Shown piece by piece: positions 1 through 63,987 of a stretch of DNA of 63,987 nucleotides. Position 1 is the stretch's first letter. Each line of letters opens with the position of its first letter. The stretch is from a virus, in the IMG/VR virus record IMGVR_UViG_3300047509_000028, positions 1 through 63,987 of that record; one strand, 5' to 3'. The notes below the pieces were generated by a model, which saw only the letters and a program-made list of their open reading frames with translations, did no database searches and was not told where the DNA came from. Position numbers and translations under genes: made by a program.

Positions 1-301
1 CAGTGCTAGGAAAGCAAAGACCGCTCTCCGCTAATCAGTGCTAGGACGGCGCGGGATCGCGCTACAGGCCGGGGAGTCGCCGCTCTACAGGGGAGTCAAG
101 CGCAAGCGTGTTCACGTTGCCCAGCGCCGCCTAGCCAGTCCTACCGTAGCGCCCGCATCGGCCCTGTCAAGTCCCCGGCTTGGCCTCAGTAGAACATGCT
201 ACAGCCCAAAGCGCAAGCGGTTTTCGTGCTGTCTTTGTAAGCCTATAAATGAAAGCGGCGCAGTAATTAACTGCGCCGCTCGGGTACTACGTACTGCTCT
301 T
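1..301. repeat. Gene-free end region with short direct repeats
   Basis: I see no convincing gene in the first 301 bases; the open frames here lack ribosome sites. The stretch is rich in short repeats: TAATCAGTGCTAGGA at 32-46, with its last 11 bases also at 1-11; GGGGAGTC at 71-78 and 90-97, inverted at 758-765; AAGCGCAAGCG at 98-108 and 209-219; CTACAG three times. The window ends in TAATCAGTG, so joining the ends over the shared CAGTG gives a second complete copy of the 15-bp repeat. A packaging, end-joining or regulatory role is possible but not shown. Confidence 0.55.
254..280 (-). terminator. Rho-independent-like terminator of the left leftward genes
   Basis: A perfect 10-bp stem (AGCGGCGCAG with CTGCGCCGCT) closes a 7-base loop. 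Read leftward, the stem is followed by TTTCATTTATAGG, a moderately T-rich tail. It lies about 20 bases after the stop codon of the last leftward gene (302-715), where a terminator is expected. Confidence 0.7.
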
Positions 302-715
302 TTACGCATCAATCTCGATACCGTCCGGGTCAACCTCAGCCGGTGCTTCGGCGTCATCCGCTGCGGTACGTGCGCCAGCGTGCCACACAACCAGTTCCGG
401 CTTGCCGCTGCCGCTGCCGTCTGCGTTGGTCGGCTCACCCAACGGGTAGAACCGGGTCACGACCTTGATCTTCTGGCGCTTCGCCGTCATGGCGATAGCG
501 GATTGCTTCTGGCGAGCCTTGCGCGCTGCATCTTCGGCAACGGTCAACGGCGTACCGTCTTGTTTCTTCTGGCCGTTCTTGCCCTCGACCGTCAGCACGA
601 AGCTATCGCCCTGCACCAGCGATGCGAAATTGTACTTCGGGCTACGCGGTGCGAAGTGCATATCACGCTTCGGGATCGCTACGTTTTTACGGACAACAAT
701 GGTGAACTCGCTCAT
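302..715 (-). CDS. Hypothetical protein with N-terminal RKNVAIP motif
   Basis: Unrecognised 137-residue protein. The start has a good ribosome site (AAAGGAG, 5 bases spacing). Residues 9-15 read RKNVAIP, closely matching motifs in the AAA+ ATPase at 3590-4951, the SSB-like protein at 45544-46554 and the small protein at 1636-1887. The middle is basic (RKARQKQ) and the C-terminus is strongly acidic (DDAEAPAEVDPDGIEIDA), a charge layout seen in some nucleic-acid-associated phage proteins. It is the last gene of the left leftward series, followed by a hairpin terminator. Function unknown. Confidence 0.8.
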   Translation of the reverse strand: MSEFTIVVRKNVAIPKRDMHFAPRSPKYNFASLVQGDSFVLTVEGKNGQKKQDGTPLTVAEDAARKARQKQSAIAMTAKRQKIKVVTRFYPLGEPTNADGSGSGKPELVVWHAGARTAADDAEAPAEVDPDGIEIDA

Positions 716-791
716 AAGTTACTCCTTTGTAGTGGGCTGGATTGCCCGGTAAGTCAGGACTCCCCGACGTATGGCTAGTGTTTCATAGGTT

Positions 792-1085
792 TTACTCGTT
801 GTCAACAGGCGCGTCCAATTCTTTTTCGTGGGCAACGGCCCACAGCGTTTTCGTTAGCTCCTGTAGCTTGGTCGCCTGTACCGGCCTGCGACGGTCAATG
901 TAATACCAGCCCCGCAAGTACCAAATGCGCCCGGTATCTCGGCCAAGTGCCTTACAAGCCGCTTCGTAATCCTTAATTAAAGAATTACTTTTTATAGCGG
1001 AAGCGTGTTGTCGTCTTGTTCTTTCGTTCTTTCGTATCTGCGCTAGCTTCTTGTCGCATTCTATTTTCCTGTATTGGTAGCTCAC
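792..1085 (-). CDS. Hypothetical small protein, related to the 1636-1887 product
   Basis: 97 residues. It starts at GTG, which overlaps the stop of the upstream SprT-type gene (GTGA), with AGGAG upstream. The N-terminal half is basic. The segment DYEAACKALG...RGWYYI...LQELTKTLW resembles AYREAYKAVYG...DGVWCTL...LRELTTQLR in the protein at 1636-1887, so the two genes flanking the zincin look like diverged copies. Function unknown. Confidence 0.75.
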   Translation of the reverse strand: MSYQYRKIECDKKLAQIRKNERTRRQHASAIKSNSLIKDYEAACKALGRDTGRIWYLRGWYYIDRRRPVQATKLQELTKTLWAVAHEKELDAPVDNE

Positions 1086-1627
1086 GTTATGTCTCCTGTC
1101 CAGTGTTCCGGCTTTACCCGCTCGTTCGCGCGTGTTAAGTACGTCGTCCCCTCCTGTATCCGTGCATGGCGTACATCACTTACCTCAAACCTCCCTGCGC
1201 CGGGAGTAGCATAGACGTACCGCACGCGCTTGCGTTGCCGCAGATCGTACTCGTTTTTAAACTTCACGTCCGCTCGACCGCCCAGCGCACGGCATACCCT
1301 AACCCAGCCTTCGTTATGCCCGCTGCCCAAGTGCGGGCGCACGAAGCATACCAGATGCGCTATTTCATGGGGTACTGTCTCCGCTAAGAAATCCTCTACG
1401 TTCTGCGCGATGGCAAGCCTGTTCACGATTACGTTAATATCCGCCCCATGAAGCTGTGCTAGCGCGGCGTTGTGCTTCTTTGTAATGCGATTGATGGTCG
1501 CATTCTCTAGCAGCACGATATTAAACGTAGCGAACTCGTTATCGTCAATGACGTAGCGCATACAGGCTTCCGACCAAACCTCCCTGAGCCGCGTCGCTAC
1601 GCGGCTCTCGTCTGCGGTAATGTCCAT
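1082..1627 (-). CDS. SprT-like zinc metalloprotease
   Basis: 181 residues from the chosen ATG at 1627, which has GGAG eight bases upstream; the longer frame runs back into the upstream gene without a ribosome site. It contains HEIAHLV (an HExxH zinc motif) followed by HNEGW, the layout of SprT/SprT-like (SprTN) metallopeptidases. In cells this family degrades proteins crosslinked to DNA; many phages carry short versions. The C-terminal tail is basic and lacks an obvious Cys4 zinc ribbon. It overlaps the next gene by four bases, implying translational coupling. The family assignment rests on the motif and context. Confidence 0.75.
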   Translation of the reverse strand: MDITADESRVATRLREVWSEACMRYVIDDNEFATFNIVLLENATINRITKKHNAALAQLHGADINVIVNRLAIAQNVEDFLAETVPHEIAHLVCFVRPHLGSGHNEGWVRVCRALGGRADVKFKNEYDLRQRKRVRYVYATPGAGRFEVSDVRHARIQEGTTYLTRANERVKPEHWTGDIT

Positions 1628-1635
1628 GATAGCTC

Positions 1636-1887
1636 CTACAGGCTGGCCCTGTTCCGTAATTGCGTGGTCAACTCCCGCAGCCTGCGCAGCCTGACACGTT
1701 GCGGCTGGCCTCGCAAGGTACACCATACCCCGTCGAAGCTTACCCCCGGCAGGATGCCGTAGACGGCTTTGTACGCTTCCCTGTAGGCATCCAGCGCGTG
1801 TTGTTGTGTCTTACTCGGCTTAAATGGCTTCCTGCGGTGTAGCGGCAGGGGAATGCTCTTGCGGATATGCGGCATGGCGGCGATCAT
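1636..1887 (-). CDS. Hypothetical small basic protein with RKSIPLP motif
   Basis: 83 residues from ATG 1887, which overlaps the stop of the DUF3846 gene as ATGA and has GGAG upstream. Residues 9-15 are RKSIPLP, at the same position as RKNVAIP in the 302-715 product. The rest is basic and resembles the product of 792-1085 (see there). It lies directly upstream of the SprT-like gene and is probably co-translated with it. Function unknown. Confidence 0.75.
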   Translation of the reverse strand: MIAAMPHIRKSIPLPLHRRKPFKPSKTQQHALDAYREAYKAVYGILPGVSFDGVWCTLRGQPQRVRLRRLRELTTQLRNRASL

Positions 1888-2273
1888 TCCACTCTCCAAG
1901 TTCTTGTTTCGCTAATGAACCGAACGCTGCGCTCGTTGCCCAGTGCCATGCAACCAAACGCTACCCATCCTCGTACTTCCTCTAGTGTTAACTCCGTGCC
2001 GATACTCTCGCCCTCGCTGTCCGTTGCCAGTATCAAGCCCTTGCCTGCGAGATACGCGGGGTTACCGCCTTCGACTCGGAACATGCCGACTGTGTTCCGT
2101 TTGCCGTTAAGCAACCCCTCGTCGTCAACGTAGATTGTATTCTCGGCTCCGTCTCCGAGTCTCACGCAATCGAATAGCTCCGCGTCTATTAGTTTGCAGA
2201 TGCTTTTATAGTCTCCGTCGTACTCGACCTCTGTTACTGCTTCGTTTTGCGGGTCTATAAGAATGGCGCGCAT
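1884..2273 (-). CDS. DUF3846 family protein
   Basis: 129 residues from ATG 2273, preceded by GGGAGA. It opens MRAILIDPQNEAVTEVEYDG and contains VRLGDGAENTIYVDDEGLLN and LAGKGLILATDSEGE, followed by LTLEEVRGWVAF. This order and wording are characteristic of the DUF3846 family of phage and plasmid proteins, whose biochemical role is unknown. It overlaps the next gene by four bases. Confidence 0.8.
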   Translation of the reverse strand: MRAILIDPQNEAVTEVEYDGDYKSICKLIDAELFDCVRLGDGAENTIYVDDEGLLNGKRNTVGMFRVEGGNPAYLAGKGLILATDSEGESIGTELTLEEVRGWVAFGCMALGNERSVRFISETRTWRVE

Positions 2274-2274
2274 G

Positions 2275-2655
2275 TTATTCTCCCGGTGTCTGCATCTGTT
2301 CCCACGTCCACGGCGTATTAGCCGCAATCTTTGGCGCGTAACCGCCGCCGTATCGCACTGTATGCTTGTCCAAGTCTACCACGAAAATGCCTGCATCGCC
2401 ATGCGAATCGTCCGCAGTTAGCAGTGCATCGCAGTTCCATACGCCTACTCCTAATACCTCACCCATGTTACTCTCACAAGCGTAACTAACTAGCCTTGCG
2501 AAGCCGTACGATACATCCGCGCCTCTCTTAATCAGGAAGCGGTCAAAGAATGAATCTAACAGTGCTGGTGTACCTTTACCTCCCCAGTGTAAGTACAGCA
2601 CTGGACTCAGTTCGCCTTGCGAATCGGTTAATTGGATTAGTGCACGGTCGCCCAT
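2275..2655 (-). CDS. Hypothetical protein
   Basis: 126 residues, starting after AAAGGAAC. It opens MGDRALIQLTDSQGE followed by LYLHWGGKG, similar in style to small phage proteins that begin MGARCNIKL with a later HWDG-type motif, but I cannot name a function. Only one base separates it from the DUF3846 gene, so the two are very likely in one transcript. Confidence 0.7.
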   Translation of the reverse strand: MGDRALIQLTDSQGELSPVLYLHWGGKGTPALLDSFFDRFLIKRGADVSYGFARLVSYACESNMGEVLGVGVWNCDALLTADDSHGDAGIFVVDLDKHTVRYGGGYAPKIAANTPWTWEQMQTPGE

Positions 2656-2709
2656 GATGATAGTTCCTTTATTATCCTACTGCCGCGTAGCGCGCGGCTC
2701 GCTTACTTC

Positions 2710-3564
2710 TTACTCGCTCCTGTCCAGCACCCGCTGCTTTTCTAACTGCGCGTTCACCCATGCTACCGGGTCACGCTCGAACAACTCGGCATCATCCAGA
2801 TAACCGCCTTGCATGAATACGTCCTGCGGTTCTAACTGCAACAGACGGCGCAGCAGCTTACCACGCTTCTCGCTTCCGACTGTACCCTCCCACCCGCCGC
2901 CGATTAAGCTTTCGCCTGTTACCGTACTTACGTGGTTAAAGCACACTGTACGTGCGAAGCTTGTTGAAGTCAGCACGGCTACACACTGCGCGAGACTGAT
3001 CGGATGCGAGTCTAACTGCACGCGCCCAGTGCAAACAAACTCAGGGATAGCGTGCGACACGGTATGATACGACGCCCACAACTCGACCGGACGTTCCTCA
3101 CTCATCCGCATCACTAACGCTGCTATTGCCGCACCACGACGGATGATCGCATCCTCGCCCACGCCAGCCGATACCATCACCTCTACCACCACGCGCACGG
3201 GTGCCGCTTCACTCTCAACCAACTGCCGCATCCGCATATGCCCCGGCTCGCCTGCTAGATACTCAGGCACGATAGGATATGCCCCTACTACGCTCGGCAT
3301 CCACTGCACTACATGCCGATCATGCAGGCCGCTGTCGATCTTGTCGATTAACTCGCGGGTCGTGCGGTAGCCTCGCTCGTTCACTGTGGCACCATCGCGG
3401 ATATATTTAATGGACTCCGCTAAGTCCCGCCCGCCTGCCCAACTCAGATGCGAACCGATACTATTCTTATCAACCCCCTGCGCCGCGACCTTGAGAAAGT
3501 CCGGCATACTCTCGGTGATGGTGATGAAACGATTAACGCCTTTGTCAACTGTTGGCTTGTTCAT
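2710..3564 (-). CDS. DUF7192-like phage protein
   Basis: 284 residues with AAAGGAAG upstream. The order SWAGGRDLAES, YPIVPEYLAGEPGHM, RRGAAIAALVMRM and RPVELWASYH resembles a phage family I recall as DUF7192; the family name is from memory and needs a profile search. Such proteins are usually next to a MoxR-type AAA+ ATPase, as here (25 bases downstream of the gene at 3590-4951). The function is not established; a client or partner of the ATPase is a reasonable inference. Confidence 0.65.
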   Translation of the reverse strand: MNKPTVDKGVNRFITITESMPDFLKVAAQGVDKNSIGSHLSWAGGRDLAESIKYIRDGATVNERGYRTTRELIDKIDSGLHDRHVVQWMPSVVGAYPIVPEYLAGEPGHMRMRQLVESEAAPVRVVVEVMVSAGVGEDAIIRRGAAIAALVMRMSEERPVELWASYHTVSHAIPEFVCTGRVQLDSHPISLAQCVAVLTSTSFARTVCFNHVSTVTGESLIGGGWEGTVGSEKRGKLLRRLLQLEPQDVFMQGGYLDDAELFERDPVAWVNAQLEKQRVLDRSE

Positions 3565-3589
3565 GTCACTTCCTTTGTCAGTGCGTTAG

Positions 3590-4951
3590 TTAAACGTTGG
3601 CGTGTTGGCGAATGCGTGCGATCTGTTCCTCAGTCAACCCTTTCCATACCAGCATGTTCAGACATTGCGCCTCGGAGAAACCAGCCCTTAGCAGGGCTGC
3701 ACCACGTATGCTAGCACGCGGGCTTACTACATGCTTCACGTCGCCGCTTGTCACGATAGCCTTGCGGATACGCTGTACCTTGTTCGTCCATAGGTCGTTG
3801 CCTGCCAGCGCACGCTCGAAGCTTTCATCATACGCCCAGTCCATCATAACAAACCTGTCCGTTGTTGCCTTGTCCAGCTTGTTCCGGCCAACGTAATCAT
3901 GCGTTGCCCCGTTGCCCCATGTGTTCGCGGTAGCGATGATGATGTTATCTGTATGCCGCGTGATCCGCTCACCTGCGAAGTCACACTGTCCGTTCTCAAG
4001 CATCATGCACAGAGCGACTAGCGCTTGCGGACTACCTGCATCCAGTTCATCCATCAGCAGCACCGATGGTACGCCATAACTGCGACTGCACTCAGTCTCC
4101 ACCCGCGCGCCTGTAGCCCCGCGATAGCCTAGCACCTTGTATTCCGTGTCCACCGCGCCGACGTGGTAATACGGGACGCCTAGAGCCTGCGCCACGGCCA
4201 TTGCTGCGCGTGTCTTGCCGGAACCGGCTGGCCCCGGTAGCAGGATCGGATAGCTGTAACCATCGCTGCCCTTCGTGCTAGCTAACTTAAGCAACTCCGG
4301 GAATTGATTATGCTGCACGCCTACGTTGACCGGCTCGCGTTCCCCGTTGTCGCTGCTTACCACGATCTGCTGCGGTAAGTTAATACCCCGCAGTTCCTCG
4401 CGGACTAGCTCACGCACCGCTTCGCTGTCCATGCTTCCGACGCCTAACGCCTCGCGTAATACCTGCGCGAGCGCATCGTTACTAGCAGCGTGCTTGGGCT
4501 TCACGTTCGCCGGTTCGGCTTTCGCTACCGGCTTGCTGTCCTGTTCTGCATTGTACGCTTCTTGCTCGTCATGCGACGGCTCAGGTTCTACCCTGTAGCT
4601 TTCCCCCGGTATCGGTACGTTCTTGCGCACTCCCGGCTTGTTGTATCCGGGATTGGCGTCGCTGCTGTTAATAAACTCCGTCATCGGCTTGCCTTGCTTG
4701 TTCGGTCGTGCCTTGTAAGCTGCCGCGCGTTGCTCCATCGCCGGAACGGCTTGCTCTAGTGCGTCGCGGTGCTGCGGATATTCTCGCAGTAGCCATTCAG
4801 CAAAGTGTGCTTTGCGTGGGGTTTCAAACCGTGTCTGCCAGTTTACGGTGACACCGCAGACGGTCTTAGCTAGCAGTTCAATGTCGCTGGTAATGCAGTT
4901 CGCTATTCTGCACGCGAGGTCACTTGAAAAACTGAAGTTATAGGTAGGCAT
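3590..4951 (-). CDS. MoxR-type AAA+ ATPase
   Basis: 453 residues with AAAGGAAG upstream. Walker A is GPAGSGKT (240-247), Walker B LLMDELD (298-304), sensor 1 IIIATANTWG (around 338-346), and DRFVMMDW follows, as in the MoxR/AAA_5 group. The N-terminal 230 residues are family-specific, with RKNVPIP at 109-115 in a charged linker. MoxR-type ATPases remodel protein partners, often with a VWA or other adaptor. Here the partner is probably the adjacent DUF7192-like protein. Whether the complex acts on virion, host or replication proteins cannot be told. Confidence 0.85.
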   Translation of the reverse strand: MPTYNFSFSSDLACRIANCITSDIELLAKTVCGVTVNWQTRFETPRKAHFAEWLLREYPQHRDALEQAVPAMEQRAAAYKARPNKQGKPMTEFINSSDANPGYNKPGVRKNVPIPGESYRVEPEPSHDEQEAYNAEQDSKPVAKAEPANVKPKHAASNDALAQVLREALGVGSMDSEAVRELVREELRGINLPQQIVVSSDNGEREPVNVGVQHNQFPELLKLASTKGSDGYSYPILLPGPAGSGKTRAAMAVAQALGVPYYHVGAVDTEYKVLGYRGATGARVETECSRSYGVPSVLLMDELDAGSPQALVALCMMLENGQCDFAGERITRHTDNIIIATANTWGNGATHDYVGRNKLDKATTDRFVMMDWAYDESFERALAGNDLWTNKVQRIRKAIVTSGDVKHVVSPRASIRGAALLRAGFSEAQCLNMLVWKGLTEEQIARIRQHANV

Positions 4952-5012
4952 GGTACGTTCTTCCTTTGAGGGTCTTAAAGACTGGTGCGCTTAGAGCGCG
5001 TGAATGCTACTG

Positions 5013-5192
5013 TTAAAGCTCATCTGCGAAGCGTGCCACTCGAACCGCCCGATCATGCGCGCTGATCCTTTCGTTGTCAAGCGCTTCCCTATTCTGGCGC
5101 TCGCGTTGTACTGCTTTTTCTTTCCGCCTACGATACTTTACATCTTGTGGCGACAGTTTCCAGCTAGGCTGATTCCAGAATGCAGTGTTCAT
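5013..5192 (-). CDS. Small charged hypothetical protein
   Basis: 59 residues. The ATG at 5192 overlaps the upstream stop (ATGA) and has AAGGAG upstream. The sequence begins MNTAFWNQPSWKLSPQDVKY and continues with a dense run of Arg/Lys/Glu, probably a helix. It is likely translated by coupling to the coiled-coil protein upstream. No family recognised. Confidence 0.65.
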   Translation of the reverse strand: MNTAFWNQPSWKLSPQDVKYRRRKEKAVQRERQNREALDNERISAHDRAVRVARFADEL

Positions 5193-5548
5193 TCTGCTAC
5201 TCCTTGCGCGTCGTCAATGGCGGATAACGCTTCCGCTAGCGCATCGTCGTCCCCTAAGTTCGCCGTGTCTGCGAACGTACCAGCCACTTCCTCCATGTAA
5301 CTAACTGCCCTGTCCATCGCTTCGATTGCGTCATTCATCGCGCTACCTTTGTCGCCATCCTGTTGCGACTCGGGCAGATTATCATACGCTTCCTGTTCCT
5401 CGTCGTGCACTTCGTTTACTGCATCCCTGATCGTTTCCAATTGATCCGCTATCTCCCGCGATTCTCGCATACAAGCATTAATGCGCGCGGCCATTCCGTT
5501 CAGTGCATCATACTGCACTTGCAGGTCTTTTCTACGTTGCTTATTCAT
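5189..5548 (-). CDS. Phage coiled-coil protein (EEQEAYDNLPES type)
   Basis: 119 acidic residues with AAAGGAAG upstream. It is almost wholly helical, and residues 50-62 read EEQEAYDNLPESQ, a motif recurring in small early proteins of many phages with no known activity. It is co-transcribed with the 59-residue gene that overlaps its stop. Confidence 0.75.
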   Translation of the reverse strand: MNKQRRKDLQVQYDALNGMAARINACMRESREIADQLETIRDAVNEVHDEEQEAYDNLPESQQDGDKGSAMNDAIEAMDRAVSYMEEVAGTFADTANLGDDDALAEALSAIDDAQGVAE

Positions 5549-5635
5549 GTTATCTTCCTTTGTAGGCTACTGGCCTCGTCAGCTAGAGCGATACTCTAGG
5601 AAGCTGCGCGATTCACTGCGCAGCGTTTCGGCCTG

Positions 5636-5824
5636 TTAGTTAATGCCGCATGCTTCCATGAATGTTTCGCGGGCGAAGCGTGGATTATCCTGTTTCGCGT
5701 ACGTTGTATATTGCTCTGCCACCGTCTTGAGGGCCTGATGCACTCGCAAGTGATTATCTGCCCCATGAATCTCGTATACGTTGCGCAGTATCGCCGCAAT
5801 CGCTTTATAGTCTTTGCGCGTCAT
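5636..5824 (-). CDS. Small hypothetical phage protein
   Basis: 62 residues starting MTRKDYKAIAAIL with GGGAGC upstream. This opening (MTRKDYxxIA) is frequent among short phage and prophage proteins of unknown role. A 7-bp hairpin lies just after the stop (5603-5624), and inverted TTACTAGCGC / GCGCTAGTAA repeats (5839-5848 and 5916-5925) flank the leader. Confidence 0.7.
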   Translation of the reverse strand: MTRKDYKAIAAILRNVYEIHGADNHLRVHQALKTVAEQYTTYAKQDNPRFARETFMEACGIN

Positions 5825-5918
5825 GGTAGTGCTCCCGATTACTAGCGCGGAATTGCGCTAGGTTGCTGCTGCTGCGTGGCGATGATAGTTCCTCGCGGTT
5901 GCCCGCGTCAAGCCTGCG

Positions 5919-6896
5919 CTAGTAACTAAAGTTCTTAAGTTGCGAAGCAAACCACGCCCGATGTTCAATGTTCCGCAGGTACTTGCGGTAACGCTTTACT
6001 GGCAAGCCAAGCTCCGTTATTAGTTCTACGAACCTTCGCTGATCGTACTGCCACTGATCCGCAGGGTTATCGCGCTTAACGTACTTAGGCGCCGTCTTGT
6101 CCTGCGCTTTCATTTTACCTTCAACGTAGCTAACATACGCCACCACAAACGCAATGTAAAGCTCATGCTCCCGCACATTGTTCGGTGCTTGGAAACAACG
6201 AAACTCAAGTGTACCAGAGTGACCGTAGTGGGTGCGCCTTAACACGTTACTCTTACCCGACACGTCTATGTCACCGAAACGCGCGGCCCGGTTCTGCGGT
6301 TTTTCGAGCGGCGCGCAGTTCTCATCGTCGGCATAGTAACTAAACGCCCGAGTAATGTAAGGCCTATGGTACATATCCCATGCAGCGTACTCGGTAAACG
6401 TGTGGCCTAACTTCTCCGAGCCTACGTGGATATGCGCTCCGCCGCCCACACAAAACTCCGGTGCGGTATTACTAAACCCTACGCAGCGCATGATGCGATC
6501 GTAGTAATAAGCGACGCTGCTAAACTCTGTGTAATCACTGCACGGGTTTGTTGCAATTTCCACGCATCCGCAGTCTGTATCCCGGCTCCATGTTCTGACT
6601 GTTCCAGCGCGTAGCGCTTCGAGCATCTGTTCGCGGTATTCGCTACTGTAATACTCGCCGGTAGACCTTGCATAACCATACGCATCCAACGGGAACGGCG
6701 GCACCCATGTTAGCTCTACCCCGAGGGTATGCGGGAAAGGTACTGCTGTCTGCGCCATCGTTGAAGCTAGAGCCTTCACCTTTATCGCGCGGATTGCTTT
6801 CGCTGTTGGCGGCTTCCAGTATGGCCCGCCTAGTGTTATGGGTGACAGCTTGCAGGCTTCATCTAAGGTCAGCGGTCTTACTAGCTGAGTGTTCAT
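5919..6896 (-). CDS. Putative amidoligase (COOH-NH2 ligase fold)
   Basis: 325 residues after a perfect AGGAGG site. Four motifs occur in the order expected for the Amidoligase_2 family of the glutamine-synthetase/GCS fold: GVELTWV, a Glu-bearing strand in DTDCGCVEIATNPC, GGGAHIHVG and GTLEFRCFQAP. Family members are predicted to form ATP-dependent amide or peptide bonds, and some phage versions are suggested to tag proteins or modify cell-wall peptides. The neighbouring genes are small unknown proteins and an AAA+ ATPase. The substrate is unknown. A Cys pair in DCGCVEI is unusual and could bind metal. Confidence 0.7.
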   Translation of the reverse strand: MNTQLVRPLTLDEACKLSPITLGGPYWKPPTAKAIRAIKVKALASTMAQTAVPFPHTLGVELTWVPPFPLDAYGYARSTGEYYSSEYREQMLEALRAGTVRTWSRDTDCGCVEIATNPCSDYTEFSSVAYYYDRIMRCVGFSNTAPEFCVGGGAHIHVGSEKLGHTFTEYAAWDMYHRPYITRAFSYYADDENCAPLEKPQNRAARFGDIDVSGKSNVLRRTHYGHSGTLEFRCFQAPNNVREHELYIAFVVAYVSYVEGKMKAQDKTAPKYVKRDNPADQWQYDQRRFVELITELGLPVKRYRKYLRNIEHRAWFASQLKNFSY

Positions 6897-6910
6897 GTTG
6901 CATCCTCCTG

Positions 6911-7255
6911 TTAGGATTTAATTATATCATTCAGTTCGTCGTCCGTCGCTTCATGTTCCTCCGGTTCGCCGGTTCTACTAATCGTAGTCGGCTCCGTGGT
7001 CTTGAAATACCCTGTTACCTGCGCTGTCGCAAACTTCCGCATCGTCTTTGCTTGTGTCACATGCGCCGCTGCTTTGCCTCGCAGTTCCTCGACTAGCGCC
7101 GTGGTTTGCTTGTATTCCTCTGCGGCTGCTACTGCGCGGCGCTTTGCTGCGCCTGCTTTGCTTTCCATGCGTTCGGCTTCTCCATTAAACTTGCGAGCGA
7201 GTTTGTCATGCTCGCGGGCCTCTACCTCTAAACGGTGTAACTTTATACCTGCCAT
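6911..7255 (-). CDS. Coiled-coil hypothetical protein
   Basis: 114 residues from ATG 7255 with AAAGGAG upstream; the longer frame has no ribosome site. Residues 10-80 are a continuous Ala/Glu/Lys helix likely to form a coiled coil, followed by an acidic tail (PEEHEATDDELNDI). It begins just beyond the iteron-like array, so its promoter probably lies in or beside those repeats. Function unknown. Confidence 0.7.
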   Translation of the reverse strand: MAGIKLHRLEVEAREHDKLARKFNGEAERMESKAGAAKRRAVAAAEEYKQTTALVEELRGKAAAHVTQAKTMRKFATAQVTGYFKTTEPTTISRTGEPEEHEATDDELNDIIKS

Positions 7256-7851
7256 TGTGATACTCCTTTGCCGGTTGTGTTGCGGTTGGTTATTAACGGG
7301 GTTGAGTCGCACTAGGTTGAAACATGAAACGCGCACCTGATTGAAACATGCAACGAGGCACTAGTTTGAAACATGAAACAAGACACCGGGCCGAAACATG
7401 CTGCATCGCACCGGCTTGAAACGTGCTGCACGCACCGAGTTGAAACAGGCTGCATTAGAGTGAAACAGAGAGCCTATGAAACACGCTGCATCCAGCGGTG
7501 GCGCAGGCTGTGGGGCAGAATTGGGAGTCTGTTTCATTTTGGAAAAGGATAGAGAGGATTTCATAAGGGTAGCATATACTAAGATACAAGTCAACCCTCC
7601 CCTTTACTAATATAATCCAATACAATATGTTTCTCTTCTTTCCCTTGCTGCATGGGAGAATCGTGCTGTACGCCATACTGGATCAACGCTACCAGCGATT
7701 TTATTTTCGCTGCATGCTTGCTGCATACACCAATCCGAAACATGAAACAAGCCACCATTAGGAAACACGCAACAGATTAGTTAAAATGGTATCTAACGCA
7801 CTAACATTTCCGATACTGCCGTGCGGGAAACCGCACGGCAGGCGCAGTTTG
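7256..7851. repeat. Gene-free region with iteron-like repeats (possible replication origin)
   Basis: No supported gene. From 7318 the core TTGAAACATG recurs at 7318, 7342, 7367, 7392, 7417 and 7441 (steps 24, 25, 25, 25, 24), then degenerates at 7461 and 7477. A GCAC(C/T) element precedes most cores, and a GCTGCAT or GAAAC/CAAC element follows. Further GCTGCAT copies occur at about 7647, 7709 and 7719, and two more GAAACATG/GAAACACG copies near 7737-7770. Regular phase close to 2.4 helical turns, degenerate cores and AT-rich flanks are typical of iterons bound by an initiator or of an operator cluster. Origin function is inference. Confidence 0.65.
7816..7841. terminator. Perfect 11-bp hairpin with GAAA loop
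   Basis: CTGCCGTGCGG and its exact complement flank GAAA (7827-7830). It lies 11 bases after the stop of the leftward ArdC-like gene. No T-run follows on either strand, so it may act as a transcript-stabilising or pausing structure, or separate the ArdC-like gene from the repeat array, rather than be a classical terminator. Confidence 0.6.
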
Positions 7852-8229
7852 CTAGGCCGCAATCTTTTCGACTTGCATTACATGGTAGACGTACGTCTTT
7901 TTCATGTAACTTTTGCGCTGGCCGTCTGCTTTGTCCGTCCAAAATCGCAACGTCTGAACCTGCACGCCATTATACTTTTCCGCTGGCATGACCTTGTAAC
8001 CAAGCGCCAGCCAAGCGTATGCGGTAAACACGTTCACGCGCGGGATAATTGCGCCGGGCAGTATGCCAAACTTGCCGAAGCCTTCCATGATTGCCGCATA
8101 GTTAAGCAAGCTTTCTTGGCTAACAGCATTATGCAAGCATGCGACTGCGATGCGCTCTTTGTTTGTCTCGGCAGGTTGATTCAATGCGGCATTAATGCGA
8201 CGGCGGCTGATTTTCTTGGAAGCGTTCAT
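7852..8229 (-). CDS. ArdC-like single-strand DNA-binding domain protein (putative)
   Basis: 125 residues starting after GAGG. The segment PRVNVFTAYAWLALGYKVMP followed by AEKYNGVQVQTLRFW and a C-terminal VYHVMQVEKI resembles the N-terminal ArdC domain (an ArdC/DUF1738-type ssDNA-binding domain with a GxxVxKGEKG-like loop). ArdC proteins protect incoming DNA; phage copies are usually short like this one. It lies between the divergent control region and the iteron-like array, which would suit a DNA-binding role. The assignment is by motif pattern only. Confidence 0.5.
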   Translation of the reverse strand: MNASKKISRRRINAALNQPAETNKERIAVACLHNAVSQESLLNYAAIMEGFGKFGILPGAIIPRVNVFTAYAWLALGYKVMPAEKYNGVQVQTLRFWTDKADGQRKSYMKKTYVYHVMQVEKIAA

Positions 8230-8340
8230 GGTATATCCTCAGGTTATGTTGCAGTTTGATTTAGTTTAATGCGATTTAGTTAGGGTTAATACTCTTTTCC
8301 TAACCCTATTATCCGGCCCGCATTACTACCGGATGCATCC

Positions 8341-8346
8341 ATTATA
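8341..8346 (-). promoter_or_regulatory. Candidate leftward -10 element
   Basis: A consensus TATAAT on the minus strand sits about 110 bases upstream of the ArdC-like start. The -35 region (TTAGCT with 18-base spacing) is a poor match. The TAGGGTTA dyad lies about 30 bases downstream, within the presumed leader. Confidence 0.35.
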
Positions 8347-8630
8347 CTACTTCGCAACCCCACAAGCTAACTAAATCCCGTCGCAATAATTAACTATGCA
8401 AACTAACCTAGTTAATACCTGTTTTCTGCGCCTACTGCCCGCTTATCTGCGCGAACTGCGGCCCTACCCCCCATGCGGACTACGCAGCCCTGCACCCCCT
8501 CCGTCGCGCGCGCGACACACCTCGCCTCTCGTGCGCTAGACACGTTACTAAACACCCTAAAAATTTCCCCCGCTAAAATACTCGCCCCCAAATACTACGC
8601 AACAAAATTCACGCAACAAAGCTAACGCTC

Positions 8631-8660
8631 TTGACAGACTTCACCTAAAAGTTCTACACT
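8631..8660 (+). promoter_or_regulatory. Sigma70-type promoter for the late (virion) genes
   Basis: A perfect -35 TTGACA (8631-8636), an 18-base spacer and -10 TACACT (8655-8660) lie just upstream of the small terminase gene. Expected transcription starts near 8667, giving a leader of under 30 bases. It is the only strong consensus promoter I noticed ahead of the rightward block. Confidence 0.7.
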
Positions 8661-8689
8661 GCTGTAATCTTATAAGTAGAAACTTCTAC
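8652..8689. promoter_or_regulatory. TTCTAC operator-like sites over the late promoter
   Basis: TTCTAC occurs at 8652-8657, overlapping the -10 element, and again in the dyad GTAGAA-AC-TTCTAC (8676-8689) just after the expected start. Three half-sites around one promoter suggest a repressor or activator site. The dyad could instead form a hairpin at the RNA 5' end. The terminase start lacks a ribosome site, so this leader may matter for translation. Confidence 0.45.
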
Positions 8690-8694
8690 ATCCT

Positions 8695-9309
8695 ATGTCC
8701 GTCGATCCTGTCAGCTTTCACGACTCTCTAGTAATACGCGCCCGGAACCTGCGCTTCCGTGGTGCTGGCTCGCCCTATGACTTCCTGTCGGATATCGGTA
8801 TCGTACCTATTAAGGAATTCATCTATAAGGGCAGCATGTTAATCGACGTAGCGGAAACGCTAAACGTGTCGGTAACGCAGCTAAAGAACTGGATAGCCAA
8901 CGAAGGGCTAGAGAGTGAAATAGAAGAAGCAAGCATATCCAGCGCAGAAGGCTACATCGCCAACGGCGAACGGCTACTTAAGTCAGCAGAAAATAAGTTC
9001 CAGCTAGACAAAGCGAAAGCCATGATCGAACATGGCCGCTTCATGGCAAGCAAGAAAGATAAAAAGACCTATGGGAATCAGTTGGAGATCACTGGCGGGC
9101 CAGCACAAGTGCATTACGTCTTTGCCGTACCGGCAACATCACAGGTGATGCTTGATGCACAAGCACCGAAGCAACTAGCCATTGATGCAGAGTTTAACGA
9201 AGTACCGCCTGTAAGGCTTGATCCATTAAATCTTGGCTCTGCTCTACCCGCGCGAGCGACAGCGAGCGTAGAATCCGGCGTAACCGCCGTGGAAGTGCAA
9301 GATGCTTAA
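8695..9309 (+). CDS. terS: Terminase small subunit
   Basis: 204 residues. A helix-turn-helix-like segment (DVAETLNVSVTQLKNWI, about 52-68) is followed by a helical oligomerisation region with AEGYIANGERLLKSA and HGRFMASKKDKKTYG, typical of small terminases that recognise phage DNA and recruit the large subunit. It directly precedes and overlaps the large subunit by eight bases. There is no Shine-Dalgarno sequence at the ATG; the leader is very short and contains a dyad. Confidence 0.85.
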   Translation: MSVDPVSFHDSLVIRARNLRFRGAGSPYDFLSDIGIVPIKEFIYKGSMLIDVAETLNVSVTQLKNWIANEGLESEIEEASISSAEGYIANGERLLKSAENKFQLDKAKAMIEHGRFMASKKDKKTYGNQLEITGGPAQVHYVFAVPATSQVMLDAQAPKQLAIDAEFNEVPPVRLDPLNLGSALPARATASVESGVTAVEVQDA

Positions 9310-10804
9310 CGAACAACAAGCGGATACTTCTACCCGCAAAACAGTCGTCTACGAAGCCGAGCCGACACCGGCAAAGCTGCACAATGACCGAGGGCTACAG
9401 TTACAGTATCTAGAAGGCCCGATGGGTAGCAGTAAATCCACGTCCTGCATTATGGAGATACTGATGCGGGCGATGCGGCAGAAACCGCACAAGGGCGTTA
9501 GAAAGTCTCGTTGGGCAGTTGTGCGTAATACGTATGGCGAACTGAAAAGCACGACGATTAAGACATTCCAAGAATGGGTGCCCGACAGCATTGCTCCAAT
9601 CGTTTACTCTATGCCGATCATGTGTAAGTTTAAACAGAAACTCGGTGATGGTACGGCGATGCACCTAGAAGTTCTGTTCATGGCGTTGGACACCCCGGAA
9701 GATGCAGCAAAGCTCTTAAGCCTTGAGCTAACAGGCGCCTACGTGAATGAGGGACGTGAAATACCGTGGGAAGTGGTAGAGTTACTCTTGTCGCGTATCG
9801 ACCGCTATCCGAAAGTAGATGAAGGCGGAGCAACTGAACCGGGGGTGCTAGTAGATTCAAACCCACCAAGAAATTCCCATTGGCTATACAGGAAATTTGA
9901 GGCGGATGATACCGTAAGGCTTGTCGTGCAGAACGCGCAGGGTGAGGATATCAACGTCACATGGAGGAAGTATAAGCAACCGCCTGCGGTCTATAAGGAT
10001 CAGATAACAGAGAAGTGGGTGATTAACCCGGATGCGGAGAACCTTAAACACTTATCTCCTAATTACTACGTCAACCAGATGACGTTGGGGGATGAGCATA
10101 TCCGCGTGAATCTCGCAGGCGAGTACGGCATGAGCCGGAAAGGTACGCCGGTCTTTGCGAAGTTCTCGGAGTTAAAGCACGTCAGTAAAGAGATATTACA
10201 GCCGCGTCGCGGTACGCTAGCACTGATGGGGATAGATTTTGGATTACAGCCTGGGGCTGTTATAGGCCAATTAAGTCACAAAGGATTGATGCTCTTAGAT
10301 GAGATTCCTGCTACGGATGAGTCGTTAGAGGACTTCCTAGATCACTACGTGTTGCCTGTACTGCGTACCAGATATCAGGGATATCAGATTGTAGCCTGCG
10401 GCGATCCGAGCGGCGGCGGTCGGCAGAGTATTAATAAGCTCACTAGTATTGGGGTGATGAACAGTAAGGGCATTAAAACCTACCCTGCTATAACGAATAG
10501 CTTTATCAAGCGTAAGGAAGCGGTAGACTGGTTCCTCGGTCGGGATGAAGGGTTTATTGTAAGCAAGAATCTCACGCATATTAGGGAAGTGATGGGGGCT
10601 GGGTATGTTTACAAAGAACAGCGCAACGCGCAAGGCAAGGTGTTAGATATCCCCGATAAAAATGAGTTTAGCCACGTCGCTGATGCGATTCAGTATCTCT
10701 GCCTGTACGCGCGCTATGGCGGCGGGAGTCTCGCAATGGGCGTTGGCGGGGGCGTGTCCGTGAGCGATGGCGGGCCTCCCAAGAAGCGGCACCTATGGGC
10801 TTGA
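9302..10804 (+). CDS. terL: Terminase large subunit (ATPase-nuclease)
   Basis: 500 residues. Walker A is GPMGSSKST (39-47), and the Walker B-type strand GAYVNEGREI lies about 140 residues in. The C-terminal RNase H-like nuclease has the acidic strand LMGIDFGLQPGAV, a second motif ACGDPSGGG and SHVADAIQYLC near the end. It pumps DNA into the prohead and cuts it. The last 30 residues are Gly-rich. The next gene starts 65 bases downstream. Confidence 0.95.
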   Translation: MLNEQQADTSTRKTVVYEAEPTPAKLHNDRGLQLQYLEGPMGSSKSTSCIMEILMRAMRQKPHKGVRKSRWAVVRNTYGELKSTTIKTFQEWVPDSIAPIVYSMPIMCKFKQKLGDGTAMHLEVLFMALDTPEDAAKLLSLELTGAYVNEGREIPWEVVELLLSRIDRYPKVDEGGATEPGVLVDSNPPRNSHWLYRKFEADDTVRLVVQNAQGEDINVTWRKYKQPPAVYKDQITEKWVINPDAENLKHLSPNYYVNQMTLGDEHIRVNLAGEYGMSRKGTPVFAKFSELKHVSKEILQPRRGTLALMGIDFGLQPGAVIGQLSHKGLMLLDEIPATDESLEDFLDHYVLPVLRTRYQGYQIVACGDPSGGGRQSINKLTSIGVMNSKGIKTYPAITNSFIKRKEAVDWFLGRDEGFIVSKNLTHIREVMGAGYVYKEQRNAQGKVLDIPDKNEFSHVADAIQYLCLYARYGGGSLAMGVGGGVSVSDGGPPKKRHLWA

Positions 10805-10868
10805 CGTGGAGCCGGAAGCGCCCTACGGTCGTCCGGAGAATGCCCCGCCAACACGAAGGGAAAGCGCT

Positions 10869-11177
10869 ATGATTGAGCCAGAGCTTCAGGTCGTCCTACG
10901 TAGGCTTGACTATGTAAGCGACTCGATACAGCAGCATGCTGCGGATGACTTGCAACACCATGCTGCGGTGCTGGCGAGTATAGAAGAAAAGTCCGTAATA
11001 GATAGGGCGGAACGTGCGAAGATAAGTAAGAAAATAGATGAGATAGCTGGGTTGTTTGTTATTTGGAATACAGCGAAAGGACTGCGTAGTATCGTCGTAA
11101 CTTTAGGTAAAGTCGCTATCGGTATCATGGCTATTGGAGCGGCAGTGAAGTTTATACTGACATGGGGCAGGTGGTGA
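10869..11177 (+). CDS. Membrane-anchored coiled-coil protein of the lysis region
   Basis: 102 residues from ATG 10869 with AAGGGA upstream; the longer frame only overlaps the terminase end. An N-terminal helix rich in Gln/His/Asp is followed by one C-terminal membrane segment (IVVTLGKVAIGIMAIGAAVKF). It may be a holin-related or phage-entry membrane protein. It overlaps the next gene by 16 bases. Confidence 0.65.
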   Translation: MIEPELQVVLRRLDYVSDSIQQHAADDLQHHAAVLASIEEKSVIDRAERAKISKKIDEIAGLFVIWNTAKGLRSIVVTLGKVAIGIMAIGAAVKFILTWGRW

Positions 11178-11512
11178 ACGAGGACGAGCTATTTAAGATC
11201 GCTACGCTAGTGGTAGCGCTATTGTCTGTTCTAGCTTCCGTATCCGTAGCGGTTATGCAGATACGCGCCATAAAAGAACGGCGAGATAATGCAGATGAGA
11301 CGAGAAGTAACCTTACAGAACTAGCTAAATCAGTAAATGGCGCTAAAACAGCCGCAGAAGCAGCGGCGAAAGCAGCAGGGTATTTTGAAGGGCAAGCTCC
11401 ACATAGCGCACGCGGGGATCAGTTATCTGCGCAGGCTCACGGCGCAAGCGAAGAAGCTAGAAGTATATCAGCGGCAGCGGAACTGGAAATAGCGAAGAAA
11501 CCAAACACATAA
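11162..11512 (+). CDS. Membrane protein with Ala-rich helical tail
   Basis: About 116 residues; a GTG a few codons inside is an alternative start. One N-terminal membrane segment (IATLVVALLSVLASVSVAVM) precedes a soluble, Ala/Glu-rich helix. It is one of five consecutive small membrane proteins between terminase and endolysin. The role is unknown but may be in lysis. Confidence 0.6.
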   Translation: MGQVVNEDELFKIATLVVALLSVLASVSVAVMQIRAIKERRDNADETRSNLTELAKSVNGAKTAAEAAAKAAGYFEGQAPHSARGDQLSAQAHGASEEARSISAAAELEIAKKPNT

Positions 11513-11525
11513 AGGAGATTTAGAT

Positions 11526-11687
11526 ATGGACATTATCGTATTTATATTACTGTTATCATCGTTTGTATCGTTCGTTATTGCGGCAGCGAAAGCGCCGACG
11601 TTTACGTTCTGGATTGGAGTAGGGTTAGCAGCGTATATCTTGTCCTTGCTGGTTAATACAGGTTTTCATATAGTGCACTTAGGATGA
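11526..11687 (+). CDS. Two-segment small membrane protein
   Basis: 53 residues with an excellent AAAGGAG site. It consists almost entirely of two hydrophobic segments (IVFILLLSSFVSFVIAAA and IGVGLAAYILSLLV) with a Pro-containing turn between. Size and topology fit a small holin, antiholin or accessory lysis protein. The stop overlaps the next start (ATGA). Confidence 0.65.
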   Translation: MDIIVFILLLSSFVSFVIAAAKAPTFTFWIGVGLAAYILSLLVNTGFHIVHLG

Positions 11688-11896
11688 CACGTTGGGAGCT
11701 AGTATCTGCTAGTATAGACGCTGGGAACGATACAACGCGAAAAATCGCAGACGATACGAAACTGCTAATGGAATCGGTAGGCGCAACGCTGTATAGGGCA
11801 CATAAGCGGGGGCAAGTGACACGAGTAGCAATGCGCAAGAAGTCAAGTCCAGTACCGTACTTCGTGTATACAAGGACTAAAGATGACCGACGCTAG
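11684..11896 (+). CDS. Small winged-helix-like protein
   Basis: 70 basic residues translated by ATGA overlap. The pattern TRKIADDTKLLMESVGATLYRAHKRGQVTR looks like a short winged helix-turn-helix (position by inference), with a C-terminal aromatic strand (PYFVYTRTKDD). A DNA-binding regulator in the lysis region would be unusual, so it may be a remnant or a small adaptor. Confidence 0.55.
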   Translation: MTRWELVSASIDAGNDTTRKIADDTKLLMESVGATLYRAHKRGQVTRVAMRKKSSPVPYFVYTRTKDDRR

Positions 11897-12266
11897 GACT
11901 GACACGAAGGCTACTATACAGGCTACTTTTGATGGGTTCGATAAAGGTCTGCGAGCGTTTCTCGCGGTAGCAGTTGTGGTAATGGTAGCGGGTATAGTCT
12001 ATATGATGTTTACCCGACAGATACCCGACGCAAGTAGGGAGATTGCGGGCACTGTAGTAGGTGTAATGCTCGCTATACTTAAAGATGTGTATAGTACAGT
12101 ATACAGTACGTCAGCCTCGTCCGCCAAGAAGGATGCAACAATAGCAGAAATAGCTAAATCGGGTAGCCAAAATAGCGGAATGGGCATGGGCGATACTGTA
12201 AGTAAAACAACTAGTAGCACAACGACTTCGCCACCTGCGGAGCCAACAACGGGAGTAACGCAATGA
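11883..12266 (+). CDS. Putative holin
   Basis: 127 residues. Two clear membrane helices (FLAVAVVVMVAGIVYMMF, and IAGTVVGVMLAILKDVY) are followed by a Ser/Thr-rich soluble tail. Topology, size and position four genes before the endolysin fit a class II-type holin that permeabilises the inner membrane. This is context-based; other membrane proteins in the cluster are rival candidates. Confidence 0.5.
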   Translation: MTDARTDTKATIQATFDGFDKGLRAFLAVAVVVMVAGIVYMMFTRQIPDASREIAGTVVGVMLAILKDVYSTVYSTSASSAKKDATIAEIAKSGSQNSGMGMGDTVSKTTSSTTTSPPAEPTTGVTQ

Positions 12267-12613
12267 AGAAGATTCTTTTAGCAGTACTGATTGCTAGTCT
12301 TATGTGCTGTAAGTCCTTAGTAGGGGCGGGAATTGTTAACAAGATTGACGCGAATGTGACTGCGGTACAGATTGAACAAGCGTGCCAAACGATCAAAACT
12401 GGCGAAGATGCGGTGTTGTTGCTGGCCGCGAACCACCAGCTTTCTAATGCATGGCTTGCAAAGATTAAAGTCGTTATTCCTTTGACGCAGCCGACGTGCA
12501 ATCAGGCCACGTTACCGACTTCGATCCCAACGGCGCAGTATCAGGCACTGCTTGATTACGGCTTGACGTTCACGAATGCGCAAGCGAACCCGCACGGCGC
12601 ACCGGCTAACTAA
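12263..12613 (+). CDS. Exported hypothetical protein (signal peptide, possible lipoprotein)
   Basis: 116 residues. The N-terminus KKILLAVLIASLMCCKS is a signal peptide with a lipobox-like LMCC. The mature part holds two more Cys residues (EQACQTIK and PTCNQAT) that could form a disulphide in the periplasm. It lies between the holin candidate and the endolysin, so an outer-membrane or exclusion role is possible. Not recognised. Confidence 0.6.
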   Translation: MKKILLAVLIASLMCCKSLVGAGIVNKIDANVTAVQIEQACQTIKTGEDAVLLLAANHQLSNAWLAKIKVVIPLTQPTCNQATLPTSIPTAQYQALLDYGLTFTNAQANPHGAPAN

Positions 12614-12624
12614 GGGAGTAAATT

Positions 12625-12900
12625 ATGCAGCTTAACTTAAACAATATATTTACCGGGGTTAAGTCGCTTCTCCCGCTTGCTACAGAAGCACTTTCTATTA
12701 TTAATCCGGGGGCTGGCGCAGCGATTTCAGTAGTTAGTAAGATCGCTACGGAGATAGATGCCGCTATTCCTCTTGCGGAAGATTACTTAGCGAAAATGAA
12801 AGCGATCAAAGCTGGATACACGCAGGCCCAGTGGGATGCGTTTAGGGCTAGCAAACAGGCCGATGACGACGCGATTATGGCGTTGCAGCCTACGGTATGA
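12625..12900 (+). CDS. Hypothetical protein with hydrophobic N-terminal half
   Basis: 91 residues with GGGAG upstream. The first half (about 10-40) is amphipathic or hydrophobic, rich in Ala, Ile and Gly; the second half is a soluble helix ending in QPTV. It overlaps the endolysin start by four bases and is probably part of the lysis set. No family recognised. Confidence 0.6.
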   Translation: MQLNLNNIFTGVKSLLPLATEALSIINPGAGAAISVVSKIATEIDAAIPLAEDYLAKMKAIKAGYTQAQWDAFRASKQADDDAIMALQPTV

Positions 12901-13418
12901 GTACACCTAGCAAGGCGCAGCTTCTACAGCAGTTACGATCCATACAAGGTAACGGACTGCTAATTTATCTCCGTGCGGCTGCCGAAGCGCACGGACTGCC
13001 TGTGGGCTATGTAGTCGCTGTAGCTTCTAGAGAGACGAACTGTGTCAATGAGCTAGGCGATTATCAAGGCGGACAGTATCACGGCGTCGGTATCATGCAA
13101 CGAGATATCCAGCACCCCGAAGCAAAGCAAGCACGCGACGACGGAAGTTGGAAAACCCCGGCAGGAATAAAACTATTAGTCGATGCGGACGTGGAGGAAC
13201 TAGCGCAGAACTGTGGGACGGTGCGCGGGTATTTCGACGACGTAACTGAGGATGATGTATTGCGTATCGCAGCCGATGGGTACAACGACGGTATCAGCAG
13301 GGCACTACGCGACGCAAACGATGGCGGCGATCCAGATCGGCATACGACGGGACACGACTACGGCGAAGATGTAATGGCGCGTAAAGCTGTTTTTGACGTG
13401 CTATTAGGGAGTACATGA
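12897..13418 (+). CDS. Endolysin, SLT/lysozyme-fold transglycosylase-like
   Basis: 173 residues. Around residue 46 VASRETNCVNE carries the candidate catalytic Glu, followed by YHGVGIMQRDIQHPEA, the Gly-containing strand typical of SLT and goose-type lysozyme folds. No signal peptide is present, so release would need a holin. Start by ATGA overlap. The stop overlaps a tiny membrane ORF. The exact glycosidase class cannot be fixed by eye. Confidence 0.75.
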   Translation: MSTPSKAQLLQQLRSIQGNGLLIYLRAAAEAHGLPVGYVVAVASRETNCVNELGDYQGGQYHGVGIMQRDIQHPEAKQARDDGSWKTPAGIKLLVDADVEELAQNCGTVRGYFDDVTEDDVLRIAADGYNDGISRALRDANDGGDPDRHTTGHDYGEDVMARKAVFDVLLGST

Positions 13419-13522
13419 TGCACATTGTATGGATCGTGCTGGCCGTACTTGCGGTATTGGCAGCTATAGCAGGAACCTTTATTTTTATAATGTACCAACT
13501 CGCTAAAGGGATGAGTCGGTGA
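13415..13522 (+). CDS. Tiny membrane protein after the endolysin
   Basis: 35 residues (ATG ATG start overlapping the endolysin stop). A single hydrophobic helix (IVWIVLAVLAVLAAIAGTF) ends in a short basic tail. Its place directly after the endolysin suggests a lysis accessory; it is too short to be a typical spanin. Coding status rests on overlaps at both ends. Confidence 0.45.
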   Translation: MMHIVWIVLAVLAVLAAIAGTFIFIMYQLAKGMSR

Positions 13523-13605
13523 GTTTGCTCTACTACGCACTGGAAGTCTTAATCATCTACGGGGTATTATGGCTCTGCTGCCCGAGGCTATCGAATGAGC
13601 GCTAA
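13519..13605 (+). CDS. Tiny membrane protein overlapping the portal start
   Basis: 28 residues starting at GTG, which overlaps the previous stop (GTGA). It has a hydrophobic segment (YALEVLIIYGVLWLCC) and a short basic end. It overlaps the portal gene by 11 bases and may exist mainly to couple translation into the portal. Weak evidence. Confidence 0.3.
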   Translation: MSLLYYALEVLIIYGVLWLCCPRLSNER

Positions 13606-15670
13606 TCTGTCCAGCACGAATCCGTTGCTTACTCCAAAGGACGATAATCCCTTAACTAAATACGGGTTGGGCGAGATTAGCAACGTAAAAGTGCAGAACG
13701 CATTAGCGGCGCATGTTAATAAACAGTTTGAATGGAATAAGCAGCATAAAAGAAATATAGGAATCACCGAACGCCTAATTAGAAACTTACGCGCAAAACG
13801 CTGCGAGTATCAGCCAGACGAAAAACTACTGTTAGGGGAATTCAATAATATCTACGTTGCTATCTGTGCGCTAAAAGCCCGCGCCGCAGAATCATGGCTA
13901 ATAGATATCATCGTTAATAATATCGACAAACCGTGGACACTCAACCCTTCGGTAGAGCCAGATTTGCCAGATAGGCTAAAAGAGCAAGTGATTGATGCAC
14001 TTTTACTTGAACTTCCTGAATTTAAAACCTTCGATGCGCTAAAAGACCGCGCGCAGCAGTTGAAGTCGGCGGTACAGAGTATTGCAGTACAGCAAGCGAC
14101 GGCTACTGTGCAGCGCATGGAAACCCATATTCAGGGACAGCTACAAGAAGGCGGATGGGTCGATACGTTCAGCGCGTTTATCGCAGACTTAGTGGTATTC
14201 CCGGCGGCGATGATACGCGGGCCTATCTCAGTAGGCCGACCGACACCTGAATGGGATGGAGATAACTTTACCATCAAGAATGAATCGGTACTAACTACTA
14301 GAACGATTAGCCCATTTAATGCGTATCCCGCGCCGAATTCTTCGACGTGCCAAGACGGCAATAACTTTATCGAAGCGATAGAATACACGCACTCGGATAT
14401 TCACGACTTAATTAGCGTCCCCTCGTTCTTAGAGTCCAACATACGGCAGGTATTAGATAAGTATGCGTTAGGATATACGCCTACAAGAATTGAAGATTCG
14501 ACAAAGAAAGCGCTAGAAGGCAAAGAGCAGCCGCTTACATCGCATTCGACAGGACTAGAAGTACGTATCTATAATGGCAAGATCATAGGGAAGATGCTTG
14601 CCGAAAATGGGGTACTAATCTCCGACCCGCAGAAGTTCTATGAATGCGAAGTATGGGTGATTGGCGAGTACGTTATACGTGCGGTGCTGAACCCGAATCC
14701 ATTAGGTAAACGGCCTATTTACGGCACGTCCTACGTTAAGGTAAACGGCTCGTTTTGGGGCCAAAGCGTTATTGATACAGTGTACGATGTAATGCGCGTA
14801 TGCAATGCCGCATGCCGATCCATCGTACGCAACATGGGCTACGCAAGCGGGCCGGTCGGTGAAGTAGATGCAGGCAGGTTAGCTCCGGGCGAGGACGGCA
14901 CCGAGATAGAACCCTATAAGATATTCCAAGTCGGGCCTGACTTGACCGGCACAGGTGGAGCAGCTTTCAAGTTCCATAATGTGTCGATGATCGCAGGCGA
15001 ACTGAAAGAAGTCTTTGAGTACTACATGAAGTTAGCGGATGATTTATCTGGCGTACCCGCTTACGTACTAGGTAATCCGCAAGTGGCAGGCGCAGGTAGA
15101 ACACTTGGCGGACTTAGTATGCTGATGGGCAACGCTGCGAAGGGCATTAAAAACGTACAGCTTAACATCGACCGTGACGTGATTACGGGTGTAGTGGATG
15201 CGTATTACTACTATAACATGGTCGTGTCTACCGATAACGGCATTAAAGCAGACGCGAAGGTGGTAGCGCGCGGCGCGACGGGTCTGCTACAGCGGGAGTT
15301 GGCGCAGACAAGAACAGTGGAGATACTGCAACTGCTTACGCCGTATGCGCAACAAGGACTGGTATCGCCGCAGGGTATTGAGTACTTACTACGCGAAGTG
15401 TTGAAGCCAACGGGTATGGACATAGACAAGATCATACCTGATCCCGACAAAGCATCCAGCGAGAATGAAATAGGGACGTTGTTGGGGGGACAAGGGCAGT
15501 CTCCATCACCACCGCCACCTGCACTACCGCAGCAAGGAGGCCCACAAACGCCCGTACTAAATACGGGGACTAATACGCCGCCTAGATTACCAGCACAGAG
15601 TCAGCCACCTTTACCTACACCGAATATGCAACCGTTCCCAAAACCAGTTAATCTTCCACAAGGAGCATAA
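13595..15670 (+). CDS. Portal protein
   Basis: 691 residues, the right size for a podovirus portal, between endolysin and scaffold. The central part has TISPFNAYPAPNSSTCQDG, AIEYTHSDIHDLI and later DLSGVPAYVLGNPQVAGAG followed by TLGGLSMLMG, the pattern of the long portal family of P22-like and Bcep22-like phages. The C-terminus is Pro/Gln-rich and disordered. It forms the dodecameric DNA channel at one capsid vertex. Confidence 0.85.
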   Translation: MSANLSSTNPLLTPKDDNPLTKYGLGEISNVKVQNALAAHVNKQFEWNKQHKRNIGITERLIRNLRAKRCEYQPDEKLLLGEFNNIYVAICALKARAAESWLIDIIVNNIDKPWTLNPSVEPDLPDRLKEQVIDALLLELPEFKTFDALKDRAQQLKSAVQSIAVQQATATVQRMETHIQGQLQEGGWVDTFSAFIADLVVFPAAMIRGPISVGRPTPEWDGDNFTIKNESVLTTRTISPFNAYPAPNSSTCQDGNNFIEAIEYTHSDIHDLISVPSFLESNIRQVLDKYALGYTPTRIEDSTKKALEGKEQPLTSHSTGLEVRIYNGKIIGKMLAENGVLISDPQKFYECEVWVIGEYVIRAVLNPNPLGKRPIYGTSYVKVNGSFWGQSVIDTVYDVMRVCNAACRSIVRNMGYASGPVGEVDAGRLAPGEDGTEIEPYKIFQVGPDLTGTGGAAFKFHNVSMIAGELKEVFEYYMKLADDLSGVPAYVLGNPQVAGAGRTLGGLSMLMGNAAKGIKNVQLNIDRDVITGVVDAYYYYNMVVSTDNGIKADAKVVARGATGLLQRELAQTRTVEILQLLTPYAQQGLVSPQGIEYLLREVLKPTGMDIDKIIPDPDKASSENEIGTLLGGQGQSPSPPPPALPQQGGPQTPVLNTGTNTPPRLPAQSQPPLPTPNMQPFPKPVNLPQGA

Positions 15671-15673
15671 GAA

Positions 15674-15865
15674 ATGAGCAGTATGTACGGCAAAGCAGAC
15701 GGCATTTGCGGGTTCGGTACGTCCTATCCGAGTACCCCTGCTAGCAATGTTAAGAGTACCGGCAATAGTTTCGGTACGAAAGAAGCGGTAAAGGGGGTAA
15801 AGAATGTACCGCTTACAAAGCCAAATAAAGTAGGCCCGAAGAAGTTTTCGGCGCGCGGTAAGTAA
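15674..15865 (+). CDS. Small hypothetical virion-region protein
   Basis: 63 residues, Gly/Ser/Lys-rich and probably disordered, with AGGAG upstream. It contains VKNVPLTKP, a loose echo of the KNVPxP motif found elsewhere in the genome. Position between portal and scaffold is typical of minor head or decoration proteins. Not recognised. Confidence 0.65.
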   Translation: MSSMYGKADGICGFGTSYPSTPASNVKSTGNSFGTKEAVKGVKNVPLTKPNKVGPKKFSARGK

Positions 15866-16065
15866 TGAAAGAGGGTACGTTGCGGGATTTTAAACAGGCG
15901 ATAGCGACGGGTATTAATCGCCCGTTGCTAGTTTATTATGAAGAAAGGCTGCAAGACGCAATGCAGGGGTTGCTAGTGGCAAACGAAGAAACATTTAAGC
16001 AAAATCAGGGTAGATGTTTAGAGTTACAAGAGTTAATCAAACTAATCAAAAGTATAAGGGAGTAA
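15865..16065 (+). CDS. Small helical hypothetical protein
   Basis: 66 residues, starting in the stop of the previous gene. Mostly helical (YEERLQDAMQGLLVANEETFKQ...ELQELIKLIKSI). It could be a small head-assembly helper; proteins of this size and shape often sit ahead of the scaffold gene. No family recognised. Confidence 0.65.
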   Translation: MKEGTLRDFKQAIATGINRPLLVYYEERLQDAMQGLLVANEETFKQNQGRCLELQELIKLIKSIRE

Positions 16066-16069
16066 TACA

Positions 16070-17008
16070 ATGGCACTGCCAGCAAGTGCGCAAGCACAAA
16101 AAGATGCGTTAGAAGCCGCAGGTACGAGTAACGTGAAGCCGATTGAGCCGGTGAAGCCGGTAGAAGTTGTACCGGCCGAAGGTAAAGTCACGATTTCGCG
16201 GGAGGAATTCAATGAAATGCAGGCGGCAGCGGATCGGGTCAAAGCGGCGGAAGGCCGCACTGAGATTCTACAAGGCGATTTGGAGGTCTTGCAGCGCCGC
16301 TTGACAGACTTGGAAACTGCCTCTAAGGGTAAGTCCAGTAGCGATCCTGCACCTGCGCCTGCGCCGGTCGTGGCGATCCCAGCGGTTGCTTATACCGACA
16401 AAGAAAAAGAGGATTACGGCGAGAGCAAGGACTATATCAGGAAAGTAGGCGCAGAGCTTTTAAGTGAAGTAATGCTACCCGCGTTTAAGACGTACGACGA
16501 TAGGCTAGCAGCATTAGAGGAAAAGCTAAATACCGTTAATACCGTAGCAACGCAAGCCAGTCAGCGTACCGCGCAGTCAGCACAGAAGTCGTACACCGAC
16601 AAGGTACGTGAGAAAGTTCCAGAGTTTGATGAATGCGTAAATAGTAAGCACTGGCCTTCGTTTGTGCAAGCAATGGAAGGTATGTCGGGGCTAACATACG
16701 CGGAGTGCATACAAAATAACCTAAACCGCGAAAATGTTGACGGCATGGTCAATGTATTTAATACCTTCAAAACGAAGTACGGTATAGGTAAGAAACCAGA
16801 CGATAGTGGGTATGTAGGAGCAAATCCGTCAGGTACTACAGAAACACCGAACGATGGAACCGAAGGGAAAGAAGTTCTTAAGTTTAGCGACCGTAAAGAT
16901 TTAAACAAAAGGTTCATGTCTGGTAAGATAACCCAAGACGAGTATCAGACTGAAAGGGCAAAGTACGAGTTAGCTGAGAAAGAAGGGCGTCTTAACTACG
17001 ACGCATAA
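16070..17008 (+). CDS. Scaffolding protein
   Basis: 312 residues. It is highly charged with long predicted helices (about 45-80 and 120-180), an Ala/Pro linker (PAPAPAPVVAIPAVAY) and a charged C-terminal end (RFMSGKITQDEYQTERAKY). Such a protein immediately before the coat gene is the scaffold in podoviruses, templating prohead assembly. Confidence 0.75.
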   Translation: MALPASAQAQKDALEAAGTSNVKPIEPVKPVEVVPAEGKVTISREEFNEMQAAADRVKAAEGRTEILQGDLEVLQRRLTDLETASKGKSSSDPAPAPAPVVAIPAVAYTDKEKEDYGESKDYIRKVGAELLSEVMLPAFKTYDDRLAALEEKLNTVNTVATQASQRTAQSAQKSYTDKVREKVPEFDECVNSKHWPSFVQAMEGMSGLTYAECIQNNLNRENVDGMVNVFNTFKTKYGIGKKPDDSGYVGANPSGTTETPNDGTEGKEVLKFSDRKDLNKRFMSGKITQDEYQTERAKYELAEKEGRLNYDA

Positions 17009-17031
17009 AGTAATTAACTAGGAGCATAGAA

Positions 17032-17071
17032 ATGCCAATTCCCGCCGCAGCAGGCTTAACGTCAGCGGCGT
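17032..17071 (+). CDS. Major capsid protein, exon 1
   Basis: ATG with GGAG upstream encodes MPIPAAAGLTSAA before an in-frame stop at 17074. The coat protein continues after a group I intron. The exon end is placed after T17071, because that T forms the expected U-G wobble in a P1 helix: C69 G70 U71 / U72 A73 U74 pair with ATAGCG at 17094-17099. Ending at T17074 would also keep the frame. Joining to 17992 gives a 314-residue protein. Confidence 0.8.
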
Positions 17072-17991
17072 TATAAATAAGACAAGGCCCGCTATAGCGA
17101 AAGCTGTAGTAGTAAACCTAGTGAATTGCGGGAAAAGCTGAAACGCCAATCCGCAGCCAAGCCCAGCGATGGGAAGGTTCAACGACTAGGGCATATCGTT
17201 CGCCGTACTGAGTACGGCAATCTCGGGCTATAGGCCCAAAGGATAACAGCATGAATCGGGAAGAACGCGGCATACTTGTGGGTATGGTAATGGGCGATGG
17301 CTGTCTAAGGGTTCGTAAACGATATGAATCCGGTAGGGAAAACCAGACGGTTACACTTTTGCAGATATCGCACTCCATAAAGCAAGTAGATTACTTAAGA
17401 TATAAAGCTGAGAGAGTTAGTAATATCTTAGGAGGTAGGTCCAAAGTAACTTACTACGACGTAAAATTGAAAGGCCATAGTGCAGCATATAAAATGGCAC
17501 GTACCATAAAGGTAAGTAAGTATTTTGAGCAACTAAGAGGTTGGATATACCCTACCGGCAAGAAAGAAATAAATAGTAGGGTATTAGATATGCTCACCCC
17601 AGAAGGGTTAACTCTTTGGTACTTAGATGATGGGCATACGAAGTGGTCTTGGAATAAGGAAGGAAATATAACAGCAGCACAATCTTTATGGGCAGTATGC
17701 TTGCCAGTACCGCAAATATCGCTGCTACAAGAATACCTTTTCGACGTATATGGGTTTGATTCACAAATGGTGATGGTGAATAGTTCTAATATGTTGAATT
17801 TTAAAAGTAAGGTTTCGCACGAAATGCGCGAAATGTTTAGGTCGTATACTCCCGATTCGATGCTGTATAAGATATGCCCCACGAGTGCTAGGCTCCCTCC
17901 GAGACTTAGAAGGGATGAAGATATAGTCTGAGCTTATGGGAATAAGTAACCATAAGAAGTTAGGATAAAGAGCCTAACGATAACATAACTG
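17072..17991 (+). ncRNA. Group I self-splicing intron in the capsid gene
   Basis: The conserved core elements are readable: P AATTGCGGGAAA (17124-17135), Q AATCCGCAGCCAAGC (17148-17162), R GTTCAACGACTAG (17177-17189) and S AAGATATAGTCTG (17918-17930), with R and S forming P7. The 3' end is G17991, the expected terminal guanosine. The endonuclease gene lies between R and S, in the P8 loop. Splicing restores one reading frame: SAAY then PQYSNNLITPLFR. The intron is 920 bases. Confidence 0.9.
17251..17931 (+). CDS. LAGLIDADG homing endonuclease
   Basis: 226 residues with AAAGGA upstream. Two LAGLIDADG-type helices are visible: GILVGMVMGDGCL near residue 8 and LTLWYLDDGH near 125, as in single-chain intron endonucleases that cut the intronless allele and spread the intron. 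The last codons (DEDIV and stop) overlap the S element of the intron core, so RNA structure and protein share sequence. Lower G+C and fewer CTAG sites than the neighbours are consistent with transfer. Confidence 0.9.
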   Translation: MNREERGILVGMVMGDGCLRVRKRYESGRENQTVTLLQISHSIKQVDYLRYKAERVSNILGGRSKVTYYDVKLKGHSAAYKMARTIKVSKYFEQLRGWIYPTGKKEINSRVLDMLTPEGLTLWYLDDGHTKWSWNKEGNITAAQSLWAVCLPVPQISLLQEYLFDVYGFDSQMVMVNSSNMLNFKSKVSHEMREMFRSYTPDSMLYKICPTSARLPPRLRRDEDIV

Positions 17992-18896
17992 ACCCGCAGT
18001 ACAGCAATAACCTTATCACTCCCCTGTTCCGCATGGAATTGTTGGAGCGTTTCTATACGACTACCGTGTATAGCGACATTTCCACTACGGAATACACAGG
18101 CGAGTTAAATAAGGGTGGCGATCAGATCACGTTCCAGCGCGAGCCAAAGGTCGTGGTTCGTGACTACGATAAGAACGGTAAGATCGTGCACGATACGATT
18201 GATGGTGAGCCGGTCACCATGACGATTGATAACGCTAAGACTTTCTCGATCAAGATGAATATGATCGACGAAAAGCAGATTCAGAACTTCGAGAACTGGA
18301 AAGCGGCATTCCTTAAGAGTGCTGGTTATGAACTTGCGCGTGCGATTGACCCGCAGTTACTTACGGCAATGTGGACAAGCGCAGCGGCGTATAATCAGGG
18401 TCTAACCGCTGGTTTGGTTTCCGCTAACGTCAATATGGGCGTAGCGGGTACACCATTAGCGATTACGAAAACAAACGTAATCGACGTGTTGCAGCAAGTG
18501 CATCAGGTGCTTGACGAAGCGTTAGCTCCGCGCGAAGGTCGTTTTATCGTACTTCCTTCCGCTGGTATGGTTGCGCTTAAGACTAGTGACCTGAAATTCG
18601 CGTATGCAACTGCGTTAAATACGACCCCGATGTTAAATGGTAAGGTTCCAGAAATCGTTGCAGGATTTATTATTTTGGAATCGCAAAATCTTCCGTCAGT
18701 GATTGACGGCGCAGTGCGGGCGTATCACATTGTTGCTGGTGCGAAAATGGCGACTGCGTTTGCCGCACAGATCGAGAATAGTCGTGTTGTAACAGATAAA
18801 GATGATTGGGCGAATTATTATCAGGGTTTATCGGTGTACGGGTTTAAAGTGCTGTACCCGGATGCTATCGTCCACCTGTACGCCAACTTTGCCTAA
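17992..18896 (+). CDS. Major capsid protein, exon 2
   Basis: Continues the coat protein as PQYSNNLITPLFRMELLERF, then TTVYSDISTTEYTGELNKGG and QITFQREPKVVVRDYDKNG, typical of coat proteins in this podovirus group (HK97-type fold expected). It follows the scaffold and precedes decoration-like genes. An ATG at 18033 would give a 287-residue product missing the conserved start; splicing to exon 1 gives 314 residues. Confidence 0.85.
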
Positions 18897-18909
18897 TAGG
18901 AGAATATAA

Positions 18910-19482
18910 ATGGCAACGCATGAACTCTACTTAGGCGGCCCGTCTAATACAAATAGCGGGCAGAAGATGTTTCCCGCCGCAGCGTTTAACAACGCAATTG
19001 CGCCGTTTACTACTATGCCCGTTGCGGAGCATAAAGCTACTACGGTAGCTGCGCTAACGCGCACGTTAGCATTCGGTACGTCGCAAGGCAGGCCGGATGA
19101 CCCGGCGTTAGCCGAATACGTTCGCAATCATACGATTGCAGCAGCAGACGTACTGGACTTAATCGTTATACCGGCAAACACGTTACTGCTGGGCGTGTAC
19201 TGCCAAGTAGAAAATCCGTCGGGTAAGGTAGGTACGATTACGTTTAGCTTAGACGATGGTACGACGTTCGGCGCTGCGGTAGATATAAATGCCGCATTCA
19301 GTAAGATGGTTGCTCCGGGCGGCGCATGGGTATCGGCGGGCGCAGTTAGTTTGGCTACCGCGAACTTCTCGAATGTCGTACGCATGCTAAAAGCTACGTT
19401 AACTACGCTAGCTACCGATTTTGGTGCGTTACGTATTAGCGTATCTCCGATCCTGATTGCATTGCAGCAAGGGCAGTACTAA
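18910..19482 (+). CDS. Decoration-like head protein, short copy
   Basis: 190 residues with AGGAG upstream. It shares its entire length with the following gene: MATHELYLGGPSNTN at the start, then TRTLAFGTSQGRPDDPALAE and LDLIVIPANTLLLG, and an ending xSISPxxxxLxQGQY-like (SVSPILIALQQGQY). Located right after the coat gene, it may be a capsid decoration or stabilising protein. That role is inferred from position. Confidence 0.7.
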   Translation: MATHELYLGGPSNTNSGQKMFPAAAFNNAIAPFTTMPVAEHKATTVAALTRTLAFGTSQGRPDDPALAEYVRNHTIAAADVLDLIVIPANTLLLGVYCQVENPSGKVGTITFSLDDGTTFGAAVDINAAFSKMVAPGGAWVSAGAVSLATANFSNVVRMLKATLTTLATDFGALRISVSPILIALQQGQY

Positions 19483-19494
19483 TAGGAGAGTAGT

Positions 19495-20409
19495 ATGGCA
19501 ACGCATGAGTTGTACGTAGGCGGCCCTGCTAACCCTAATCAAGGACTGCGGATGTTTCCGGCGGCGGCATTTAGTAATGCCGCTAAGCCGTTTACGACAA
19601 TGGACATTGCGCAGCACAAGCAGACGCTTGTAGCTGCGTTAACTCGTACGCTAGCGTTTGGTACGTCACAGGGAAGGCCGGACGACCCCGCACTAGCGGA
19701 GTATGTGCGGACGCATGTAATAGCTGCTAACGACGTATTGGACTTAATCGTTATCCCGGCAAATACGCTACTGTTAGGCACATACTACAACGTAGAGAAT
19801 CCACAGGCAGGTGTAGCGCTAGCATTTACGCTAGACGATGCTACGACATTTGGCGGGGCTAATCAATTAGCCGCACCAGTACAAGCAGCAGGCTCTACGG
19901 TAGCTGTAGGTGGTACGGTAACTGACGGGGATCATTTTTACGTAATTACCGCAATTACGGCGTTGGGCGAAACCACTAAGTCTAACGAAATTAAAGTTAC
20001 CGCAGCGGGCGGCAACTTATCAATTAACACGCTGAATTGGGGCGCTGTAGCTGGCGCAACCGGATATAGGGCATATAGGGGCGTAGTTACTGGGGTATAC
20101 ACCACGTACATAGCTTTTGGTGCAGTAGTAACGGGCGACGATACGGGTGCGGCGGGTACAGCAGGTACTCCGCCAACGACTAACACAAGCGGCAATAGTG
20201 TCTATACAGATACAGCTAGTAGTAAATTCTCAGTGCCCAACGGGGCAGCATGGGTCACTGCTGGCTCGGCGACGTTAGCTAACGCGAACTTTTCCAACGT
20301 ACCGAGAATGCTGGGTGCTAAAGTTGTTGCGCTAGGGGCGGCAGGTTTCGGCAGTCTACGGGTAAGCATATCGCCGCTCGTAGTGCAGTTATGGCAAGGG
20401 CAATATTAA
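19495..20409 (+). CDS. Decoration-like head protein, long copy with Ig/FN3-like insert
   Basis: 304 residues. The N-terminal 125 and C-terminal 50 residues match the preceding gene, but about 110 residues are inserted in the middle. The insert (DGDHFYVITAITALGETTKS, then NTLNWGAVAGATGYRAYRG) looks like a fibronectin III or Ig-type beta sandwich. A similar domain lies in the nozzle-like protein at 28666-30903. Surface Ig folds on phage heads often bind glycans or mucus. The decoration role is inferred. Confidence 0.7.
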   Translation: MATHELYVGGPANPNQGLRMFPAAAFSNAAKPFTTMDIAQHKQTLVAALTRTLAFGTSQGRPDDPALAEYVRTHVIAANDVLDLIVIPANTLLLGTYYNVENPQAGVALAFTLDDATTFGGANQLAAPVQAAGSTVAVGGTVTDGDHFYVITAITALGETTKSNEIKVTAAGGNLSINTLNWGAVAGATGYRAYRGVVTGVYTTYIAFGAVVTGDDTGAAGTAGTPPTTNTSGNSVYTDTASSKFSVPNGAAWVTAGSATLANANFSNVPRMLGAKVVALGAAGFGSLRVSISPLVVQLWQGQY

Positions 20410-20421
20410 CGGGAGTAGATA

Positions 20422-20565
20422 ATGGATAAGAGAGAATTTGAGAAAGATAAGGTATATCTAAAACACAGCGTAACAGGGCAGATTTATCCGTACGAGAAGT
20501 TGCTAGAAAAGCACCCTGATTTTGCCCCTTTCGTACCGAACCCTTCCAAAGCAGAAAAACAGTAG
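20422..20565 (+). CDS. Small hypothetical protein
   Basis: 47 residues after GGGAG. Reads MDKREFEKDKVYLKHSVTGQ then IYPYEKLLEKHPDFAPFVPN, a compact charged protein similar in style to small head-region proteins with a YPYEKLLxKxPxF stretch. Role unknown. Confidence 0.6.
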   Translation: MDKREFEKDKVYLKHSVTGQIYPYEKLLEKHPDFAPFVPNPSKAEKQ

Positions 20566-20624
20566 CGCCACAGGTAGTAGATGTAGTAAAGGACGTTCTA
20601 GGATAACTAAATAGGCGGTGTAGC

Positions 20625-21329
20625 ATGGAAACGGTGGGACAATACGTAAAGCACGTTTCCACGCAGCTTAACGATCAAGCATACGGGCGTCCTTACATTC
20701 GGTGGGGGCGCTCTTTGCTTTTGGAGTATTTAAATCTTGCGCTTTCGGAGATAGGAACCTATCGACCGGAAGCGTTTTCCGTTCCTACGGTTATTACGCT
20801 TAAGCCCGGTACAGAACAACACGCGCCGGATAATACGGGCATCATATCTGTTTACTCTAATGCGGACGGTACGCCGATACATCCCACAGATGGGGCAATG
20901 TCCAACGCCTTTGCAGTGTACGATATATGCCCCGCGAAACCTAAATTCGTGCGCGGTACGCCAGTATTTTTAGTAAAATCATTTAGCGTAGACCCCACGA
21001 ATTCTAGTACGTTCTATGTGGAACCGGCAATTCCGGTAGGCGTTGAAGTTAAAGTAAACGCCATGATTCCGGGCGATACCCCACGGTACGCATTATCTGA
21101 TTGGGATAAGTCGCTTGGTATGCCACATAAATTCGATAACAACCTAGTAGATTTTATGATGGCGTGTGCATATAGATTAGACAGCGAATCGCCAGAATCC
21201 AGAGCGAATAGCGAATCGTATTTAAAGAGTTTCTTTAGTGCTATGGGAATTAAGTACAAGCAAGAATCGAAGTATCGTTCAGGGTATTATCTCGGCGATA
21301 CTGGTACCGGAAATCCGAGGGCAGAATGA
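20625..21329 (+). CDS. Head-tail adaptor protein (DUF6682-like)
   Basis: 234 residues. It starts with a helical segment (QYVKHVSTQLNDQAYGRPYI, LLLEYLNLALSEIG), continues with beta-rich VPTVITLKPGTEQ and a central VEPAIPVGVEVKVNAMIPG, and ends in helices (NLVDFMMACAYRLDSES). This is the shape of podovirus connector proteins that extend the portal. The DUF6682 label is from memory. It overlaps the next gene by four bases. Confidence 0.65.
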   Translation: METVGQYVKHVSTQLNDQAYGRPYIRWGRSLLLEYLNLALSEIGTYRPEAFSVPTVITLKPGTEQHAPDNTGIISVYSNADGTPIHPTDGAMSNAFAVYDICPAKPKFVRGTPVFLVKSFSVDPTNSSTFYVEPAIPVGVEVKVNAMIPGDTPRYALSDWDKSLGMPHKFDNNLVDFMMACAYRLDSESPESRANSESYLKSFFSAMGIKYKQESKYRSGYYLGDTGTGNPRAE

Positions 21330-22000
21330 ATACTTGCCCATGCCCCACGGTATCATTCCAAGAGTGCGTCGCGTTAGATACGTTGCTGCGCCATGTGATA
21401 CCTGTTATACCTGAGTTACCTCATTCGATGGCGTTAGATAGGCTACGCCAAGCGTACATAGAACTAGCGCGTCGGTCGAATCTAATAACAGTAAAACTAA
21501 CGCAAGACTATCAAGCGGGCGTCACTGATTACTTATTGACCCCGCCAGATGGGTACGATATTTACATGGTACAGGGCGTGGAACACCATAACGGATTTTG
21601 GTGGTACGACGGTACGTCCGGATTTATAGGTGGATTACAGAATGACTGGGGTAGTGCGTTTAAGGGCGCGCACGGCTTCTATATGACAGGTAATAATGTA
21701 TTGAATTTGTATCAGGCACCTTCTGCGGATCAAGTTGACGGGTTAGTAGTGTATGCCACATTAACGCCGACTGACTGCGTGCAGGACATGCCAATAGCTA
21801 TTTCAATACCTTTCGGTAATGGTATAGCCCAAAAAGTAATCTCAGACGCATTACGTATACCGAATAAACCGTGGAGTAATCCAGCGTTAGCCAAGAGTTA
21901 CGAAATGGAGTTTAATAGAACAGTGCTAGACGCAAAGCGCTTAGCTAGCACGAATAGGCAGCGTGGGCCACTTAAGGCACGTCCAGTGAGAATCGTATGA
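21326..22000 (+). CDS. Second head-tail connector protein
   Basis: 224 residues. It shows the same overall plan as the previous gene: N-terminal helix (ALDRLRQAYIELARRS), beta core (TVKLTQDYQAGVTDYLL, YDIYMVQGVEHHNG) and a C-terminal helix (SYEMEFNRTVLDAKRL). It probably forms another ring of the neck or tail tube. Overlapping start and stop codons on both sides show a tight operon. Confidence 0.6.
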   Translation: MNTCPCPTVSFQECVALDTLLRHVIPVIPELPHSMALDRLRQAYIELARRSNLITVKLTQDYQAGVTDYLLTPPDGYDIYMVQGVEHHNGFWWYDGTSGFIGGLQNDWGSAFKGAHGFYMTGNNVLNLYQAPSADQVDGLVVYATLTPTDCVQDMPIAISIPFGNGIAQKVISDALRIPNKPWSNPALAKSYEMEFNRTVLDAKRLASTNRQRGPLKARPVRIV

Positions 22001-22323
22001 ACGCACTTGGATATGTGACTATAGATAAGGATAAGCCTTACTTAACGGTCTACATTAAATGTACGAAGCTATCTGGCGTTACTACCAGCGGCCCTAGCAG
22101 TATGTCGGTTACGCGACTAGGAGAAAAAGCTCCGTGCGCTAGCTATGCTCCGCTACAAATAGGTTTGAATGCTAACACGCTGTTATTTGCGCTAGATAGT
22201 AGCGTACTTAGTAAATCAGCAGGTAGATATGTAGGCACTATAACGTATAAAGGCACGATATTGGGCGACGTAACTTTTATCTATAGTAAACTAACTACCG
22301 TATTGGCGGGCGAAAATGTTTAG
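21997..22323 (+). CDS. Small beta-rich tail-region protein
   Basis: 108 residues, mostly beta (YVTIDKDKPYLTVYIKCTKL, AGRYVGTITYKGTILGDVTF) and so probably a small Ig-like sandwich. It overlaps both neighbours by a few bases and leads into the fibre-module genes. Likely virion-associated; not recognised. Confidence 0.6.
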   Translation: MNALGYVTIDKDKPYLTVYIKCTKLSGVTTSGPSSMSVTRLGEKAPCASYAPLQIGLNANTLLFALDSSVLSKSAGRYVGTITYKGTILGDVTFIYSKLTTVLAGENV

Positions 22324-22804
22324 GCCGGTACATGGTGTAAGAGGGTATTTGACCGCAGCTATCAATACGATGGTTACGGCTATTCTTTTAGATGACGCTA
22401 CTGTATGCCTGCTTAAAAATATGCTGCCGGTAGGGGACTATACTTACCTACTTATACAGACAGGATATAGCTACGAAATAGTTAAAACGGTATCGTTCAC
22501 AGGGAACGCTTTAAATGTGGTGCGCGCCCAAGATGGCACTACTGCCCAGTCTTTCCCGATGAATGCTAGCGTAGTATTCGTACTAAGCCAGTCTGCCATA
22601 AACGATATAGTTAGTCAGCAGTCTATAGGGCAGATAGACCTAATAGGTACGGGCATAGTTACAGTAACCAAGACTGGGCCTAATCAATTTACAATAGACG
22701 CGCCAGAAGTAAGTATAACTAGTGATTCAGAGAAAATAATAGTTGGCGGAGATTTCCCTAATTTTGTTATTTCGAGTCCACTAATACAAGATTGCTGTGA
22801 TTAA
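22316..22804 (+). CDS. Fibre-module protein 1 (ends in Cys-Cys)
   Basis: 162 residues. It has the module shared with three later genes: VGDYTYLLIQTGYSYEIVK and VVRAQDGTTAQSF, then a domain with VGGDFPNFVIS and a C-terminus QDCCD. It probably attaches to the tail and either stands alone as an adaptor or is the base of a fibre whose distal parts are encoded by later genes. Confidence 0.65.
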   Translation: MFRPVHGVRGYLTAAINTMVTAILLDDATVCLLKNMLPVGDYTYLLIQTGYSYEIVKTVSFTGNALNVVRAQDGTTAQSFPMNASVVFVLSQSAINDIVSQQSIGQIDLIGTGIVTVTKTGPNQFTIDAPEVSITSDSEKIIVGGDFPNFVISSPLIQDCCD

Positions 22805-24437
22805 GGTACTGTACGATGCGATAGGTACGTTAACGGCGGTGCTTACGAAGGAAAGTAACATAGCCTTTGTAGATAGCACGCTGTATGGGGTACTATTCGC
22901 GGCTATAGGAATCGGAGACTGGACGTACTTAACGATAGACGACGGAAATAAGGCGGAGGTAGTTAAAGTCTATAGAGTTAACAGTGCGGGGGTATTTCTA
23001 GTACGCGGGCAAGATAATACGACGCCGACTTTATTTAGTGCGGGAACGTCGATAAAATATCAATTAACTGCCGCCGAAATAAAAGACAGGATTATACCGC
23101 CATCTATACAGGTAACAGCACAAGATGCTATACAGATAGAGAACGGTAAAATAGGGTATTTACTAGCCGCTATACAGGATGAAGGCGGAACATTTAGTAC
23201 GGTAAGTGAAAATGAGATACGATTGGGCAGGAACGAACAAGCGTATGGGTGCTGTATATCTAATGCGCCGGGTTCTGTAGGGCCGCCAACGATATCTATT
23301 AAGATTCACGGAGTCCCGCCTGATGGCGAAGTAGGCGAACCATATAGTTTCACATGGACGGTAACAGGCGGAACAGGAACCGGGAATGTATTTTCTAAGG
23401 ATTCAGGTAGTATACCGACCGGCACTATATTCGTAACTATAGAATGGCTAAATGATACAGATTCAGGTATACCTACCGTAGCGGGCGTCTACACTTTCGT
23501 ATTAAGAGTTACCGATGATGCGGGCAATACTGACTCAGCGCCAGAATCTATAACGATACGAAACGCTTTATACGGGTATGTTTCTAATGTAGCAGCAGGG
23601 TCGGTATCATTGATAAGCAGGGCATTTGGAGTAGTAGATACGGTAACTCCCATAGTTAATCCCGGCCCAATAGGAGTTCTACCAAACCGTAAATTCGCCT
23701 ATGTATGCGCAGGAAGCGGTAACGTACAGGTTATTAATGCTATTACGCATCTAATAGATTTTACAGTACCCGTAGGCGCGCCTACCCCAACAGGATTAGC
23801 GGTAAAACATGATGGTATTAGAGTGTACGCATCGACTGGGAGCGATAATACAGTAGTTCAGATAGATACGACATTACCAATACCGGCAGTAGTTGGATCG
23901 CCGTGGACTGGTTTTTTATCGCCATCTATTATCGTAATGCACCCCGTACTGGATAGGATGTATATTGTAGATACTCTTAATAACAGGATTCAATGCAGGG
24001 CTACAGATGGTACAATACTAGGCAATATACCCGTGTTTGACCCACAAGGGCTAGGTATAAGTCCAGACGGAAATACACTATATGTAGGCGTTTATGGCGG
24101 AATGAATGCGTATAGCACGATTACGTATGGCCCCATAGGGTCGGTAGGATACAGAAGTGGATTCGGCCCGAATAATGTAGCTACAAATGCGGTAGGCACA
24201 AAAGCGTATGTTTCAGATTATAATTATCCAGATGTGCCAGTTATCGACTTAAGTTCGTTTAGCGTAATAAAGTTTATACCTACAGGAGTTCCGTCGTTCG
24301 ATATTAAACGCCATCCAGATACAGGTAACATATACGTTCCGGCGGGATTGGTGCATGTCATAGATACGGTAACTGATACGGTAATACGTAATTTCCCGAC
24401 TAGCAGCGGCCCCGCATGGATAGCTTTTCCCGAATAA
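22797..24437 (+). CDS. Tail fibre-like protein: module, Ig domain and YVTN beta-propeller
   Basis: 546 residues, GTG start overlapping the previous stop. It has an N-terminal shared module (IGDWTYLTIDDGNKAEVVK, LVRGQDNTTPTLF) and YGCCISN near 155. An Ig/cadherin-like domain follows at about 165-260 (PDGEVGEPYSFTWTVTGGTG, AGVYTFVLRVTDDAGN). The C-terminal half has repeated beta-propeller blades (FAYVCAGSGNVQVINA, LGISPDGNTLYVGVY, TKAYVSDYNYPDVPVIDL, VHVIDTVTDTV), like YVTN/SMP-30 repeats. Propellers commonly bind glycans or proteins, so receptor binding is likely. Confidence 0.7.
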   Translation: MIKVLYDAIGTLTAVLTKESNIAFVDSTLYGVLFAAIGIGDWTYLTIDDGNKAEVVKVYRVNSAGVFLVRGQDNTTPTLFSAGTSIKYQLTAAEIKDRIIPPSIQVTAQDAIQIENGKIGYLLAAIQDEGGTFSTVSENEIRLGRNEQAYGCCISNAPGSVGPPTISIKIHGVPPDGEVGEPYSFTWTVTGGTGTGNVFSKDSGSIPTGTIFVTIEWLNDTDSGIPTVAGVYTFVLRVTDDAGNTDSAPESITIRNALYGYVSNVAAGSVSLISRAFGVVDTVTPIVNPGPIGVLPNRKFAYVCAGSGNVQVINAITHLIDFTVPVGAPTPTGLAVKHDGIRVYASTGSDNTVVQIDTTLPIPAVVGSPWTGFLSPSIIVMHPVLDRMYIVDTLNNRIQCRATDGTILGNIPVFDPQGLGISPDGNTLYVGVYGGMNAYSTITYGPIGSVGYRSGFGPNNVATNAVGTKAYVSDYNYPDVPVIDLSSFSVIKFIPTGVPSFDIKRHPDTGNIYVPAGLVHVIDTVTDTVIRNFPTSSGPAWIAFPE

Positions 24438-25001
24438 ATGTATAAGCGTCTTCTAAATGCGCATGGCACTACTACGTCGTTACTTAGTGTAGGCGGTAAC
24501 GCGGTAGCAGTAAATGCAGGGCTATATACTGCTATTGCGGCAGTATTAGGAAGCGGCGATTGGTCTTACTTAAGACTACAAGATTCGGTAAATACAGAAA
24601 TAGTTAAAGTATTTGCGATTTTAGGCAGTAATACTATAGCGATTAATAGGGCTAAGGATGGGACGAAAGCGTATACATTTGGCAGTGGAAGTACAGTAGA
24701 TTATGTAGATACTGTAAGTGGAGTGCTAGACTCTATAACAGTAAATCCGCTTACTTTAACTGCGTTAGGTGCCATAGATATTATCGGGGGCGTAGTGGAT
24801 TACCCGTTACTAGATATAGAAACATTAGGCGGGGCAGAAGTCAATGGACAGAACATAGGCGAAGTAACTATAGCTGCTGGATGTTGCGAACTTATAGGCG
24901 AAGGTACACCGCCTATTCCCGTAAGACTTACACGGTTTAGGGTCACGGATGCCGACGACTACAGAGTTACTAGTGAGGATGATTACAGAATATCCGTATG
25001 A
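24438..25001 (+). CDS. Fibre-module protein 3 (AAGCCEL)
   Basis: 187 residues, immediately after the propeller gene. It has the same module (SGDWSYLRLQDSVNTEIVK, INRAKDGTKAYTF) and AAGCCELIGEG. The tail repeats a short unit, VTDADDYRVTSEDDYRISV, a tandem D-D-Y-R motif. Likely an adaptor for the fibre protein that overlaps its end (24998-26317). Confidence 0.6.
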   Translation: MYKRLLNAHGTTTSLLSVGGNAVAVNAGLYTAIAAVLGSGDWSYLRLQDSVNTEIVKVFAILGSNTIAINRAKDGTKAYTFGSGSTVDYVDTVSGVLDSITVNPLTLTALGAIDIIGGVVDYPLLDIETLGGAEVNGQNIGEVTIAAGCCELIGEGTPPIPVRLTRFRVTDADDYRVTSEDDYRISV

Positions 25002-26317
25002 GTAACCTTCGTAAACAGATTATAGACCTACCCCTTAAGTCCGTCCTCAACGGCACCGAACTGGTTGAGATACAGGAAGCTGCGGGGGGAATAGGTTCAA
25101 GCAAGCGTACGCCATTATCGGCGGCTATTACACTGATATTAGCTGGCGCAGTAACTAGCGTAAATACCAGAACTGGGGCGGTAACTCTTAGTAAATCCGA
25201 TGTAGGACTTAGTAACGTCGATAATACTTCGGATGCTAATAAACCAGTCTCTACTGCGCAAGCAGCAGCAGATGCCACAGTACTTAGTACAGCAGCGACA
25301 TTCACTGTTAGCCAAGTAGCCGCAGAAGCAACGGCAAGAACAAGTGGGGATAGTGCAACTCTAGCTAGCGCGCATACCTATGCAGATGGCGTAGTCGCTA
25401 CGGAAGCTACGGCAAGAGCGGCAGCGGATGCGCTATTAGCCCCCAAAGCATCGCCTACCTTGACAGGCGCTCCGACCGCACCTACTGCAAGTCACGGCGA
25501 CAATACCGCTAAACTAGCGACGACGGCATTCGTACAGGATGCGGTATCGAGCGCAGGCGGTGGCACAGTTACAAGTGTAAGCGTAACAACCGCAAATGGC
25601 GTTAGTGGTACGGTAGCTAATCCAACTACTACACCGGCTATTTCGTTAACTTTAGGGGCTATAACTCCTACGTCGGTAGCGGCAAGTGGGGCCGTTACTG
25701 GCTCTAATTTATCCGGCACGAATACCGGCGACCAAAGCAGTGTAACAGGTAATGCTGGTACAGCAACCGCGCTACAGACCGCGCGCAATATAGACGGCCA
25801 AGCGTTTAACGGGTCGGCAGATATCACAGTCATTGCTCCCGGTACGCACGCAGCAGCAAGCAAGGCGACGCCGGTAGATGCAGATGAACTACCGTTAGTA
25901 GATAGCGCCGCAGCTAATGTACTAAAGAAACTAACGTGGGCGAACCTAAAAGCGACACTTAAGACGTACTTTGATACGCTCTATGCGCCAGTAGCCTTTA
26001 CACCGAATGTGCAAAATGTAGCTTCCGCTGCTACGATTACTCCGACGTTTAGTAACGATATGGTGCGAGCTACAGCGCAAGCTGCGGCACTTACAATAGC
26101 TAATCCTACCGGAACTGCTAAAGATGGGTGGGGCATCGCGTTTGAGTTAAAAGATGATGGTACGGCTAGGGGTATAACTTTTGATACGCAATATAGAGGT
26201 ATAGGCGGGGCGCTACCGACGACAACTGTAGCTGGTAAGCGGATGATGTTTGCGGCGGTATTTAATAACGCAGATACAAAGTGGGATATACCGCTGCCGG
26301 TGGCGCAGGAGACATAA
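24998..26317 (+). CDS. Tail fibre shaft protein
   Basis: 439 residues, low complexity and rich in Ala, Thr and Ser. N-terminal LRKQIIDLPLKSVLNGTELV is followed by SVNTRTGAVTLSKSDVGLSN and VDNTSDANKPVST, the classical tail-fibre repeat wording, then PTLTGAPTAPTAS and LATTAFVQDAV. The C-terminal domain (about 330-439) is beta-rich. It is probably a trimeric fibre carrying the next gene product. Confidence 0.8.
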   Translation: MSNLRKQIIDLPLKSVLNGTELVEIQEAAGGIGSSKRTPLSAAITLILAGAVTSVNTRTGAVTLSKSDVGLSNVDNTSDANKPVSTAQAAADATVLSTAATFTVSQVAAEATARTSGDSATLASAHTYADGVVATEATARAAADALLAPKASPTLTGAPTAPTASHGDNTAKLATTAFVQDAVSSAGGGTVTSVSVTTANGVSGTVANPTTTPAISLTLGAITPTSVAASGAVTGSNLSGTNTGDQSSVTGNAGTATALQTARNIDGQAFNGSADITVIAPGTHAAASKATPVDADELPLVDSAAANVLKKLTWANLKATLKTYFDTLYAPVAFTPNVQNVASAATITPTFSNDMVRATAQAAALTIANPTGTAKDGWGIAFELKDDGTARGITFDTQYRGIGGALPTTTVAGKRMMFAAVFNNADTKWDIPLPVAQET

Positions 26318-27162
26318 TGCGCCCATTTAAAGCAATGCTAAAAGGACAAGCAGCGGGCGGCTACAATGCCGAGACGGTGACGTGGTATACTAGAATTACA
26401 GCACTTGGCGGCTCTACTAGCACGACGCAAAAGAATTGGGCGGATGCGCTAATCGTAGCAATTAGAGGTAAAAGTTATGGCGGCGGCTTAGTATCGTTAT
26501 GGCCGTACATCGGCGGTACGATAGCTGCTAACCGCGTTCCGTTAAGGGACGCTACAAATGTAGGCGCTGCTACGAATAGTGGTTTCGTAGACGCAGATTG
26601 TGGGGACGCGATAGGCACCAAGAATGCTACGGAAGCCGCTAAGTATATGGATAGCTTAATTTCCCCGCAGAATTTATTAAACCTTAACGGGGCGGCGAAT
26701 AAAGCAGGAATGGGACACTATGAAAGGTCTTGGGGGGCAGGATCGAACGTAGAACCGATAGGCTGTTATGACGCATCAAACACGCAGCGTTATTGTTTAG
26801 ACTTACGTTCCACGTTTGAGCGGTGTAGATTCGGCACCACAGGAAACGCAGGCGGTAGTAGCTCCACTACGACGAATGCTCACTACTACATGCAGAGTAC
26901 GGTAAGCGGCGGCGCTGCTACGTTAGCAATGTATAAAGATGGTTCGCACTTAGGCACGGATTTCGTAGGCTCGGAAGCGACAACCGGCGCTGGCGACCAC
27001 ACAATTATCTTGATGGGATGTAACGAGGCCGGTACGATTACACCGTGGAAGTCTGGCGGCGTAGCGTGCCACTATTTAACCGACGGCACTTGGTCAAGCA
27101 GCGATATAGCCGATTTCCATACGACACTAGGTACATGTTTAATAACCCCAACAGGCAGATAA
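26317..27162 (+). CDS. Putative receptor-binding or fibre tip protein
   Basis: 281 residues from ATG 26317, which overlaps the fibre stop (TAATG). It is beta-rich and Gly-rich, with six Cys residues, and has stretches such as GSSSTTTNAHYYMQSTVSGG and GDHTIILMGCNEAG reminiscent of concanavalin-like fibre domains. Its place directly after a fibre shaft suggests the distal, host-recognising part. Confidence 0.55.
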   Translation: MRPFKAMLKGQAAGGYNAETVTWYTRITALGGSTSTTQKNWADALIVAIRGKSYGGGLVSLWPYIGGTIAANRVPLRDATNVGAATNSGFVDADCGDAIGTKNATEAAKYMDSLISPQNLLNLNGAANKAGMGHYERSWGAGSNVEPIGCYDASNTQRYCLDLRSTFERCRFGTTGNAGGSSSTTTNAHYYMQSTVSGGAATLAMYKDGSHLGTDFVGSEATTGAGDHTIILMGCNEAGTITPWKSGGVACHYLTDGTWSSSDIADFHTTLGTCLITPTGR

Positions 27163-27164
27163 CC

Positions 27165-27251
27165 ATGAGCGCATATAGCATTTTAGATCCTATTACCGGA
27201 ACCGGCACGTCGAAAACATTTATGTTCCGCGTTAATAGGCCAATACGATGA
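27165..27251 (+). CDS. Tiny peptide between fibre genes
   Basis: 28 residues, MSAYSILDPITGTGTSKTFM plus FRVNRPIR. The stop overlaps the next start (ATGA). The frame exactly fills the gap between two fibre genes, which supports coding, but the size leaves it uncertain. Confidence 0.4.
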   Translation: MSAYSILDPITGTGTSKTFMFRVNRPIR

Positions 27252-28666
27252 CTCTACGAATCATATACCAAAGGCTAGCCGGTACGATACTTACCGATAT
27301 ATCGGACGTATCCACGCTGCTTCCTATAGACCTTATTACGTTAGCTGCTATAGAAGATGCAGTAAACTTTGGCGCAGGGGAATGGACTTACCTTACGATA
27401 AGTAACGGTAGCGGTTCGTACGTGGAAGAAGTAAAAGTTACGGGTACTAGCGGGAATAACTTAGTTATAGTACGGGGTAGAAGCGGGTCTACGCCTAGAG
27501 CGTTTACCGCTATAGACGCATACGTTACGAATGTAACGGGCGAAGATGCAATCAAAGATATCATAACGCAGTTTGCAACGCCGCCGGTAACTACAGTATC
27601 GGCCACAGGCGCAGCTACTAGCGCCTTAGTCGGAAATAACTATAATATATATGTACCAATACCGGAAATAACCGGCAGCGACGGGATAGACGTTACGGGA
27701 TCATGGCCTAGATACAATATAGCTTTTGTAGGTATCGGTGGTGGATGTTGCGCAGGGTGCGGGGGCGGAAGCGGGGGTGGTGGCGGGATAGATACACTAG
27801 ATATTACTAGTGATATACTACAAGGCAGTATTTTAGCTAATGTATTGCGCCTCTCGTTGCAAACTCCCGCGTTTACGGGCGCAGTTGGTATTACCGTAAC
27901 AGGCACCTATCCTAACTTTACTATTACGGGTAGCGCAGCGGGTACAGGTACGGTAACTTCTGTTGCCGCTGGTACGGGTATTACTGTAACGGGTGCGCCT
28001 GCAATAAATCCTACGGTAGCTATAACTAATACTGGTGTGACAGCAGGTAACTACGCAGGGTTAGTAATCAATGCACAAGGGCAGATAGTTACAGTACCCG
28101 CTGGGTTTAATCCGCTTAGCAATATAACCGCAGATGAAGGGATAAGCGTAGTTATAACAGGCGGTGTCGCGGCCCTTACAGTAGCTGATGCAGCAGTAGG
28201 CGTCGATGGTATCGTAGCTCTAGCAGATAGTGGATCGCCGCTTGACCCCACAGATGATGCAACGGCAACAACGCCTAAAGTAGTAGCTGCTGCTATAGCA
28301 GCCGCCGCGACTGGCGGCACACAAGGCAATGGTACGTCTACAGGCGAGGCAGATGCTAGTTACACAAACACACTAGGGGCTACTAATCTCGCTATTACCT
28401 TAGCGGCGGGTAAAAAATTAGCCTTATTCGCGGAATGCGAAATGTTAGATGGTGGAGCGCCGTTAACTCCGGTAGCTTTTGGTTTAGCTATTTTTGCCGC
28501 AACAGGCCCGGTAGCTGTGTATAAAGGAAAGAAAGCCACGCAAAGTAAGCAGACTATAGCAACAGTTATAGTAGGCCCATTAACCGATACAATAGCGTTA
28601 GTAACGACCGCAGTACCGGGCGGCTCTACAATCTTTTCATCATCCTTAATAGCGATTCCCCTCTAA
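27248..28666 (+). CDS. Fibre-module protein 4 (Gly-rich Cys cluster)
   Basis: 472 residues. The shared N-terminal module is present (AGEWTYLTISNGSG, VIVRGRSGSTPRAF). A domain with GSWPRYNIAF leads to GGGCCAGCGGGSGGGGG, a Cys-rich glycine hinge around residue 178. After it come tail-fibre repeats (VGITVTGTYPNFTITG, TVTSVAAGTGITVTG) and a C-terminal beta domain (about 360-472). Probably a second, independent tail fibre joined through the glycine hinge. Confidence 0.65.
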   Translation: MTLRIIYQRLAGTILTDISDVSTLLPIDLITLAAIEDAVNFGAGEWTYLTISNGSGSYVEEVKVTGTSGNNLVIVRGRSGSTPRAFTAIDAYVTNVTGEDAIKDIITQFATPPVTTVSATGAATSALVGNNYNIYVPIPEITGSDGIDVTGSWPRYNIAFVGIGGGCCAGCGGGSGGGGGIDTLDITSDILQGSILANVLRLSLQTPAFTGAVGITVTGTYPNFTITGSAAGTGTVTSVAAGTGITVTGAPAINPTVAITNTGVTAGNYAGLVINAQGQIVTVPAGFNPLSNITADEGISVVITGGVAALTVADAAVGVDGIVALADSGSPLDPTDDATATTPKVVAAAIAAAATGGTQGNGTSTGEADASYTNTLGATNLAITLAAGKKLALFAECEMLDGGAPLTPVAFGLAIFAATGPVAVYKGKKATQSKQTIATVIVGPLTDTIALVTTAVPGGSTIFSSSLIAIPL

Positions 28667-30903
28667 TGCCTAGCATACGCCTAACTAAATTCGGCGGCAT
28701 CAATACCGAAATTGCTGCTAGAAATAGCGGTAAAGAGGTCGCGCAGATAGCGCATAACTGCCTGTTATGGGATGGCTCACTACGCCCGTTAGCGCAGTGG
28801 AGAAACTTAAACGTCGTAGGATATGACTGCCGTAGCGTACATATAGACACGGATGATGTAACTATAAAATTAAACTCGTTGGAAGATGCGGCATTTCTGA
28901 CATCTGAAGTCTTTGCTAAGTCTACCGTCGTGGGACTTGCAGCAGATAAGTTTCAGTCGTATCAATCGAATATAGGCTATACTAATGATTTAAACCCCGC
29001 GAATACCGCCTACGAAGTGAGCGTGCCGCAACCCATATTAAGCAACGCTAGTACGGTGACATATACGCCAGAATACATTTCCAAGAAAGCGGTAAATAGG
29101 CTGTATGCGGTATCTACGTTACGCTATAACGGTAGCGGGTATGAAGAATCGCCACTTACTTTGATACCTAACCAAAGTTCGCAAACAGTAGTTTATGAAG
29201 GCGATTTAGCTAATATCCATATTGTATTGGCAGATGCGAGATTACACGAACGCAGTAAGATGCGACTGTATCGCTCTATATCCGCAATGGATACCGCTTC
29301 CGGCATAGTAAACGAACTAGATACTGAGTGGTTTTTAGTAACCGAACTAGGTACTATAGGCAACGGGTTAACTGGCACGTACGACTATTTCGACGGCGGT
29401 AGCGCTACAAGTTTGTCAATGGATGTGCACTTAGCAGATCGGCACAATCCGCCTGCGCCATACACGTATACAGCTTTAACCGTAGCAGAGGGCGGCTGGG
29501 TTGCTGCGGCTACGGCGGATGGTAAGATAGCTGTATCAGAACGGTATCAGTATCATGGCTGGCCTAGCGAGAACTATGCGAGTATTCCAGAGACGGTAAC
29601 AGACCTTGTAGCGCACTACGATACGCTTTACGTAGGTACGAAGAATCGACCGTACGCGGTATCGCTGGCTAATGGCGAAGCGTTAGGTTTACAGATGGGG
29701 GTTATTCCGTTCACAGCTAGTTACGAATGTTTGGCAGATACAATGGATGTTACTACAAACGGCGCGATGTACGCGACGAATGCGGGGGTTATATCCTTAT
29801 CGAAGCAGGGTATGGAGTTAGTTACTTCTGGCGTAGCGAGTGGCGTACGGCCACTGTACTGCGCTCAATACGCGGATAATACGACGGTAATGCAGCCCCC
29901 GGAGCAGGCTGTGATTGTAGGGTCTACGTTGGGCGGAACGCTAGCAGCAGCCACCCACTACTACGTAGTTACGGCAAAGAACGGCGCTGGGGAAACTAAG
30001 GTATCAAACGAACGTTCGGTAGTAAATACAGGTAGTACGTCCAGTAACAGGATATCATGGGAGCATGTAAAAGATGCTACCTTTATGCGCATATACCGAG
30101 GAACTGCGCCGGGGGCGGAGAACGTATACTATGAAATCGCTAACGATAGCGCTAGTACTGACGTATTTCTTGATACGGGGGCTACTGCGATCAACGGAAC
30201 CCCGCCAAACACTAACACGGCAATAGAACCTACCGAAAAATGTACGGAATTGCATTTTAGGGATACAGACCACGGAGCCTATTTTAACGGTAAGTATTTT
30301 GGGTTTGCGCAATTACCGCGCGATGATGGCTTAAGAATGGACTTAGGATACCTATTCGATACTGGTAGTACGCTAGACGGAGAACATCCGCTGCAAAAGT
30401 TGATTACGTTCGATGGGCCGCCGGGGAAGGTTATATCGCATACAACTAGCAGCAGTGGACTAGACGTACTTATAGGTATCCCGAATCCAGATATACTCGT
30501 AGACGCAGACATAAAGAATTCTGTGCACTCTATGCCGTTCCCGAACACGAAAGAAGGTGGTACGTACGATTTAGCGCCTAAAATGTGTTACCGCTGGAAG
30601 TCTAAGAAATTCGTATTTCCGGGCAATATGTGCATGTCGGCAGCTAAAGTAGTACATGACTGCAATGGGCACGTAAGGATTAAGTTCTACGTAGATTGCT
30701 GCTGTCGGTATGAAGTACTAGTTAAAGATTGCAAACCGTTTCGGCTTCCCGACAGTATGCAGGGAGTGGAGTGGGAAGTAGAAGTTATAGGCACTGCGAC
30801 GGTGCACGAAATTCATGTAGCTAGTTCCTTAAGAGAGTTAATCGAACACGACAGGTACGCAGACAGGGGATCGGGTATCATCGGTACACTAGGCGAACAA
30901 TAG
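28666..30903 (+). CDS. Tail nozzle/tube-like structural protein with Ig-like insert
   Basis: 745 residues. MPSIRLTKFGGINTEIAARN resembles the start of podovirus tail tube/nozzle proteins, which begin by listing genome-wide coordinates of a beta-propeller ring. The body contains KRLYAVSTL-like and LHERSKMRLYRSI blades. At about 425-520 a FN3/Ig-like domain (THYYVVTAKNGAGETKVSNE, ATFMRIYRGTAPG) echoes the insert of the head protein at 19495-20409. DCCCRYEV near 685 is a Cys triplet. Likely part of the short tail. Confidence 0.6.
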   Translation: MPSIRLTKFGGINTEIAARNSGKEVAQIAHNCLLWDGSLRPLAQWRNLNVVGYDCRSVHIDTDDVTIKLNSLEDAAFLTSEVFAKSTVVGLAADKFQSYQSNIGYTNDLNPANTAYEVSVPQPILSNASTVTYTPEYISKKAVNRLYAVSTLRYNGSGYEESPLTLIPNQSSQTVVYEGDLANIHIVLADARLHERSKMRLYRSISAMDTASGIVNELDTEWFLVTELGTIGNGLTGTYDYFDGGSATSLSMDVHLADRHNPPAPYTYTALTVAEGGWVAAATADGKIAVSERYQYHGWPSENYASIPETVTDLVAHYDTLYVGTKNRPYAVSLANGEALGLQMGVIPFTASYECLADTMDVTTNGAMYATNAGVISLSKQGMELVTSGVASGVRPLYCAQYADNTTVMQPPEQAVIVGSTLGGTLAAATHYYVVTAKNGAGETKVSNERSVVNTGSTSSNRISWEHVKDATFMRIYRGTAPGAENVYYEIANDSASTDVFLDTGATAINGTPPNTNTAIEPTEKCTELHFRDTDHGAYFNGKYFGFAQLPRDDGLRMDLGYLFDTGSTLDGEHPLQKLITFDGPPGKVISHTTSSSGLDVLIGIPNPDILVDADIKNSVHSMPFPNTKEGGTYDLAPKMCYRWKSKKFVFPGNMCMSAAKVVHDCNGHVRIKFYVDCCCRYEVLVKDCKPFRLPDSMQGVEWEVEVIGTATVHEIHVASSLRELIEHDRYADRGSGIIGTLGEQ

Positions 30904-30911
30904 GGAGTCGT

Positions 30912-31409
30912 ATGAGTAGCGTATTAAAGACACAGAAACAAGTGGATGAAAATTTAACCGCCATATTTCGTAAGAGGTTTGAATTAGACTCAGAGCAAAA
31001 TAAGGATAATCCGGGCTACCAAGCATGGGGTCTAGAAGCGATAGAAGTGGCTCTCGCTATGGCGAATATGGTTTTAGCTATTAAGCGTCCTGATTCCGGT
31101 AGAGGTTTTAGGATGGCTAAAGACCTTACTTACGGGCTTAATGCTAATAACTTTTGGGTAAAAAATGCTCCTGTACTAATGCCGCTAGTAACTACTATGC
31201 TTAACGCACACGCAGACGAATTAAATATAGCGATGGATGTAGCTACTTACCGAGAGTATTCTGGATATGATGCGTTACTAAGCTCTACAAAGTGTGCCTC
31301 ACTTGAGCTATTCTCTATGATCCTGTACCTTGTAGGTGGCCCATTGCTGATGGCGGTTTCGTCAACACCGCTTAAGTTAGACTTAATGCCTTACTTCGTG
31401 AGTGTATAA
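30912..31409 (+). CDS. Hypothetical virion-region protein
   Basis: 165 residues with GGGAG upstream. Mainly helical (LEAIEVALAMANMVLAIKRP), with a hydrophobic C-terminal segment (LELFSMILYLVGGPLLMAV). Followed by ejection-type proteins, it may enter the cell with DNA. Not recognised. Confidence 0.6.
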   Translation: MSSVLKTQKQVDENLTAIFRKRFELDSEQNKDNPGYQAWGLEAIEVALAMANMVLAIKRPDSGRGFRMAKDLTYGLNANNFWVKNAPVLMPLVTTMLNAHADELNIAMDVATYREYSGYDALLSSTKCASLELFSMILYLVGGPLLMAVSSTPLKLDLMPYFVSV

Positions 31410-32206
31410 TGTCCGCAGTATTCGGCCAGCAGATTGATTTAGTAGAAATAGCCACGCAGGCTATCGAAGCTGCGGCTGGCATAGGGGCGCTAATACAAGG
31501 GCTTAAACTTGTAGAGTTGTCGCGCAAGTACTATGATCTATACAACGCACAACGGCATTTTTACTATAACGTATTTCAGAATGGCGTAGAAACTCCGTTA
31601 TTAGCGGACGTATACGCTAAGCCGATTTACGTTATAGATTACGCAGGGCGTGCGGCAACAGCCTACAACGCTCTTACAGGCCCATTCGGCGGTAAAGCCA
31701 CAGATACGTTAGGCTGGTGGACACGGCACGCGAATATGTATGCGTTTGCCCCTGACCCGCTAATTACGGAAATGCCGATAGACTTAGCTGCATTACAGTC
31801 CGATTGGACGAATTACCTATTCCGCTTTGAAGAACTGTGGGCGGATATAAGAAATGATGAGCGCTGGGCTAGACGGCTTGCGATACACAATATCGGTATC
31901 AAACAGGGCGCAGAAATCTCTACGGCGTTGGATAGCGCACTTGGGCAGTACCAAGACAACATACAAGACATGAGTAATCAGTTAGCTACGTACGGAAATG
32001 GGGTTGCTAAATACGCTGGATACAAACGCAGCTTATCCGATATGCGGGAGGAATTTTCGCATGGTACGTCGTATCAGAGGAATATATCTCCTGCGAATAA
32101 TACTCCGTCTGTAGATACGATAGGTGGCGGGTATTCCCCGCCAACGACTCCGCAGAGTCCGTTTATAGGCTCGCCAGTGCGCAATAATCTGGTAGGTATA
32201 CAATGA
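31409..32206 (+). CDS. Internal virion (ejection) protein, copy A
   Basis: 265 residues, helical. RRLAIHNIGIKQGAEIST, ATYGNGVAKYAGYKRSLSD and MREEF align with RKLSIANIGIGFGN, ASIGNGMQERAGYQEARKD and IRKLF in the next gene, so the two are diverged copies. The position before a transglycosylase and the giant internal protein fits an ejected core protein. The C-terminus is Pro/Gly-rich. Confidence 0.6.
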   Translation: MSAVFGQQIDLVEIATQAIEAAAGIGALIQGLKLVELSRKYYDLYNAQRHFYYNVFQNGVETPLLADVYAKPIYVIDYAGRAATAYNALTGPFGGKATDTLGWWTRHANMYAFAPDPLITEMPIDLAALQSDWTNYLFRFEELWADIRNDERWARRLAIHNIGIKQGAEISTALDSALGQYQDNIQDMSNQLATYGNGVAKYAGYKRSLSDMREEFSHGTSYQRNISPANNTPSVDTIGGGYSPPTTPQSPFIGSPVRNNLVGIQ

Positions 32207-32970
32207 CTGACTACATGAGTCCCGGCATGACGCCAGTACAGAATCAGCCTTTGGCCGGTAGGGACGGCATGAATGCGGCGTTTGAGAGTACCGATAAAGG
32301 CGGAATGCGGGGTATTGCTTTGCTAGCTATGGCGATTGCAGAGTACGAGCTTAAGCAAAAAGCAATTAACCTAGCTAAAGATTACTACAACGTCAATAAA
32401 CAGGATTACGATTACGTAGCGTCGCATCACCAACCTGCGATGCGGCAAACAGCTATAGAAGCGTTCGGCCCAAGTAATCCATATTACGCTTATGATCTTC
32501 CTGCGTCCGTCGCAGCGGGTATGGCAAAGTCCAATATCATCGACAAGCAGTGGCACGAAGCACGTCGAAGAATGTCGAAGTATAATGTAGGACAGATGCG
32601 CCGACTAGACTACGAAATGGCAATAGCAAAAACCCACGCAGTCATGGGCGGCTGGAATGCAGGTATACGTTACGAACTCGCTTGGGCAGATGAACATAAT
32701 AACCGTACGTATAATCGTAAGTTGTCAATAGCGAATATTGGTATAGGTTTCGGTAATATCGTACGCGCGGGACTGGCGGCTTCCGTACAGAAACTTGCCG
32801 CATCCTATGACAATATAGGCGATACGATTGCTTCGATAGGCAATGGTATGCAGGAGCGCGCCGGGTACCAAGAAGCGCGCAAAGATATACGTAAGCTATT
32901 TAATCCTGCCAAAGTAAGCCAAACCAGCCAACCGAATAAGTTAGTGCAGAATGAGAGGACTCCGATATGA
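32203..32970 (+). CDS. Internal virion (ejection) protein, copy B
   Basis: 255 residues, related to the preceding gene (see there). It has a helix with amphipathic character near 30-60 (IALLAMAIAEYELKQKAINL) that could interact with membrane during DNA entry. It overlaps its neighbours by four bases on each side. Confidence 0.6.
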   Translation: MTDYMSPGMTPVQNQPLAGRDGMNAAFESTDKGGMRGIALLAMAIAEYELKQKAINLAKDYYNVNKQDYDYVASHHQPAMRQTAIEAFGPSNPYYAYDLPASVAAGMAKSNIIDKQWHEARRRMSKYNVGQMRRLDYEMAIAKTHAVMGGWNAGIRYELAWADEHNNRTYNRKLSIANIGIGFGNIVRAGLAASVQKLAASYDNIGDTIASIGNGMQERAGYQEARKDIRKLFNPAKVSQTSQPNKLVQNERTPI

Positions 32971-33812
32971 GACAGGTCTATTTCGATCCGTTCGGTAAAT
33001 ACACGGAAGGCTATGATGCTGGGGCAAGCCGCCAGCTACAGACCGAGAAAGACGTGCGCGATGCGCGGCAGCAGGACTATACGTATAACGTAACGAACCC
33101 GCTGAATACCCAAGTATTAAAGAATGAAGCAGATTTATCTACGTATGCGCTACCGCTTAGGGAACGTAATGCGGGGTACTTGGTAGACCAGGAACAGGCA
33201 AAAGCGAATGAGGCTCAACAGGGCGTCGCTAATGAATATGGTAACTTAACTAATAGTATGTACTTCCCCCTGCACCAATTTGCTGCGAACACAGGTATGC
33301 GTATTTCGACGAACGGCGATGGTACATGGGCTATTCACGACCGCAATAATAACATTATAGCCCCTAATGTGTCTGAGCAGAATATACACGATTATCTGAA
33401 CAGAGACTATAACTTAAAAGCCGGTTCGACTCAGGCAGCAAACGCTAGAGATTACGGACAAGCAGACTATTTTAGCGGTAGGAACGCAACACAGCAAGGT
33501 GTAGCGAATACTAGAGCGGATGCTTCTATGTACGGCGCAGATACGCGCGCCGCTGCGCGTGCTGGTGGGTATAGCCCGTTTGATCCATTTGGTATAGGCC
33601 GTATTCAAGGTACGAATGGGCAACCCGACTATACGAATCCCGGCAGTATTTTACCCGCACCCCCTGCGCGACAGCCACAGCCGCAGACACAGCCGCAGGC
33701 ACAGCCGCAGACAGATCAGTACGGTATTCCGCCTATGTCAAGCGTAACAGGCTACGGCGTAGATGGGGATATAGCGGCAAGAAGGACGAAGCTACCCGCC
33801 GGGAATATCTAA
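32967..33812 (+). CDS. Hypothetical internal virion protein, Gln/Pro-rich
   Basis: 281 residues. Polar and probably flexible: many Asn, Gln and Tyr, and a run PPARQPQPQTQPQAQPQT near 225. The first part opens MRQVYFDPFGKYTEGYDAG. It lies inside the ejection-protein set. No catalytic motif seen. Confidence 0.6.
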   Translation: MRQVYFDPFGKYTEGYDAGASRQLQTEKDVRDARQQDYTYNVTNPLNTQVLKNEADLSTYALPLRERNAGYLVDQEQAKANEAQQGVANEYGNLTNSMYFPLHQFAANTGMRISTNGDGTWAIHDRNNNIIAPNVSEQNIHDYLNRDYNLKAGSTQAANARDYGQADYFSGRNATQQGVANTRADASMYGADTRAAARAGGYSPFDPFGIGRIQGTNGQPDYTNPGSILPAPPARQPQPQTQPQAQPQTDQYGIPPMSSVTGYGVDGDIAARRTKLPAGNI

Positions 33813-34495
33813 TGCCTAGTCTTACTGATATCTACAATATCACTCCCGATATTACGCAGTTAGCGTCAGGTGCGGATGATCTTACGGGTACGTCGCAGGT
33901 AGAGAATTCGTTACAGCTACCTACCGATTACTTACAAGATAACCATGACGCATTGCTGAGTGCGGCAAAACAACGTATAGGTCGTATGTCGCCTATTTAC
34001 GCGCAGAAGAATCAGATAGCACCCCCACAACCCCAGCAGAACTTTCAGGAATCGCCCGTACCACCAGTACACCCAAATGGGCAAGTAAATCCAGACTTCA
34101 TTACGCAGTTAATGAAGAACCATGAATCGAAGGGTAGTTACACAGTAAAGAATCCAGACCCGAATAGTACCGCATCTGGCGCGTACCAGTATACAGACGC
34201 CACATGGAACGGATACGGCGGGTATACGAAAGCAATGTTAGCTCCGCCAGCAGTGCAGGATCAGAAATTTCGGGAAGATATAGCAAATAGAATACTGCAC
34301 TATAACGGCAATCCGTTTAAAGTAATTGCAGCGCATTATCAGCCTATGCGTGCCGACCATCCCGAAACATGGAACGAACCAGTGAAAGGTAATCGCGGCA
34401 AGCAATCGCAATCCGTTGCATCCTATGTAGCGCAAACCGTACATGGTACGCCGTTAGAACAAGCGTTTCAGACGTATATGAGGAATCCGCAATGA
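33812..34495 (+). CDS. Virion-associated transglycosylase-like protein
   Basis: 227 residues. The C-terminal half has LMKNHESKGSYTVKN with a candidate catalytic Glu near residue 100, then SGAYQYTDATWNGYGG and ILHYNGNPFKVIAAHY, matching the order of SLT/Rpf-type lysozyme folds. It probably opens a local hole in peptidoglycan during infection, as opposed to the free endolysin at 12897-13418. Confidence 0.7.
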   Translation: MPSLTDIYNITPDITQLASGADDLTGTSQVENSLQLPTDYLQDNHDALLSAAKQRIGRMSPIYAQKNQIAPPQPQQNFQESPVPPVHPNGQVNPDFITQLMKNHESKGSYTVKNPDPNSTASGAYQYTDATWNGYGGYTKAMLAPPAVQDQKFREDIANRILHYNGNPFKVIAAHYQPMRADHPETWNEPVKGNRGKQSQSVASYVAQTVHGTPLEQAFQTYMRNPQ

Positions 34496-34830
34496 GTATT
34501 CTTAGAAGTAATAACAAACTAAACATTGCAACCCAGCAGAGTTTAGCAGAATACGGTATTGCGCGCGAAGAAGCAGTGAAAGGCTCCAAGAAAATCAAAG
34601 GCTCTGAGCCTAAGTATTTCATTATGGAGCGCGAAGGAAAGGATTATAACCTCAGTTTTCCGGCTAACCTAGAATCTCTACCCACCAGTAAGGGGCAGAG
34701 TTTAGCCATCGTAGCGCCGGATAATGAGGCATTCGACTTACTCGCGCCAAAGAACTTTTCAGAGAAGTTGTCTTTTAAAGATACGAAAAGCATCCGTAAA
34801 TACCTTAGCAGACTATTGGATACCCTGTAA
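34492..34830 (+). CDS. Hypothetical protein
   Basis: 112 residues, basic and helical, starting by ATGA overlap and abutting the giant gene (TAATG). Contains SLAEYGIAREEAVKGSKKIK. Possibly a partner or chaperone of the giant protein. Not recognised. Confidence 0.6.
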   Translation: MSILRSNNKLNIATQQSLAEYGIAREEAVKGSKKIKGSEPKYFIMEREGKDYNLSFPANLESLPTSKGQSLAIVAPDNEAFDLLAPKNFSEKLSFKDTKSIRKYLSRLLDTL

Positions 34831-37800
34831 TGGACGGATCAGGATATAACTTACCTAGCAGCCCGTACGTACCGCCGAGTAACGTACCGGCGTTGCCGCC
34901 TGCGTACCAGCCGCGTAACTTTGATGCGCCTCCGGGGTATACGCCACAACCGGCGCAGACGTACGATCCACAGGCAGATATACAGCGGCTAGGTTTAGGC
35001 AAACCGCCTGAGCAGATGAACTTCGATCCTGCGTTAGACGGGTCGGGAAACTACAATGTGCGGGATGAAAGCCATCCAGATTCTATCTACGCTAAGCATT
35101 TAGCGAATGGCGGCCAACCACCAGATACAATAAACGACTGGTACGCTAAAGCCAAAGCGATGAAAGGGTCGGATTTAGACGACAAAGAACAAGACGCACT
35201 AGCGGGTAATTATAGGAATCAACTAGAGAAGTTTTACTTAGACCGTGGCGCTAAACCAGCGTTTATTAAAGGGACTTTATCACTGTTCGATAAAGGCTTA
35301 CCCGCATGGAAGAAGTCGGTTACGCCCGCAGAGGCTACGGCTACCAAAAATACAGATAGCCCATTAACTACATTCGGCTACGAAGCGGAAAACAAAACTG
35401 TATACGGAATACCCTCCGATCTAGCGCAGATAGCTTCTGGTGGGGCAGAGTTAGCTGAAAAAACGGTGAATGCTCCGGCTAGATACGGTACTGAACTTTA
35501 TAACTACTTCACTGGGGGTAATCGCGTAGCTCCGCAAACACATGCGATATCTGACATTCTAGGCAATATAGCGAATCCGGCGTTAGGCGGAGCAGGGGCT
35601 AGCGCACAAGATTACGCTACGCAGCAAACTAAAGCTGTAATGGGCGCAAACTATAACGATCCGCAGTACGCTAAATTGCGGGCAGACCTAACTGCGCAGA
35701 ATATGGCGAAAGCTACAGGTACGCAGGCTCCCGCGATAGCGGGCGGGGCCGGATTACCAGCGGGGTATGCTCCTACTAATACGCCGTTACCCGAGCGGTC
35801 TTTAGGTAACATAGAAGAATTGACTAGAGAAAGAAACGCAGCGACGAATCCTATATCGTCTGCGGGTGGTGATCTAGCAGGTACGTTAGCCGAGATATTC
35901 CTAACGCGGAAAATACCCGCGCTAAAAGGAATGAATCCGTCTACGTACTGGAAAATAGTAGCGCCGTTATTAGCGGCACAGACGGGAACTGAAACGGCTA
36001 GAGAGCAAGTGGGTACGCCGCAAGGTGTTAGTATGGGGCAGTTAGCGGCAGACTACCCTGTAGATACCGCTATGAATCTAGCGGGAACGCATCTACCAGT
36101 TAAGAGCGGTACGATACGCGCATTATCAGGTGCGGGCATAGGTGCTGTTGAGTCTGCGGTGAGAGGACTTATAGATAAAGCAGTAAATCCAGATCAGAAT
36201 ACCGGCTCCCCATATGCAGGAATGGGGCCGCAAGCTACGTTAATGGCGATCATGGCGGCTTTGTCTAAGGCTCCCATAGGAGGGGCGAAGCCGCTGAAAG
36301 GCGGTAAAACTGATACCACGCAAACTACGAATACCGTAACGCCCCCGCCAGCAGGCGGCGCAGGTGGTACAGTAGAACCACAAGCTGCGCAGCCCGCAGC
36401 AGGCTTACCTACGTCCATTACGGAAGCACCGGGAGCGGGCATAGCGGGTAAGGCGTACACAGACTTAGAAGATACGTCGATAGACAAAACTGCAAAGCGT
36501 GAAGCTGCAATTAAGAAAACATTAGGCGCAGCGAAGGCAACCCCACAAGGCGTTATTCATGCAGCAGCTACGCTTGCGCAGAAGTACGCAGGCGAAACAT
36601 GGGCGGATATGTCCGCAGAGCAACGCGCTAACTTAACGGCTACCGTAGCGCAAAAGATACATGGAGCAGGCGAAGCATCACCGCCTATTTATGCAGTCGA
36701 AGGGACACAGGAAGCAATTAACGCAATACGTGATGCAGCAAAACCCGCACCAGCGCCAGCACCGACAGCCCCAGCCGGGGGCGAAACCGCGATGCCTGCG
36801 GACGTGGCGGCGGCGGTGGGCGGTACTCAGGTTCCCGGCACAGTCGAACCGGCTCCTGCGAGCGCTGGCGAAGCTCCTGCGGCCCCTGCGCCGGTCGATC
36901 CCGGCACGGCGGAAGCCCTGCGCGCGTTACCCCATGTAGACCCGAACGCGAAAGATAGTAATGGGCCAGTAGCAAAGAAATATGCTCCGCAGATTGCCGC
37001 ATTAGGGCATGATCCTAGCCAGATATCAAAAGCGCAAGCGGGTTATATCTTAGGGCATTCGTTAACCGCTGAACAGTTACAGGGTGTGCTGCACACTCCG
37101 GGGGAAGCACCGGGACAGGCCGCACCTGCACATGTGGCAGACGAGATACATAGCGTATTAAATGATGCGAACAATGAACCTACTACGGTAAAAGGACAGG
37201 GCGATAAGTTAGCTAAGACGGTCGCTAAGATAAAAGCGGCGCAGAATAAGCAGGCAGCTAGAACGACACAACAAGCGGTCAACCCGCTAACAGCACGTCC
37301 AGAACCTATCGTCTTGCCCCCCGGCCCGGATGCCGAACGTACTAACGTCGGCGGTAGTACAGCTAGGAAAGGAACGAAAGCGCAGCTTGCGAGGCAGGAA
37401 GCGATTAACAAGGCGGCGGATGCAGCGGATGCCGCCGAGAAGTTTAAGCCTATAGCGCAGCAGTATTTCCAGAATTTCACGGAGAACCTGAATAGGGGTA
37501 ACTTACCGTACTTCCAAGAATTACGAACACGCTGGCGGAAAGGAGAATTTAATTCGCCGGATCAACGCGAACAACAGCTTCAAGATGCGTTTAAGCAGGA
37601 ACAAGAAATAGCATCTAAGCCTTTAGTTAAGACGAAGCCTAGTAACGTACTGACGACGAAACAAGCGCATGGCGGCTTACTTACCAAGAAAGGTGTCACT
37701 GCGTCCGAAGCACCGAAGCCCGCAGATACCAGCCCGAAAATGTCTGACTTGCTCGCAAAGAAGGGTAAAGGGTTAACTAAGAGCGATTCTGAGACAATCG

Positions 37801-40800
37801 CTAAGGCCAAGATGATCGCAGGCGTTCTGAAAGGCTACGGACATACAGACGAAGCCATAGGGAAAATGAGCGTACAGGAAGCGGCTGATGCAATGGATAA
37901 GGAGTTTCAAGGAACGAAAGGGAAGCCAGCGGAGAAACCTACGCCCCCAAAAACGGAAGCCTCCGCACCAAAAGCGGAGGCGCAACAGGAAAAGGTAAGC
38001 CTAAAAAATAAACTTGCGCTGATTACGAAAGACGAAAACTTAACTCCGAAGCAGGCGGGCGATCTTATACGCGCAGTGGAAACGGCACAACAAGGCAATC
38101 ATGAAGCACTTAATGACGTACTGGCAGAACACGCCTTTGATAAGTCGTTAACTAAAGCAATTAAGAAACTCGCACAAGAAGATTACGTTTCTCCGCGCGA
38201 GCAGTCCAAAGCTCAAATACGTGCGTTAGACGAAGAAGCAGCTAGAGGTAAAGAAGGACTAGATGCCGACGAAAATCTTGCCCCGCGTGAAGCGTCGGAA
38301 GTAAGTGATGTAACACAACCAATGGAGTTGCGATTTGCAAAAGAGGAAGAACTAGGGGAAGAATTAAGCAACGAGCCGACTCCGCAACATATTCAATCTA
38401 AGATAGACGATATCAACGAGCGCGCTAGAGCGGGGATACTAACCTACGAAGATGCGCGTACGCAGATACGCGAACTACGCGAAGAAGCACAGGCCGAAAA
38501 CCAGCGCGGTAGCGAGGGGGTACAATCCCGTCTTTACCGTATGGAACGGAATAGCGACGAAGGCTCAAAGCCTGCTATCCGCATGGCGCAGTGGTTACTT
38601 AAGAATAACCCGAACCTAGCGAAAGGTTTAGGTATAGGGCTGAAACATATGTCCGAAGCGGGCAGGTATATTCCTGACCGCGCTTTAGCGTTCATTGCTA
38701 AAAGTGGGGTAGGAGTGCGTACTATTATTCACGAGATACTGCACCATACAGAGAAGATGCTACCCCCGGATATTCAGGAACGCATACGTGCGGAGTACAC
38801 CGCGCGGCTGCTAAATAAGCAGAAACAGGCGGAGACCACCAATAACGAAGCCTTGAAAGGTTATCTAGATGCGGTGCGTACGAACCTAATCCATCCTACG
38901 GAGGAAAACCGTAAAGCAGCTTTAGAGTTTATAACTAATAAATCTGTTGATCCGAAAGAGTATAAGTATCTCGATCCTTCCGAGTACTGGGCGGAAACAG
39001 GCTCGGGCATCTTACGCCGCAACCACGAGGCGGGTTCGTGGATCGGCAAAGCGCGTAATTGGATACAAGAGTATACAGAACACGCAAAAGCCGTTTTAGG
39101 ACTGGATAGCGATTCCGCTGTTTACAAAGGGCTTAAGAGCTTAACCGCTTCCGAAGGCGAAGCGCTTTCTACGCGGCAACTTAATAAGTCTGAGGCTTCA
39201 CAGGCCAGCCTAGAAAATAAAGACCCTAGTGAATACACCGATAAGGACGTAGAGGAATTAAACAAGGAACAAAAGTCTGAGCCTATCTTGAACCGCTCCG
39301 CAGTCGGCAACGTACAGAAGGTAGTGGAATATCTAGCCAATAAGCGCGAAGGTATCGCGCAGACTATGTATGCACTTACACGCGGCGGAGTGAAAGTAAC
39401 CGATAGTAACAACATATTTAGTCGGTTCTATAACTACGAGGGTCTAAAGCTAGAGCATAATTATATCGACGACGCCGAGGTATACAACCCGCTAAATAAC
39501 TTCGTGCATGGCGAATACGCTAAAACACACGGCACGCCGCAAGAGTACATGAATGACGTGAACGATTGGTTCAGGGCGAGAATGTGGTTGGATCATGCCC
39601 ATTACTTATGGACGCGCGATGTACCATTAAAAGAAGGCCAAGAAGTTGTTAGGCAGGGACTACTAGAGGACTTGCTAGACAACAAGACAAGCCCCGAAGC
39701 GAAGCGTATTGCACAAAATAGGATCGCGGAGAAGTACGCGGCTACACCAGAACGTGAGTACATGATAAAGAACGGCGTGCCGGTAGATAAACTAGAAGCG
39801 ACTCTTAGCACACTCGCTAAGAAGGGCATGGACGAGAAAAGCTTAAAGCCATTGAACGATATGATGCAGCCCGTACGTGACCGTACGACGCAGCGCAGAA
39901 TCGCATCCGGCGAATTATCGCAAGAAGATATACGTCTACGGGACTCTGTAGGCGACAAGTGGTATGTACCATTGAAAGGGCCGCCAGACGGCGTACGCGA
40001 TAACCAGAACCAAGATATCATATCGCAAGGCATTAACACCCGTCGATATTCCGAGCAGATACAGATAGCAGAAGGCCGCAAGTCGGAAGCGGAAAAGCCA
40101 TTCTATCGGCTGATTATGGATATGCACCGCGCTGGCGAACGGCAAGCGATGCACCCGGTTACGGAAACTATTTATAATGCGATGCTGGATGCGAACGATA
40201 GAATAGACGAGCTACAGCCGAAGCTGGATAAGTTGCGCGCTGCGCGCAATGCCGGGACTATGACGCAAGCAGAGTATGCAGAGAAAGCAAAGCCGCTTAA
40301 GCAACAGCTACTAGACCTACGTAATGCGTCTGGTAAAATAAGCGTATATAAAGGTAACTTGGCTAGAGGGTTTACCGATGAAGCCGGTACGGAAACGCCG
40401 ACCCTACCAGTTGGCCGGTACGATGTAGTTTATAATGACGGCGATACGCACTACGTTATGGGGCTACACGCAGATAGCCAGCTATTACGCGGACTTGTTT
40501 TGCAGTCTCAGACAGTCGTACCCGTAGCGCCAGTGAGGGCGATTGGCGCAGCTACCAACGCATTTGCGCGCATTGCTACCTCAGTGAATATACCGTGGGA
40601 TACCTTAGTGCAGTTCCCGCGCCAGTGGACATTTACGCCGTTGTTGCTTGCTACGGCGAAGTTCGATAACCCATTACAGGGCGCAGCGTTCATAGCGAAG
40701 AATACGGTAAACAATATCAAGATGCTTGGGGCCATACGCAGCATCCCCGCGCGCATGATGGGAGACTTAGCCGCACTAAAAGAATACGCCGCACAGAATC

Positions 40801-42260
40801 CTAATTCCCCCGCCGCATGGGTAGCGGACTACGAAGCACATGGCGGGCGTATAGGACATACGTTAGGCTTTAACCAGAGTAATGCAGAACGGTTGTTTTT
40901 AAATAAGTTCTCCGATATCGACTATACGAAACTAAGTGCGATAAAGCAATTTCCAGAAGCAGTATGGCAGCGTATAGTAAAATACTCAGGCGCTTATCTT
41001 TCGGCGTTGGATACGTTTACTCGCGCAGGATCATATAAGACCCTAGTAGACTCAGGAGTAGAACCGACACAGGCGGCGGCAGACGTGCGCGCAACACTGG
41101 ATTACTCTACCGCAGGACGGTGGAGCGGTACGATGAATAGTCTGTTCGCGTTTAGTCGCACAGGTCTTACGTCGCTGGATGCTGCACGTCGCGCATTTGT
41201 TAGCCCCGAAGGTAAGTTCGATTACGTTAAATTCGGTAAGTGGCAGGGGTTCTTAGGGGCCGTAGGCGCAGGAATCGCATACCCACTAATGAATGCGTTG
41301 TTGGGTAAAGATGAGGACGGCAAAGACCGTATGGCGAAAATCGCGCCTGATACACTAACGCAGCAATTCGTTATGCCAATTGGGGATAAGGTGATTAAAA
41401 TACCCATCGGGCAGGGCTTGCCACAGATGATGCTAGCCCCCGGTATATTGGCCGGGGCGGTCATGCACGGACACATGACGTTCAAGGAAGCGGTAGACGC
41501 ATACAAGGAAACGCTACGCCGTAATACGCCGCGCCCGTTGCAGCCGGGGCGCGTTGCAGGGCATTCCCCTATGCAGATCATAGCAGCGTCGGCGTTAGGC
41601 TTAACTCCTACGTTAGCGTCACCGCCTGCGGAAATGAATGCGAATGTCAACGCATTTGGACTACCGATCCATACGGAGCACTATGATCCGAAGCTACCTA
41701 TGTCGGAACAAGGTATGAAGAATACCCCGCAGGAGTTTAAAGATATCGCTCGCTGGATGCACAATACCGCACACTACGACGTATTCCCCGAGGACGTGCG
41801 CTATATTGCGCAGGCGTATGGCGGTTCGATGGTGAATAGCATTATACGTGCAGCGGTAAGTGATCGTCCATTCTTGGATCAGGGCGAACAGCCAATAGAT
41901 ACAGGATTGCTTAGCAAGGCAATCAGTAATGACGAGCAGTTCTATCTAAGCAGGAAACTGCATTCCACGATAGAAGATTTGCAGGATAACGGGCAACGGT
42001 ACAATACTCTTATTGCGCGGGCAGAAGCGGATGGGGCGAGTAAGGAAGAAGCGAAAGCAAAAGCGGATCAAGTGAAAAACTCAGACCCGGAATTTAAGCA
42101 GGGGCTTGATGCGTACGATAAACTTAATTCGGCGCAGATGAAATACTATAAAGACTTATCCGCTATGCGGAAAGATAAGATGCTAAGCGACGAGCGTAAA
42201 GCGATACTACGTAAGCAGTACGATAGTACATTACGTAAAGTACTAGAAGCGACACAATAA
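34830..42260 (+). CDS. Giant polyvalent internal virion protein with zincin motif
   Basis: 2476 residues. The Pro-rich N-terminus is followed by helical and Ala/Pro-rich regions (about 500-850, with PAPAPAPTAPAGG-type linkers) and Lys/Glu-rich coiled coils. VRTIIHEILHHTEKM near 1300 is an HExxH metallopeptidase motif. The C-terminal 400 residues, with SPPAEMNANVNAFG and MPIGDKVIKIPIGQG, resemble domains of the large polyvalent proteins (LPD type) of podoviruses. Such proteins are packaged in the head and ejected with DNA. The protease may act on virion or host proteins. Confidence 0.7.
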   Translation: MDGSGYNLPSSPYVPPSNVPALPPAYQPRNFDAPPGYTPQPAQTYDPQADIQRLGLGKPPEQMNFDPALDGSGNYNVRDESHPDSIYAKHLANGGQPPDTINDWYAKAKAMKGSDLDDKEQDALAGNYRNQLEKFYLDRGAKPAFIKGTLSLFDKGLPAWKKSVTPAEATATKNTDSPLTTFGYEAENKTVYGIPSDLAQIASGGAELAEKTVNAPARYGTELYNYFTGGNRVAPQTHAISDILGNIANPALGGAGASAQDYATQQTKAVMGANYNDPQYAKLRADLTAQNMAKATGTQAPAIAGGAGLPAGYAPTNTPLPERSLGNIEELTRERNAATNPISSAGGDLAGTLAEIFLTRKIPALKGMNPSTYWKIVAPLLAAQTGTETAREQVGTPQGVSMGQLAADYPVDTAMNLAGTHLPVKSGTIRALSGAGIGAVESAVRGLIDKAVNPDQNTGSPYAGMGPQATLMAIMAALSKAPIGGAKPLKGGKTDTTQTTNTVTPPPAGGAGGTVEPQAAQPAAGLPTSITEAPGAGIAGKAYTDLEDTSIDKTAKREAAIKKTLGAAKATPQGVIHAAATLAQKYAGETWADMSAEQRANLTATVAQKIHGAGEASPPIYAVEGTQEAINAIRDAAKPAPAPAPTAPAGGETAMPADVAAAVGGTQVPGTVEPAPASAGEAPAAPAPVDPGTAEALRALPHVDPNAKDSNGPVAKKYAPQIAALGHDPSQISKAQAGYILGHSLTAEQLQGVLHTPGEAPGQAAPAHVADEIHSVLNDANNEPTTVKGQGDKLAKTVAKIKAAQNKQAARTTQQAVNPLTARPEPIVLPPGPDAERTNVGGSTARKGTKAQLARQEAINKAADAADAAEKFKPIAQQYFQNFTENLNRGNLPYFQELRTRWRKGEFNSPDQREQQLQDAFKQEQEIASKPLVKTKPSNVLTTKQAHGGLLTKKGVTASEAPKPADTSPKMSDLLAKKGKGLTKSDSETIAKAKMIAGVLKGYGHTDEAIGKMSVQEAADAMDKEFQGTKGKPAEKPTPPKTEASAPKAEAQQEKVSLKNKLALITKDENLTPKQAGDLIRAVETAQQGNHEALNDVLAEHAFDKSLTKAIKKLAQEDYVSPREQSKAQIRALDEEAARGKEGLDADENLAPREASEVSDVTQPMELRFAKEEELGEELSNEPTPQHIQSKIDDINERARAGILTYEDARTQIRELREEAQAENQRGSEGVQSRLYRMERNSDEGSKPAIRMAQWLLKNNPNLAKGLGIGLKHMSEAGRYIPDRALAFIAKSGVGVRTIIHEILHHTEKMLPPDIQERIRAEYTARLLNKQKQAETTNNEALKGYLDAVRTNLIHPTEENRKAALEFITNKSVDPKEYKYLDPSEYWAETGSGILRRNHEAGSWIGKARNWIQEYTEHAKAVLGLDSDSAVYKGLKSLTASEGEALSTRQLNKSEASQASLENKDPSEYTDKDVEELNKEQKSEPILNRSAVGNVQKVVEYLANKREGIAQTMYALTRGGVKVTDSNNIFSRFYNYEGLKLEHNYIDDAEVYNPLNNFVHGEYAKTHGTPQEYMNDVNDWFRARMWLDHAHYLWTRDVPLKEGQEVVRQGLLEDLLDNKTSPEAKRIAQNRIAEKYAATPEREYMIKNGVPVDKLEATLSTLAKKGMDEKSLKPLNDMMQPVRDRTTQRRIASGELSQEDIRLRDSVGDKWYVPLKGPPDGVRDNQNQDIISQGINTRRYSEQIQIAEGRKSEAEKPFYRLIMDMHRAGERQAMHPVTETIYNAMLDANDRIDELQPKLDKLRAARNAGTMTQAEYAEKAKPLKQQLLDLRNASGKISVYKGNLARGFTDEAGTETPTLPVGRYDVVYNDGDTHYVMGLHADSQLLRGLVLQSQTVVPVAPVRAIGAATNAFARIATSVNIPWDTLVQFPRQWTFTPLLLATAKFDNPLQGAAFIAKNTVNNIKMLGAIRSIPARMMGDLAALKEYAAQNPNSPAAWVADYEAHGGRIGHTLGFNQSNAERLFLNKFSDIDYTKLSAIKQFPEAVWQRIVKYSGAYLSALDTFTRAGSYKTLVDSGVEPTQAAADVRATLDYSTAGRWSGTMNSLFAFSRTGLTSLDAARRAFVSPEGKFDYVKFGKWQGFLGAVGAGIAYPLMNALLGKDEDGKDRMAKIAPDTLTQQFVMPIGDKVIKIPIGQGLPQMMLAPGILAGAVMHGHMTFKEAVDAYKETLRRNTPRPLQPGRVAGHSPMQIIAASALGLTPTLASPPAEMNANVNAFGLPIHTEHYDPKLPMSEQGMKNTPQEFKDIARWMHNTAHYDVFPEDVRYIAQAYGGSMVNSIIRAAVSDRPFLDQGEQPIDTGLLSKAISNDEQFYLSRKLHSTIEDLQDNGQRYNTLIARAEADGASKEEAKAKADQVKNSDPEFKQGLDAYDKLNSAQMKYYKDLSAMRKDKMLSDERKAILRKQYDSTLRKVLEATQ

Positions 42261-42265
42261 AAAAA

Positions 42266-42288
42266 GGGCTAGCTTATTAGGCTAGCCC
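42266..42288 (-). terminator. Rho-independent terminator of the leftward replication block
   Basis: A perfect 8-bp stem GGGCTAGC / GCTAGCCC with a 7-base loop. Read leftward it is followed by TTTTTTATTG, so it terminates transcripts ending with the primase-helicase gene. For rightward transcripts there is no T-run, though the stem could stabilise the 3' end of the giant gene. Confidence 0.85.
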
Positions 42289-42308
42289 AAAGGCGGGGTA
42301 GGGCCAAC

Positions 42309-45257
42309 TCACCCCGCCGCAGCATTCGGTTCGTCTGTATCTTCAATCACTAAATGCGCTAACTTCGGATTGTTCATGTCGATCTTCCAGCATCGGCAGT
42401 TCACTGCTGGTAGCTGTGTGCCTGTGGTTAACCGGAATTGCTGGTTATCTCTTACAATAATACCGTCCTTTAATAATCCCTGTCGCATCCATGATGGGTC
42501 TATATTGTGCGTTCTACAATAGTCGCGTACTGCCGAGATAGACACATGGGCGAATGTAGGACTGCCATTCACGTAATCAAGACGTGCCTTAATAGAGTGC
42601 ATATTACCGTTCATGGCTCCCAAGTCTACTAAGCCGTTATTCATACGTAGCAGTGACGACAGATTCGCATTGAAGAATTCGCCCAAGCACGATACTGGAT
42701 CGGATGCTGATGCGGCTATTTGCTCGCGCACTTTAGGTAGTTCTATGTTAAGGATGCGCATTACTAGTGCCTCTGCATCGTAGTTATGCAGGTGAAGTAT
42801 GTCCCTGCTAATCTTTCCGGCTACCAGTACACACGCCAAGTACGCACAACAAAACCGCTCGTAAGGCCGAAACCCTGCTTTTTTATCTAGAGCGACTATC
42901 GTACGCGCAAGGGCGTTGCGAATGGCGGCAGCACGGGGAAGTAGGTACTTTACAAATTCTCTACCGGCATGTCCGTAGTTATTTCGCAGCAAGGATATGC
43001 AGGCGTCTACGTGTGCTTTCCATTTTGCGTCTGCCGGGATTACATTCACTTCAAATGTCCTAGAGCCTTCGGCACCGTACCCTTTACGATTCGCGGTATA
43101 CTTATCAAGTACACTAGTGTTACTGGTACAGACAACAACTGTACCCCATGTTGTTTCGTTGACTTTGTTTTGTCCGTCCTGATTCGCGCGTGTTTTACCG
43201 CGCCCGCCTGTGAAAGCTAGAACAAAGTCGGATATGTTTTTCGGCTCCATATTGGTTATTTCGTCGAACGCAACAGCTACGCTATTTAGGTATCCTATTG
43301 TATTGAACGATGATATAACGGTGTCGTCTGTACGAAGCCTACTTTCTGCCGGTATCCCAAAAACACTAGACATTACTTTCAGCGCTGTAGACTTACCTGC
43401 GCCTCTATCGCCCATCATGTTATAAAGCATACCATTGTATTCAGTAAACCCAAACAACGCTGCTGCGAAACCTGTTAGGGCCGCAAGAATGTAGGGGTCT
43501 GAATCCGGCATTTTTTCGTAGACCGCAAACCCTTTTTTCCAATCCTCTAGCGTGCCTTTTGTTTCTACGCACGTTATGGGGGGCAGTGCTTTTTCATCAT
43601 CGCCGCTTTTAGTTTTAAGATGATCGGCAACCGATCCCGGCTGCAAGTTTCCCTCGCAGTCATAGTACCCATCAGATACTACAAACTTAGGCGTAGCTGT
43701 ATTGATTTCACGCCAACCAAAATGTGAGTATTCCACTTCTGCGGCCTTATGTTTTTGTAAGTAAATTACGTAGTCTACCATGTACTTAGATACTGAGGCA
43801 GACTTCCCATAATCAGGCACAACCCCTTTTGTATTCATAAACCTGTTGAGGGATTTATTGTCCGCTAACAGTTCGTTGGGCAGTCTAAACTTGCGAAGCC
43901 CATCTTTCGGAAGCCATAGGTGAATCTCCATACCCTCGTTCTCAAGGCTTTCGGTACGGAACCGGCGGGTGGGATACATATCGTATTCATATACCTTTTC
44001 AATTACTTCCGTCCATTCCCCGCTGACGGCATCTTTTTGCTTCTTGTGCATGTAGACTCCGCCGTTTTCCCCACGGAAGTAAGGAGTAGGCGGTATCGGT
44101 ATGCTGACACGTTCTATTTCTACGTTACCTTCTTCGTCCTTAACTTCTATATCACGTACTTCTATATCTGTTCTTTCGCGTGCCAGCGTAGACGTATGGA
44201 TAGGCGACTTGACAGTAGCAGCGAACGGGCATCCCTCGCAACGTGCCGGATCAATCCCACGGAAGCGCTCGCAGGTGGTAGGGCCGTTCTGCGCCTCGCG
44301 TACCTGCTGGTACTTCGCGTAGGTTTCTTCGCCGCTATAGTCTGGATGCTTACTAGATAATGCGTGCGCAAGCGCAACGCCTGATACTTCCGTACCGTCG
44401 CTACTCGTATGGAATAGATGCGGCACAAGTCCTAGCATAGCGTACCATTCCGGTTCGCCTGCTGTTTCCGAGTGCGTTAGGTATTCTTTAACCCAATTGC
44501 AGTTACGCGCTACGAGCGAGATATCTACAGGCGCAGACTGCATCGCTTCTGTAGGTTTAACCCCGGATAGTCCCGCAGGTTCCTCTATACTAGCGCCAGT
44601 AAGGGCAGTTAGCTTAGCGTAAAACTCTCCGAAGTCTACTACGTCATCCGACCACTGGATAATGCTAACTGGGGTTAGTTCACCGTTCTTAAGGTTGAAG
44701 GATGCGGGGATGCGCAATACGCCTGCACTATCTGCTACGCGCGATCCATCCGCTACGACTCGTGGTTCTATTAGCGGTATGACGCGCTTAAAGCGACCCG
44801 CTGCTTCCATCCATTTATCGGACGGTATGCCCGCTGCCATCGGCCAATAGACATGCAAGCCGAAGCCGCTATCGACAATAATAGGGTCGGGCAAGTTAAA
44901 CGCTTTCGCTACGTTGTTTACGCCTATTAAGGCTTCTTCTTTCGTAGCGTAGTGATTCGGTTTACCGGGGCGCACGTCTACATCAAGTACGAAAGCTCTA
45001 GTACTACACGAATTACTTTGCACCCTAACGCGGGGTTTACTGTTCACGACTACGGAGGCTTCTTTGAGTGTGGATACCCCAAAGTAAAAATTGTATTTAG
45101 TGTAGGCTATTTTAGGCAGGAATTTACACAATTCGTCTACGTTATTGAATACCCTATGCGTAAAGTACGATTTTGGCTTCGCAGGTATTAGCCACGCGAG
45201 GCAAGGCTTCCCTTCGGTGGATAGCACTCGTTCAAAGAATTCGCGTTGTGTCTGCAC
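42309..45257 (-). CDS. Primase-helicase: AEP-type primase fused to DUF927-like helicase
   Basis: 982 residues, GTG start. The N-terminal region has the archaeo-eukaryotic primase signature: LDVDV (D92, D94) and SGFGLHVYW (S130, H135). A Cys cluster, CERFRGIDPARCEGCPF, near 335 may bind zinc or iron-sulphur. The C-terminal ATPase has Walker A GDRGAGKST near 615, Walker B VAVAFDEITN, and a sensor VVVCTSNTS, as in DUF927 helicases. It should prime and unwind at the replication fork for the split polymerase. Confidence 0.85.
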   Translation of the reverse strand: MQTQREFFERVLSTEGKPCLAWLIPAKPKSYFTHRVFNNVDELCKFLPKIAYTKYNFYFGVSTLKEASVVVNSKPRVRVQSNSCSTRAFVLDVDVRPGKPNHYATKEEALIGVNNVAKAFNLPDPIIVDSGFGLHVYWPMAAGIPSDKWMEAAGRFKRVIPLIEPRVVADGSRVADSAGVLRIPASFNLKNGELTPVSIIQWSDDVVDFGEFYAKLTALTGASIEEPAGLSGVKPTEAMQSAPVDISLVARNCNWVKEYLTHSETAGEPEWYAMLGLVPHLFHTSSDGTEVSGVALAHALSSKHPDYSGEETYAKYQQVREAQNGPTTCERFRGIDPARCEGCPFAATVKSPIHTSTLARERTDIEVRDIEVKDEEGNVEIERVSIPIPPTPYFRGENGGVYMHKKQKDAVSGEWTEVIEKVYEYDMYPTRRFRTESLENEGMEIHLWLPKDGLRKFRLPNELLADNKSLNRFMNTKGVVPDYGKSASVSKYMVDYVIYLQKHKAAEVEYSHFGWREINTATPKFVVSDGYYDCEGNLQPGSVADHLKTKSGDDEKALPPITCVETKGTLEDWKKGFAVYEKMPDSDPYILAALTGFAAALFGFTEYNGMLYNMMGDRGAGKSTALKVMSSVFGIPAESRLRTDDTVISSFNTIGYLNSVAVAFDEITNMEPKNISDFVLAFTGGRGKTRANQDGQNKVNETTWGTVVVCTSNTSVLDKYTANRKGYGAEGSRTFEVNVIPADAKWKAHVDACISLLRNNYGHAGREFVKYLLPRAAAIRNALARTIVALDKKAGFRPYERFCCAYLACVLVAGKISRDILHLHNYDAEALVMRILNIELPKVREQIAASASDPVSCLGEFFNANLSSLLRMNNGLVDLGAMNGNMHSIKARLDYVNGSPTFAHVSISAVRDYCRTHNIDPSWMRQGLLKDGIIVRDNQQFRLTTGTQLPAVNCRCWKIDMNNPKLAHLVIEDTDEPNAAAG

Positions 45258-45265
45258 ATTGGCCC

Positions 45266-45544
45266 TTATTGGTACTTGGCAAACATTGTTTTAAGAGTTT
45301 CGTTTTTTGTGTCTTGCGTAAGCCCTTCCTGCAAAGGAAGTAACTTATCCTCTATTAACTTATCAATTGTGTCCAACGCATTTATAAGTATGTTACTTAC
45401 CATCTTGTATGGCTTCGCATCTTCTCCTTTACGGATGATGATATAGATTGTAGTGTAATGAAGTTCGGTGACAGCCGATAACGCGCGCACGTTTAATTGT
45501 GCGCGCTTAAGCGTTTCTTTAATTCTATCGGCTAGGTTTAGCAT
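45266..45544 (-). CDS. Small helix-turn-helix protein
   Basis: 92 residues. LKRAQLNVRALSAVTELHYT then TIYIIIRKGEDAKPY fits a Cro/CI-type helix-turn-helix with the recognition helix near 27-38. It lies between the primase and the SSB-like gene, so it may be a replication accessory or early regulator. The stop and start codons of both neighbours are close, implying one operon. Confidence 0.6.
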   Translation of the reverse strand: MLNLADRIKETLKRAQLNVRALSAVTELHYTTIYIIIRKGEDAKPYKMVSNILINALDTIDKLIEDKLLPLQEGLTQDTKNETLKTMFAKYQ

Positions 45545-46554
45545 CAGGTCAATCCGTTCAGGATATCCTCTAGCGCGGCATCATCCGCCACTTCCGTTGC
45601 GGCTGGCACTGGTACGTTCTTGCGGATCGGCGTTGGGGCTGCCGGGGTAGGCCGCTGTGGCGCAGAATCGGGCCTTGCGGGCTGCTGAGCCGTCGTCTGT
45701 GGACGCTGTGGGGCCGGTCGGGACGGTTGCTGCGGGGCCGGACGCTGAGCCGCTGCGGGCTGCTGCGGGGCTTCCGCTGCCGGGGTTTCGTCCGCTGCGA
45801 CTTCATGCGACAAGTCTACCGTTGCCATCGTCACTTCTTTCAGGTTCTTTACTTCGTCCGACGCCACTAACTCACGCACTGCTTCCAGTTCTTCCGCACT
45901 GATATAACGGTTCGGCTCAAACAGTAACTTAGGCACAGACGAGTTCGTATCGAAACTAATCCGCGTTGCTAGCATCGCAACGTCGATACCACGATTACCG
46001 ACCATCTTAATGTAGTCGTTAAGGTTTTGCTTCTTACCGTCCGACGTACCATCACCAAACAAACCGCCTGCGCGTACTTCTAACTTGAACACGCGGCGTT
46101 CGTCTACATCACCTGCAAGCATCACAACAACTCTACGGAAGTAACCGCAAGCCTTATACAGATTACCGTCTACGTTTTTACTGCCCTTCACGTTCTGTGG
46201 ACACGTCATGCACTTGTCATCCTGTTTCGATTTCACGTCCATTGCTGGCGTAATACCATCTGCGGAATAGCACGCGGGGGAAGCTTGATCGCCTTGCTTG
46301 TACGTTCCTTCGTAGTACATACGGCTCACTGCTGGGGCCGCACCCAAGATAATTACGTCAAGGTAGTTTTCATCGAACACACCTTCCTCTTTACCGTTTA
46401 CCACTAAGCGGAAGCGACTACCTTTTAAGCCAATCCTGTTGCCGCCTTGAAACATGGCAGCCATCAGTTCTTTCGTTACGCCCAAGTCTACGCCAGTAAT
46501 ATGCGCTGGTAGATTTGCTGGGCCGCTGGGGTTGAAGGTTAATTCATTCGACAT
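45544..46554 (-). CDS. Putative single-stranded DNA-binding protein with Pro/Gln linker and RKNVPVP tail
   Basis: 336 residues. The N-terminal 240 residues are beta-rich with a Cys set (CYSADG, KCMTCPQ, KACGYF) that could form a zinc site as in gp32-like proteins. A disordered Pro/Gln/Ala linker (about 255-310) ends in RKNVPVP (311-317) and an acidic tip ADDAALEDILNGLT. A core, linker and acidic tail are the hallmarks of SSBs, and the neighbours are primase, helicase and nucleases. The function is inferred from layout. Confidence 0.55.
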   Translation of the reverse strand: MSNELTFNPSGPANLPAHITGVDLGVTKELMAAMFQGGNRIGLKGSRFRLVVNGKEEGVFDENYLDVIILGAAPAVSRMYYEGTYKQGDQASPACYSADGITPAMDVKSKQDDKCMTCPQNVKGSKNVDGNLYKACGYFRRVVVMLAGDVDERRVFKLEVRAGGLFGDGTSDGKKQNLNDYIKMVGNRGIDVAMLATRISFDTNSSVPKLLFEPNRYISAEELEAVRELVASDEVKNLKEVTMATVDLSHEVAADETPAAEAPQQPAAAQRPAPQQPSRPAPQRPQTTAQQPARPDSAPQRPTPAAPTPIRKNVPVPAATEVADDAALEDILNGLT

Positions 46555-46563
46555 GATAGCTCC

Positions 46564-46824
46564 TTAATCTAGTAAGCCATATACGGCAGGGTTATTACGT
46601 TCGTTGTTTCGGTATTGCGCTTTAAATAAGTCTAACAGACTAACGATAGCGTTTGTACTTGTTTCGCGGATTTTATCGTCACTGCCAAGTACTTGCAGTA
46701 CTTCTCTGAATTCCTCGAAGATTTCTAGTATCCGCGTATCCCTTATTCGCGTTTCGGGATCAGATAAGTAAGCAAGCATATCTCCATAAGAAAGCTGGAT
46801 AACTTCTTTGCGGCTGGTGTCCAC
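46564..46824 (-). CDS. Small hypothetical protein
   Basis: 86 residues, acidic and helical (YLSDPETRIRDTRILEIFEE). Preceded by GGAGCG in its leader and nine bases upstream of the SSB-like gene. A short hairpin (CCCTTC-GGAT-GAAGGG) lies in the gap upstream. Not recognised. Confidence 0.6.
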   Translation of the reverse strand: MDTSRKEVIQLSYGDMLAYLSDPETRIRDTRILEIFEEFREVLQVLGSDDKIRETSTNAIVSLLDLFKAQYRNNERNNPAVYGLLD

Positions 46825-46886
46825 GTTCGCTCCTTAAAGAAATGGATACCGCCCTTCGGATGAAGGGTATTCTAGTTACGAGGTTC

Positions 46887-47276
46887 TTAACTACGACGGA
46901 CTACTACAGTAAGCTCAGGCGATATGTTCACTCCCGGCGGGAGTTCGCCTGTTTCATCGTATATTTCTTGTACGGCTTTAATGGATAGCCGTTTCTCTAG
47001 CAGATCGAACCTACGCGATTCTGCCATGTACTCCCATAGCGTCGGCCAGTCAGAGCAGTTACCCTTGAGCCGGGTCTGTTGATATGCAGTACCGCTTTCT
47101 GATCCTAACTGCGTTGCGTTATCTTCCTTCATCTTAGCTAGCAGCCATGCTGCTAGACGATCTAACTTCGCTTTCAGTGCTTCATCTTGCTCTTTGTACG
47201 CGGCCGCTAAGGTGCTGCGTGAGTCGCGTAGTTTCACGTACGCTTCGATGATACTTTCCACGTTTACCTGCGTCAT
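46887..47276 (-). CDS. Hypothetical phage protein (GTAY...ELPPGV type)
   Basis: 129 residues with AAAGGAAG upstream. A long N-terminal helix is followed by SGTAYQQTRLKGNCSDWPTL, FDLLEKRLSIKAVQEIYDE and GELPPGVNISPELTVVVRRS. This layout is common in phage replication operons; the proteins have no established activity. Likely an early DNA-metabolism accessory. Confidence 0.7.
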   Translation of the reverse strand: MTQVNVESIIEAYVKLRDSRSTLAAAYKEQDEALKAKLDRLAAWLLAKMKEDNATQLGSESGTAYQQTRLKGNCSDWPTLWEYMAESRRFDLLEKRLSIKAVQEIYDETGELPPGVNISPELTVVVRRS

Positions 47277-47357
47277 AAATTCACTTCCTTTATGGCGGTT
47301 TTAGGGTGTATTCCGAACAAGTAGAATCTGCTACAAATGCCCGGAAGTCAAGCAGTA

Positions 47358-48896
47358 TCAAGCAATCGCGGCAGAATACAGGCTCAGTAGTTGCCCCTGC
47401 AAAGAGGATTTCGTTTGCAGTACTTTATAAATCTGCGACTCAACAGGGTGGCAATAAATATGGTAAATAGATATAGGTCTAGTTTGGTTAGGCCCATCGG
47501 CTCGCGCGTTCGCTTGTTCGTATTGCTCAATAGAAAAGATCGGTGCGTACCAGATAATCACGTCAGCGGCGGATAGGTCCAGGCCGTGAGCAGCTACCTT
47601 TGGGTGAGCTACCAAGACCTGTGGATCGGTCGAAGTCTGAAACCTTGTAAAGATATCATCGCGGTTTGCCTTACTTACATCTCCGTTGACTAGCTCTACT
47701 GTGTGCTTAGCACTTAAATGATTCACAATCATCTGCATAGCAAACTTGAACGGCGCAAAGATAATGACCTTGCCTTCTGCACCCTCTATTAGTTCATCTA
47801 GAATCTCTAGTCGAGACTTCGGGTTTAGAAATACTGCACTACCTGAGTCATCTTTTACTACCCCGCACATGATCTGCTGTAGCTTGATTAACTTCACAGC
47901 CGCGTTCCCTGCGCTTATCTCCACGTCCTCATCTTCATGCCGCATCTTTGCTTTCACCGCATCGAACACACGCTTCTGTTCGTGAGACATGGTACACTGG
48001 CGTTCGTTGTATGTAATCGGCGGTAGGTCTAGACATTCTTCTTTTGTGAACCGTATCGCAGGCTGCATCAGTTCCATGACGCGCTCGGTCGCACCTAGTC
48101 TCGGCACCCACTTGTACGGGCCGCAAGGCCGCATCATAGTTTCCTGAAAGAGCCGGAAGCTAGCCGGGATACTCTCCGGGCAGACAAGCTTAATTAAACC
48201 GTAGGCATCTGTAGGCGCGTTGGGCGCTGGTGTTCCTGTAAGCAGCCACAACCGCGTATCCGCCTGAATTAGGGTCTTTAGTTTCTTGTATCTCTTGTTC
48301 TGCGGATTGCAATACGCCGATGCTTCGTCTACGATAATCAGGTCTGGTTTCCACTTGAGCAGTTCTTCGTTAATAGTAACCACACCATCGAAGTTAATCA
48401 CAGCTATCTCTGTAGCGGATTTCAGTAGCTCGATACGCTTCTCTCGCTTGCCGATTAACGAAGTAACGCTAATATGCGGCGTCGTACCGAAAGCTTCTTT
48501 TGCCCATACGTTCATCACGCTCAGCGGACAGATAACTAGAATTTTTTTGAGGAAGCCTCGTTTCTTTAAGTAATCCGTCGCCCATAAAGCCGCCGACGAT
48601 TTTCCTGTCCGCATGGCATTGAAGCAGAAACACCTACGGTGCAGCGTTAAAAACTCTGCTGTCGTGACTTGGTGCGCCATCGGCGTGTATCTGCCGCTGA
48701 ATGTAAAGCCGTCATAGAGTAACGGACTCGGTGCGTTTAATCCTAAGTTCCGTAGAACCTTCGCGGCTTCTAACGTATGCTTCACCGCGACTAACTGATG
48801 CCCCTTGAAGTGAAGTAGCTTCGCAGTCGGCAACACCGCTAAGACAGGTGCGGAGTCTGCTAGGGACATAAGTAAAGCGCCGTTACGAGCTAACAT
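47358..48896 (-). CDS. SNF2-family DNA helicase/translocase
   Basis: 512 residues. Motif I is NAMRTGKSSAALWA, motif II IIVDEASAYC, motif III LLTGTPAPN, and late motifs LVAHPKVAAHGLDLS and YEQANARADGPNQT. All belong to the SF2/SNF2 family, with phage members resembling T4 UvsW in role (branch migration, origin restart). It overlaps the VRR-NUC-like nuclease gene by 14 bases. Confidence 0.9.
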   Translation of the reverse strand: MLARNGALLMSLADSAPVLAVLPTAKLLHFKGHQLVAVKHTLEAAKVLRNLGLNAPSPLLYDGFTFSGRYTPMAHQVTTAEFLTLHRRCFCFNAMRTGKSSAALWATDYLKKRGFLKKILVICPLSVMNVWAKEAFGTTPHISVTSLIGKREKRIELLKSATEIAVINFDGVVTINEELLKWKPDLIIVDEASAYCNPQNKRYKKLKTLIQADTRLWLLTGTPAPNAPTDAYGLIKLVCPESIPASFRLFQETMMRPCGPYKWVPRLGATERVMELMQPAIRFTKEECLDLPPITYNERQCTMSHEQKRVFDAVKAKMRHEDEDVEISAGNAAVKLIKLQQIMCGVVKDDSGSAVFLNPKSRLEILDELIEGAEGKVIIFAPFKFAMQMIVNHLSAKHTVELVNGDVSKANRDDIFTRFQTSTDPQVLVAHPKVAAHGLDLSAADVIIWYAPIFSIEQYEQANARADGPNQTRPISIYHIYCHPVESQIYKVLQTKSSLQGQLLSLYSAAIA

Positions 48897-49188
48897 GAAG
48901 TTCCAGCAAGTACTCGCTTAATTGTCCTACATTTGTTTCGTCTATTACCATATAGATTCCTTTGTGCCTCGTCACTTTAGCTTCCCATGCTTTCTGCATG
49001 TCGGTTTGCTTGTTGTACCCAAATTTTGTTTCTATCTCTACATACATACCTTCGTAACAGCACACAAAATCTGCGACGCCTACCATTCCGAAGGGTCTAG
49101 GCATATGGTAAAGAATCCCTAGTTCTTTCAGAACCTCTTTTACATCTTGCTTAACGTGTTCTTCTTTTTCGTAGGTTCTACGCATCAT
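48883..49188 (-). CDS. VRR-NUC-type nuclease
   Basis: 101 residues from ATG 49188; a GTG two codons upstream is an alternative. GMVGVADFVCCYEGMYVEIE followed by TKFGYNKQTDMQKAWEAKV shows the D...(E)xE/K core and Q-containing helix of stand-alone VRR-NUC enzymes, which cleave branched DNA. The pairing with a SNF2 helicase is a recurrent phage arrangement. Confidence 0.8.
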   Translation of the reverse strand: MMRRTYEKEEHVKQDVKEVLKELGILYHMPRPFGMVGVADFVCCYEGMYVEIETKFGYNKQTDMQKAWEAKVTRHKGIYMVIDETNVGQLSEYLLELHVSS

Positions 49189-49549
49189 CGTCACCGATTC
49201 TCAATTCGGGATGCCCAATCCTACGGCTTACTTCATTATACTTCATTATCGTAGCGCCACCTAAATCTATATTCAGTCTAGCTGCAAGTAAGTCAAGGTA
49301 TATCTGTGTGTCTGCTAATTCTTTAGCCGCATTCTTCGTAAATTCAAATACGTCTATATCTCCACGCTCAAACTTTTTACGAAAGTTAGCGTACTCACCT
49401 AATTCTCCTACTACGGCTTGTAGCCACTGCGAAGGAGTCCAATCGTTTATATCGCCAGTAGGGTGCGCTATATCCCCCTTGCTATTCTTGAATAGCGGTA
49501 GTTTAGCTAAATTAGCTTTGCGTAGTTCTTCAAAGGTCAGATGGTACAT
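49178..49549 (-). CDS. MazG-like nucleotide pyrophosphohydrolase
   Basis: 123 residues. GELGEYANFRKKFERGD, KELADTQIYLDLLAARL and the following D give the E-x-x-E ... E-x-x-D metal site of the MazG fold. Phage MazG proteins hydrolyse dNTPs or (p)ppGpp-like alarmones to favour replication. Overlaps both neighbours. Confidence 0.8.
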   Translation of the reverse strand: MYHLTFEELRKANLAKLPLFKNSKGDIAHPTGDINDWTPSQWLQAVVGELGEYANFRKKFERGDIDVFEFTKNAAKELADTQIYLDLLAARLNIDLGGATIMKYNEVSRRIGHPELRIGDDDA

Positions 49550-49746
49550 TAGATACTTCTCCCCATGTCTTTCATCGCTCTAGCCAAGCGGCGCATAGAT
49601 GCTTCATAATGGCTAAGCACTTGTGGGAAGTCATCGTCTACAGGTGCAGTTTGCCTAAGCCGGTTATTCTGCTTGGTAGCTTCTTCCAGCGCATCCCATT
49701 CTTCCTTGCGCTTACCCATTAAGCCACTAAATTCATCATTAGTCAT
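49549..49746 (-). CDS. Small hypothetical protein
   Basis: 65 residues with GGAG upstream, highly charged and helical (KRKEEWDALEEATKQNNRLR). It is linked to the MazG gene by TAATG overlap. Not recognised. Confidence 0.6.
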   Translation of the reverse strand: MTNDEFSGLMGKRKEEWDALEEATKQNNRLRQTAPVDDDFPQVLSHYEASMRRLARAMKDMGRSI

Positions 49747-49767
49747 AGCTGTGGCTCCTTCTCGTTG

Positions 49768-50067
49768 TTACGCATGTACTACTTCCCACTTCGCAAACAG
49801 ATAATCCGCTTCGTTCTTGTACTTCATGGCGTCCGCCGCAGGCGATCCCGATACTTCTACGTCAAATTGCACGTCGAACGTCACTACGTCATTGAAGTTA
49901 TCTATCGGGCGCTGCGGTCGCAGGTCTTTGTATGTAAAGCGGAGTCCGATGGTACATATCACTTCATCTTGCCATACGTCAACGACGACCTTTTCAGCTT
50001 GATAGCCTAGCCCCTTAAGAGCAAGGGTGATCCGATCTGCGTAGAGATTTGCTGTTGAGATAAACAT
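49768..50067 (-). CDS. Hypothetical protein
   Basis: 99 residues. Alternating strands (KVVVDVWQDEVICTIGLRFT, VVTFDVQFDVEVSG) suggest a small alpha/beta fold. AAAAGGAG precedes the start. Not recognised. Confidence 0.6.
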   Translation of the reverse strand: MFISTANLYADRITLALKGLGYQAEKVVVDVWQDEVICTIGLRFTYKDLRPQRPIDNFNDVVTFDVQFDVEVSGSPAADAMKYKNEADYLFAKWEVVHA

Positions 50068-50080
50068 TTACCTACTCCTT

Positions 50081-50386
50081 TTAACCTAACGATAACGTTA
50101 GAGTGTCGCCGTTGCCGCGTAATTCCCTGCTTTCAATAACAACTGGCTCCATTGCCATGATTTGTTCTACCGTAAGAACGGTACTTTCTACTCGGTATAG
50201 CACGCACTCGCCTCTCGTATTAAGCGTAGATATAGTAACCCTAGAAATGGTGGGCATATCTTTTTCCTGCATAGCTACATACTTACAGGTTTGCGCTTTA
50301 AGAATTGCGGCGGGTACGCCAGCTTCCATAAGTAACTGGACTACTTTTACCGCTGCGGTAATTTGTTCTTCGGTGAGCGGTTCCAT
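50081..50386 (-). CDS. Hypothetical protein
   Basis: 101 residues. Helical start (LTEEQITAAVKVVQLLMEAG) and beta-rich second half. It abuts the nuclease upstream (TAATG). Not recognised. Confidence 0.6.
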   Translation of the reverse strand: MEPLTEEQITAAVKVVQLLMEAGVPAAILKAQTCKYVAMQEKDMPTISRVTISTLNTRGECVLYRVESTVLTVEQIMAMEPVVIESRELRGNGDTLTLSLG

Positions 50387-51060
50387 TATCTATTCCTCTT
50401 AGGCTGCCAATATTTGCATGTTTTTACGGCGCAGTACCCGCGACATAACCCACTAGGCTTCTCAGGCCACACATTATTTTCTTCGCTCCATTGCATGTCG
50501 GCTACGCCCTTAGCAAATTGATCCATCGTCTTTGGGATATCCGCTCTTTGGATGATCTTACTCGTTGGCTTACTTGGTTCCTGAAACCATGTAAAAAGCG
50601 TGATGACTTTCTCTACCGCTGGGAATGTAGCGAACACCAGTACTCCCATTAAGTCAAGCTGCAAGGAGGCAGGTTTGCGCTTACCTGTTTTCCAGTCGTT
50701 TGCTAATGCAGCATGTCCGTTAACTTTGATTAAGTCCCCGATACCACGACACCAAGCGTTCGGATCGTTAAATTCTACGGGTATTAGGTTCACGTCTACT
50801 GCTAATTCCAACTCTACATACGTATCTCCAGGCGCTCCGATAATGCGATCTGCTACATGTTTGAAACGATCCATGCTATGCGGCAGTTCTGCACCTGTTA
50901 AGGCTCTTTGTTCTAAGGCGGAATGGACTTCCTTGCCCCATACGGTATGTACCGTAGGTTCCTCTACGAAGTTCTGCGCAATCTTCGTTTCGTAAAACTG
51001 CCGTGGGCAAGTCTGGTAGTGATTGTAGCTACTAAAGCTCCACGGTATAACAGACTTCAC
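50386..51060 (-). CDS. PD-(D/E)XK nuclease, Cas4/RecB-like
   Basis: 224 residues. SFSSYNHYQTCPRQFY opens the RecB/Cas4 family; GIGDLIKVNG and ANDWKTGKRK supply the D...D-x-K catalytic core near 105-125, with a Q motif (LQLDLMGV) after it. Three Cys in GLCRGYCAVKTC near the end, with the early Cys, could hold a Fe-S cluster as in Cas4/AddB. Probable role: DNA end processing or recombination. Confidence 0.85.
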   Translation of the reverse strand: MKSVIPWSFSSYNHYQTCPRQFYETKIAQNFVEEPTVHTVWGKEVHSALEQRALTGAELPHSMDRFKHVADRIIGAPGDTYVELELAVDVNLIPVEFNDPNAWCRGIGDLIKVNGHAALANDWKTGKRKPASLQLDLMGVLVFATFPAVEKVITLFTWFQEPSKPTSKIIQRADIPKTMDQFAKGVADMQWSEENNVWPEKPSGLCRGYCAVKTCKYWQPKRNR

Positions 51061-51455
51061 TGGACTTTCCTAAGCCGCAAAGCCTGCCAAATCAAGTTCT
51101 GTGCGATACGCTGGACGCAGTACGCCTCTAGTTCATGGCACGGAGCTTTCTCGTTAATCTCTATTACGTACTGCTGCCAAATATGCGTTGCTTCGTGCGT
51201 AAGCAAACCGCACATCTGCGCGATGGATACTTCTAGTAAATGCTTTCTAGGGCAGAATACGATACATAAAGTCTCGCCTTCTGAGTTTTCTAGAATATGT
51301 AACGTGGAGTTTGCTTTTTTCGTAGCCAACGGTTCTACGTACTCTTTTACGTTAAGGCGTTTAAGCTCCGCATGGAACGTCTTTTCATCCCATATCAAGC
51401 AATGGTGCGGCAATGGTAGCATTCCATCCCGGCGTAGCCAGTTAATCTTGTGCAT
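51057..51455 (-). CDS. Second HExxH zincin-like protein
   Basis: 132 residues from ATG 51455 with GGAG upstream (four extra codons possible). LLTHEATHIWQQYV is an HExxH motif, and APCHELEAYCVQ downstream supplies a third ligand candidate, as in SprT-like and related small metalloproteases. It is distinct from the SprT-like gene at 1082-1627. Role unknown. Confidence 0.65.
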   Translation of the reverse strand: MHKINWLRRDGMLPLPHHCLIWDEKTFHAELKRLNVKEYVEPLATKKANSTLHILENSEGETLCIVFCPRKHLLEVSIAQMCGLLTHEATHIWQQYVIEINEKAPCHELEAYCVQRIAQNLIWQALRLRKVQ

Positions 51456-51636
51456 TCTTTTCTCCATGCTTTTCTAAGCAATCTTCACTCACGCAGCGGC
51501 CTTCATGGTCTACCTGTACTGCTCCGCACCCTTCGCAGAGTACGACAACTAAATACCCCGGATCGCATAATCCGCGCATGTCACCGTAATCCTGCCCAAA
51601 GACTTTCTCGCTGCACTGCCTGCAAAAATCCGCCAT
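51442..51636 (-). CDS. Small zinc-finger-like protein
   Basis: 64 residues with eight Cys: FCRQCSEK, GLCDPG, LCEGCGAV, RCVSEDCLEK. The paired CxxC spacing suggests one or two zinc knuckles. Similar small Cys-rich proteins are common in phage early operons, mostly without known role. Confidence 0.65.
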   Translation of the reverse strand: MADFCRQCSEKVFGQDYGDMRGLCDPGYLVVVLCEGCGAVQVDHEGRCVSEDCLEKHGEKNAQD

Positions 51637-51986
51637 TAGCCTACGCCTCTCGGCGGTAGGTCACTACCCGCCATATCATTCCGCCACAGGTCACTGTTCA
51701 GCCCCATAGCTAACCGCGTTTGCAACATCACTAGCACACCCATTGCCTCTACCGGCGTTTCAGTATTCGATACAAGGAAACTCAATACCTGATTCCCTAT
51801 GTCATAGGTATGTGCGGCTTTTGCTTGTCGCCTAGCATTCGCTTCATCTTCCGGCGACAACGGCGGCATGATTGGTACGACGTTGGGCTTTCCTGTACCG
51901 TTCGCTTTTTCTCCGTCGGGTTTATTTTCTCCGTCGGGTTTAATGACGTGCTTCTCTGGCGGCATAACGATCTTGGAATCACTCAC
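51636..51986 (-). CDS. Hypothetical protein with charged linker
   Basis: 116 residues, GTG start with AAAGGAG. It has a tandem KPDGENKPDGEK repeat near 16-27, a Pro-rich stretch (NVVPIMPPLSPEDEA), and a helical C-terminal part (QVLSFLVSNTETPVEAMGVL). Not recognised. Confidence 0.6.
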   Translation of the reverse strand: MSDSKIVMPPEKHVIKPDGENKPDGEKANGTGKPNVVPIMPPLSPEDEANARRQAKAAHTYDIGNQVLSFLVSNTETPVEAMGVLVMLQTRLAMGLNSDLWRNDMAGSDLPPRGVG

Positions 51987-52002
51987 TTCGTTTCTCCTTT
52001 GC

Positions 52003-52074
52003 CTATGTAATATCCGATGACGGCCCTACTAATAGCCAACCTACGTAAAAGCATAATGTCGAAAAGCTAACCAT
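52003..52074 (-). CDS. Tiny hydrophobic ORF
   Basis: 23 residues (MVSFSTLCFYVGWLLVGPSS plus DIT), starting in the stop of the ligase gene (TAATG) and ending 16 bases before the next gene. Hydrophobic middle. The coupling supports translation; nothing else does. Confidence 0.3.
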   Translation of the reverse strand: MVSFSTLCFYVGWLLVGPSSDIT

Positions 52075-52967
52075 TACATATCTCTCCTATCTCGAAAACC
52101 TAGAAACACTGGAAAACGCGGAGCGTTCTTAACTCCTACTGGAAAGTGCTTGTACTTTACTATTTTCCCAACGAGGTATTTACGGCCTTCCCATAAGTTC
52201 GCTCTTTGCTCTGCGGAGAATCCCGTGCCAATTGAGAATTCAACTCCGCTAACCAAGTCTCTAACGGACAAAGCGCCGAGTGTGCCTGCTTGAGTCTTAC
52301 CTGCTTGGTGACTACTACGCTTGGTAAAACCGCGTTCATCTGTTGTCGCTTCATTGGTATTCGTCTCCTGTTCAATAGTATCAAGCACGATAGCTTCTCC
52401 ATCTTCAAACCGTTTTACTTTTAGCAAGTAGCCTTCTTTTAAGGTACTGCGGTTCTGCTTATACGGCCCGTTCGGATCGCGGAGCATGATGCCTTCGTAG
52501 CCTAAGCCTACGCTTTCTTCTTCAAAAGCTTTAAGTTCGTTGAGATTGTCGATGCGGCGTTGCGGCACCCACACCATCGGCGTACCCGCCTGCGCATTAA
52601 CTGTCGCGGCTAGTCTAGCTACCTGCGCTCGCGCATGGAATGGGCCGGGTTCGTCCCACTTGTCAAAGATATACCACTTCACGTCCGGTTCGTCGCCTAC
52701 GGACATAACCCCGCTCGTCGTTTGCTGCATTAGGTTTTTATCGTACGCATTACCTACGACTAGTTCGCCGTCTAAGCCATGAAAGCGCGGGCCTCCGAAG
52801 CAACATGCAGTGTAGTCGTTTGGTATTTCCTTCATACTCCTGCTTAGAAGCCTGCCTTTTACATTCGTCGCCCTGATCCCATCAATCTTTACGCTCGCTA
52901 GCAGCGGGTACTTGAGCGTAGCTAAATCTTTTACTGCTGTGGCTAACATGACGCGCTTAAGTTCCAT
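52074..52967 (-). CDS. ATP-dependent DNA ligase
   Basis: 297 residues with AAGGAG upstream. ASVKIDGIRA carries the adenylated Lys (motif I, KxDGxR); later motifs are LDGELVVGN (III-like), YEGIMLRDPNG (IV) and LLKVKRFED (V). The C-terminal OB fold is short. It seals nicks during phage replication. It sits between the polymerase set and the nuclease set. Confidence 0.95.
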   Translation of the reverse strand: MELKRVMLATAVKDLATLKYPLLASVKIDGIRATNVKGRLLSRSMKEIPNDYTACCFGGPRFHGLDGELVVGNAYDKNLMQQTTSGVMSVGDEPDVKWYIFDKWDEPGPFHARAQVARLAATVNAQAGTPMVWVPQRRIDNLNELKAFEEESVGLGYEGIMLRDPNGPYKQNRSTLKEGYLLKVKRFEDGEAIVLDTIEQETNTNEATTDERGFTKRSSHQAGKTQAGTLGALSVRDLVSGVEFSIGTGFSAEQRANLWEGRKYLVGKIVKYKHFPVGVKNAPRFPVFLGFRDRRDM

Positions 52968-52969
52968 AA

Positions 52970-53251
52970 CTATCTCCTTCCTTTGGTTGATTTCATCTTG
53001 CTCTCAAACCTGTTTGTTAACTCAAAATAAATCCGTTGTCCCAAGTGCTTCAAGTCTGCTGTGTCCTCGTCAAAGTACCCTTCGGAATAACACGTATTAG
53101 CAAACTCCGTACCGCCTTCGTCCAGTTTGAACGTAAACAACACGCGCTCACTGTTGAGCGGCTGTCGCTGCATGGATATCACCTGCCCCTTGCACGCCTT
53201 CTGTAAAGCACAGCAGATGGTAAGCACTCTGTTAAGTGTGGCGTCGTCCAT
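52970..53251 (-). CDS. Hypothetical protein
   Basis: 93 residues ending in a basic tail (SKMKSTKGRR). Beta-rich middle (QVISMQRQPLNSERVLFTFK). Two bases before the ligase gene and overlapped by one base with its upstream neighbour. Not recognised. Confidence 0.6.
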   Translation of the reverse strand: MDDATLNRVLTICCALQKACKGQVISMQRQPLNSERVLFTFKLDEGGTEFANTCYSEGYFDEDTADLKHLGQRIYFELTNRFESKMKSTKGRR

Positions 53252-53535
53252 TAACTAACGCCTGTAAGCAGCAACTTGAAATCTTTAAAGATTCTTGTAG
53301 CCTTCTCGTTAATATTCTCTTTCGTGGCGCTCAAAAAGAATTCATCGCTATACGCCGTAGTCAATTCTCGACTGCTTGCAGAGATACCCTCTGGTCGCAT
53401 GGCAATCTCTATGTACCCCGTGTCGCCACTCTCGTATCTGCGTACGTAGGGCTTGTGCTTGGGTAGTTTCTTCGCTACCGCCGCTGCCATTCGCTCTGCA
53501 ATGGTCATTGCTTTAGTACTCTGTTCTTCGGTCAC
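53251..53535 (-). CDS. Hypothetical protein
   Basis: 94 residues; helical ends around a central beta pair (YVRRYESGDTGYIEIAMRPE). Overlap with both neighbours. Not recognised. Confidence 0.6.
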   Translation of the reverse strand: MTEEQSTKAMTIAERMAAAVAKKLPKHKPYVRRYESGDTGYIEIAMRPEGISASSRELTTAYSDEFFLSATKENINEKATRIFKDFKLLLTGVS

Positions 53536-53747
53536 TTCGTATCTCCCTCTAGTTTCGCAATGCGTTCTTCTAGTTCGGCTATGCGTCGGTACGCCACTAA
53601 CAGATAACTCCCAAGATTGCTAGTACGCCACAACACAAAAGATATTATCTGTTCTATAGTTTGTTCGCAACTATTAAACTGCTCTACCGATTCGTCATCG
53701 GCACACTTGAATTTTTCCGCTACTTCCTTTGTAGTTGGTGTCGTCAT
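53532..53747 (-). CDS. Hypothetical protein
   Basis: 71 residues with AAGGGAG upstream, ending in a leucine-zipper-like helix (YRRIAELEERIAKLEGDTK). Possibly an oligomeric small early protein. Not recognised. Confidence 0.6.
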   Translation of the reverse strand: MTTPTTKEVAEKFKCADDESVEQFNSCEQTIEQIISFVLWRTSNLGSYLLVAYRRIAELEERIAKLEGDTK

Positions 53748-53758
53748 GTTACACTCCC

Positions 53759-53977
53759 TTAAAGTTTATACCACTTTTCTACGTAACTCGGCCCTTCTAC
53801 AGAACCGTCGGGGTACAATATACACCTACCCGACGCAGGTAAACGCCATCTATAGCACTTATACACGCCTAGCACTAAACTTACGGTAGGTTTAGCCCAT
53901 CGCTTAGTTTCTTCGCCGTCGTGATCTATAAGTACGATGCGTCTACGGCCTAGTAATTCAGCTATTCTATTTAGCAT
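53759..53977 (-). CDS. Hypothetical protein
   Basis: 72 residues, overlapping the end of the polymerase C-half gene by 11 bases. Basic (GRRRIVLIDHDGEETKRWAK) with an aromatic C-terminal half. Not recognised. Confidence 0.55.
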   Translation of the reverse strand: MLNRIAELLGRRRIVLIDHDGEETKRWAKPTVSLVLGVYKCYRWRLPASGRCILYPDGSVEGPSYVEKWYKL

Positions 53978-54287
53978 CGCCGTACCTTATAGCCGTACTG
54001 CACTCTACGCCTAGCGGTAGCCCCGGTAAATAATCTGGTGTCGTAGACATAATCCCTATTGCTGCGTCAAGGTACAAATCTTCTTCGTTCTCTGGTACTA
54101 ACGAAACCATTTCATCGTACGTCGTCATTACGACCGGGTAGAGCTTATTTAACTTCGCCTTATGCTGCTTCAAAATAATAGCGCTCACTGCTTGGCAGCA
54201 GTTAGATACCAGAAGGGGTTGGCCGTCTGTGCCGCGCACAGTGAACCTATGGTTTGGGCCTGTATTACGTATGTCGTAGACTTTCAT
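53967..54287 (-). CDS. DNA polymerase, family A, C-terminal half preceded by split-intein C fragment
   Basis: 106 residues. Residues 1-29 are an intein C fragment: VYDIRNTGPNHRFTV (block F) and LLVSN then Cys (block G; Asn29 and +1 Cys30). The penultimate residue is Ser, not the usual His. From Cys30 the sequence is polymerase: CCQAVSAIILKQH then VMTTYDEMVSLVPE, motif C with catalytic D58. Its ATG overlaps the endonuclease stop (ATGA). It is in the same frame as the N-half, about 590 bases downstream of that gene's stop. Confidence 0.9.
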   Translation of the reverse strand: MKVYDIRNTGPNHRFTVRGTDGQPLLVSNCCQAVSAIILKQHKAKLNKLYPVVMTTYDEMVSLVPENEEDLYLDAAIGIMSTTPDYLPGLPLGVECSTAIRYGDAK

Positions 54288-54958
54288 TCTAATCGGTTCC
54301 TTACATCGGGTTCTATGAATAATTTATCTTCGGGCCATCCTGCCATGATGCGGTAACTTAGGGTGGTATGGTTAATTCCATATTCCGTAGCTGCGTCGCT
54401 AAGTAGCATTCTACCTTTAGGAGTATTGACCCATACATTGCTTCGTGTGTTCCCGGTCTGTATCTTTCTTGATACCCAACGACAGTTATTCTTGTTATAG
54501 TTACCGTTATTATCTTCTCTATCTAACGTAAGTCCGGGCATGTACTTTTCTGCCATATCCTCCCAAAAAGCCTCAAAAGTACTCCATCTTTCGCAAACAG
54601 AAATGCCTCTTGCGCCGTAATTAGCGTAAGCTTGGTGGGTAGGCAGACGACACCTATCCTGCATAGATCGCCAAACTGCATACGCAGGATGGTGGGACAT
54701 ACCATGTGTTTTATTACTATCCGATATACCTTGTTTGAGATTGCACCCACAAGATTTTATCTTGCCTTTCGTTAGTTCAGTTCCCGCCATTATCTTTTCT
54801 ACGCCGCAGTCGCAGCGTATAAGCCATTGCGATTTACCTTTACCCGAACCGGCGTAACTAATCGCTTCTAACATGCCGCTACGGAAGCCGGTAATGTCTT
54901 TGGTAAGACGCCGCTGCTTCCTCATAGGTGGTGGTATTGGCTTCTGTCCACTGTTCAT
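54284..54958 (-). CDS. Free-standing HNH homing endonuclease nested in the split polymerase gene
   Basis: 224 residues. The N-terminal zinc-ribbon region is RCDCG...KSCGC. The HNH core is LTLDREDNNGNYNKNNCRWV then SRKIQTGNTRSN, as in phage HNH endonucleases. The start (54958, AAGGTAG upstream) lies 80 bases inside the polymerase N-half gene in another frame; the stop overlaps the C-half start. It is thus a separate protein inside the intein locus, probably responsible for intein homing. Confidence 0.85.
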   Translation of the reverse strand: MNSGQKPIPPPMRKQRRLTKDITGFRSGMLEAISYAGSGKGKSQWLIRCDCGVEKIMAGTELTKGKIKSCGCNLKQGISDSNKTHGMSHHPAYAVWRSMQDRCRLPTHQAYANYGARGISVCERWSTFEAFWEDMAEKYMPGLTLDREDNNGNYNKNNCRWVSRKIQTGNTRSNVWVNTPKGRMLLSDAATEYGINHTTLSYRIMAGWPEDKLFIEPDVRNRLE

Positions 54959-56828
54959 TGATATCTACCTTATGTTCTGGCGTTATCGAAATACCGCCGA
55001 AGTCTATCGTGTCTTGCTCGCCTTGTTCGATTACCCCATCGTGGGGAACCCAAGCGCAGCCGTCCCACAGCAAATCTTCGGGGGAGACTTCGATGATACG
55101 CTTCCAACCGTTCAGAGTCAAGACCTCCGTTTCGGAGCCTATGCAGTTTTCTATGATTTTACCGCCAAAGAGCTTAACAGGTTTAGCGCCATCCAAGTAC
55201 GTCATCCGTCCTTCTACATCTTTCGCTAAGCCGGGATATTTGACGCACAGCCCGCCCGGAAGCAATATCGCAGGCATATCAAACAAGGGATCGTGCGTCG
55301 TAATGACTAAGCTATGGCTTTGCGTCGAAGTCGCTATCGGCAGTTCTACGTCATGCCGTTCATCCAGCATCGCAGTCACCGCCGTATTCGCCTGTCTCCA
55401 AAGCTTCGTCACACCCTTAAAAGTATTTCTATACAGCCGCACAATGCTATTAGCGAATTGTTCATCGACGCCGTTAATTCCGTTCGCCTTGCAGTATTCA
55501 ATGAAGCGTGCTGCACCCATTCCATAGCCTAGTCCAAGTAAGCCTGACTTAGCAATCTGTCGCTCTAAAGGATGCGTTTGTTTAGTGATCTCTACCCCGT
55601 AAATCTTCGACCCGAACCAGCCGTAGATATCTTGGCCCTGTCGCATTAACTCTAGTGCCTTTGCTTCCTCTCCATCTGGCCCGGTAATCTGCATACCCAT
55701 CCACAGCACGAGCCTGCATTCGATCTGCATGTAGTCGGCTACACCGAGGACGTACCCTTCGGGTGCGTAGATTGCCCTGCGCAGCGTTCCGCCGCGTTTG
55801 AGGTTCATGGGGTTGCCCCCGCCGCCCTTGTTGCCGCTGTAGCGCTGCGTAACCTGTGCGCCCGCGTAGTTATAGCCTACAGGCCACGCGCCCCGGCCCG
55901 CCGCGTCCCGGTACAGGATCGCGCGGGTTTCTTCAATCGTGCTTTTCACTTCCAGTCTCGCGGCGACTAACGCCTGCACATCTGGATCGTCGTGTTCTAG
56001 CAAAGCTTTATGTTCTTCGTCCGTCTTGGCAAAGGCGTAGGTGACTTTACCCTTTGCGTTAATCTTCGTTGGCGGCGTCACGCTTAATGCTTCCAGTGCC
56101 TCTGCGTACTTATTGTTCGACATAAGTAAATCACGCGAAGTAAGCCCCGCATTATTCAATGCGTCGATCTTATTTTGCTTTACTTCTTGTATGTACTGAT
56201 CTAGTAGTTCTGCGTCTAGGAAAAGCTGCGGGTTCGTGAATGCTCTAATTGTCCAATCCAACGATGATAGTTCTTCTTTCGGGAAGTGCGGTAAGAGCTT
56301 CTTCGCAATCGCGTTCGTGAGTACTACGTCCCCAGCTTCTAGCATTCCTTTACTTTCGTTCCAGCGTGGCTCACCAACGGTGTAGTCGGCTAAGCGTTCT
56401 TCAATCCACGCTGGTAAGTCTCTGTGATTGTACGCCTTTGATAAGTCATCCATCTTAGTCATGCCGCACAGTTTCTCTGCGACGTACTTAAGACCGTGGC
56501 GCGCTAGGTGCGGGCCTATAAGCGCTCTACTTAATCCTAGCGTGTCGATGTAAAGCTTGGGATAGATGCCGTAGTGCCATGCTAAAATAGCTCCGTCGAA
56601 TTGCAAGTTATGGCCTACTAAAGCGCATTCGTTCCAATCGAATCTAGCTAACGCGGCTTCTACATTCCTGTGGCTTACCCATTTCGCAGGCCCAAAGTTT
56701 AGGCTTACACCGAAGCCGTGGCACTTAAAGCGCGGGTCACGGATATATTTCTCCGTCGTCATGTCTTTGTTTGAAAGACTATAACCGTCACCGTAAAAAG
56801 TTTCTGCGTCGAGTGTGATTAACTTCAC
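54879..56828 (-). CDS. DNA polymerase, family A, N-terminal half plus split-intein N fragment
   Basis: 649 residues, GTG start with GAAGGAG. The 3'-5' exonuclease shows D7/E9 (LDAET) and GHNLQFD (D78). The polymerase domain has motif A GVADYMQIE (D365) and motif B RQIAKSGLLGLGYG (R423, K427). The extein ends GGKIIEN (561). Intein N fragment 562-649 starts at Cys562 (CIGSETEVLTLNGWKRI, block A) and has SITPEHKV (block B, T616/H619). Splicing with the C-half rebuilds ENCCQA, a conserved site, and a 638-residue enzyme. Confidence 0.92.
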   Translation of the reverse strand: MKLITLDAETFYGDGYSLSNKDMTTEKYIRDPRFKCHGFGVSLNFGPAKWVSHRNVEAALARFDWNECALVGHNLQFDGAILAWHYGIYPKLYIDTLGLSRALIGPHLARHGLKYVAEKLCGMTKMDDLSKAYNHRDLPAWIEERLADYTVGEPRWNESKGMLEAGDVVLTNAIAKKLLPHFPKEELSSLDWTIRAFTNPQLFLDAELLDQYIQEVKQNKIDALNNAGLTSRDLLMSNNKYAEALEALSVTPPTKINAKGKVTYAFAKTDEEHKALLEHDDPDVQALVAARLEVKSTIEETRAILYRDAAGRGAWPVGYNYAGAQVTQRYSGNKGGGGNPMNLKRGGTLRRAIYAPEGYVLGVADYMQIECRLVLWMGMQITGPDGEEAKALELMRQGQDIYGWFGSKIYGVEITKQTHPLERQIAKSGLLGLGYGMGAARFIEYCKANGINGVDEQFANSIVRLYRNTFKGVTKLWRQANTAVTAMLDERHDVELPIATSTQSHSLVITTHDPLFDMPAILLPGGLCVKYPGLAKDVEGRMTYLDGAKPVKLFGGKIIENCIGSETEVLTLNGWKRIIEVSPEDLLWDGCAWVPHDGVIEQGEQDTIDFGGISITPEHKVDINEQWTEANTTTYEEAAASYQRHYRLP

Positions 56829-57103
56829 TGATGCTCCTTCATAAACTCGTCACTAACTAACATAGGAATCATTACGCAGTCCATGTGGGCCGGGGCATGG
56901 GCTTTGCAACTCTGATACCGCATCACGACTTGCTCCGGTGTCTGCTGTAAACCAAACGGCCCCGGCATAGGCGCAGCCGGTACAAACTTCTGTAAACCTA
57001 TGCCGAGTAACACGGCGAGCAATAACGCTGTAAAAACAAGCGCGATCCACGCCAACGTCATGTTAGGCTTTGGGTAATCTTTGTATTCATCTTGCAGTTT
57101 CAT
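56825..57103 (-). CDS. Small single-pass membrane protein
   Basis: 92 residues with AAAGGAG. One N-terminal membrane segment (LAWIALVFTALLLAVLLGIG) is followed by a Pro-rich stretch and a soluble part with two Cys (QSCKAHAPAHMDCVM) that would be periplasmic. Overlaps the csrA-like and polymerase genes. Function unknown. Confidence 0.65.
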   Translation of the reverse strand: MKLQDEYKDYPKPNMTLAWIALVFTALLLAVLLGIGLQKFVPAAPMPGPFGLQQTPEQVVMRYQSCKAHAPAHMDCVMIPMLVSDEFMKEHQ

Positions 57104-57299
57104 CTGGTATCTCCTTTGTGGTGTACACTTCTATGCCGTCAGCCTCTAGCTTGTGCTTCAACTTCTCCCTAATAATGTTCATGCTTTTCGGTGCTTCAAA
57201 CGCGAGCCGTACCTGTGTTGGTGATATCTGTATGACACGCACGGAGATAGCTTCCCCGATCAGGATTGCTTCGCCTATCGCTGCCGTAAGAACTAGCAC
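57087..57299 (-). CDS. csrA: CsrA/RsmA-like RNA-binding regulator
   Basis: 70 residues, GTG start with GGAG. MLVLTAAIGEAILIGEAISV, RVIQISPTQVRLAFEAPKSM and NIIREKLKHKL follow CsrA strand by strand. Family members bind GGA motifs in mRNA leaders. L4 and R44 are kept, but R6 and R7 of the bacterial protein are both Ala here and V42-H43 is Ile-Ile, so RNA affinity or target choice may differ. The tail is about 10 residues longer than usual. Could reprogram host translation. Confidence 0.85.
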   Translation of the reverse strand: MLVLTAAIGEAILIGEAISVRVIQISPTQVRLAFEAPKSMNIIREKLKHKLEADGIEVYTTKEIPDETAR

Positions 57300-57523
57300 T
57301 AGATGCGCTCCAAGCGTTCTATGTACGTATATTTATTTTTAGCGCTTACGTAACTAATATACGGTTTACCATCGCTCGCTATTTCTACGCACTCACGGTC
57401 ACGCTTGTACTCTAGCCAAATACTCCACCGCCGCGCCTGTTCGTGGGCAAGCTGGTAGATTAGGCAAAGGACAATCAGCCCCACCGTGGCATCGAACGCT
57501 ATTACTACTTCTAATAAATTCAC
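57299..57523 (-). CDS. Small membrane protein
   Basis: 74 residues, GTG start after AAGGAG. N-terminal membrane segment (VVIAFDATVGLIVLCLIYQL), then a basic cytoplasmic tail. Directly upstream of csrA; its TAG stop is shared with the csrA GTG (TAGTG). Function unknown. Confidence 0.65.
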   Translation of the reverse strand: MNLLEVVIAFDATVGLIVLCLIYQLAHEQARRWSIWLEYKRDRECVEIASDGKPYISYVSAKNKYTYIERLERI

Positions 57524-57951
57524 GGTGCGCTCCTTGCTGCTACTTCGTCTAAGAGATTTTGTAATTCTTCCGGCGTCATTATGACGATCTTTGTTTTGTA
57601 GATTGTTTCTCGCCTATACCGGTCTTGTACTACTTCTATAGGTATCTGCTTTTTAAGCGTGTTTACTAATTCATTAGTTAAAGCGTTACGCATGTATCCT
57701 TCCTGAGCATCCTTCGGCATGTAGCGGGTATCCCTATCTTCTATAGCGGTACAAGCTTGATACGTGTGCTCTCGGATAAACCTGGGGATATCTGCGATTA
57801 GTTCTTTAGGCACTTCTTGCCTATACAAGCTATTACCTAGAAAGTACTTCATCGCGTCAACATGATAAGTGTCTATCTCATCGTACCAATAACGATCAGT
57901 CTGCTTAGGCGGTAGCGGCTGTATCTCTTTTTGTTTGTCGTTGCTTTTCAT
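57520..57951 (-). CDS. Hypothetical protein
   Basis: 143 residues with AAAGGAAG. Charged and helical, with YHVDAMKYFLGNSLYRQEVP near 28 and a C-terminal IVIMTPEELQNLLDEVAARS. Overlaps the next gene by four bases. Not recognised. Confidence 0.65.
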   Translation of the reverse strand: MKSNDKQKEIQPLPPKQTDRYWYDEIDTYHVDAMKYFLGNSLYRQEVPKELIADIPRFIREHTYQACTAIEDRDTRYMPKDAQEGYMRNALTNELVNTLKKQIPIEVVQDRYRRETIYKTKIVIMTPEELQNLLDEVAARSAP

Positions 57952-57975
57952 TTCTTCCTTTGGCGTGCTAGGTCA

Positions 57976-58135
57976 CTAATTTGTTCCTGCGTATAACCAG
58001 AATTCTTTGCCCGGTAAGCCTTCCCGTACGTACTTGTGGGTGGTGATTGCCGCTCCTTCCCTGACTTGTACTGTGAACATGGTGGGAGTGTGGCTGGCAT
58101 ATATTTGCCGTTCCACGGGCCTCCTTTTACGGGTA
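57976..58135 (-). pseudogene. Frameshifted GGPxxG-type small protein gene beside tRNA-Leu
   Basis: One frame reads PVKGGPWNGKYMPATLP directly after the tRNA; the next frame continues TMFTVQVREGAAITTHKYV then REGLPGKEFWLYAGTN and stop. Joined, they match the common phage small-protein pattern GGPxxG ... HxYVRE ... WLYxG. A one-base shift near 58085-58095 separates them, and no start codon precedes GGPWNG because the tRNA ends there. A GTG at 58116 with AAAGGAGG (close spacing) could still express a 46-residue version. Decay after tRNA acquisition is likely. Confidence 0.55.
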
Positions 58136-58216
58136 TCGGGACGGCGGGATTTGAACCCGCATGGATTTCTCCGGCGGCTTTTAAGGCCGCTTTGTCTGCC
58201 GTTCCAACACGTCCCG
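58136..58216 (-). tRNA. tRNA-Leu (anticodon UAA)
   Basis: Class II tRNA. The 7-bp acceptor CGGGACG / CGTCCCG is perfect, with A73. The D-arm TTGGAACGGCAGACA is like that of E. coli Leu-UAA. The anticodon stem GCGGC / GCCGC closes loop CTTAAAA, the variable arm is CGGAGAAATCC, and the T-arm is GCGGGTTCAAATCCCGC. CCA is not encoded. The phage uses UUA codons heavily, which this tRNA would serve. C1-G72 instead of G1-C72 is unusual for Leu. Confidence 0.9.
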
Positions 58217-58222
58217 AACTAT

Positions 58223-58429
58223 TCATCTATCCACCACGTCGGCGTTAATCTCTTTCATCTTCTCTGTAAAGGCTAATACTCTTTCTACGACTGCCCACTG
58301 CCCCTCGGTAAGCGTCACGATTCTTGTATTCTTACGGGACGCGATGGCGTTTTCTGTTTCGTCCAGTCCTAACTGCTTTCGCGCGTGTGCGCGTATGCCT
58401 TCAAGACTTAGATCGGTGCAGCCGTTCAT
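58223..58429 (-). CDS. Small hypothetical protein
   Basis: 68 residues. The middle (GLDETENAIASRKNTRIVTL) and end (AFTEKMKEINADVV) are helical. Ends six bases before the tRNA-Leu gene on the same strand. Overlaps its upstream neighbour by four bases. Not recognised. Confidence 0.6.
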   Translation of the reverse strand: MNGCTDLSLEGIRAHARKQLGLDETENAIASRKNTRIVTLTEGQWAVVERVLAFTEKMKEINADVVDR

Positions 58430-58980
58430 GCAGACTCCAACAAATTCGTTAGCTTAATCACTAGCTCTCCGTATACATCTTCGTCGCTGTCCACTAGCTT
58501 CCATGCGGAAAGGATATTCTTGCCGGCGTAGAGTGCCTTAATGCTATTGGATTCTTCGCAGAGCAGAAATCTTAATCCTTTAAATAAGTAATCCAAGACA
58601 GGATCACAACTACCGTATTGCAAGTGTCGTAGTGTTTTGCAAAGCTGCTTACGTTGTGCTGCTCTTGTGGGGCTATTAATAATGTTCGTTAGGTCTACAA
58701 ACTCAATGCCTAGCTTATCGCAAAGCTCCTTCGCTACGTCGTAAAGGTCTAAGAGATAGGCTTCTAGTACTTGCTCCGCTTGCTTTTTGCAGCGGGGATG
58801 CGGGGAACCTAACACGACAAGCGTGTTTGCTAATCCTATTTGTTCTAGCACAACGCCATCTATTCGTCCTTCGTCACCATATCTAGCGCCTAATACTGCA
58901 TGCAATTTTTCAGACAAGCTATCCGCTTCCGCGCACCACTGCGAACTTGCTTTAACTGTAGGGGCGCTGGTGTAGATCAT
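58426..58980 (-). CDS. Hypothetical protein
   Basis: 184 residues, all-helical in appearance. Contains GLANTLVVLGSPHPRCKKQA and LYDVAKELCDKLGIEFVDLT. It resembles no family I know; the repeated helices with conserved Cys could be a phosphohydrolase-like or structural fold, but no metal motif is visible. Overlaps the upstream gene. Confidence 0.6.
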   Translation of the reverse strand: MIYTSAPTVKASSQWCAEADSLSEKLHAVLGARYGDEGRIDGVVLEQIGLANTLVVLGSPHPRCKKQAEQVLEAYLLDLYDVAKELCDKLGIEFVDLTNIINSPTRAAQRKQLCKTLRHLQYGSCDPVLDYLFKGLRFLLCEESNSIKALYAGKNILSAWKLVDSDEDVYGELVIKLTNLLESA

Positions 58981-59225
58981 GTTTTTAACGGCTTCGATTC
59001 CGGATCACCTAAACGCATCGCAAGCTTACGGCATTCTTTAGCGTCGGGTAAAGGCCGTTTACCGTTTGCAGCATCAAGTAATACTTGTTCTACTTCCACA
59101 CGGCGATTCATCCATGGCGCGCCCTCTGCCTCCGCTAGTGCGTCGCGGATTTCAGCTAGCAGCGAATCGTCACCGAATTGGATATACGCATATTTTCGAT
59201 GTTGTGTGCGAGTTTTGCCTCGCAC
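58977..59225 (-). CDS. Hypothetical protein at the edge of an atypical island
   Basis: 82 residues. SLLAEIRDALAEAEGAPWMN then VEVEQVLLDAANG is similar in style to small proteins of Burkholderia-type phages. It overlaps the next upstream ORF by 70 bases in another frame, so one of the two starts may be wrong. Confidence 0.5.
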   Translation of the reverse strand: MRGKTRTQHRKYAYIQFGDDSLLAEIRDALAEAEGAPWMNRRVEVEQVLLDAANGKRPLPDAKECRKLAMRLGDPESKPLKT

Positions 59226-59383
59226 TTGCGAAGTGCCGCCACAAGTGCATTCTGCGATTCGCCTAGCTTTCGAGCGCGATATTCAGCCTCTTTGAGCTGC
59301 GGTTCTGCGCGAGCATCCGAGTCAGAGAGGTCTTCACGTGCGTTGCTGATGTGGCGCAGGCAAGCGTCAAGATTGGCGTTCAT
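59156..59383 (-). CDS. Hypothetical coiled-coil protein of the CTAG-free island
   Basis: 75 residues; helical, with ARAEPQLKEAEYRARKLGES likely to form a coiled coil. The first gene of the stretch from about 59270 to 60105 that contains no CTAG, in contrast to the rest of the genome. Overlap of 70 bases with the downstream ORF is unusual here. Confidence 0.5.
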   Translation of the reverse strand: MNANLDACLRHISNAREDLSDSDARAEPQLKEAEYRARKLGESQNALVAALRKCEAKLAHNIENMRISNSVTIRC

Positions 59384-59610
59384 CCGCCCCTCCCAACGCC
59401 GTATGAATCAAGCGCATTTTCGATATAACGCACAGCTTGCGCATCGTCTGGAACACGATAGCCGAGCGAACGCATGTGCTTTGCCCACGACTCAAGCACT
59501 ACAGACGGGTCAATGTCTGGATAGCAGTACCACATGGAGATATGGCTTTTGCCGCCATTCGTTACGATTGTCCACGCTGCGCTGCGGTCTTCCTTTTTAT
59601 GCTTTTTCAT
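59380..59610 (-). CDS. Hypothetical protein of the CTAG-free island
   Basis: 76 residues from ATG 59610, which overlaps the upstream stop (ATGA) and has GAGG upstream. AWTIVTNGGKSHISMWYCYP then PSVVLESWAKHMRSLGYRV. Not recognised. It forms a tight run of coupled genes with its neighbours. Confidence 0.6.
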   Translation of the reverse strand: MKKHKKEDRSAAWTIVTNGGKSHISMWYCYPDIDPSVVLESWAKHMRSLGYRVPDDAQAVRYIENALDSYGVGRGG

Positions 59611-59852
59611 GGTAGAAACCTCAGGTGGCTCATCATGCGATCCTGCAAGCCAGGATGTTTCTTGTGCAGCCGCGCGTTCTCGGCGGATATGTCTGGCGCT
59701 GGCTGCTGCGACTGTAGTGCGGCTGCTTTTGCTGTAACCCATCGGTCAACGGCCAGCATCAATTCGGTGTCCTGTCCTTCGACACCGCCCGTAGTTTGCG
59801 CACACGTTGCGAGCCAATCTCCGGCAGCAATCAGTTCCTCATTAGCGGTCAT
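59607..59852 (-). CDS. Hypothetical protein of the CTAG-free island
   Basis: 81 residues from ATG 59852 with AAGGAG upstream. ANEELIAAGDWLATCAQ and AVDRWVTAKAAALQSQ are helical. Similar wording occurs in small proteins of Burkholderia and Pseudomonas phages. Not functionally assigned. Confidence 0.55.
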   Translation of the reverse strand: MTANEELIAAGDWLATCAQTTGGVEGQDTELMLAVDRWVTAKAAALQSQQPAPDISAENARLHKKHPGLQDRMMSHLRFLP

Positions 59853-60045
59853 GGGTTGGCTCCTTCGCTTTGTAGTGCCGCTCAAGTCGTTTCAGTGCGT
59901 CGCTGATACCTGCGCGCGTGATCGTCATATCCGGCACGTACAGCACGCACACCAGCCGTTCGGCGTCGGCGTAGTTGTTGAAATCGCCTGAACTGATCTG
60001 GGCGAAAATCATGTCTGAGTCTGCTTGCCAGTTGTTATCGCTCAC
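59842..60045 (-). CDS. Hypothetical protein of the CTAG-free island
   Basis: 67 residues from GTG 60045, chosen because it overlaps the previous short ORF stop (GTGA) and follows GAAGGAG. NYADAERLVCVLYVP then ITRAGISDALKRLERHYKA suggests a short winged-helix-like fold. Not recognised. Confidence 0.5.
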   Translation of the reverse strand: MSDNNWQADSDMIFAQISSGDFNNYADAERLVCVLYVPDMTITRAGISDALKRLERHYKAKEPTHDR

Positions 60046-60128
60046 GTCCTCGTCTCCTTCGGTGCGGGTGGACTCCGACTCCATGTATTGCGGAGCGTCG
60101 GGGTACCACCTAGTTCTTTAGCGTCCAT
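60042..60128 (-). CDS. Tiny ORF leading the small-gene island
   Basis: 28 residues (MDAKELGGTPTLRNTWSRSP plus PAPKETRT) after AAAGGAAG, its stop overlapping the next GTG start. Probably a leader peptide or a remnant of a longer gene. Weak. Confidence 0.35.
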   Translation of the reverse strand: MDAKELGGTPTLRNTWSRSPPAPKETRT

Positions 60129-60144
60129 AGTTCTTCCTTTGGGA

Positions 60145-60172
60145 AGCTACGCTGCGATATCGCAGCGTAGCT
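60145..60172. terminator. 28-base perfect palindrome
   Basis: AGCTACGCTGCGAT followed by its exact complement gives a 14-bp arm with no spacer. It lies seven bases after the stop of the leftward gene at 60180-60506 and just before the small-gene island. It may terminate or attenuate transcription there, or mark an insertion boundary. No T-run on the leftward side. Confidence 0.6.
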
Positions 60173-60179
60173 GATTTAC

Positions 60180-60506
60180 TTACGGACCTGCTGGCGGCGT
60201 AGCCGCAGGGGTATTCGCCGCGACAGCAGCGGCCAGTGCGTCTGTATTGCCTTGCAGGTCTGCGGCAAGCTTCGTAAGAGCCGCCGTGTCGCCTGCTTCT
60301 GCTGCCGCTACTGCGTCGGTAATCTGCTTAGAAATACCGTTAAGTAGTACAACTGCCGATGCAATGACCGTTGTCTGTGCCGCTACTTCACTTGCAATCA
60401 GGTCTGTTTCTGCGCTCATCTTTTTAAGCTCCTTAAGGATTAATGATTGCCCCCACATGCTGTGTAGGGCAAGTAAGACTAAACAAATAACTAGAACCTC
60501 TAACAT
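60180..60506 (-). CDS. Ala/Thr-rich helical protein with two possible starts
   Basis: Start at 60506 follows a perfect AGGAGGT and gives 108 residues with an N-terminal membrane segment (VLVICLVLLALHSMW). A second ATG at 60419 has its own AAGGAG and gives 79 soluble residues beginning MSAETDLIASEVAAQ. The soluble part is a coiled-coil of hydrophobic heptads with Ala-rich end (ALAAAVAANTPAA). Two forms, one membrane-bound, may be made from one gene. Confidence 0.6.
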   Translation of the reverse strand: MLEVLVICLVLLALHSMWGQSLILKELKKMSAETDLIASEVAAQTTVIASAVVLLNGISKQITDAVAAAEAGDTAALTKLAADLQGNTDALAAAVAANTPAATPPAGP

Positions 60507-60578
60507 CTTCTACCTCCTATGCGCGTCCATGCGCCCGCTTTACGTCTTTGCTCTCCATGCACTTGCGCTATCGCGCTT

Positions 60579-61142
60579 CTACCCACTGCTAACTGCTATC
60601 GCATTATCCACTTCCCCTATCTCGATACTACTCTTACGACCTTCTTCTTGCACTGCACGGAAAAGCACGCCGCGTGATTCTGCTGGGGCTTCCTCGCCCT
60701 TTGCGTAGAGATATGCAAGCACTAAGATAAGCTGCTTGGCGGGAATAGCTACCGGCGTTGCCATGAAAGCCTCGATCTTTTCGAGTGCCTTTATTTCTTC
60801 TTCCTTTGTTTTTCCTTTCTTAGCAACCCCTATTACAGACCATGTACCGTACGTTCCATCCTCTATGTTCTTATAGCCGTGTTTGCTAGCAGATTGCTTT
60901 AAGCAATCTTTCTCGTACTTCTTTTCAATCTCTGCTACCCGTGCAAGCGACGCGATCATTCCGTCTACCTGTTCGCCGGGAGATTTACCGCCGAGTTTAG
61001 CGACTTCGACTTTCTCTTGCACAAGCGCAGACAGCCTCTCGTACAATGGAAAGTCTATTTCCTTGTAGCTTTTGTCTGGCGGGTCTTGCCAGTCACCGAG
61101 TTTGCATGTTTTGAAGTGCTGTTTGCTTGCGTAGTATTTCAT
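60579..61142 (-). CDS. Hypothetical protein
   Basis: 187 residues with AAAGGAG upstream. YYASKQHFKTCKLGDWQDPP then a helical Lys/Glu-rich body; AIPAKQLILVLAYLYAKGEE near 145. Not recognised. A 72-base gap with no feature precedes the next gene. Confidence 0.65.
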   Translation of the reverse strand: MKYYASKQHFKTCKLGDWQDPPDKSYKEIDFPLYERLSALVQEKVEVAKLGGKSPGEQVDGMIASLARVAEIEKKYEKDCLKQSASKHGYKNIEDGTYGTWSVIGVAKKGKTKEEEIKALEKIEAFMATPVAIPAKQLILVLAYLYAKGEEAPAESRGVLFRAVQEEGRKSSIEIGEVDNAIAVSSG

Positions 61143-61177
61143 GTTGCTCTCCTTTATCTTTCTGTGATTGGGTTTAG

Positions 61178-61459
61178 TTATTTCTTCGGGTAGCCCGAAA
61201 GTTCTTCGGCTAGTTTCCTATCCATCAGCAAAAACGTTTTCGGCCTGCGATCTTCGGGCCTGCGAAATGTGTTAAACTCCTTCTCATCGTATGCGAATCC
61301 TGCCACCTCAAACATGCCATTATCCATTACTACGATAACTGCCTTATCTTCTGGTACGTCTTTCCATGTACCGATAAAATACTGCGCACCGCGTACGCTA
61401 ATAAGGTCGCCTACTTTGCCCCTGTTGTAGCCTAACGAATGTTCGACGTAATATCCCAT
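61178..61459 (-). CDS. Hypothetical protein
   Basis: 93 residues with AAGGAG upstream. KVGDLISVRGAQYFIGTW and KAVIVVMDNGMFEVAGFAYD suggest a small SH3-like barrel. Starts 20 bases downstream of the tRNA-Met. Not recognised. Confidence 0.6.
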   Translation of the reverse strand: MGYYVEHSLGYNRGKVGDLISVRGAQYFIGTWKDVPEDKAVIVVMDNGMFEVAGFAYDEKEFNTFRRPEDRRPKTFLLMDRKLAEELSGYPKK

Positions 61460-61478
61460 TTGTTTTCTCCTTGCTTTG

Positions 61479-61554
61479 TGGTGGGCCAGTCTGGAATCGA
61501 ACCAGAATCAATCCGTTATGAGCGGAACGCTTGTAACCAATAAGCTACAGGCCC
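61479..61554 (-). tRNA. tRNA with CAU anticodon (Met or Ile2), CCA encoded
   Basis: Acceptor GGGCCTG / CTGGCCC with one T-T mismatch; D-arm AGCTTATTGGTTACAAGC; anticodon loop CTCATAA on stem TTCCG / CGGAT-type; T-arm TCTGGTTCGATTCCAGA; A73 and CCA encoded. The CAU anticodon can be elongator Met or, if lysidinylated, Ile. The last three codons of the upstream gene (GGC CTG TAG) lie inside the first bases of this tRNA. Confidence 0.8.
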
Positions 61555-61862
61555 GCTTGTACTACAAATCCGTAGCTTTCGTACTCTGCTACTGTATCCT
61601 GTAGTTCTACTTCTTCCTCTGCTTCTAACGCTTCCCTTACTGAATCATCTTCCTGTTCTTCGATGAAGCAGGAATCTTTCAAACTGTAGCTCAGGTTAAT
61701 TAAGTCAAGCTCTTTTATTTCTCCATCCTCTCGCCAAAGCTGTATCTTATGGCCCGGTACAGGGGCAAACGGAAGTAGCAACACCTTTGTTAGCCAAATA
61801 CTCTCGCTCTCGCGTAACCCTTGCACCTTCACGTTAATGATAAGCGTGGCGTGCTGGATCAT
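61545..61862 (-). CDS. Hypothetical protein ending inside the tRNA
   Basis: 105 residues with an acidic segment (EEQEDDSVREALEAEEEVEL). The stop TAG is part of the tRNA-Met sequence; the final codons for Ala-Gly-Leu are shared with it. Starts by overlap with the next gene upstream (ATGA-like). Not recognised. Confidence 0.6.
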   Translation of the reverse strand: MIQHATLIINVKVQGLRESESIWLTKVLLLPFAPVPGHKIQLWREDGEIKELDLINLSYSLKDSCFIEEQEDDSVREALEAEEEVELQDTVAEYESYGFVVQAGL

Positions 61863-62074
61863 GGCTGCACCCTCGCAGCAATTTCCTCTTTCCGTTTCTG
61901 CTTTTCTAGCTCACGCTTCGCGCGCTTATACGCATTGCGTCCATAATCTCTTGGTTTCCGCTTGCCTGTTGCATCCCGCTCGTCGGCGTCATACACGAGT
62001 CTACCTTTCTTGAGCCGCTGCTTAATTAACGCATCGCGGTATTCTTTTTTCTCTTGCTCAGTTTTCATACGCAC
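61859..62074 (-). CDS. Basic helical hypothetical protein
   Basis: 71 residues, very rich in Lys/Arg/Glu (KKEYRDALIKQRLKKGRLVY, RNAYKRAKRELEKQKRKEE). Probably a nucleic-acid-associated or rod-like protein. MKTEQ two codons in is an alternative start. Confidence 0.55.
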   Translation of the reverse strand: MRMKTEQEKKEYRDALIKQRLKKGRLVYDADERDATGKRKPRDYGRNAYKRAKRELEKQKRKEEIAARVQP

Positions 62075-62246
62075 GCGCCTTTGCCGACCAAAGGAGAATA
62101 TCCTCGGCCTGCGATAATGTAGGTACTTCGGGTTTGTCTACTTCACCGACTAGAATCGACTGCGCTTGATACCGCTTCCACGTTTCTAGCGGGTTCTCAT
62201 AGCATGGCAGTCGGTCGGAGATTCGTAGCTGGGGATCGGTGTTCAT
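62058..62246 (-). CDS. Small hypothetical protein
   Basis: 62 residues with AGGAAG upstream. ENPLETWKRYQAQSILVGE and LSQAEDILLWSAKARAYE. Overlaps the next gene by 17 bases. Not recognised. A GCCTAA-CTGC-TTAGGC hairpin lies about 75 bases upstream (62322-62337). Confidence 0.6.
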   Translation of the reverse strand: MNTDPQLRISDRLPCYENPLETWKRYQAQSILVGEVDKPEVPTLSQAEDILLWSAKARAYEN

Positions 62247-62350
62247 AGCAGCTTCCTGTGCTAGTGTGGGGGGCTACTTACGGTAGCTACTCGGCAGTCT
62301 GGTGTTCTCCGCACCTATGCCTAACTGCTTAGGCCCGCGCGTAGCCGCGC

Positions 62351-62467
62351 TTAGTCAAACTTACCCTTCTTCTTTTTACCCTTATCTTCCTTCTTCTCAA
62401 ACGGTTTGCTCTCGGTCTTTTCCTCGGCCTTTGAACCTTCTTTCATCTTTTTCTTCATACCTTTCAT
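62351..62467 (-). CDS. Lys/Glu-rich small protein
   Basis: 38 residues (starts MKGMKKKMKEGSKAEEKTES, ends KKKKGKFD), ATG overlapping the HNH gene stop (TAATG). Such highly charged short proteins with KEGSKAEE wording are frequent in phages. Role unknown. Confidence 0.6.
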   Translation of the reverse strand: MKGMKKKMKEGSKAEEKTESKPFEKKEDKGKKKKGKFD

Positions 62468-62700
62468 TACGCTTTCCTTCGGTTAGTGGAGCGTTTAACA
62501 ACTTGTAAGTTACTGCGCCCGTTACCGGCTCCTACGCCTCTTACGTGATCTACTTCCTTACCGTCTTGCGAACTTTTACCTTTACGCCCAAGCTTAGCCA
62601 CCGCTGCATTTCTAGCAGCCCTATCTTTAATATCCTGCGGCTTGCCGTGATCGCGGGCGTATTCTTTCGTGTAGTCCCGCTCGCTATTCTTAGTAGGCAT
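62467..62700 (-). CDS. Small HNH-type nuclease-like protein
   Basis: 77 residues from ATG 62700. KEVDHVRGVGAGNGRSNLQV then VKRSTNRRK is the compact D-H ... N ... N-R-R HNH pattern of small phage proteins; the usual zinc Cys pairs are missing. May nick DNA in packaging or be a small decoy. Overlaps both neighbours. Confidence 0.65.
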   Translation of the reverse strand: MPTKNSERDYTKEYARDHGKPQDIKDRAARNAAVAKLGRKGKSSQDGKEVDHVRGVGAGNGRSNLQVVKRSTNRRKA

Positions 62701-63001
62701 AGCCCAATTCCTTTTTACGTGCGTCCAGTTCTTCACAGATACGGTGCATTTCTTCGTGCTTCTTTCGTTGTATCTCTTTTCGCTGCTCACTGCGGGCCGT
62801 GTCTACTGGTTCTAGCAACTTTTTCCATGTGTCGCAGCCGTGTGTTAGTCGCTTAGCGATGGCTCCGTACGCGCCGTTAAACCCTTTGCCTAAAGCAATT
62901 ACGTAAACCTGCTGTATCGAATTAAACTTCATGCCATCTAGCACGTAATGTGCGTGAGCGTTATGCTCGGCCGTAATGAAGTTCTGGCGCGTGCGTGGCA
63001 T
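62690..63001 (-). CDS. Hypothetical protein with HTH-like middle
   Basis: 103 residues. MKFNSIQQVYVIALGKGFNG and AYGAIAKRLTHGCDTWKKLL look like a helix-turn-helix with following wing, then a Lys/Glu helix (SEQRKEIQRKKHEEMHRICE). No RBS of note. Not recognised. Confidence 0.55.
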   Translation of the reverse strand: MPRTRQNFITAEHNAHAHYVLDGMKFNSIQQVYVIALGKGFNGAYGAIAKRLTHGCDTWKKLLEPVDTARSEQRKEIQRKKHEEMHRICEELDARKKELGYAY

Positions 63002-63148
63002 CTAAAGCCTACCTGTCAATAGCAGAATAATAAGAAGAATCAGGATAATCAAGCCTACAGCGCCATTAGGGCCATTGCCCCAATTGAAGTTAAGGCCGCC
63101 GAGTAACACAACGATTAATAAGATAAGCAATAGCAGTCCGATGCTCAT
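63002..63148 (-). CDS. DUF3309-like two-helix membrane protein
   Basis: 48 residues with AAAGGAG upstream. Two hydrophobic segments (LLLLILLIVVLLGGLN and LIILILLIILLL) flank FNWGNGPNGAVG. This matches the small DUF3309 family, common in Proteobacteria and their phages and of unknown role. Confidence 0.65.
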   Translation of the reverse strand: MSIGLLLLILLIVVLLGGLNFNWGNGPNGAVGLIILILLIILLLTGRL

Positions 63149-63243
63149 GGTACTTCTCCTTTAGTAAACACTACGCCCTTTATAACCATCGGTGTCCCAT
63201 TAGCTATGTTCTGCTATTAAGGATGGCGTAGCGGTAAATTGGT
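63149..63243. other. Short intergenic stretch with direct repeats
   Basis: No gene. Contains GCGGTAAATT followed within 20 bases by GCGGTTAAATT, the second lying at the start of the structured element. A weak T-rich patch at 63160-63180 could be part of a promoter for the leftward DUF3309-like gene. Confidence 0.3.
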
Positions 63244-63365
63244 GCGGTTAAATTAGTAGTGCGACTAGTGCTGGCTAAGGATTACTGCCTACTTCCGCAG
63301 GTTCTTACAACTTAGCGGTTGCCCTTGCAAGAGTCGTAGCGCCGAAAGTCGCACTACCAAACCGC
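63244..63365. ncRNA. Candidate structured RNA between two small genes
   Basis: 122 bases with nested complementary arms: GCGGTT / AACCGC (63244-63249 with 63360-63365), GTAGTGCGACT / AGTCGCACTAC (63256-63266 with 63347-63357, 11 bp perfect), GCTAAG / CTTAGC (63274-63279 with 63311-63316), CTGC / GCAG (63285-63300) and TTGC-CCTT-GCAA (63319-63330). Together they form a long closing stem and a multi-branched interior. No ORF fits. It ends exactly at the stop codon of the adjacent leftward gene. The strand is not known; it fits no family I recognise. Confidence 0.5.
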
Positions 63366-63524
63366 TTATCCTTTCACTTTCTTCAAATTCGGATTAGCGC
63401 GCTTTGCTTTCTTGCTCGCATTCCGTGCGCCTGCCGCGATAATCGCGCTGGCGTTCTTCATCGGTAAACCTTCTTTAGCGGCTACGCTCTTAGCAGCCGC
63501 TTTGAATCCCATACCCTTAGCCAT
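63366..63524 (-). CDS. Small basic phage protein
   Basis: 52 residues with GGAG upstream. MAKGMGFKAAAKSVAAKEG then MKNASAIIAAGARNASKKAK ends NPNLKKVKG; this FKAAAxSIAxKEG ... AGARxAS pattern is a widespread tiny phage protein of unknown role, possibly DNA-binding. The stop directly abuts the structured element downstream. Confidence 0.75.
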   Translation of the reverse strand: MAKGMGFKAAAKSVAAKEGLPMKNASAIIAAGARNASKKAKRANPNLKKVKG

Positions 63525-63537
63525 TAGGAGTTCTCCA

Positions 63538-63816
63538 TTAGTAGCTGGTTATCGGCACAATCGTATGGTTAGCTAATACCGCCGCGCCTGCTGGCGTGAT
63601 CTTGTACTCTACCTGCGGATCAGGCGGCGAAGTTACTAACATACCGGCTTTTACTAAAAGGGCTAACGGTGCTACATTACCGGCCCATACACTTTGCGGT
63701 TGAAAGCTAGTCGTTGCTTTTTGCAGCGCGTCGAACATTGGCTGTGTGATATTGCCGGCCTGTATGCCTGCTACGATGCGTGCTGTTAGCGCTTCTTGCT
63801 GCGGACTCGTACTCAT
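63538..63816 (-). CDS. Hypothetical winged-helix-like protein, first gene of the right leftward block
   Basis: 92 residues with GAGGAAC upstream. TARIVAGIQAGNITQPMFDA and LALLVKAGMLVTSPPDPQ end in ITPAGAAVLANH, compatible with a winged helix. As the first gene leftward from the window end it may be served by a promoter in 63817-63987 or across the circle junction. Not recognised. Confidence 0.6.
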   Translation of the reverse strand: MSTSPQQEALTARIVAGIQAGNITQPMFDALQKATTSFQPQSVWAGNVAPLALLVKAGMLVTSPPDPQVEYKITPAGAAVLANHTIVPITSY

Positions 63817-63987
63817 GATAGTTCCTCAGTTAGTAAAATAGCAACGCCTAGTCGTCTTAGTATGGGCCGCATGGCGCGGGGGAAATTAACGCCCTATCGT
63901 TGCCTGCTAGTGTTAAGGCACTTGCTAGCTTGCCATCACCATTTCCCACACCAATGTTCAGTGGAGCAACGGGCCTCGTAATCAGTG

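What the first reader, a model, noticed from the sequence alone, without database searches (positions are those of the whole stretch)
53967..56828. DNA polymerase gene broken by a split intein with a nested HNH endonuclease gene
The N-half gene ends in intein block A and B (Cys562; T-x-x-H 616-619). The C-half gene begins with blocks F and G (29 residues, Asn29, +1 Cys). A separate HNH endonuclease ORF lies between, overlapping the N-half by 80 bases and the C-half start by 4 (ATGA). Both halves are in the same frame about 590 bases apart. Motifs A and B are in the first half, motif C (YDE) only in the second, so activity must need trans-splicing at GGKIIEN / CCQAVSA. Split inteins with free-standing endonucleases are known (fractured genes); I do not know of this exact polymerase A arrangement. 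The intein C fragment has Ser instead of the penultimate His.
Basis: partly seen in the sequence, partly recalled or inferred. Interest (0 to 1): 0.92.

Follow-up and report, generated by a model that had tools for sequence, protein, structure and literature searches.

The report
Split intein with coupled endonuclease gene
A phage's DNA polymerase gene is cut in two by a split intein (a self-splicing protein insert) with a DNA-cutting selfish gene lodged in between; about a hundred relatives keep the same cutter hidden out of frame inside one unbroken intein, which shows how such split genes may arise.

Summary
A family-A DNA polymerase gene (minus strand, 53967-56828) ends its first half in an intein N-fragment and starts its second half with a 29-residue intein C-fragment. 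A 224-aa HNH endonuclease ORF lies between, overlapping the first by 80 bases and the second by ATGA. A 73%-identical viral relative (L001) has the uninterrupted gene with the predicted joint. Related inteins show more. Of 108 distinct homologous inteins carrying this kind of HNH gene, none has it in frame. In 100, the HNH gene is nested in another frame while the intein frame stays fully open across it (0 stops; about 480 expected). In eight, including the window (22 stops; 19.4 expected), that frame is closed: the gene is fractured. Four fractured polymerases at the same site share the same ATGA coupling of HNH stop to IntC start, so an assembly error is unlikely. Best explanation: a working trans-splicing intein derived from a cis intein that carried an overlapping endonuclease gene. 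Fractured genes (Dassa 2009; phage MIJ3) and an out-of-frame HNH insert (ShiLan) are known. The intein version of the overlap and the cis-to-trans series look new, although one preprint could not be read. Splicing itself is untested.

The parts
55146..56828 (-). N-extein: DNA polymerase A residues 1-561 (exonuclease region, polymerase motifs A and B), ending GGKIIEN
   Evidence: Pfam PF00476 and PF01612, PHROG 17; collinear with intein-free L001
54882..55145 (-). Intein N-fragment, residues 562-649 (Cys1; block B TPEH); stop TAG at 54879-54881
   Evidence: 50% identical to L094 IntN; HMM match; the family profile hits only inteins in PDB at E below 0.1
54284..54958 (-). HNH homing endonuclease ORF, 224 aa, in frame +1 relative to the intein
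   Evidence: PHROG 374 HNH E 5e-63; 47-51% identical to HNH frames nested inside APSE-1, GB2A and SFCi1 inteins
54968..54971 (-). Possible Shine-Dalgarno (AAGG) for the HNH start, inside IntN coding sequence
   Evidence: sequence; 53 of 59 cis relatives have a start plus SD-like motif for the nested HNH gene, no shuffled control run
54879..54958 (-). 80-base overlap of IntN and HNH reading frames
54298..54302 (-). Possible Shine-Dalgarno (AAGGA) for the IntC start, inside the end of the HNH gene
   Evidence: sequence
54284..54287 (-). ATGA: HNH stop (TGA) overlapping IntC start (ATG)
   Evidence: identical ATGA in the three other same-site fractured loci L094, L175, L187
54201..54287 (-). Intein C-fragment, 29 residues (MKVYDIRNTGPNHRF...VSN), terminal Asn29, penultimate Ser
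   Evidence: HMM match; alignments A1 and A4
53967..54200 (-). C-extein: 77 residues from +1 Cys, polymerase motif C (YDE), and stop codon
   Evidence: 64% aa identity to L001 C-extein with TTYDE kept; PHROG 7766 DNA polymerase

Best explanation
This is a genuine fractured gene. The two halves of the phage's family-A DNA polymerase are made as separate chains, each ending or starting in half of a split intein. The halves associate and splice at GGKIIEN/CCQAVSA to give one 638-residue polymerase. The HNH gene between them encodes a homing endonuclease that would cut intein-free polymerase alleles (such as L001's) and so spread the whole cassette. Translation is probably chained: polymerase-IntN ends 80 bases inside the HNH gene, and the HNH stop overlaps the IntC start (ATGA). 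The arrangement derives from a cis-splicing intein whose HNH gene lay nested in the +1 frame of a continuous intein ORF. Stops then accumulated in the intein frame and an ATG at the IntC start let the C-half be made alone. Shown by sequence: anatomy, homology, joint, frame relations, loss of the open frame, recurrence. Inferred: splicing, endonuclease activity, translational coupling, direction of change.
For: Empty-site allele L001, 73% identical in the N-half, reads straight across the joint. All splicing residues expected for a class 1 intein are present apart from the penultimate His. The family profile hits only inteins in PDB at E below 0.1 (NEQ068 4.5e-6, Mtu RecA intein 5e-5). The closest mini-intein, L171, is modelled at pLDDT 86.7 and its Foldseek matches with E up to 1e-3 are all inteins. 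108 distinct HNH-bearing relatives: 0 in frame, 100 with the intein frame open, 8 broken. Under synonymous permutation the 65 '+1' cis loci should hold 387 stops and hold 0; the window holds 22 with 19.4 expected. Four same-site fractured loci share ATGA and MKVYD starts. In a cis relative the HNH region read in the intein frame is predicted mostly unstructured (pLDDT 30-63) while both splicing halves are confident. Only one family-A polymerase match was found in the record. No group I intron match.
Against: No splicing or cleavage data. Penultimate Ser could slow Asn cyclisation, although seven cis relatives also have it. C-extein conservation (64%) is lower than N-extein (77%) and dS is saturated, so dN/dS gives no firm test there. 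The HNH tree cannot say whether the fractured state arose once or several times.
Confidence: 0.84

Rival explanations
1. Genes in pieces without splicing: the two polymerase halves assemble non-covalently, as in the Aeromonas phage Aeh1 split NrdA, and the intein pieces are inert remnants.
For: An endonuclease-split ribonucleotide reductase that keeps function as two peptides is cited in PMC10448857. No splicing data here.
Against: IntN and IntC keep their catalytic residues and high similarity to cis inteins and to each other across four fractured loci in different phages. Motif C lies in a 77-residue C-extein placed directly after a 29-residue IntC.
Confidence: 0.07
2. Decaying locus: polymerase or intein is a pseudogene in this phage.
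For: 22 stops in the old intein frame; penultimate Ser; C-extein somewhat more diverged.
Against: All three ORFs are intact, with starts, SD-like motifs and catalytic residues. The only family-A polymerase match in the record is this one. N-extein dN 0.17 against dS about 2.7. The same coupled arrangement recurs in three other phages.
Confidence: 0.05
3. Sequencing or assembly error in a gene that is really continuous.
For: Metagenomic virus record; raw reads were not available.
Against: A continuous frame would need 22 false stop codons. Independent contigs L094, L175 and L187 have the same split with the same ATGA.
Confidence: 0.01
4. Recoding: the ribosome shifts frame from IntN into HNH and back into IntC, making one long chain with an in-frame HNH domain.
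For: The frames overlap at both joints (80 and 4 bases).
Against: Good start codons with SD-like motifs at both internal starts; a two-shift scheme must work twice; L175 and L187 have different frame relations yet the same ATGA; cis relatives reach IntC by simply staying in frame.
Confidence: 0.03

Closest known systems
Fractured genes (Dassa et al. 2009, Nucleic Acids Res 37:2560, doi 10.1093/nar/gkp095; citation seen in reference lists, content from memory)
   Same: Conserved DNA-synthesis gene broken by a split intein with a separate endonuclease gene between the halves, in phage
   Different: From memory half of those loci carry a Vsr-like endonuclease; here it is HNH. I could not check whether PolA is among their eight gene types. 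Here an open-frame cis series of the same element links to the split form.
Phage MIJ3 split intein with HNH gene in DNA polymerase B (PMC6892783)
   Same: Split intein in a phage polymerase with an HNH ORF between the halves
   Different: Family B polymerase and a different intein (+1 Ser, penultimate His); no overlapping-frame relatives described in the passages read
[quoted passage not shown]
   Same: HNH gene hidden in another frame of an insertion that stays open in the host frame
   Different: Its authors find no intein splicing domain; here the overlap sits inside a recognisable intein, and broken-frame derivatives exist
APSE-1 DNA polymerase P45 with overlapping ORF P46, annotated HNH (NC_000935)
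   Same: Homologous intein and HNH gene in the same +1 relation
   Different: Continuous intein ORF with no stop; insertion three codons upstream of the window's site

Membership tests
Intein (class 1) | Cys/Ser at position 1, block B TxxH, terminal Asn, +1 Cys/Ser/Thr | tested here: met
   C562, T616-H619, N29, +1 Cys
Intein (class 1) | Penultimate His | tested here: not met
   Ser in the window; also Ser in the 3 other same-site fractured loci and 7 cis relatives, His in 92 cis loci. Not universal in inteins (general knowledge).
Intein (class 1) | Hint-fold homology | tested here: met
   Family profile hits only inteins in PDB at E below 0.1; AF2 model of mini-intein L171 matches inteins. 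Tested on relatives, not on the window pair itself.
Split intein / fractured gene | Two extein halves on separate ORFs each bearing an intein fragment, with endonuclease gene between | tested here: met
Split intein / fractured gene | Trans-splicing activity | not testable with these tools
   needs co-expression
Overlapping (dual-coding) HNH intein | HNH in another frame while the intein frame stays open | tested here: not met
   Window intein frame holds 22 stops; met in 100 relatives. The window is a broken derivative, not a member.
Homing endonuclease, HNH | HNH family homology with zinc-finger cysteines | tested here: met
   PHROG 374, 3377, 953; conserved C, H and N residues in A2
Homing endonuclease, HNH | Cleaves the intein-less allele | not testable with these tools
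   empty site known from L001
Group I intron | Rfam group I intron match | tested here: not met
   no match in 53900-56900

The most novel reading that the evidence does not exclude
The window is the end point of a traceable series: mini-intein, then an out-of-frame HNH gene nested in an intein whose frame is held open by selection (dual coding), then loss of that open frame once an ATG overlapping the HNH stop lets the C-half be translated alone. Natural split inteins with free-standing endonucleases would then arise from cis inteins that carry overlapping endonuclease genes.
Probability: 0.6. Interest if true: 0.85.

Novelty: new variant of a known kind. Interest (0 to 1): 0.76.

Why it matters
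How contiguous inteins become split inteins is an open question. Here both states of one homologous element, with 100 open-frame and 8 broken-frame loci, let the step be tested. The overlapping intein/endonuclease genes are a case of selection keeping a second frame open, and the split versions are matched natural controls in which that selection is gone. The four same-site split inteins (29-residue IntC in the window, penultimate Ser, Cys +1) may also be useful as new tools.

Tried and rejected
1. My first idea was that the window is a conventional in-frame HNH intein broken by two frameshifts. Rejected: in APSE-1, GB2A and SFCi1 the HNH lies in the +1 frame while the intein frame itself is open. 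2. Group I intron: no Rfam match. 3. Close relatives of the window's C-half in viral contigs: none. 4. A DNA-level scan for the ATGA-MKVYD junction in 2.9 million viral contigs found only the three fractured contigs already known. 5. The tree cannot resolve one or several origins of the split (AU p 0.356 for one clade). 6. dN/dS of the C-extein was unusable because dS is saturated. 7. A bacterial-genome scan gave two weak intein relatives, not followed. 8. Dassa 2009 and the 2025 actinobacteriophage intein preprint could not be read.

Full report
Observation. The three ORFs exist exactly as described on the minus strand: polymerase N-half 54879-56828 (649 aa), HNH ORF 54284-54958 (224 aa), C-half 53967-54287 (106 aa). 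Cys562, the block B motif TPEH (T616, H619), the terminal Asn29, penultimate Ser and +1 Cys are present. Overlaps are 80 and 4 bases, the gap is 591 bases, and both halves share one frame. The N-half is family A polymerase with a 3'-5' exonuclease domain, and polymerase families hit both halves.

The empty site. A viral contig from IMG/VR (L001) encodes the same polymerase, 73% identical in the N-half, as one 643-aa ORF with no intein: LFGGKVTEN-ICQALSA against the window's LFGGKIIEN | CCQAVSA. The predicted spliced window product is 638 aa. The same contig has a ligase 85% identical to the window's, so it is a true relative.

Relatives with one continuous ORF. tblastn found inteins at or next to this site in the polymerases of Hamiltonella phage APSE-1, Caulobacter phages and Shewanella phage SFCi1. 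SFCi1 shares the window's exact site; APSE-1 and GB2A are three codons upstream. The window's HNH protein is 47-51% identical to a product of these loci. That product lies in the +1 frame relative to the polymerase, while the polymerase-intein frame runs through it with no stop. In APSE-1 part of the nested frame is annotated as a separate gene, P46, HNH endonuclease. The window has the same frame relation (polymerase 0, HNH +1, IntC 0), but 22 stops in the intein frame.

How general. Scans of viral contigs and profile searches gave 113 distinct inteins (after removal of exact IntN duplicates; near relatives remain, so they are not all independent). 108 carry this kind of HNH gene: 71 in +1 and 37 in +2, none in frame. 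In 100 the intein frame is completely open; in 8 it is broken; 5 more are mini-inteins without a matched HNH gene. The loci were found by IntN, IntC and HNH patterns, which do not select for frame. Most hosts are family A polymerases; others are SNF2/DEAD-type helicases.

Null model. I permuted synonymous codons of each HNH gene, keeping protein and codon usage. The 65 '+1' open loci should then contain 387 stops in the intein frame, and the 35 '+2' loci 95; both contain none. The broken loci match expectation: window 22 against 19.4, L094 4 against 5.6, L187 10 against 11.2, L227 9 against 9.3. The other alternative frame of the same genes holds 2-27 stops in the open loci. Selection therefore keeps the intein frame readable in the open loci and has ceased in the broken ones. 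This is what continuous translation in one state and separate translation in the other would leave.

Fractured set. The window, L094, L175 and L187 are broken at the same polymerase site. In all four the HNH stop and IntC start overlap as ATGA, IntC begins MKVYD, and it ends V-S-N before +1 Cys. Only 3 of 105 open-frame or mini-inteins have an ATG at that position, all of another class. The contigs carrying L175 and L187 have no match to the window's ligase, and L094's contig only a weak one, so these look like different phages. In window and L094 the halves share a frame, as in the open loci; in L175 and L187 they do not, a drift that only a split gene could tolerate. L022, L129, L163 and L227 are broken at other sites.

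Splicing fold. The family profile finds only inteins in PDB at E below 0.1. The AlphaFold2 model of the mini-intein L171, a close intact relative of the window's IntN (52% identity), has mean pLDDT 86.7, and its matches with E up to 1e-3 are all inteins. In a cis relative (L010) both splicing halves are modelled at about 90, but the HNH region read in the intein frame is mostly at 30-50: it looks like a disordered linker, needed only to be open. TIGR01445/TIGR01443 hits are weak, so standard annotation would miss most of these inteins.

Translation. The nested HNH gene has a start codon with an SD-like motif in 53 of 59 '+1' open loci checked, often made of the codons for the conserved intein motif EGW. 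I ran no shuffled control for this count. The window has AAGG before the HNH start and AAGGA before the IntC start.

Direction of change. Going from closed to open would need removal of some 20 stops, so open to closed is the simpler direction; this is inference. The HNH tree puts the window beside open-frame loci (support 85/87) but does not resolve the backbone; a single origin of the split is not rejected (p-AU 0.356).

Prior work. Fractured genes are established (Dassa 2009, not held). A split intein with HNH in a phage polymerase B is reported (PMC6892783). An out-of-frame HNH in a non-intein insertion is reported (PMC11855218), and that paper cites a preprint on actinobacteriophage inteins with non-canonical architecture that I could not read and that may describe overlapping frames. 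Novelty is therefore scored as a new variant.

Noticed in passing
L003:840-3821, L004:873-3824, L005:507-3809 and about 97 further loci: Inteins in phage polymerases and helicases with an HNH endonuclease gene nested out of frame inside an open intein frame; two frame classes (+1 and +2). Now central to the report.
   Followed up: yes
L022:136-2927: One polymerase appears to need both a split intein (upstream site, fractured) and a continuous intein with nested HNH (downstream site).
   Followed up: partly
L024, L027, L186, L219: Two inteins in one polymerase, one with HNH in +2 and one with HNH in +1, both intein frames open.
   Followed up: partly
L034:1711-5235, L189:2948-5464, L195:3164-5713, L209:3125-5110, L217:586-3888: Same intein type in SNF2/DEAD-type helicases; L034 also has a weak LAGLIDADG-like hit and L217 another Hint/intein hit.
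   Followed up: partly
L119:2423-2794, L171:3080-4408, L204:4001-4420, L220:2210-2525: Inteins of the same family with no matched HNH gene; L171 IntN (4001-4264) is 52% identical to the window's.
   Followed up: partly
window 3590-4951: ORF hits PHROG 249, labelled porphyrin biosynthesis (E 1.7e-39), with weak AAA-type ATPase matches; may be a CobS-like ATPase.
   Followed up: no
window 58135-58217 and 61479-61554: tRNA-Leu (taa) and tRNA-Met (cat) genes.
   Followed up: no
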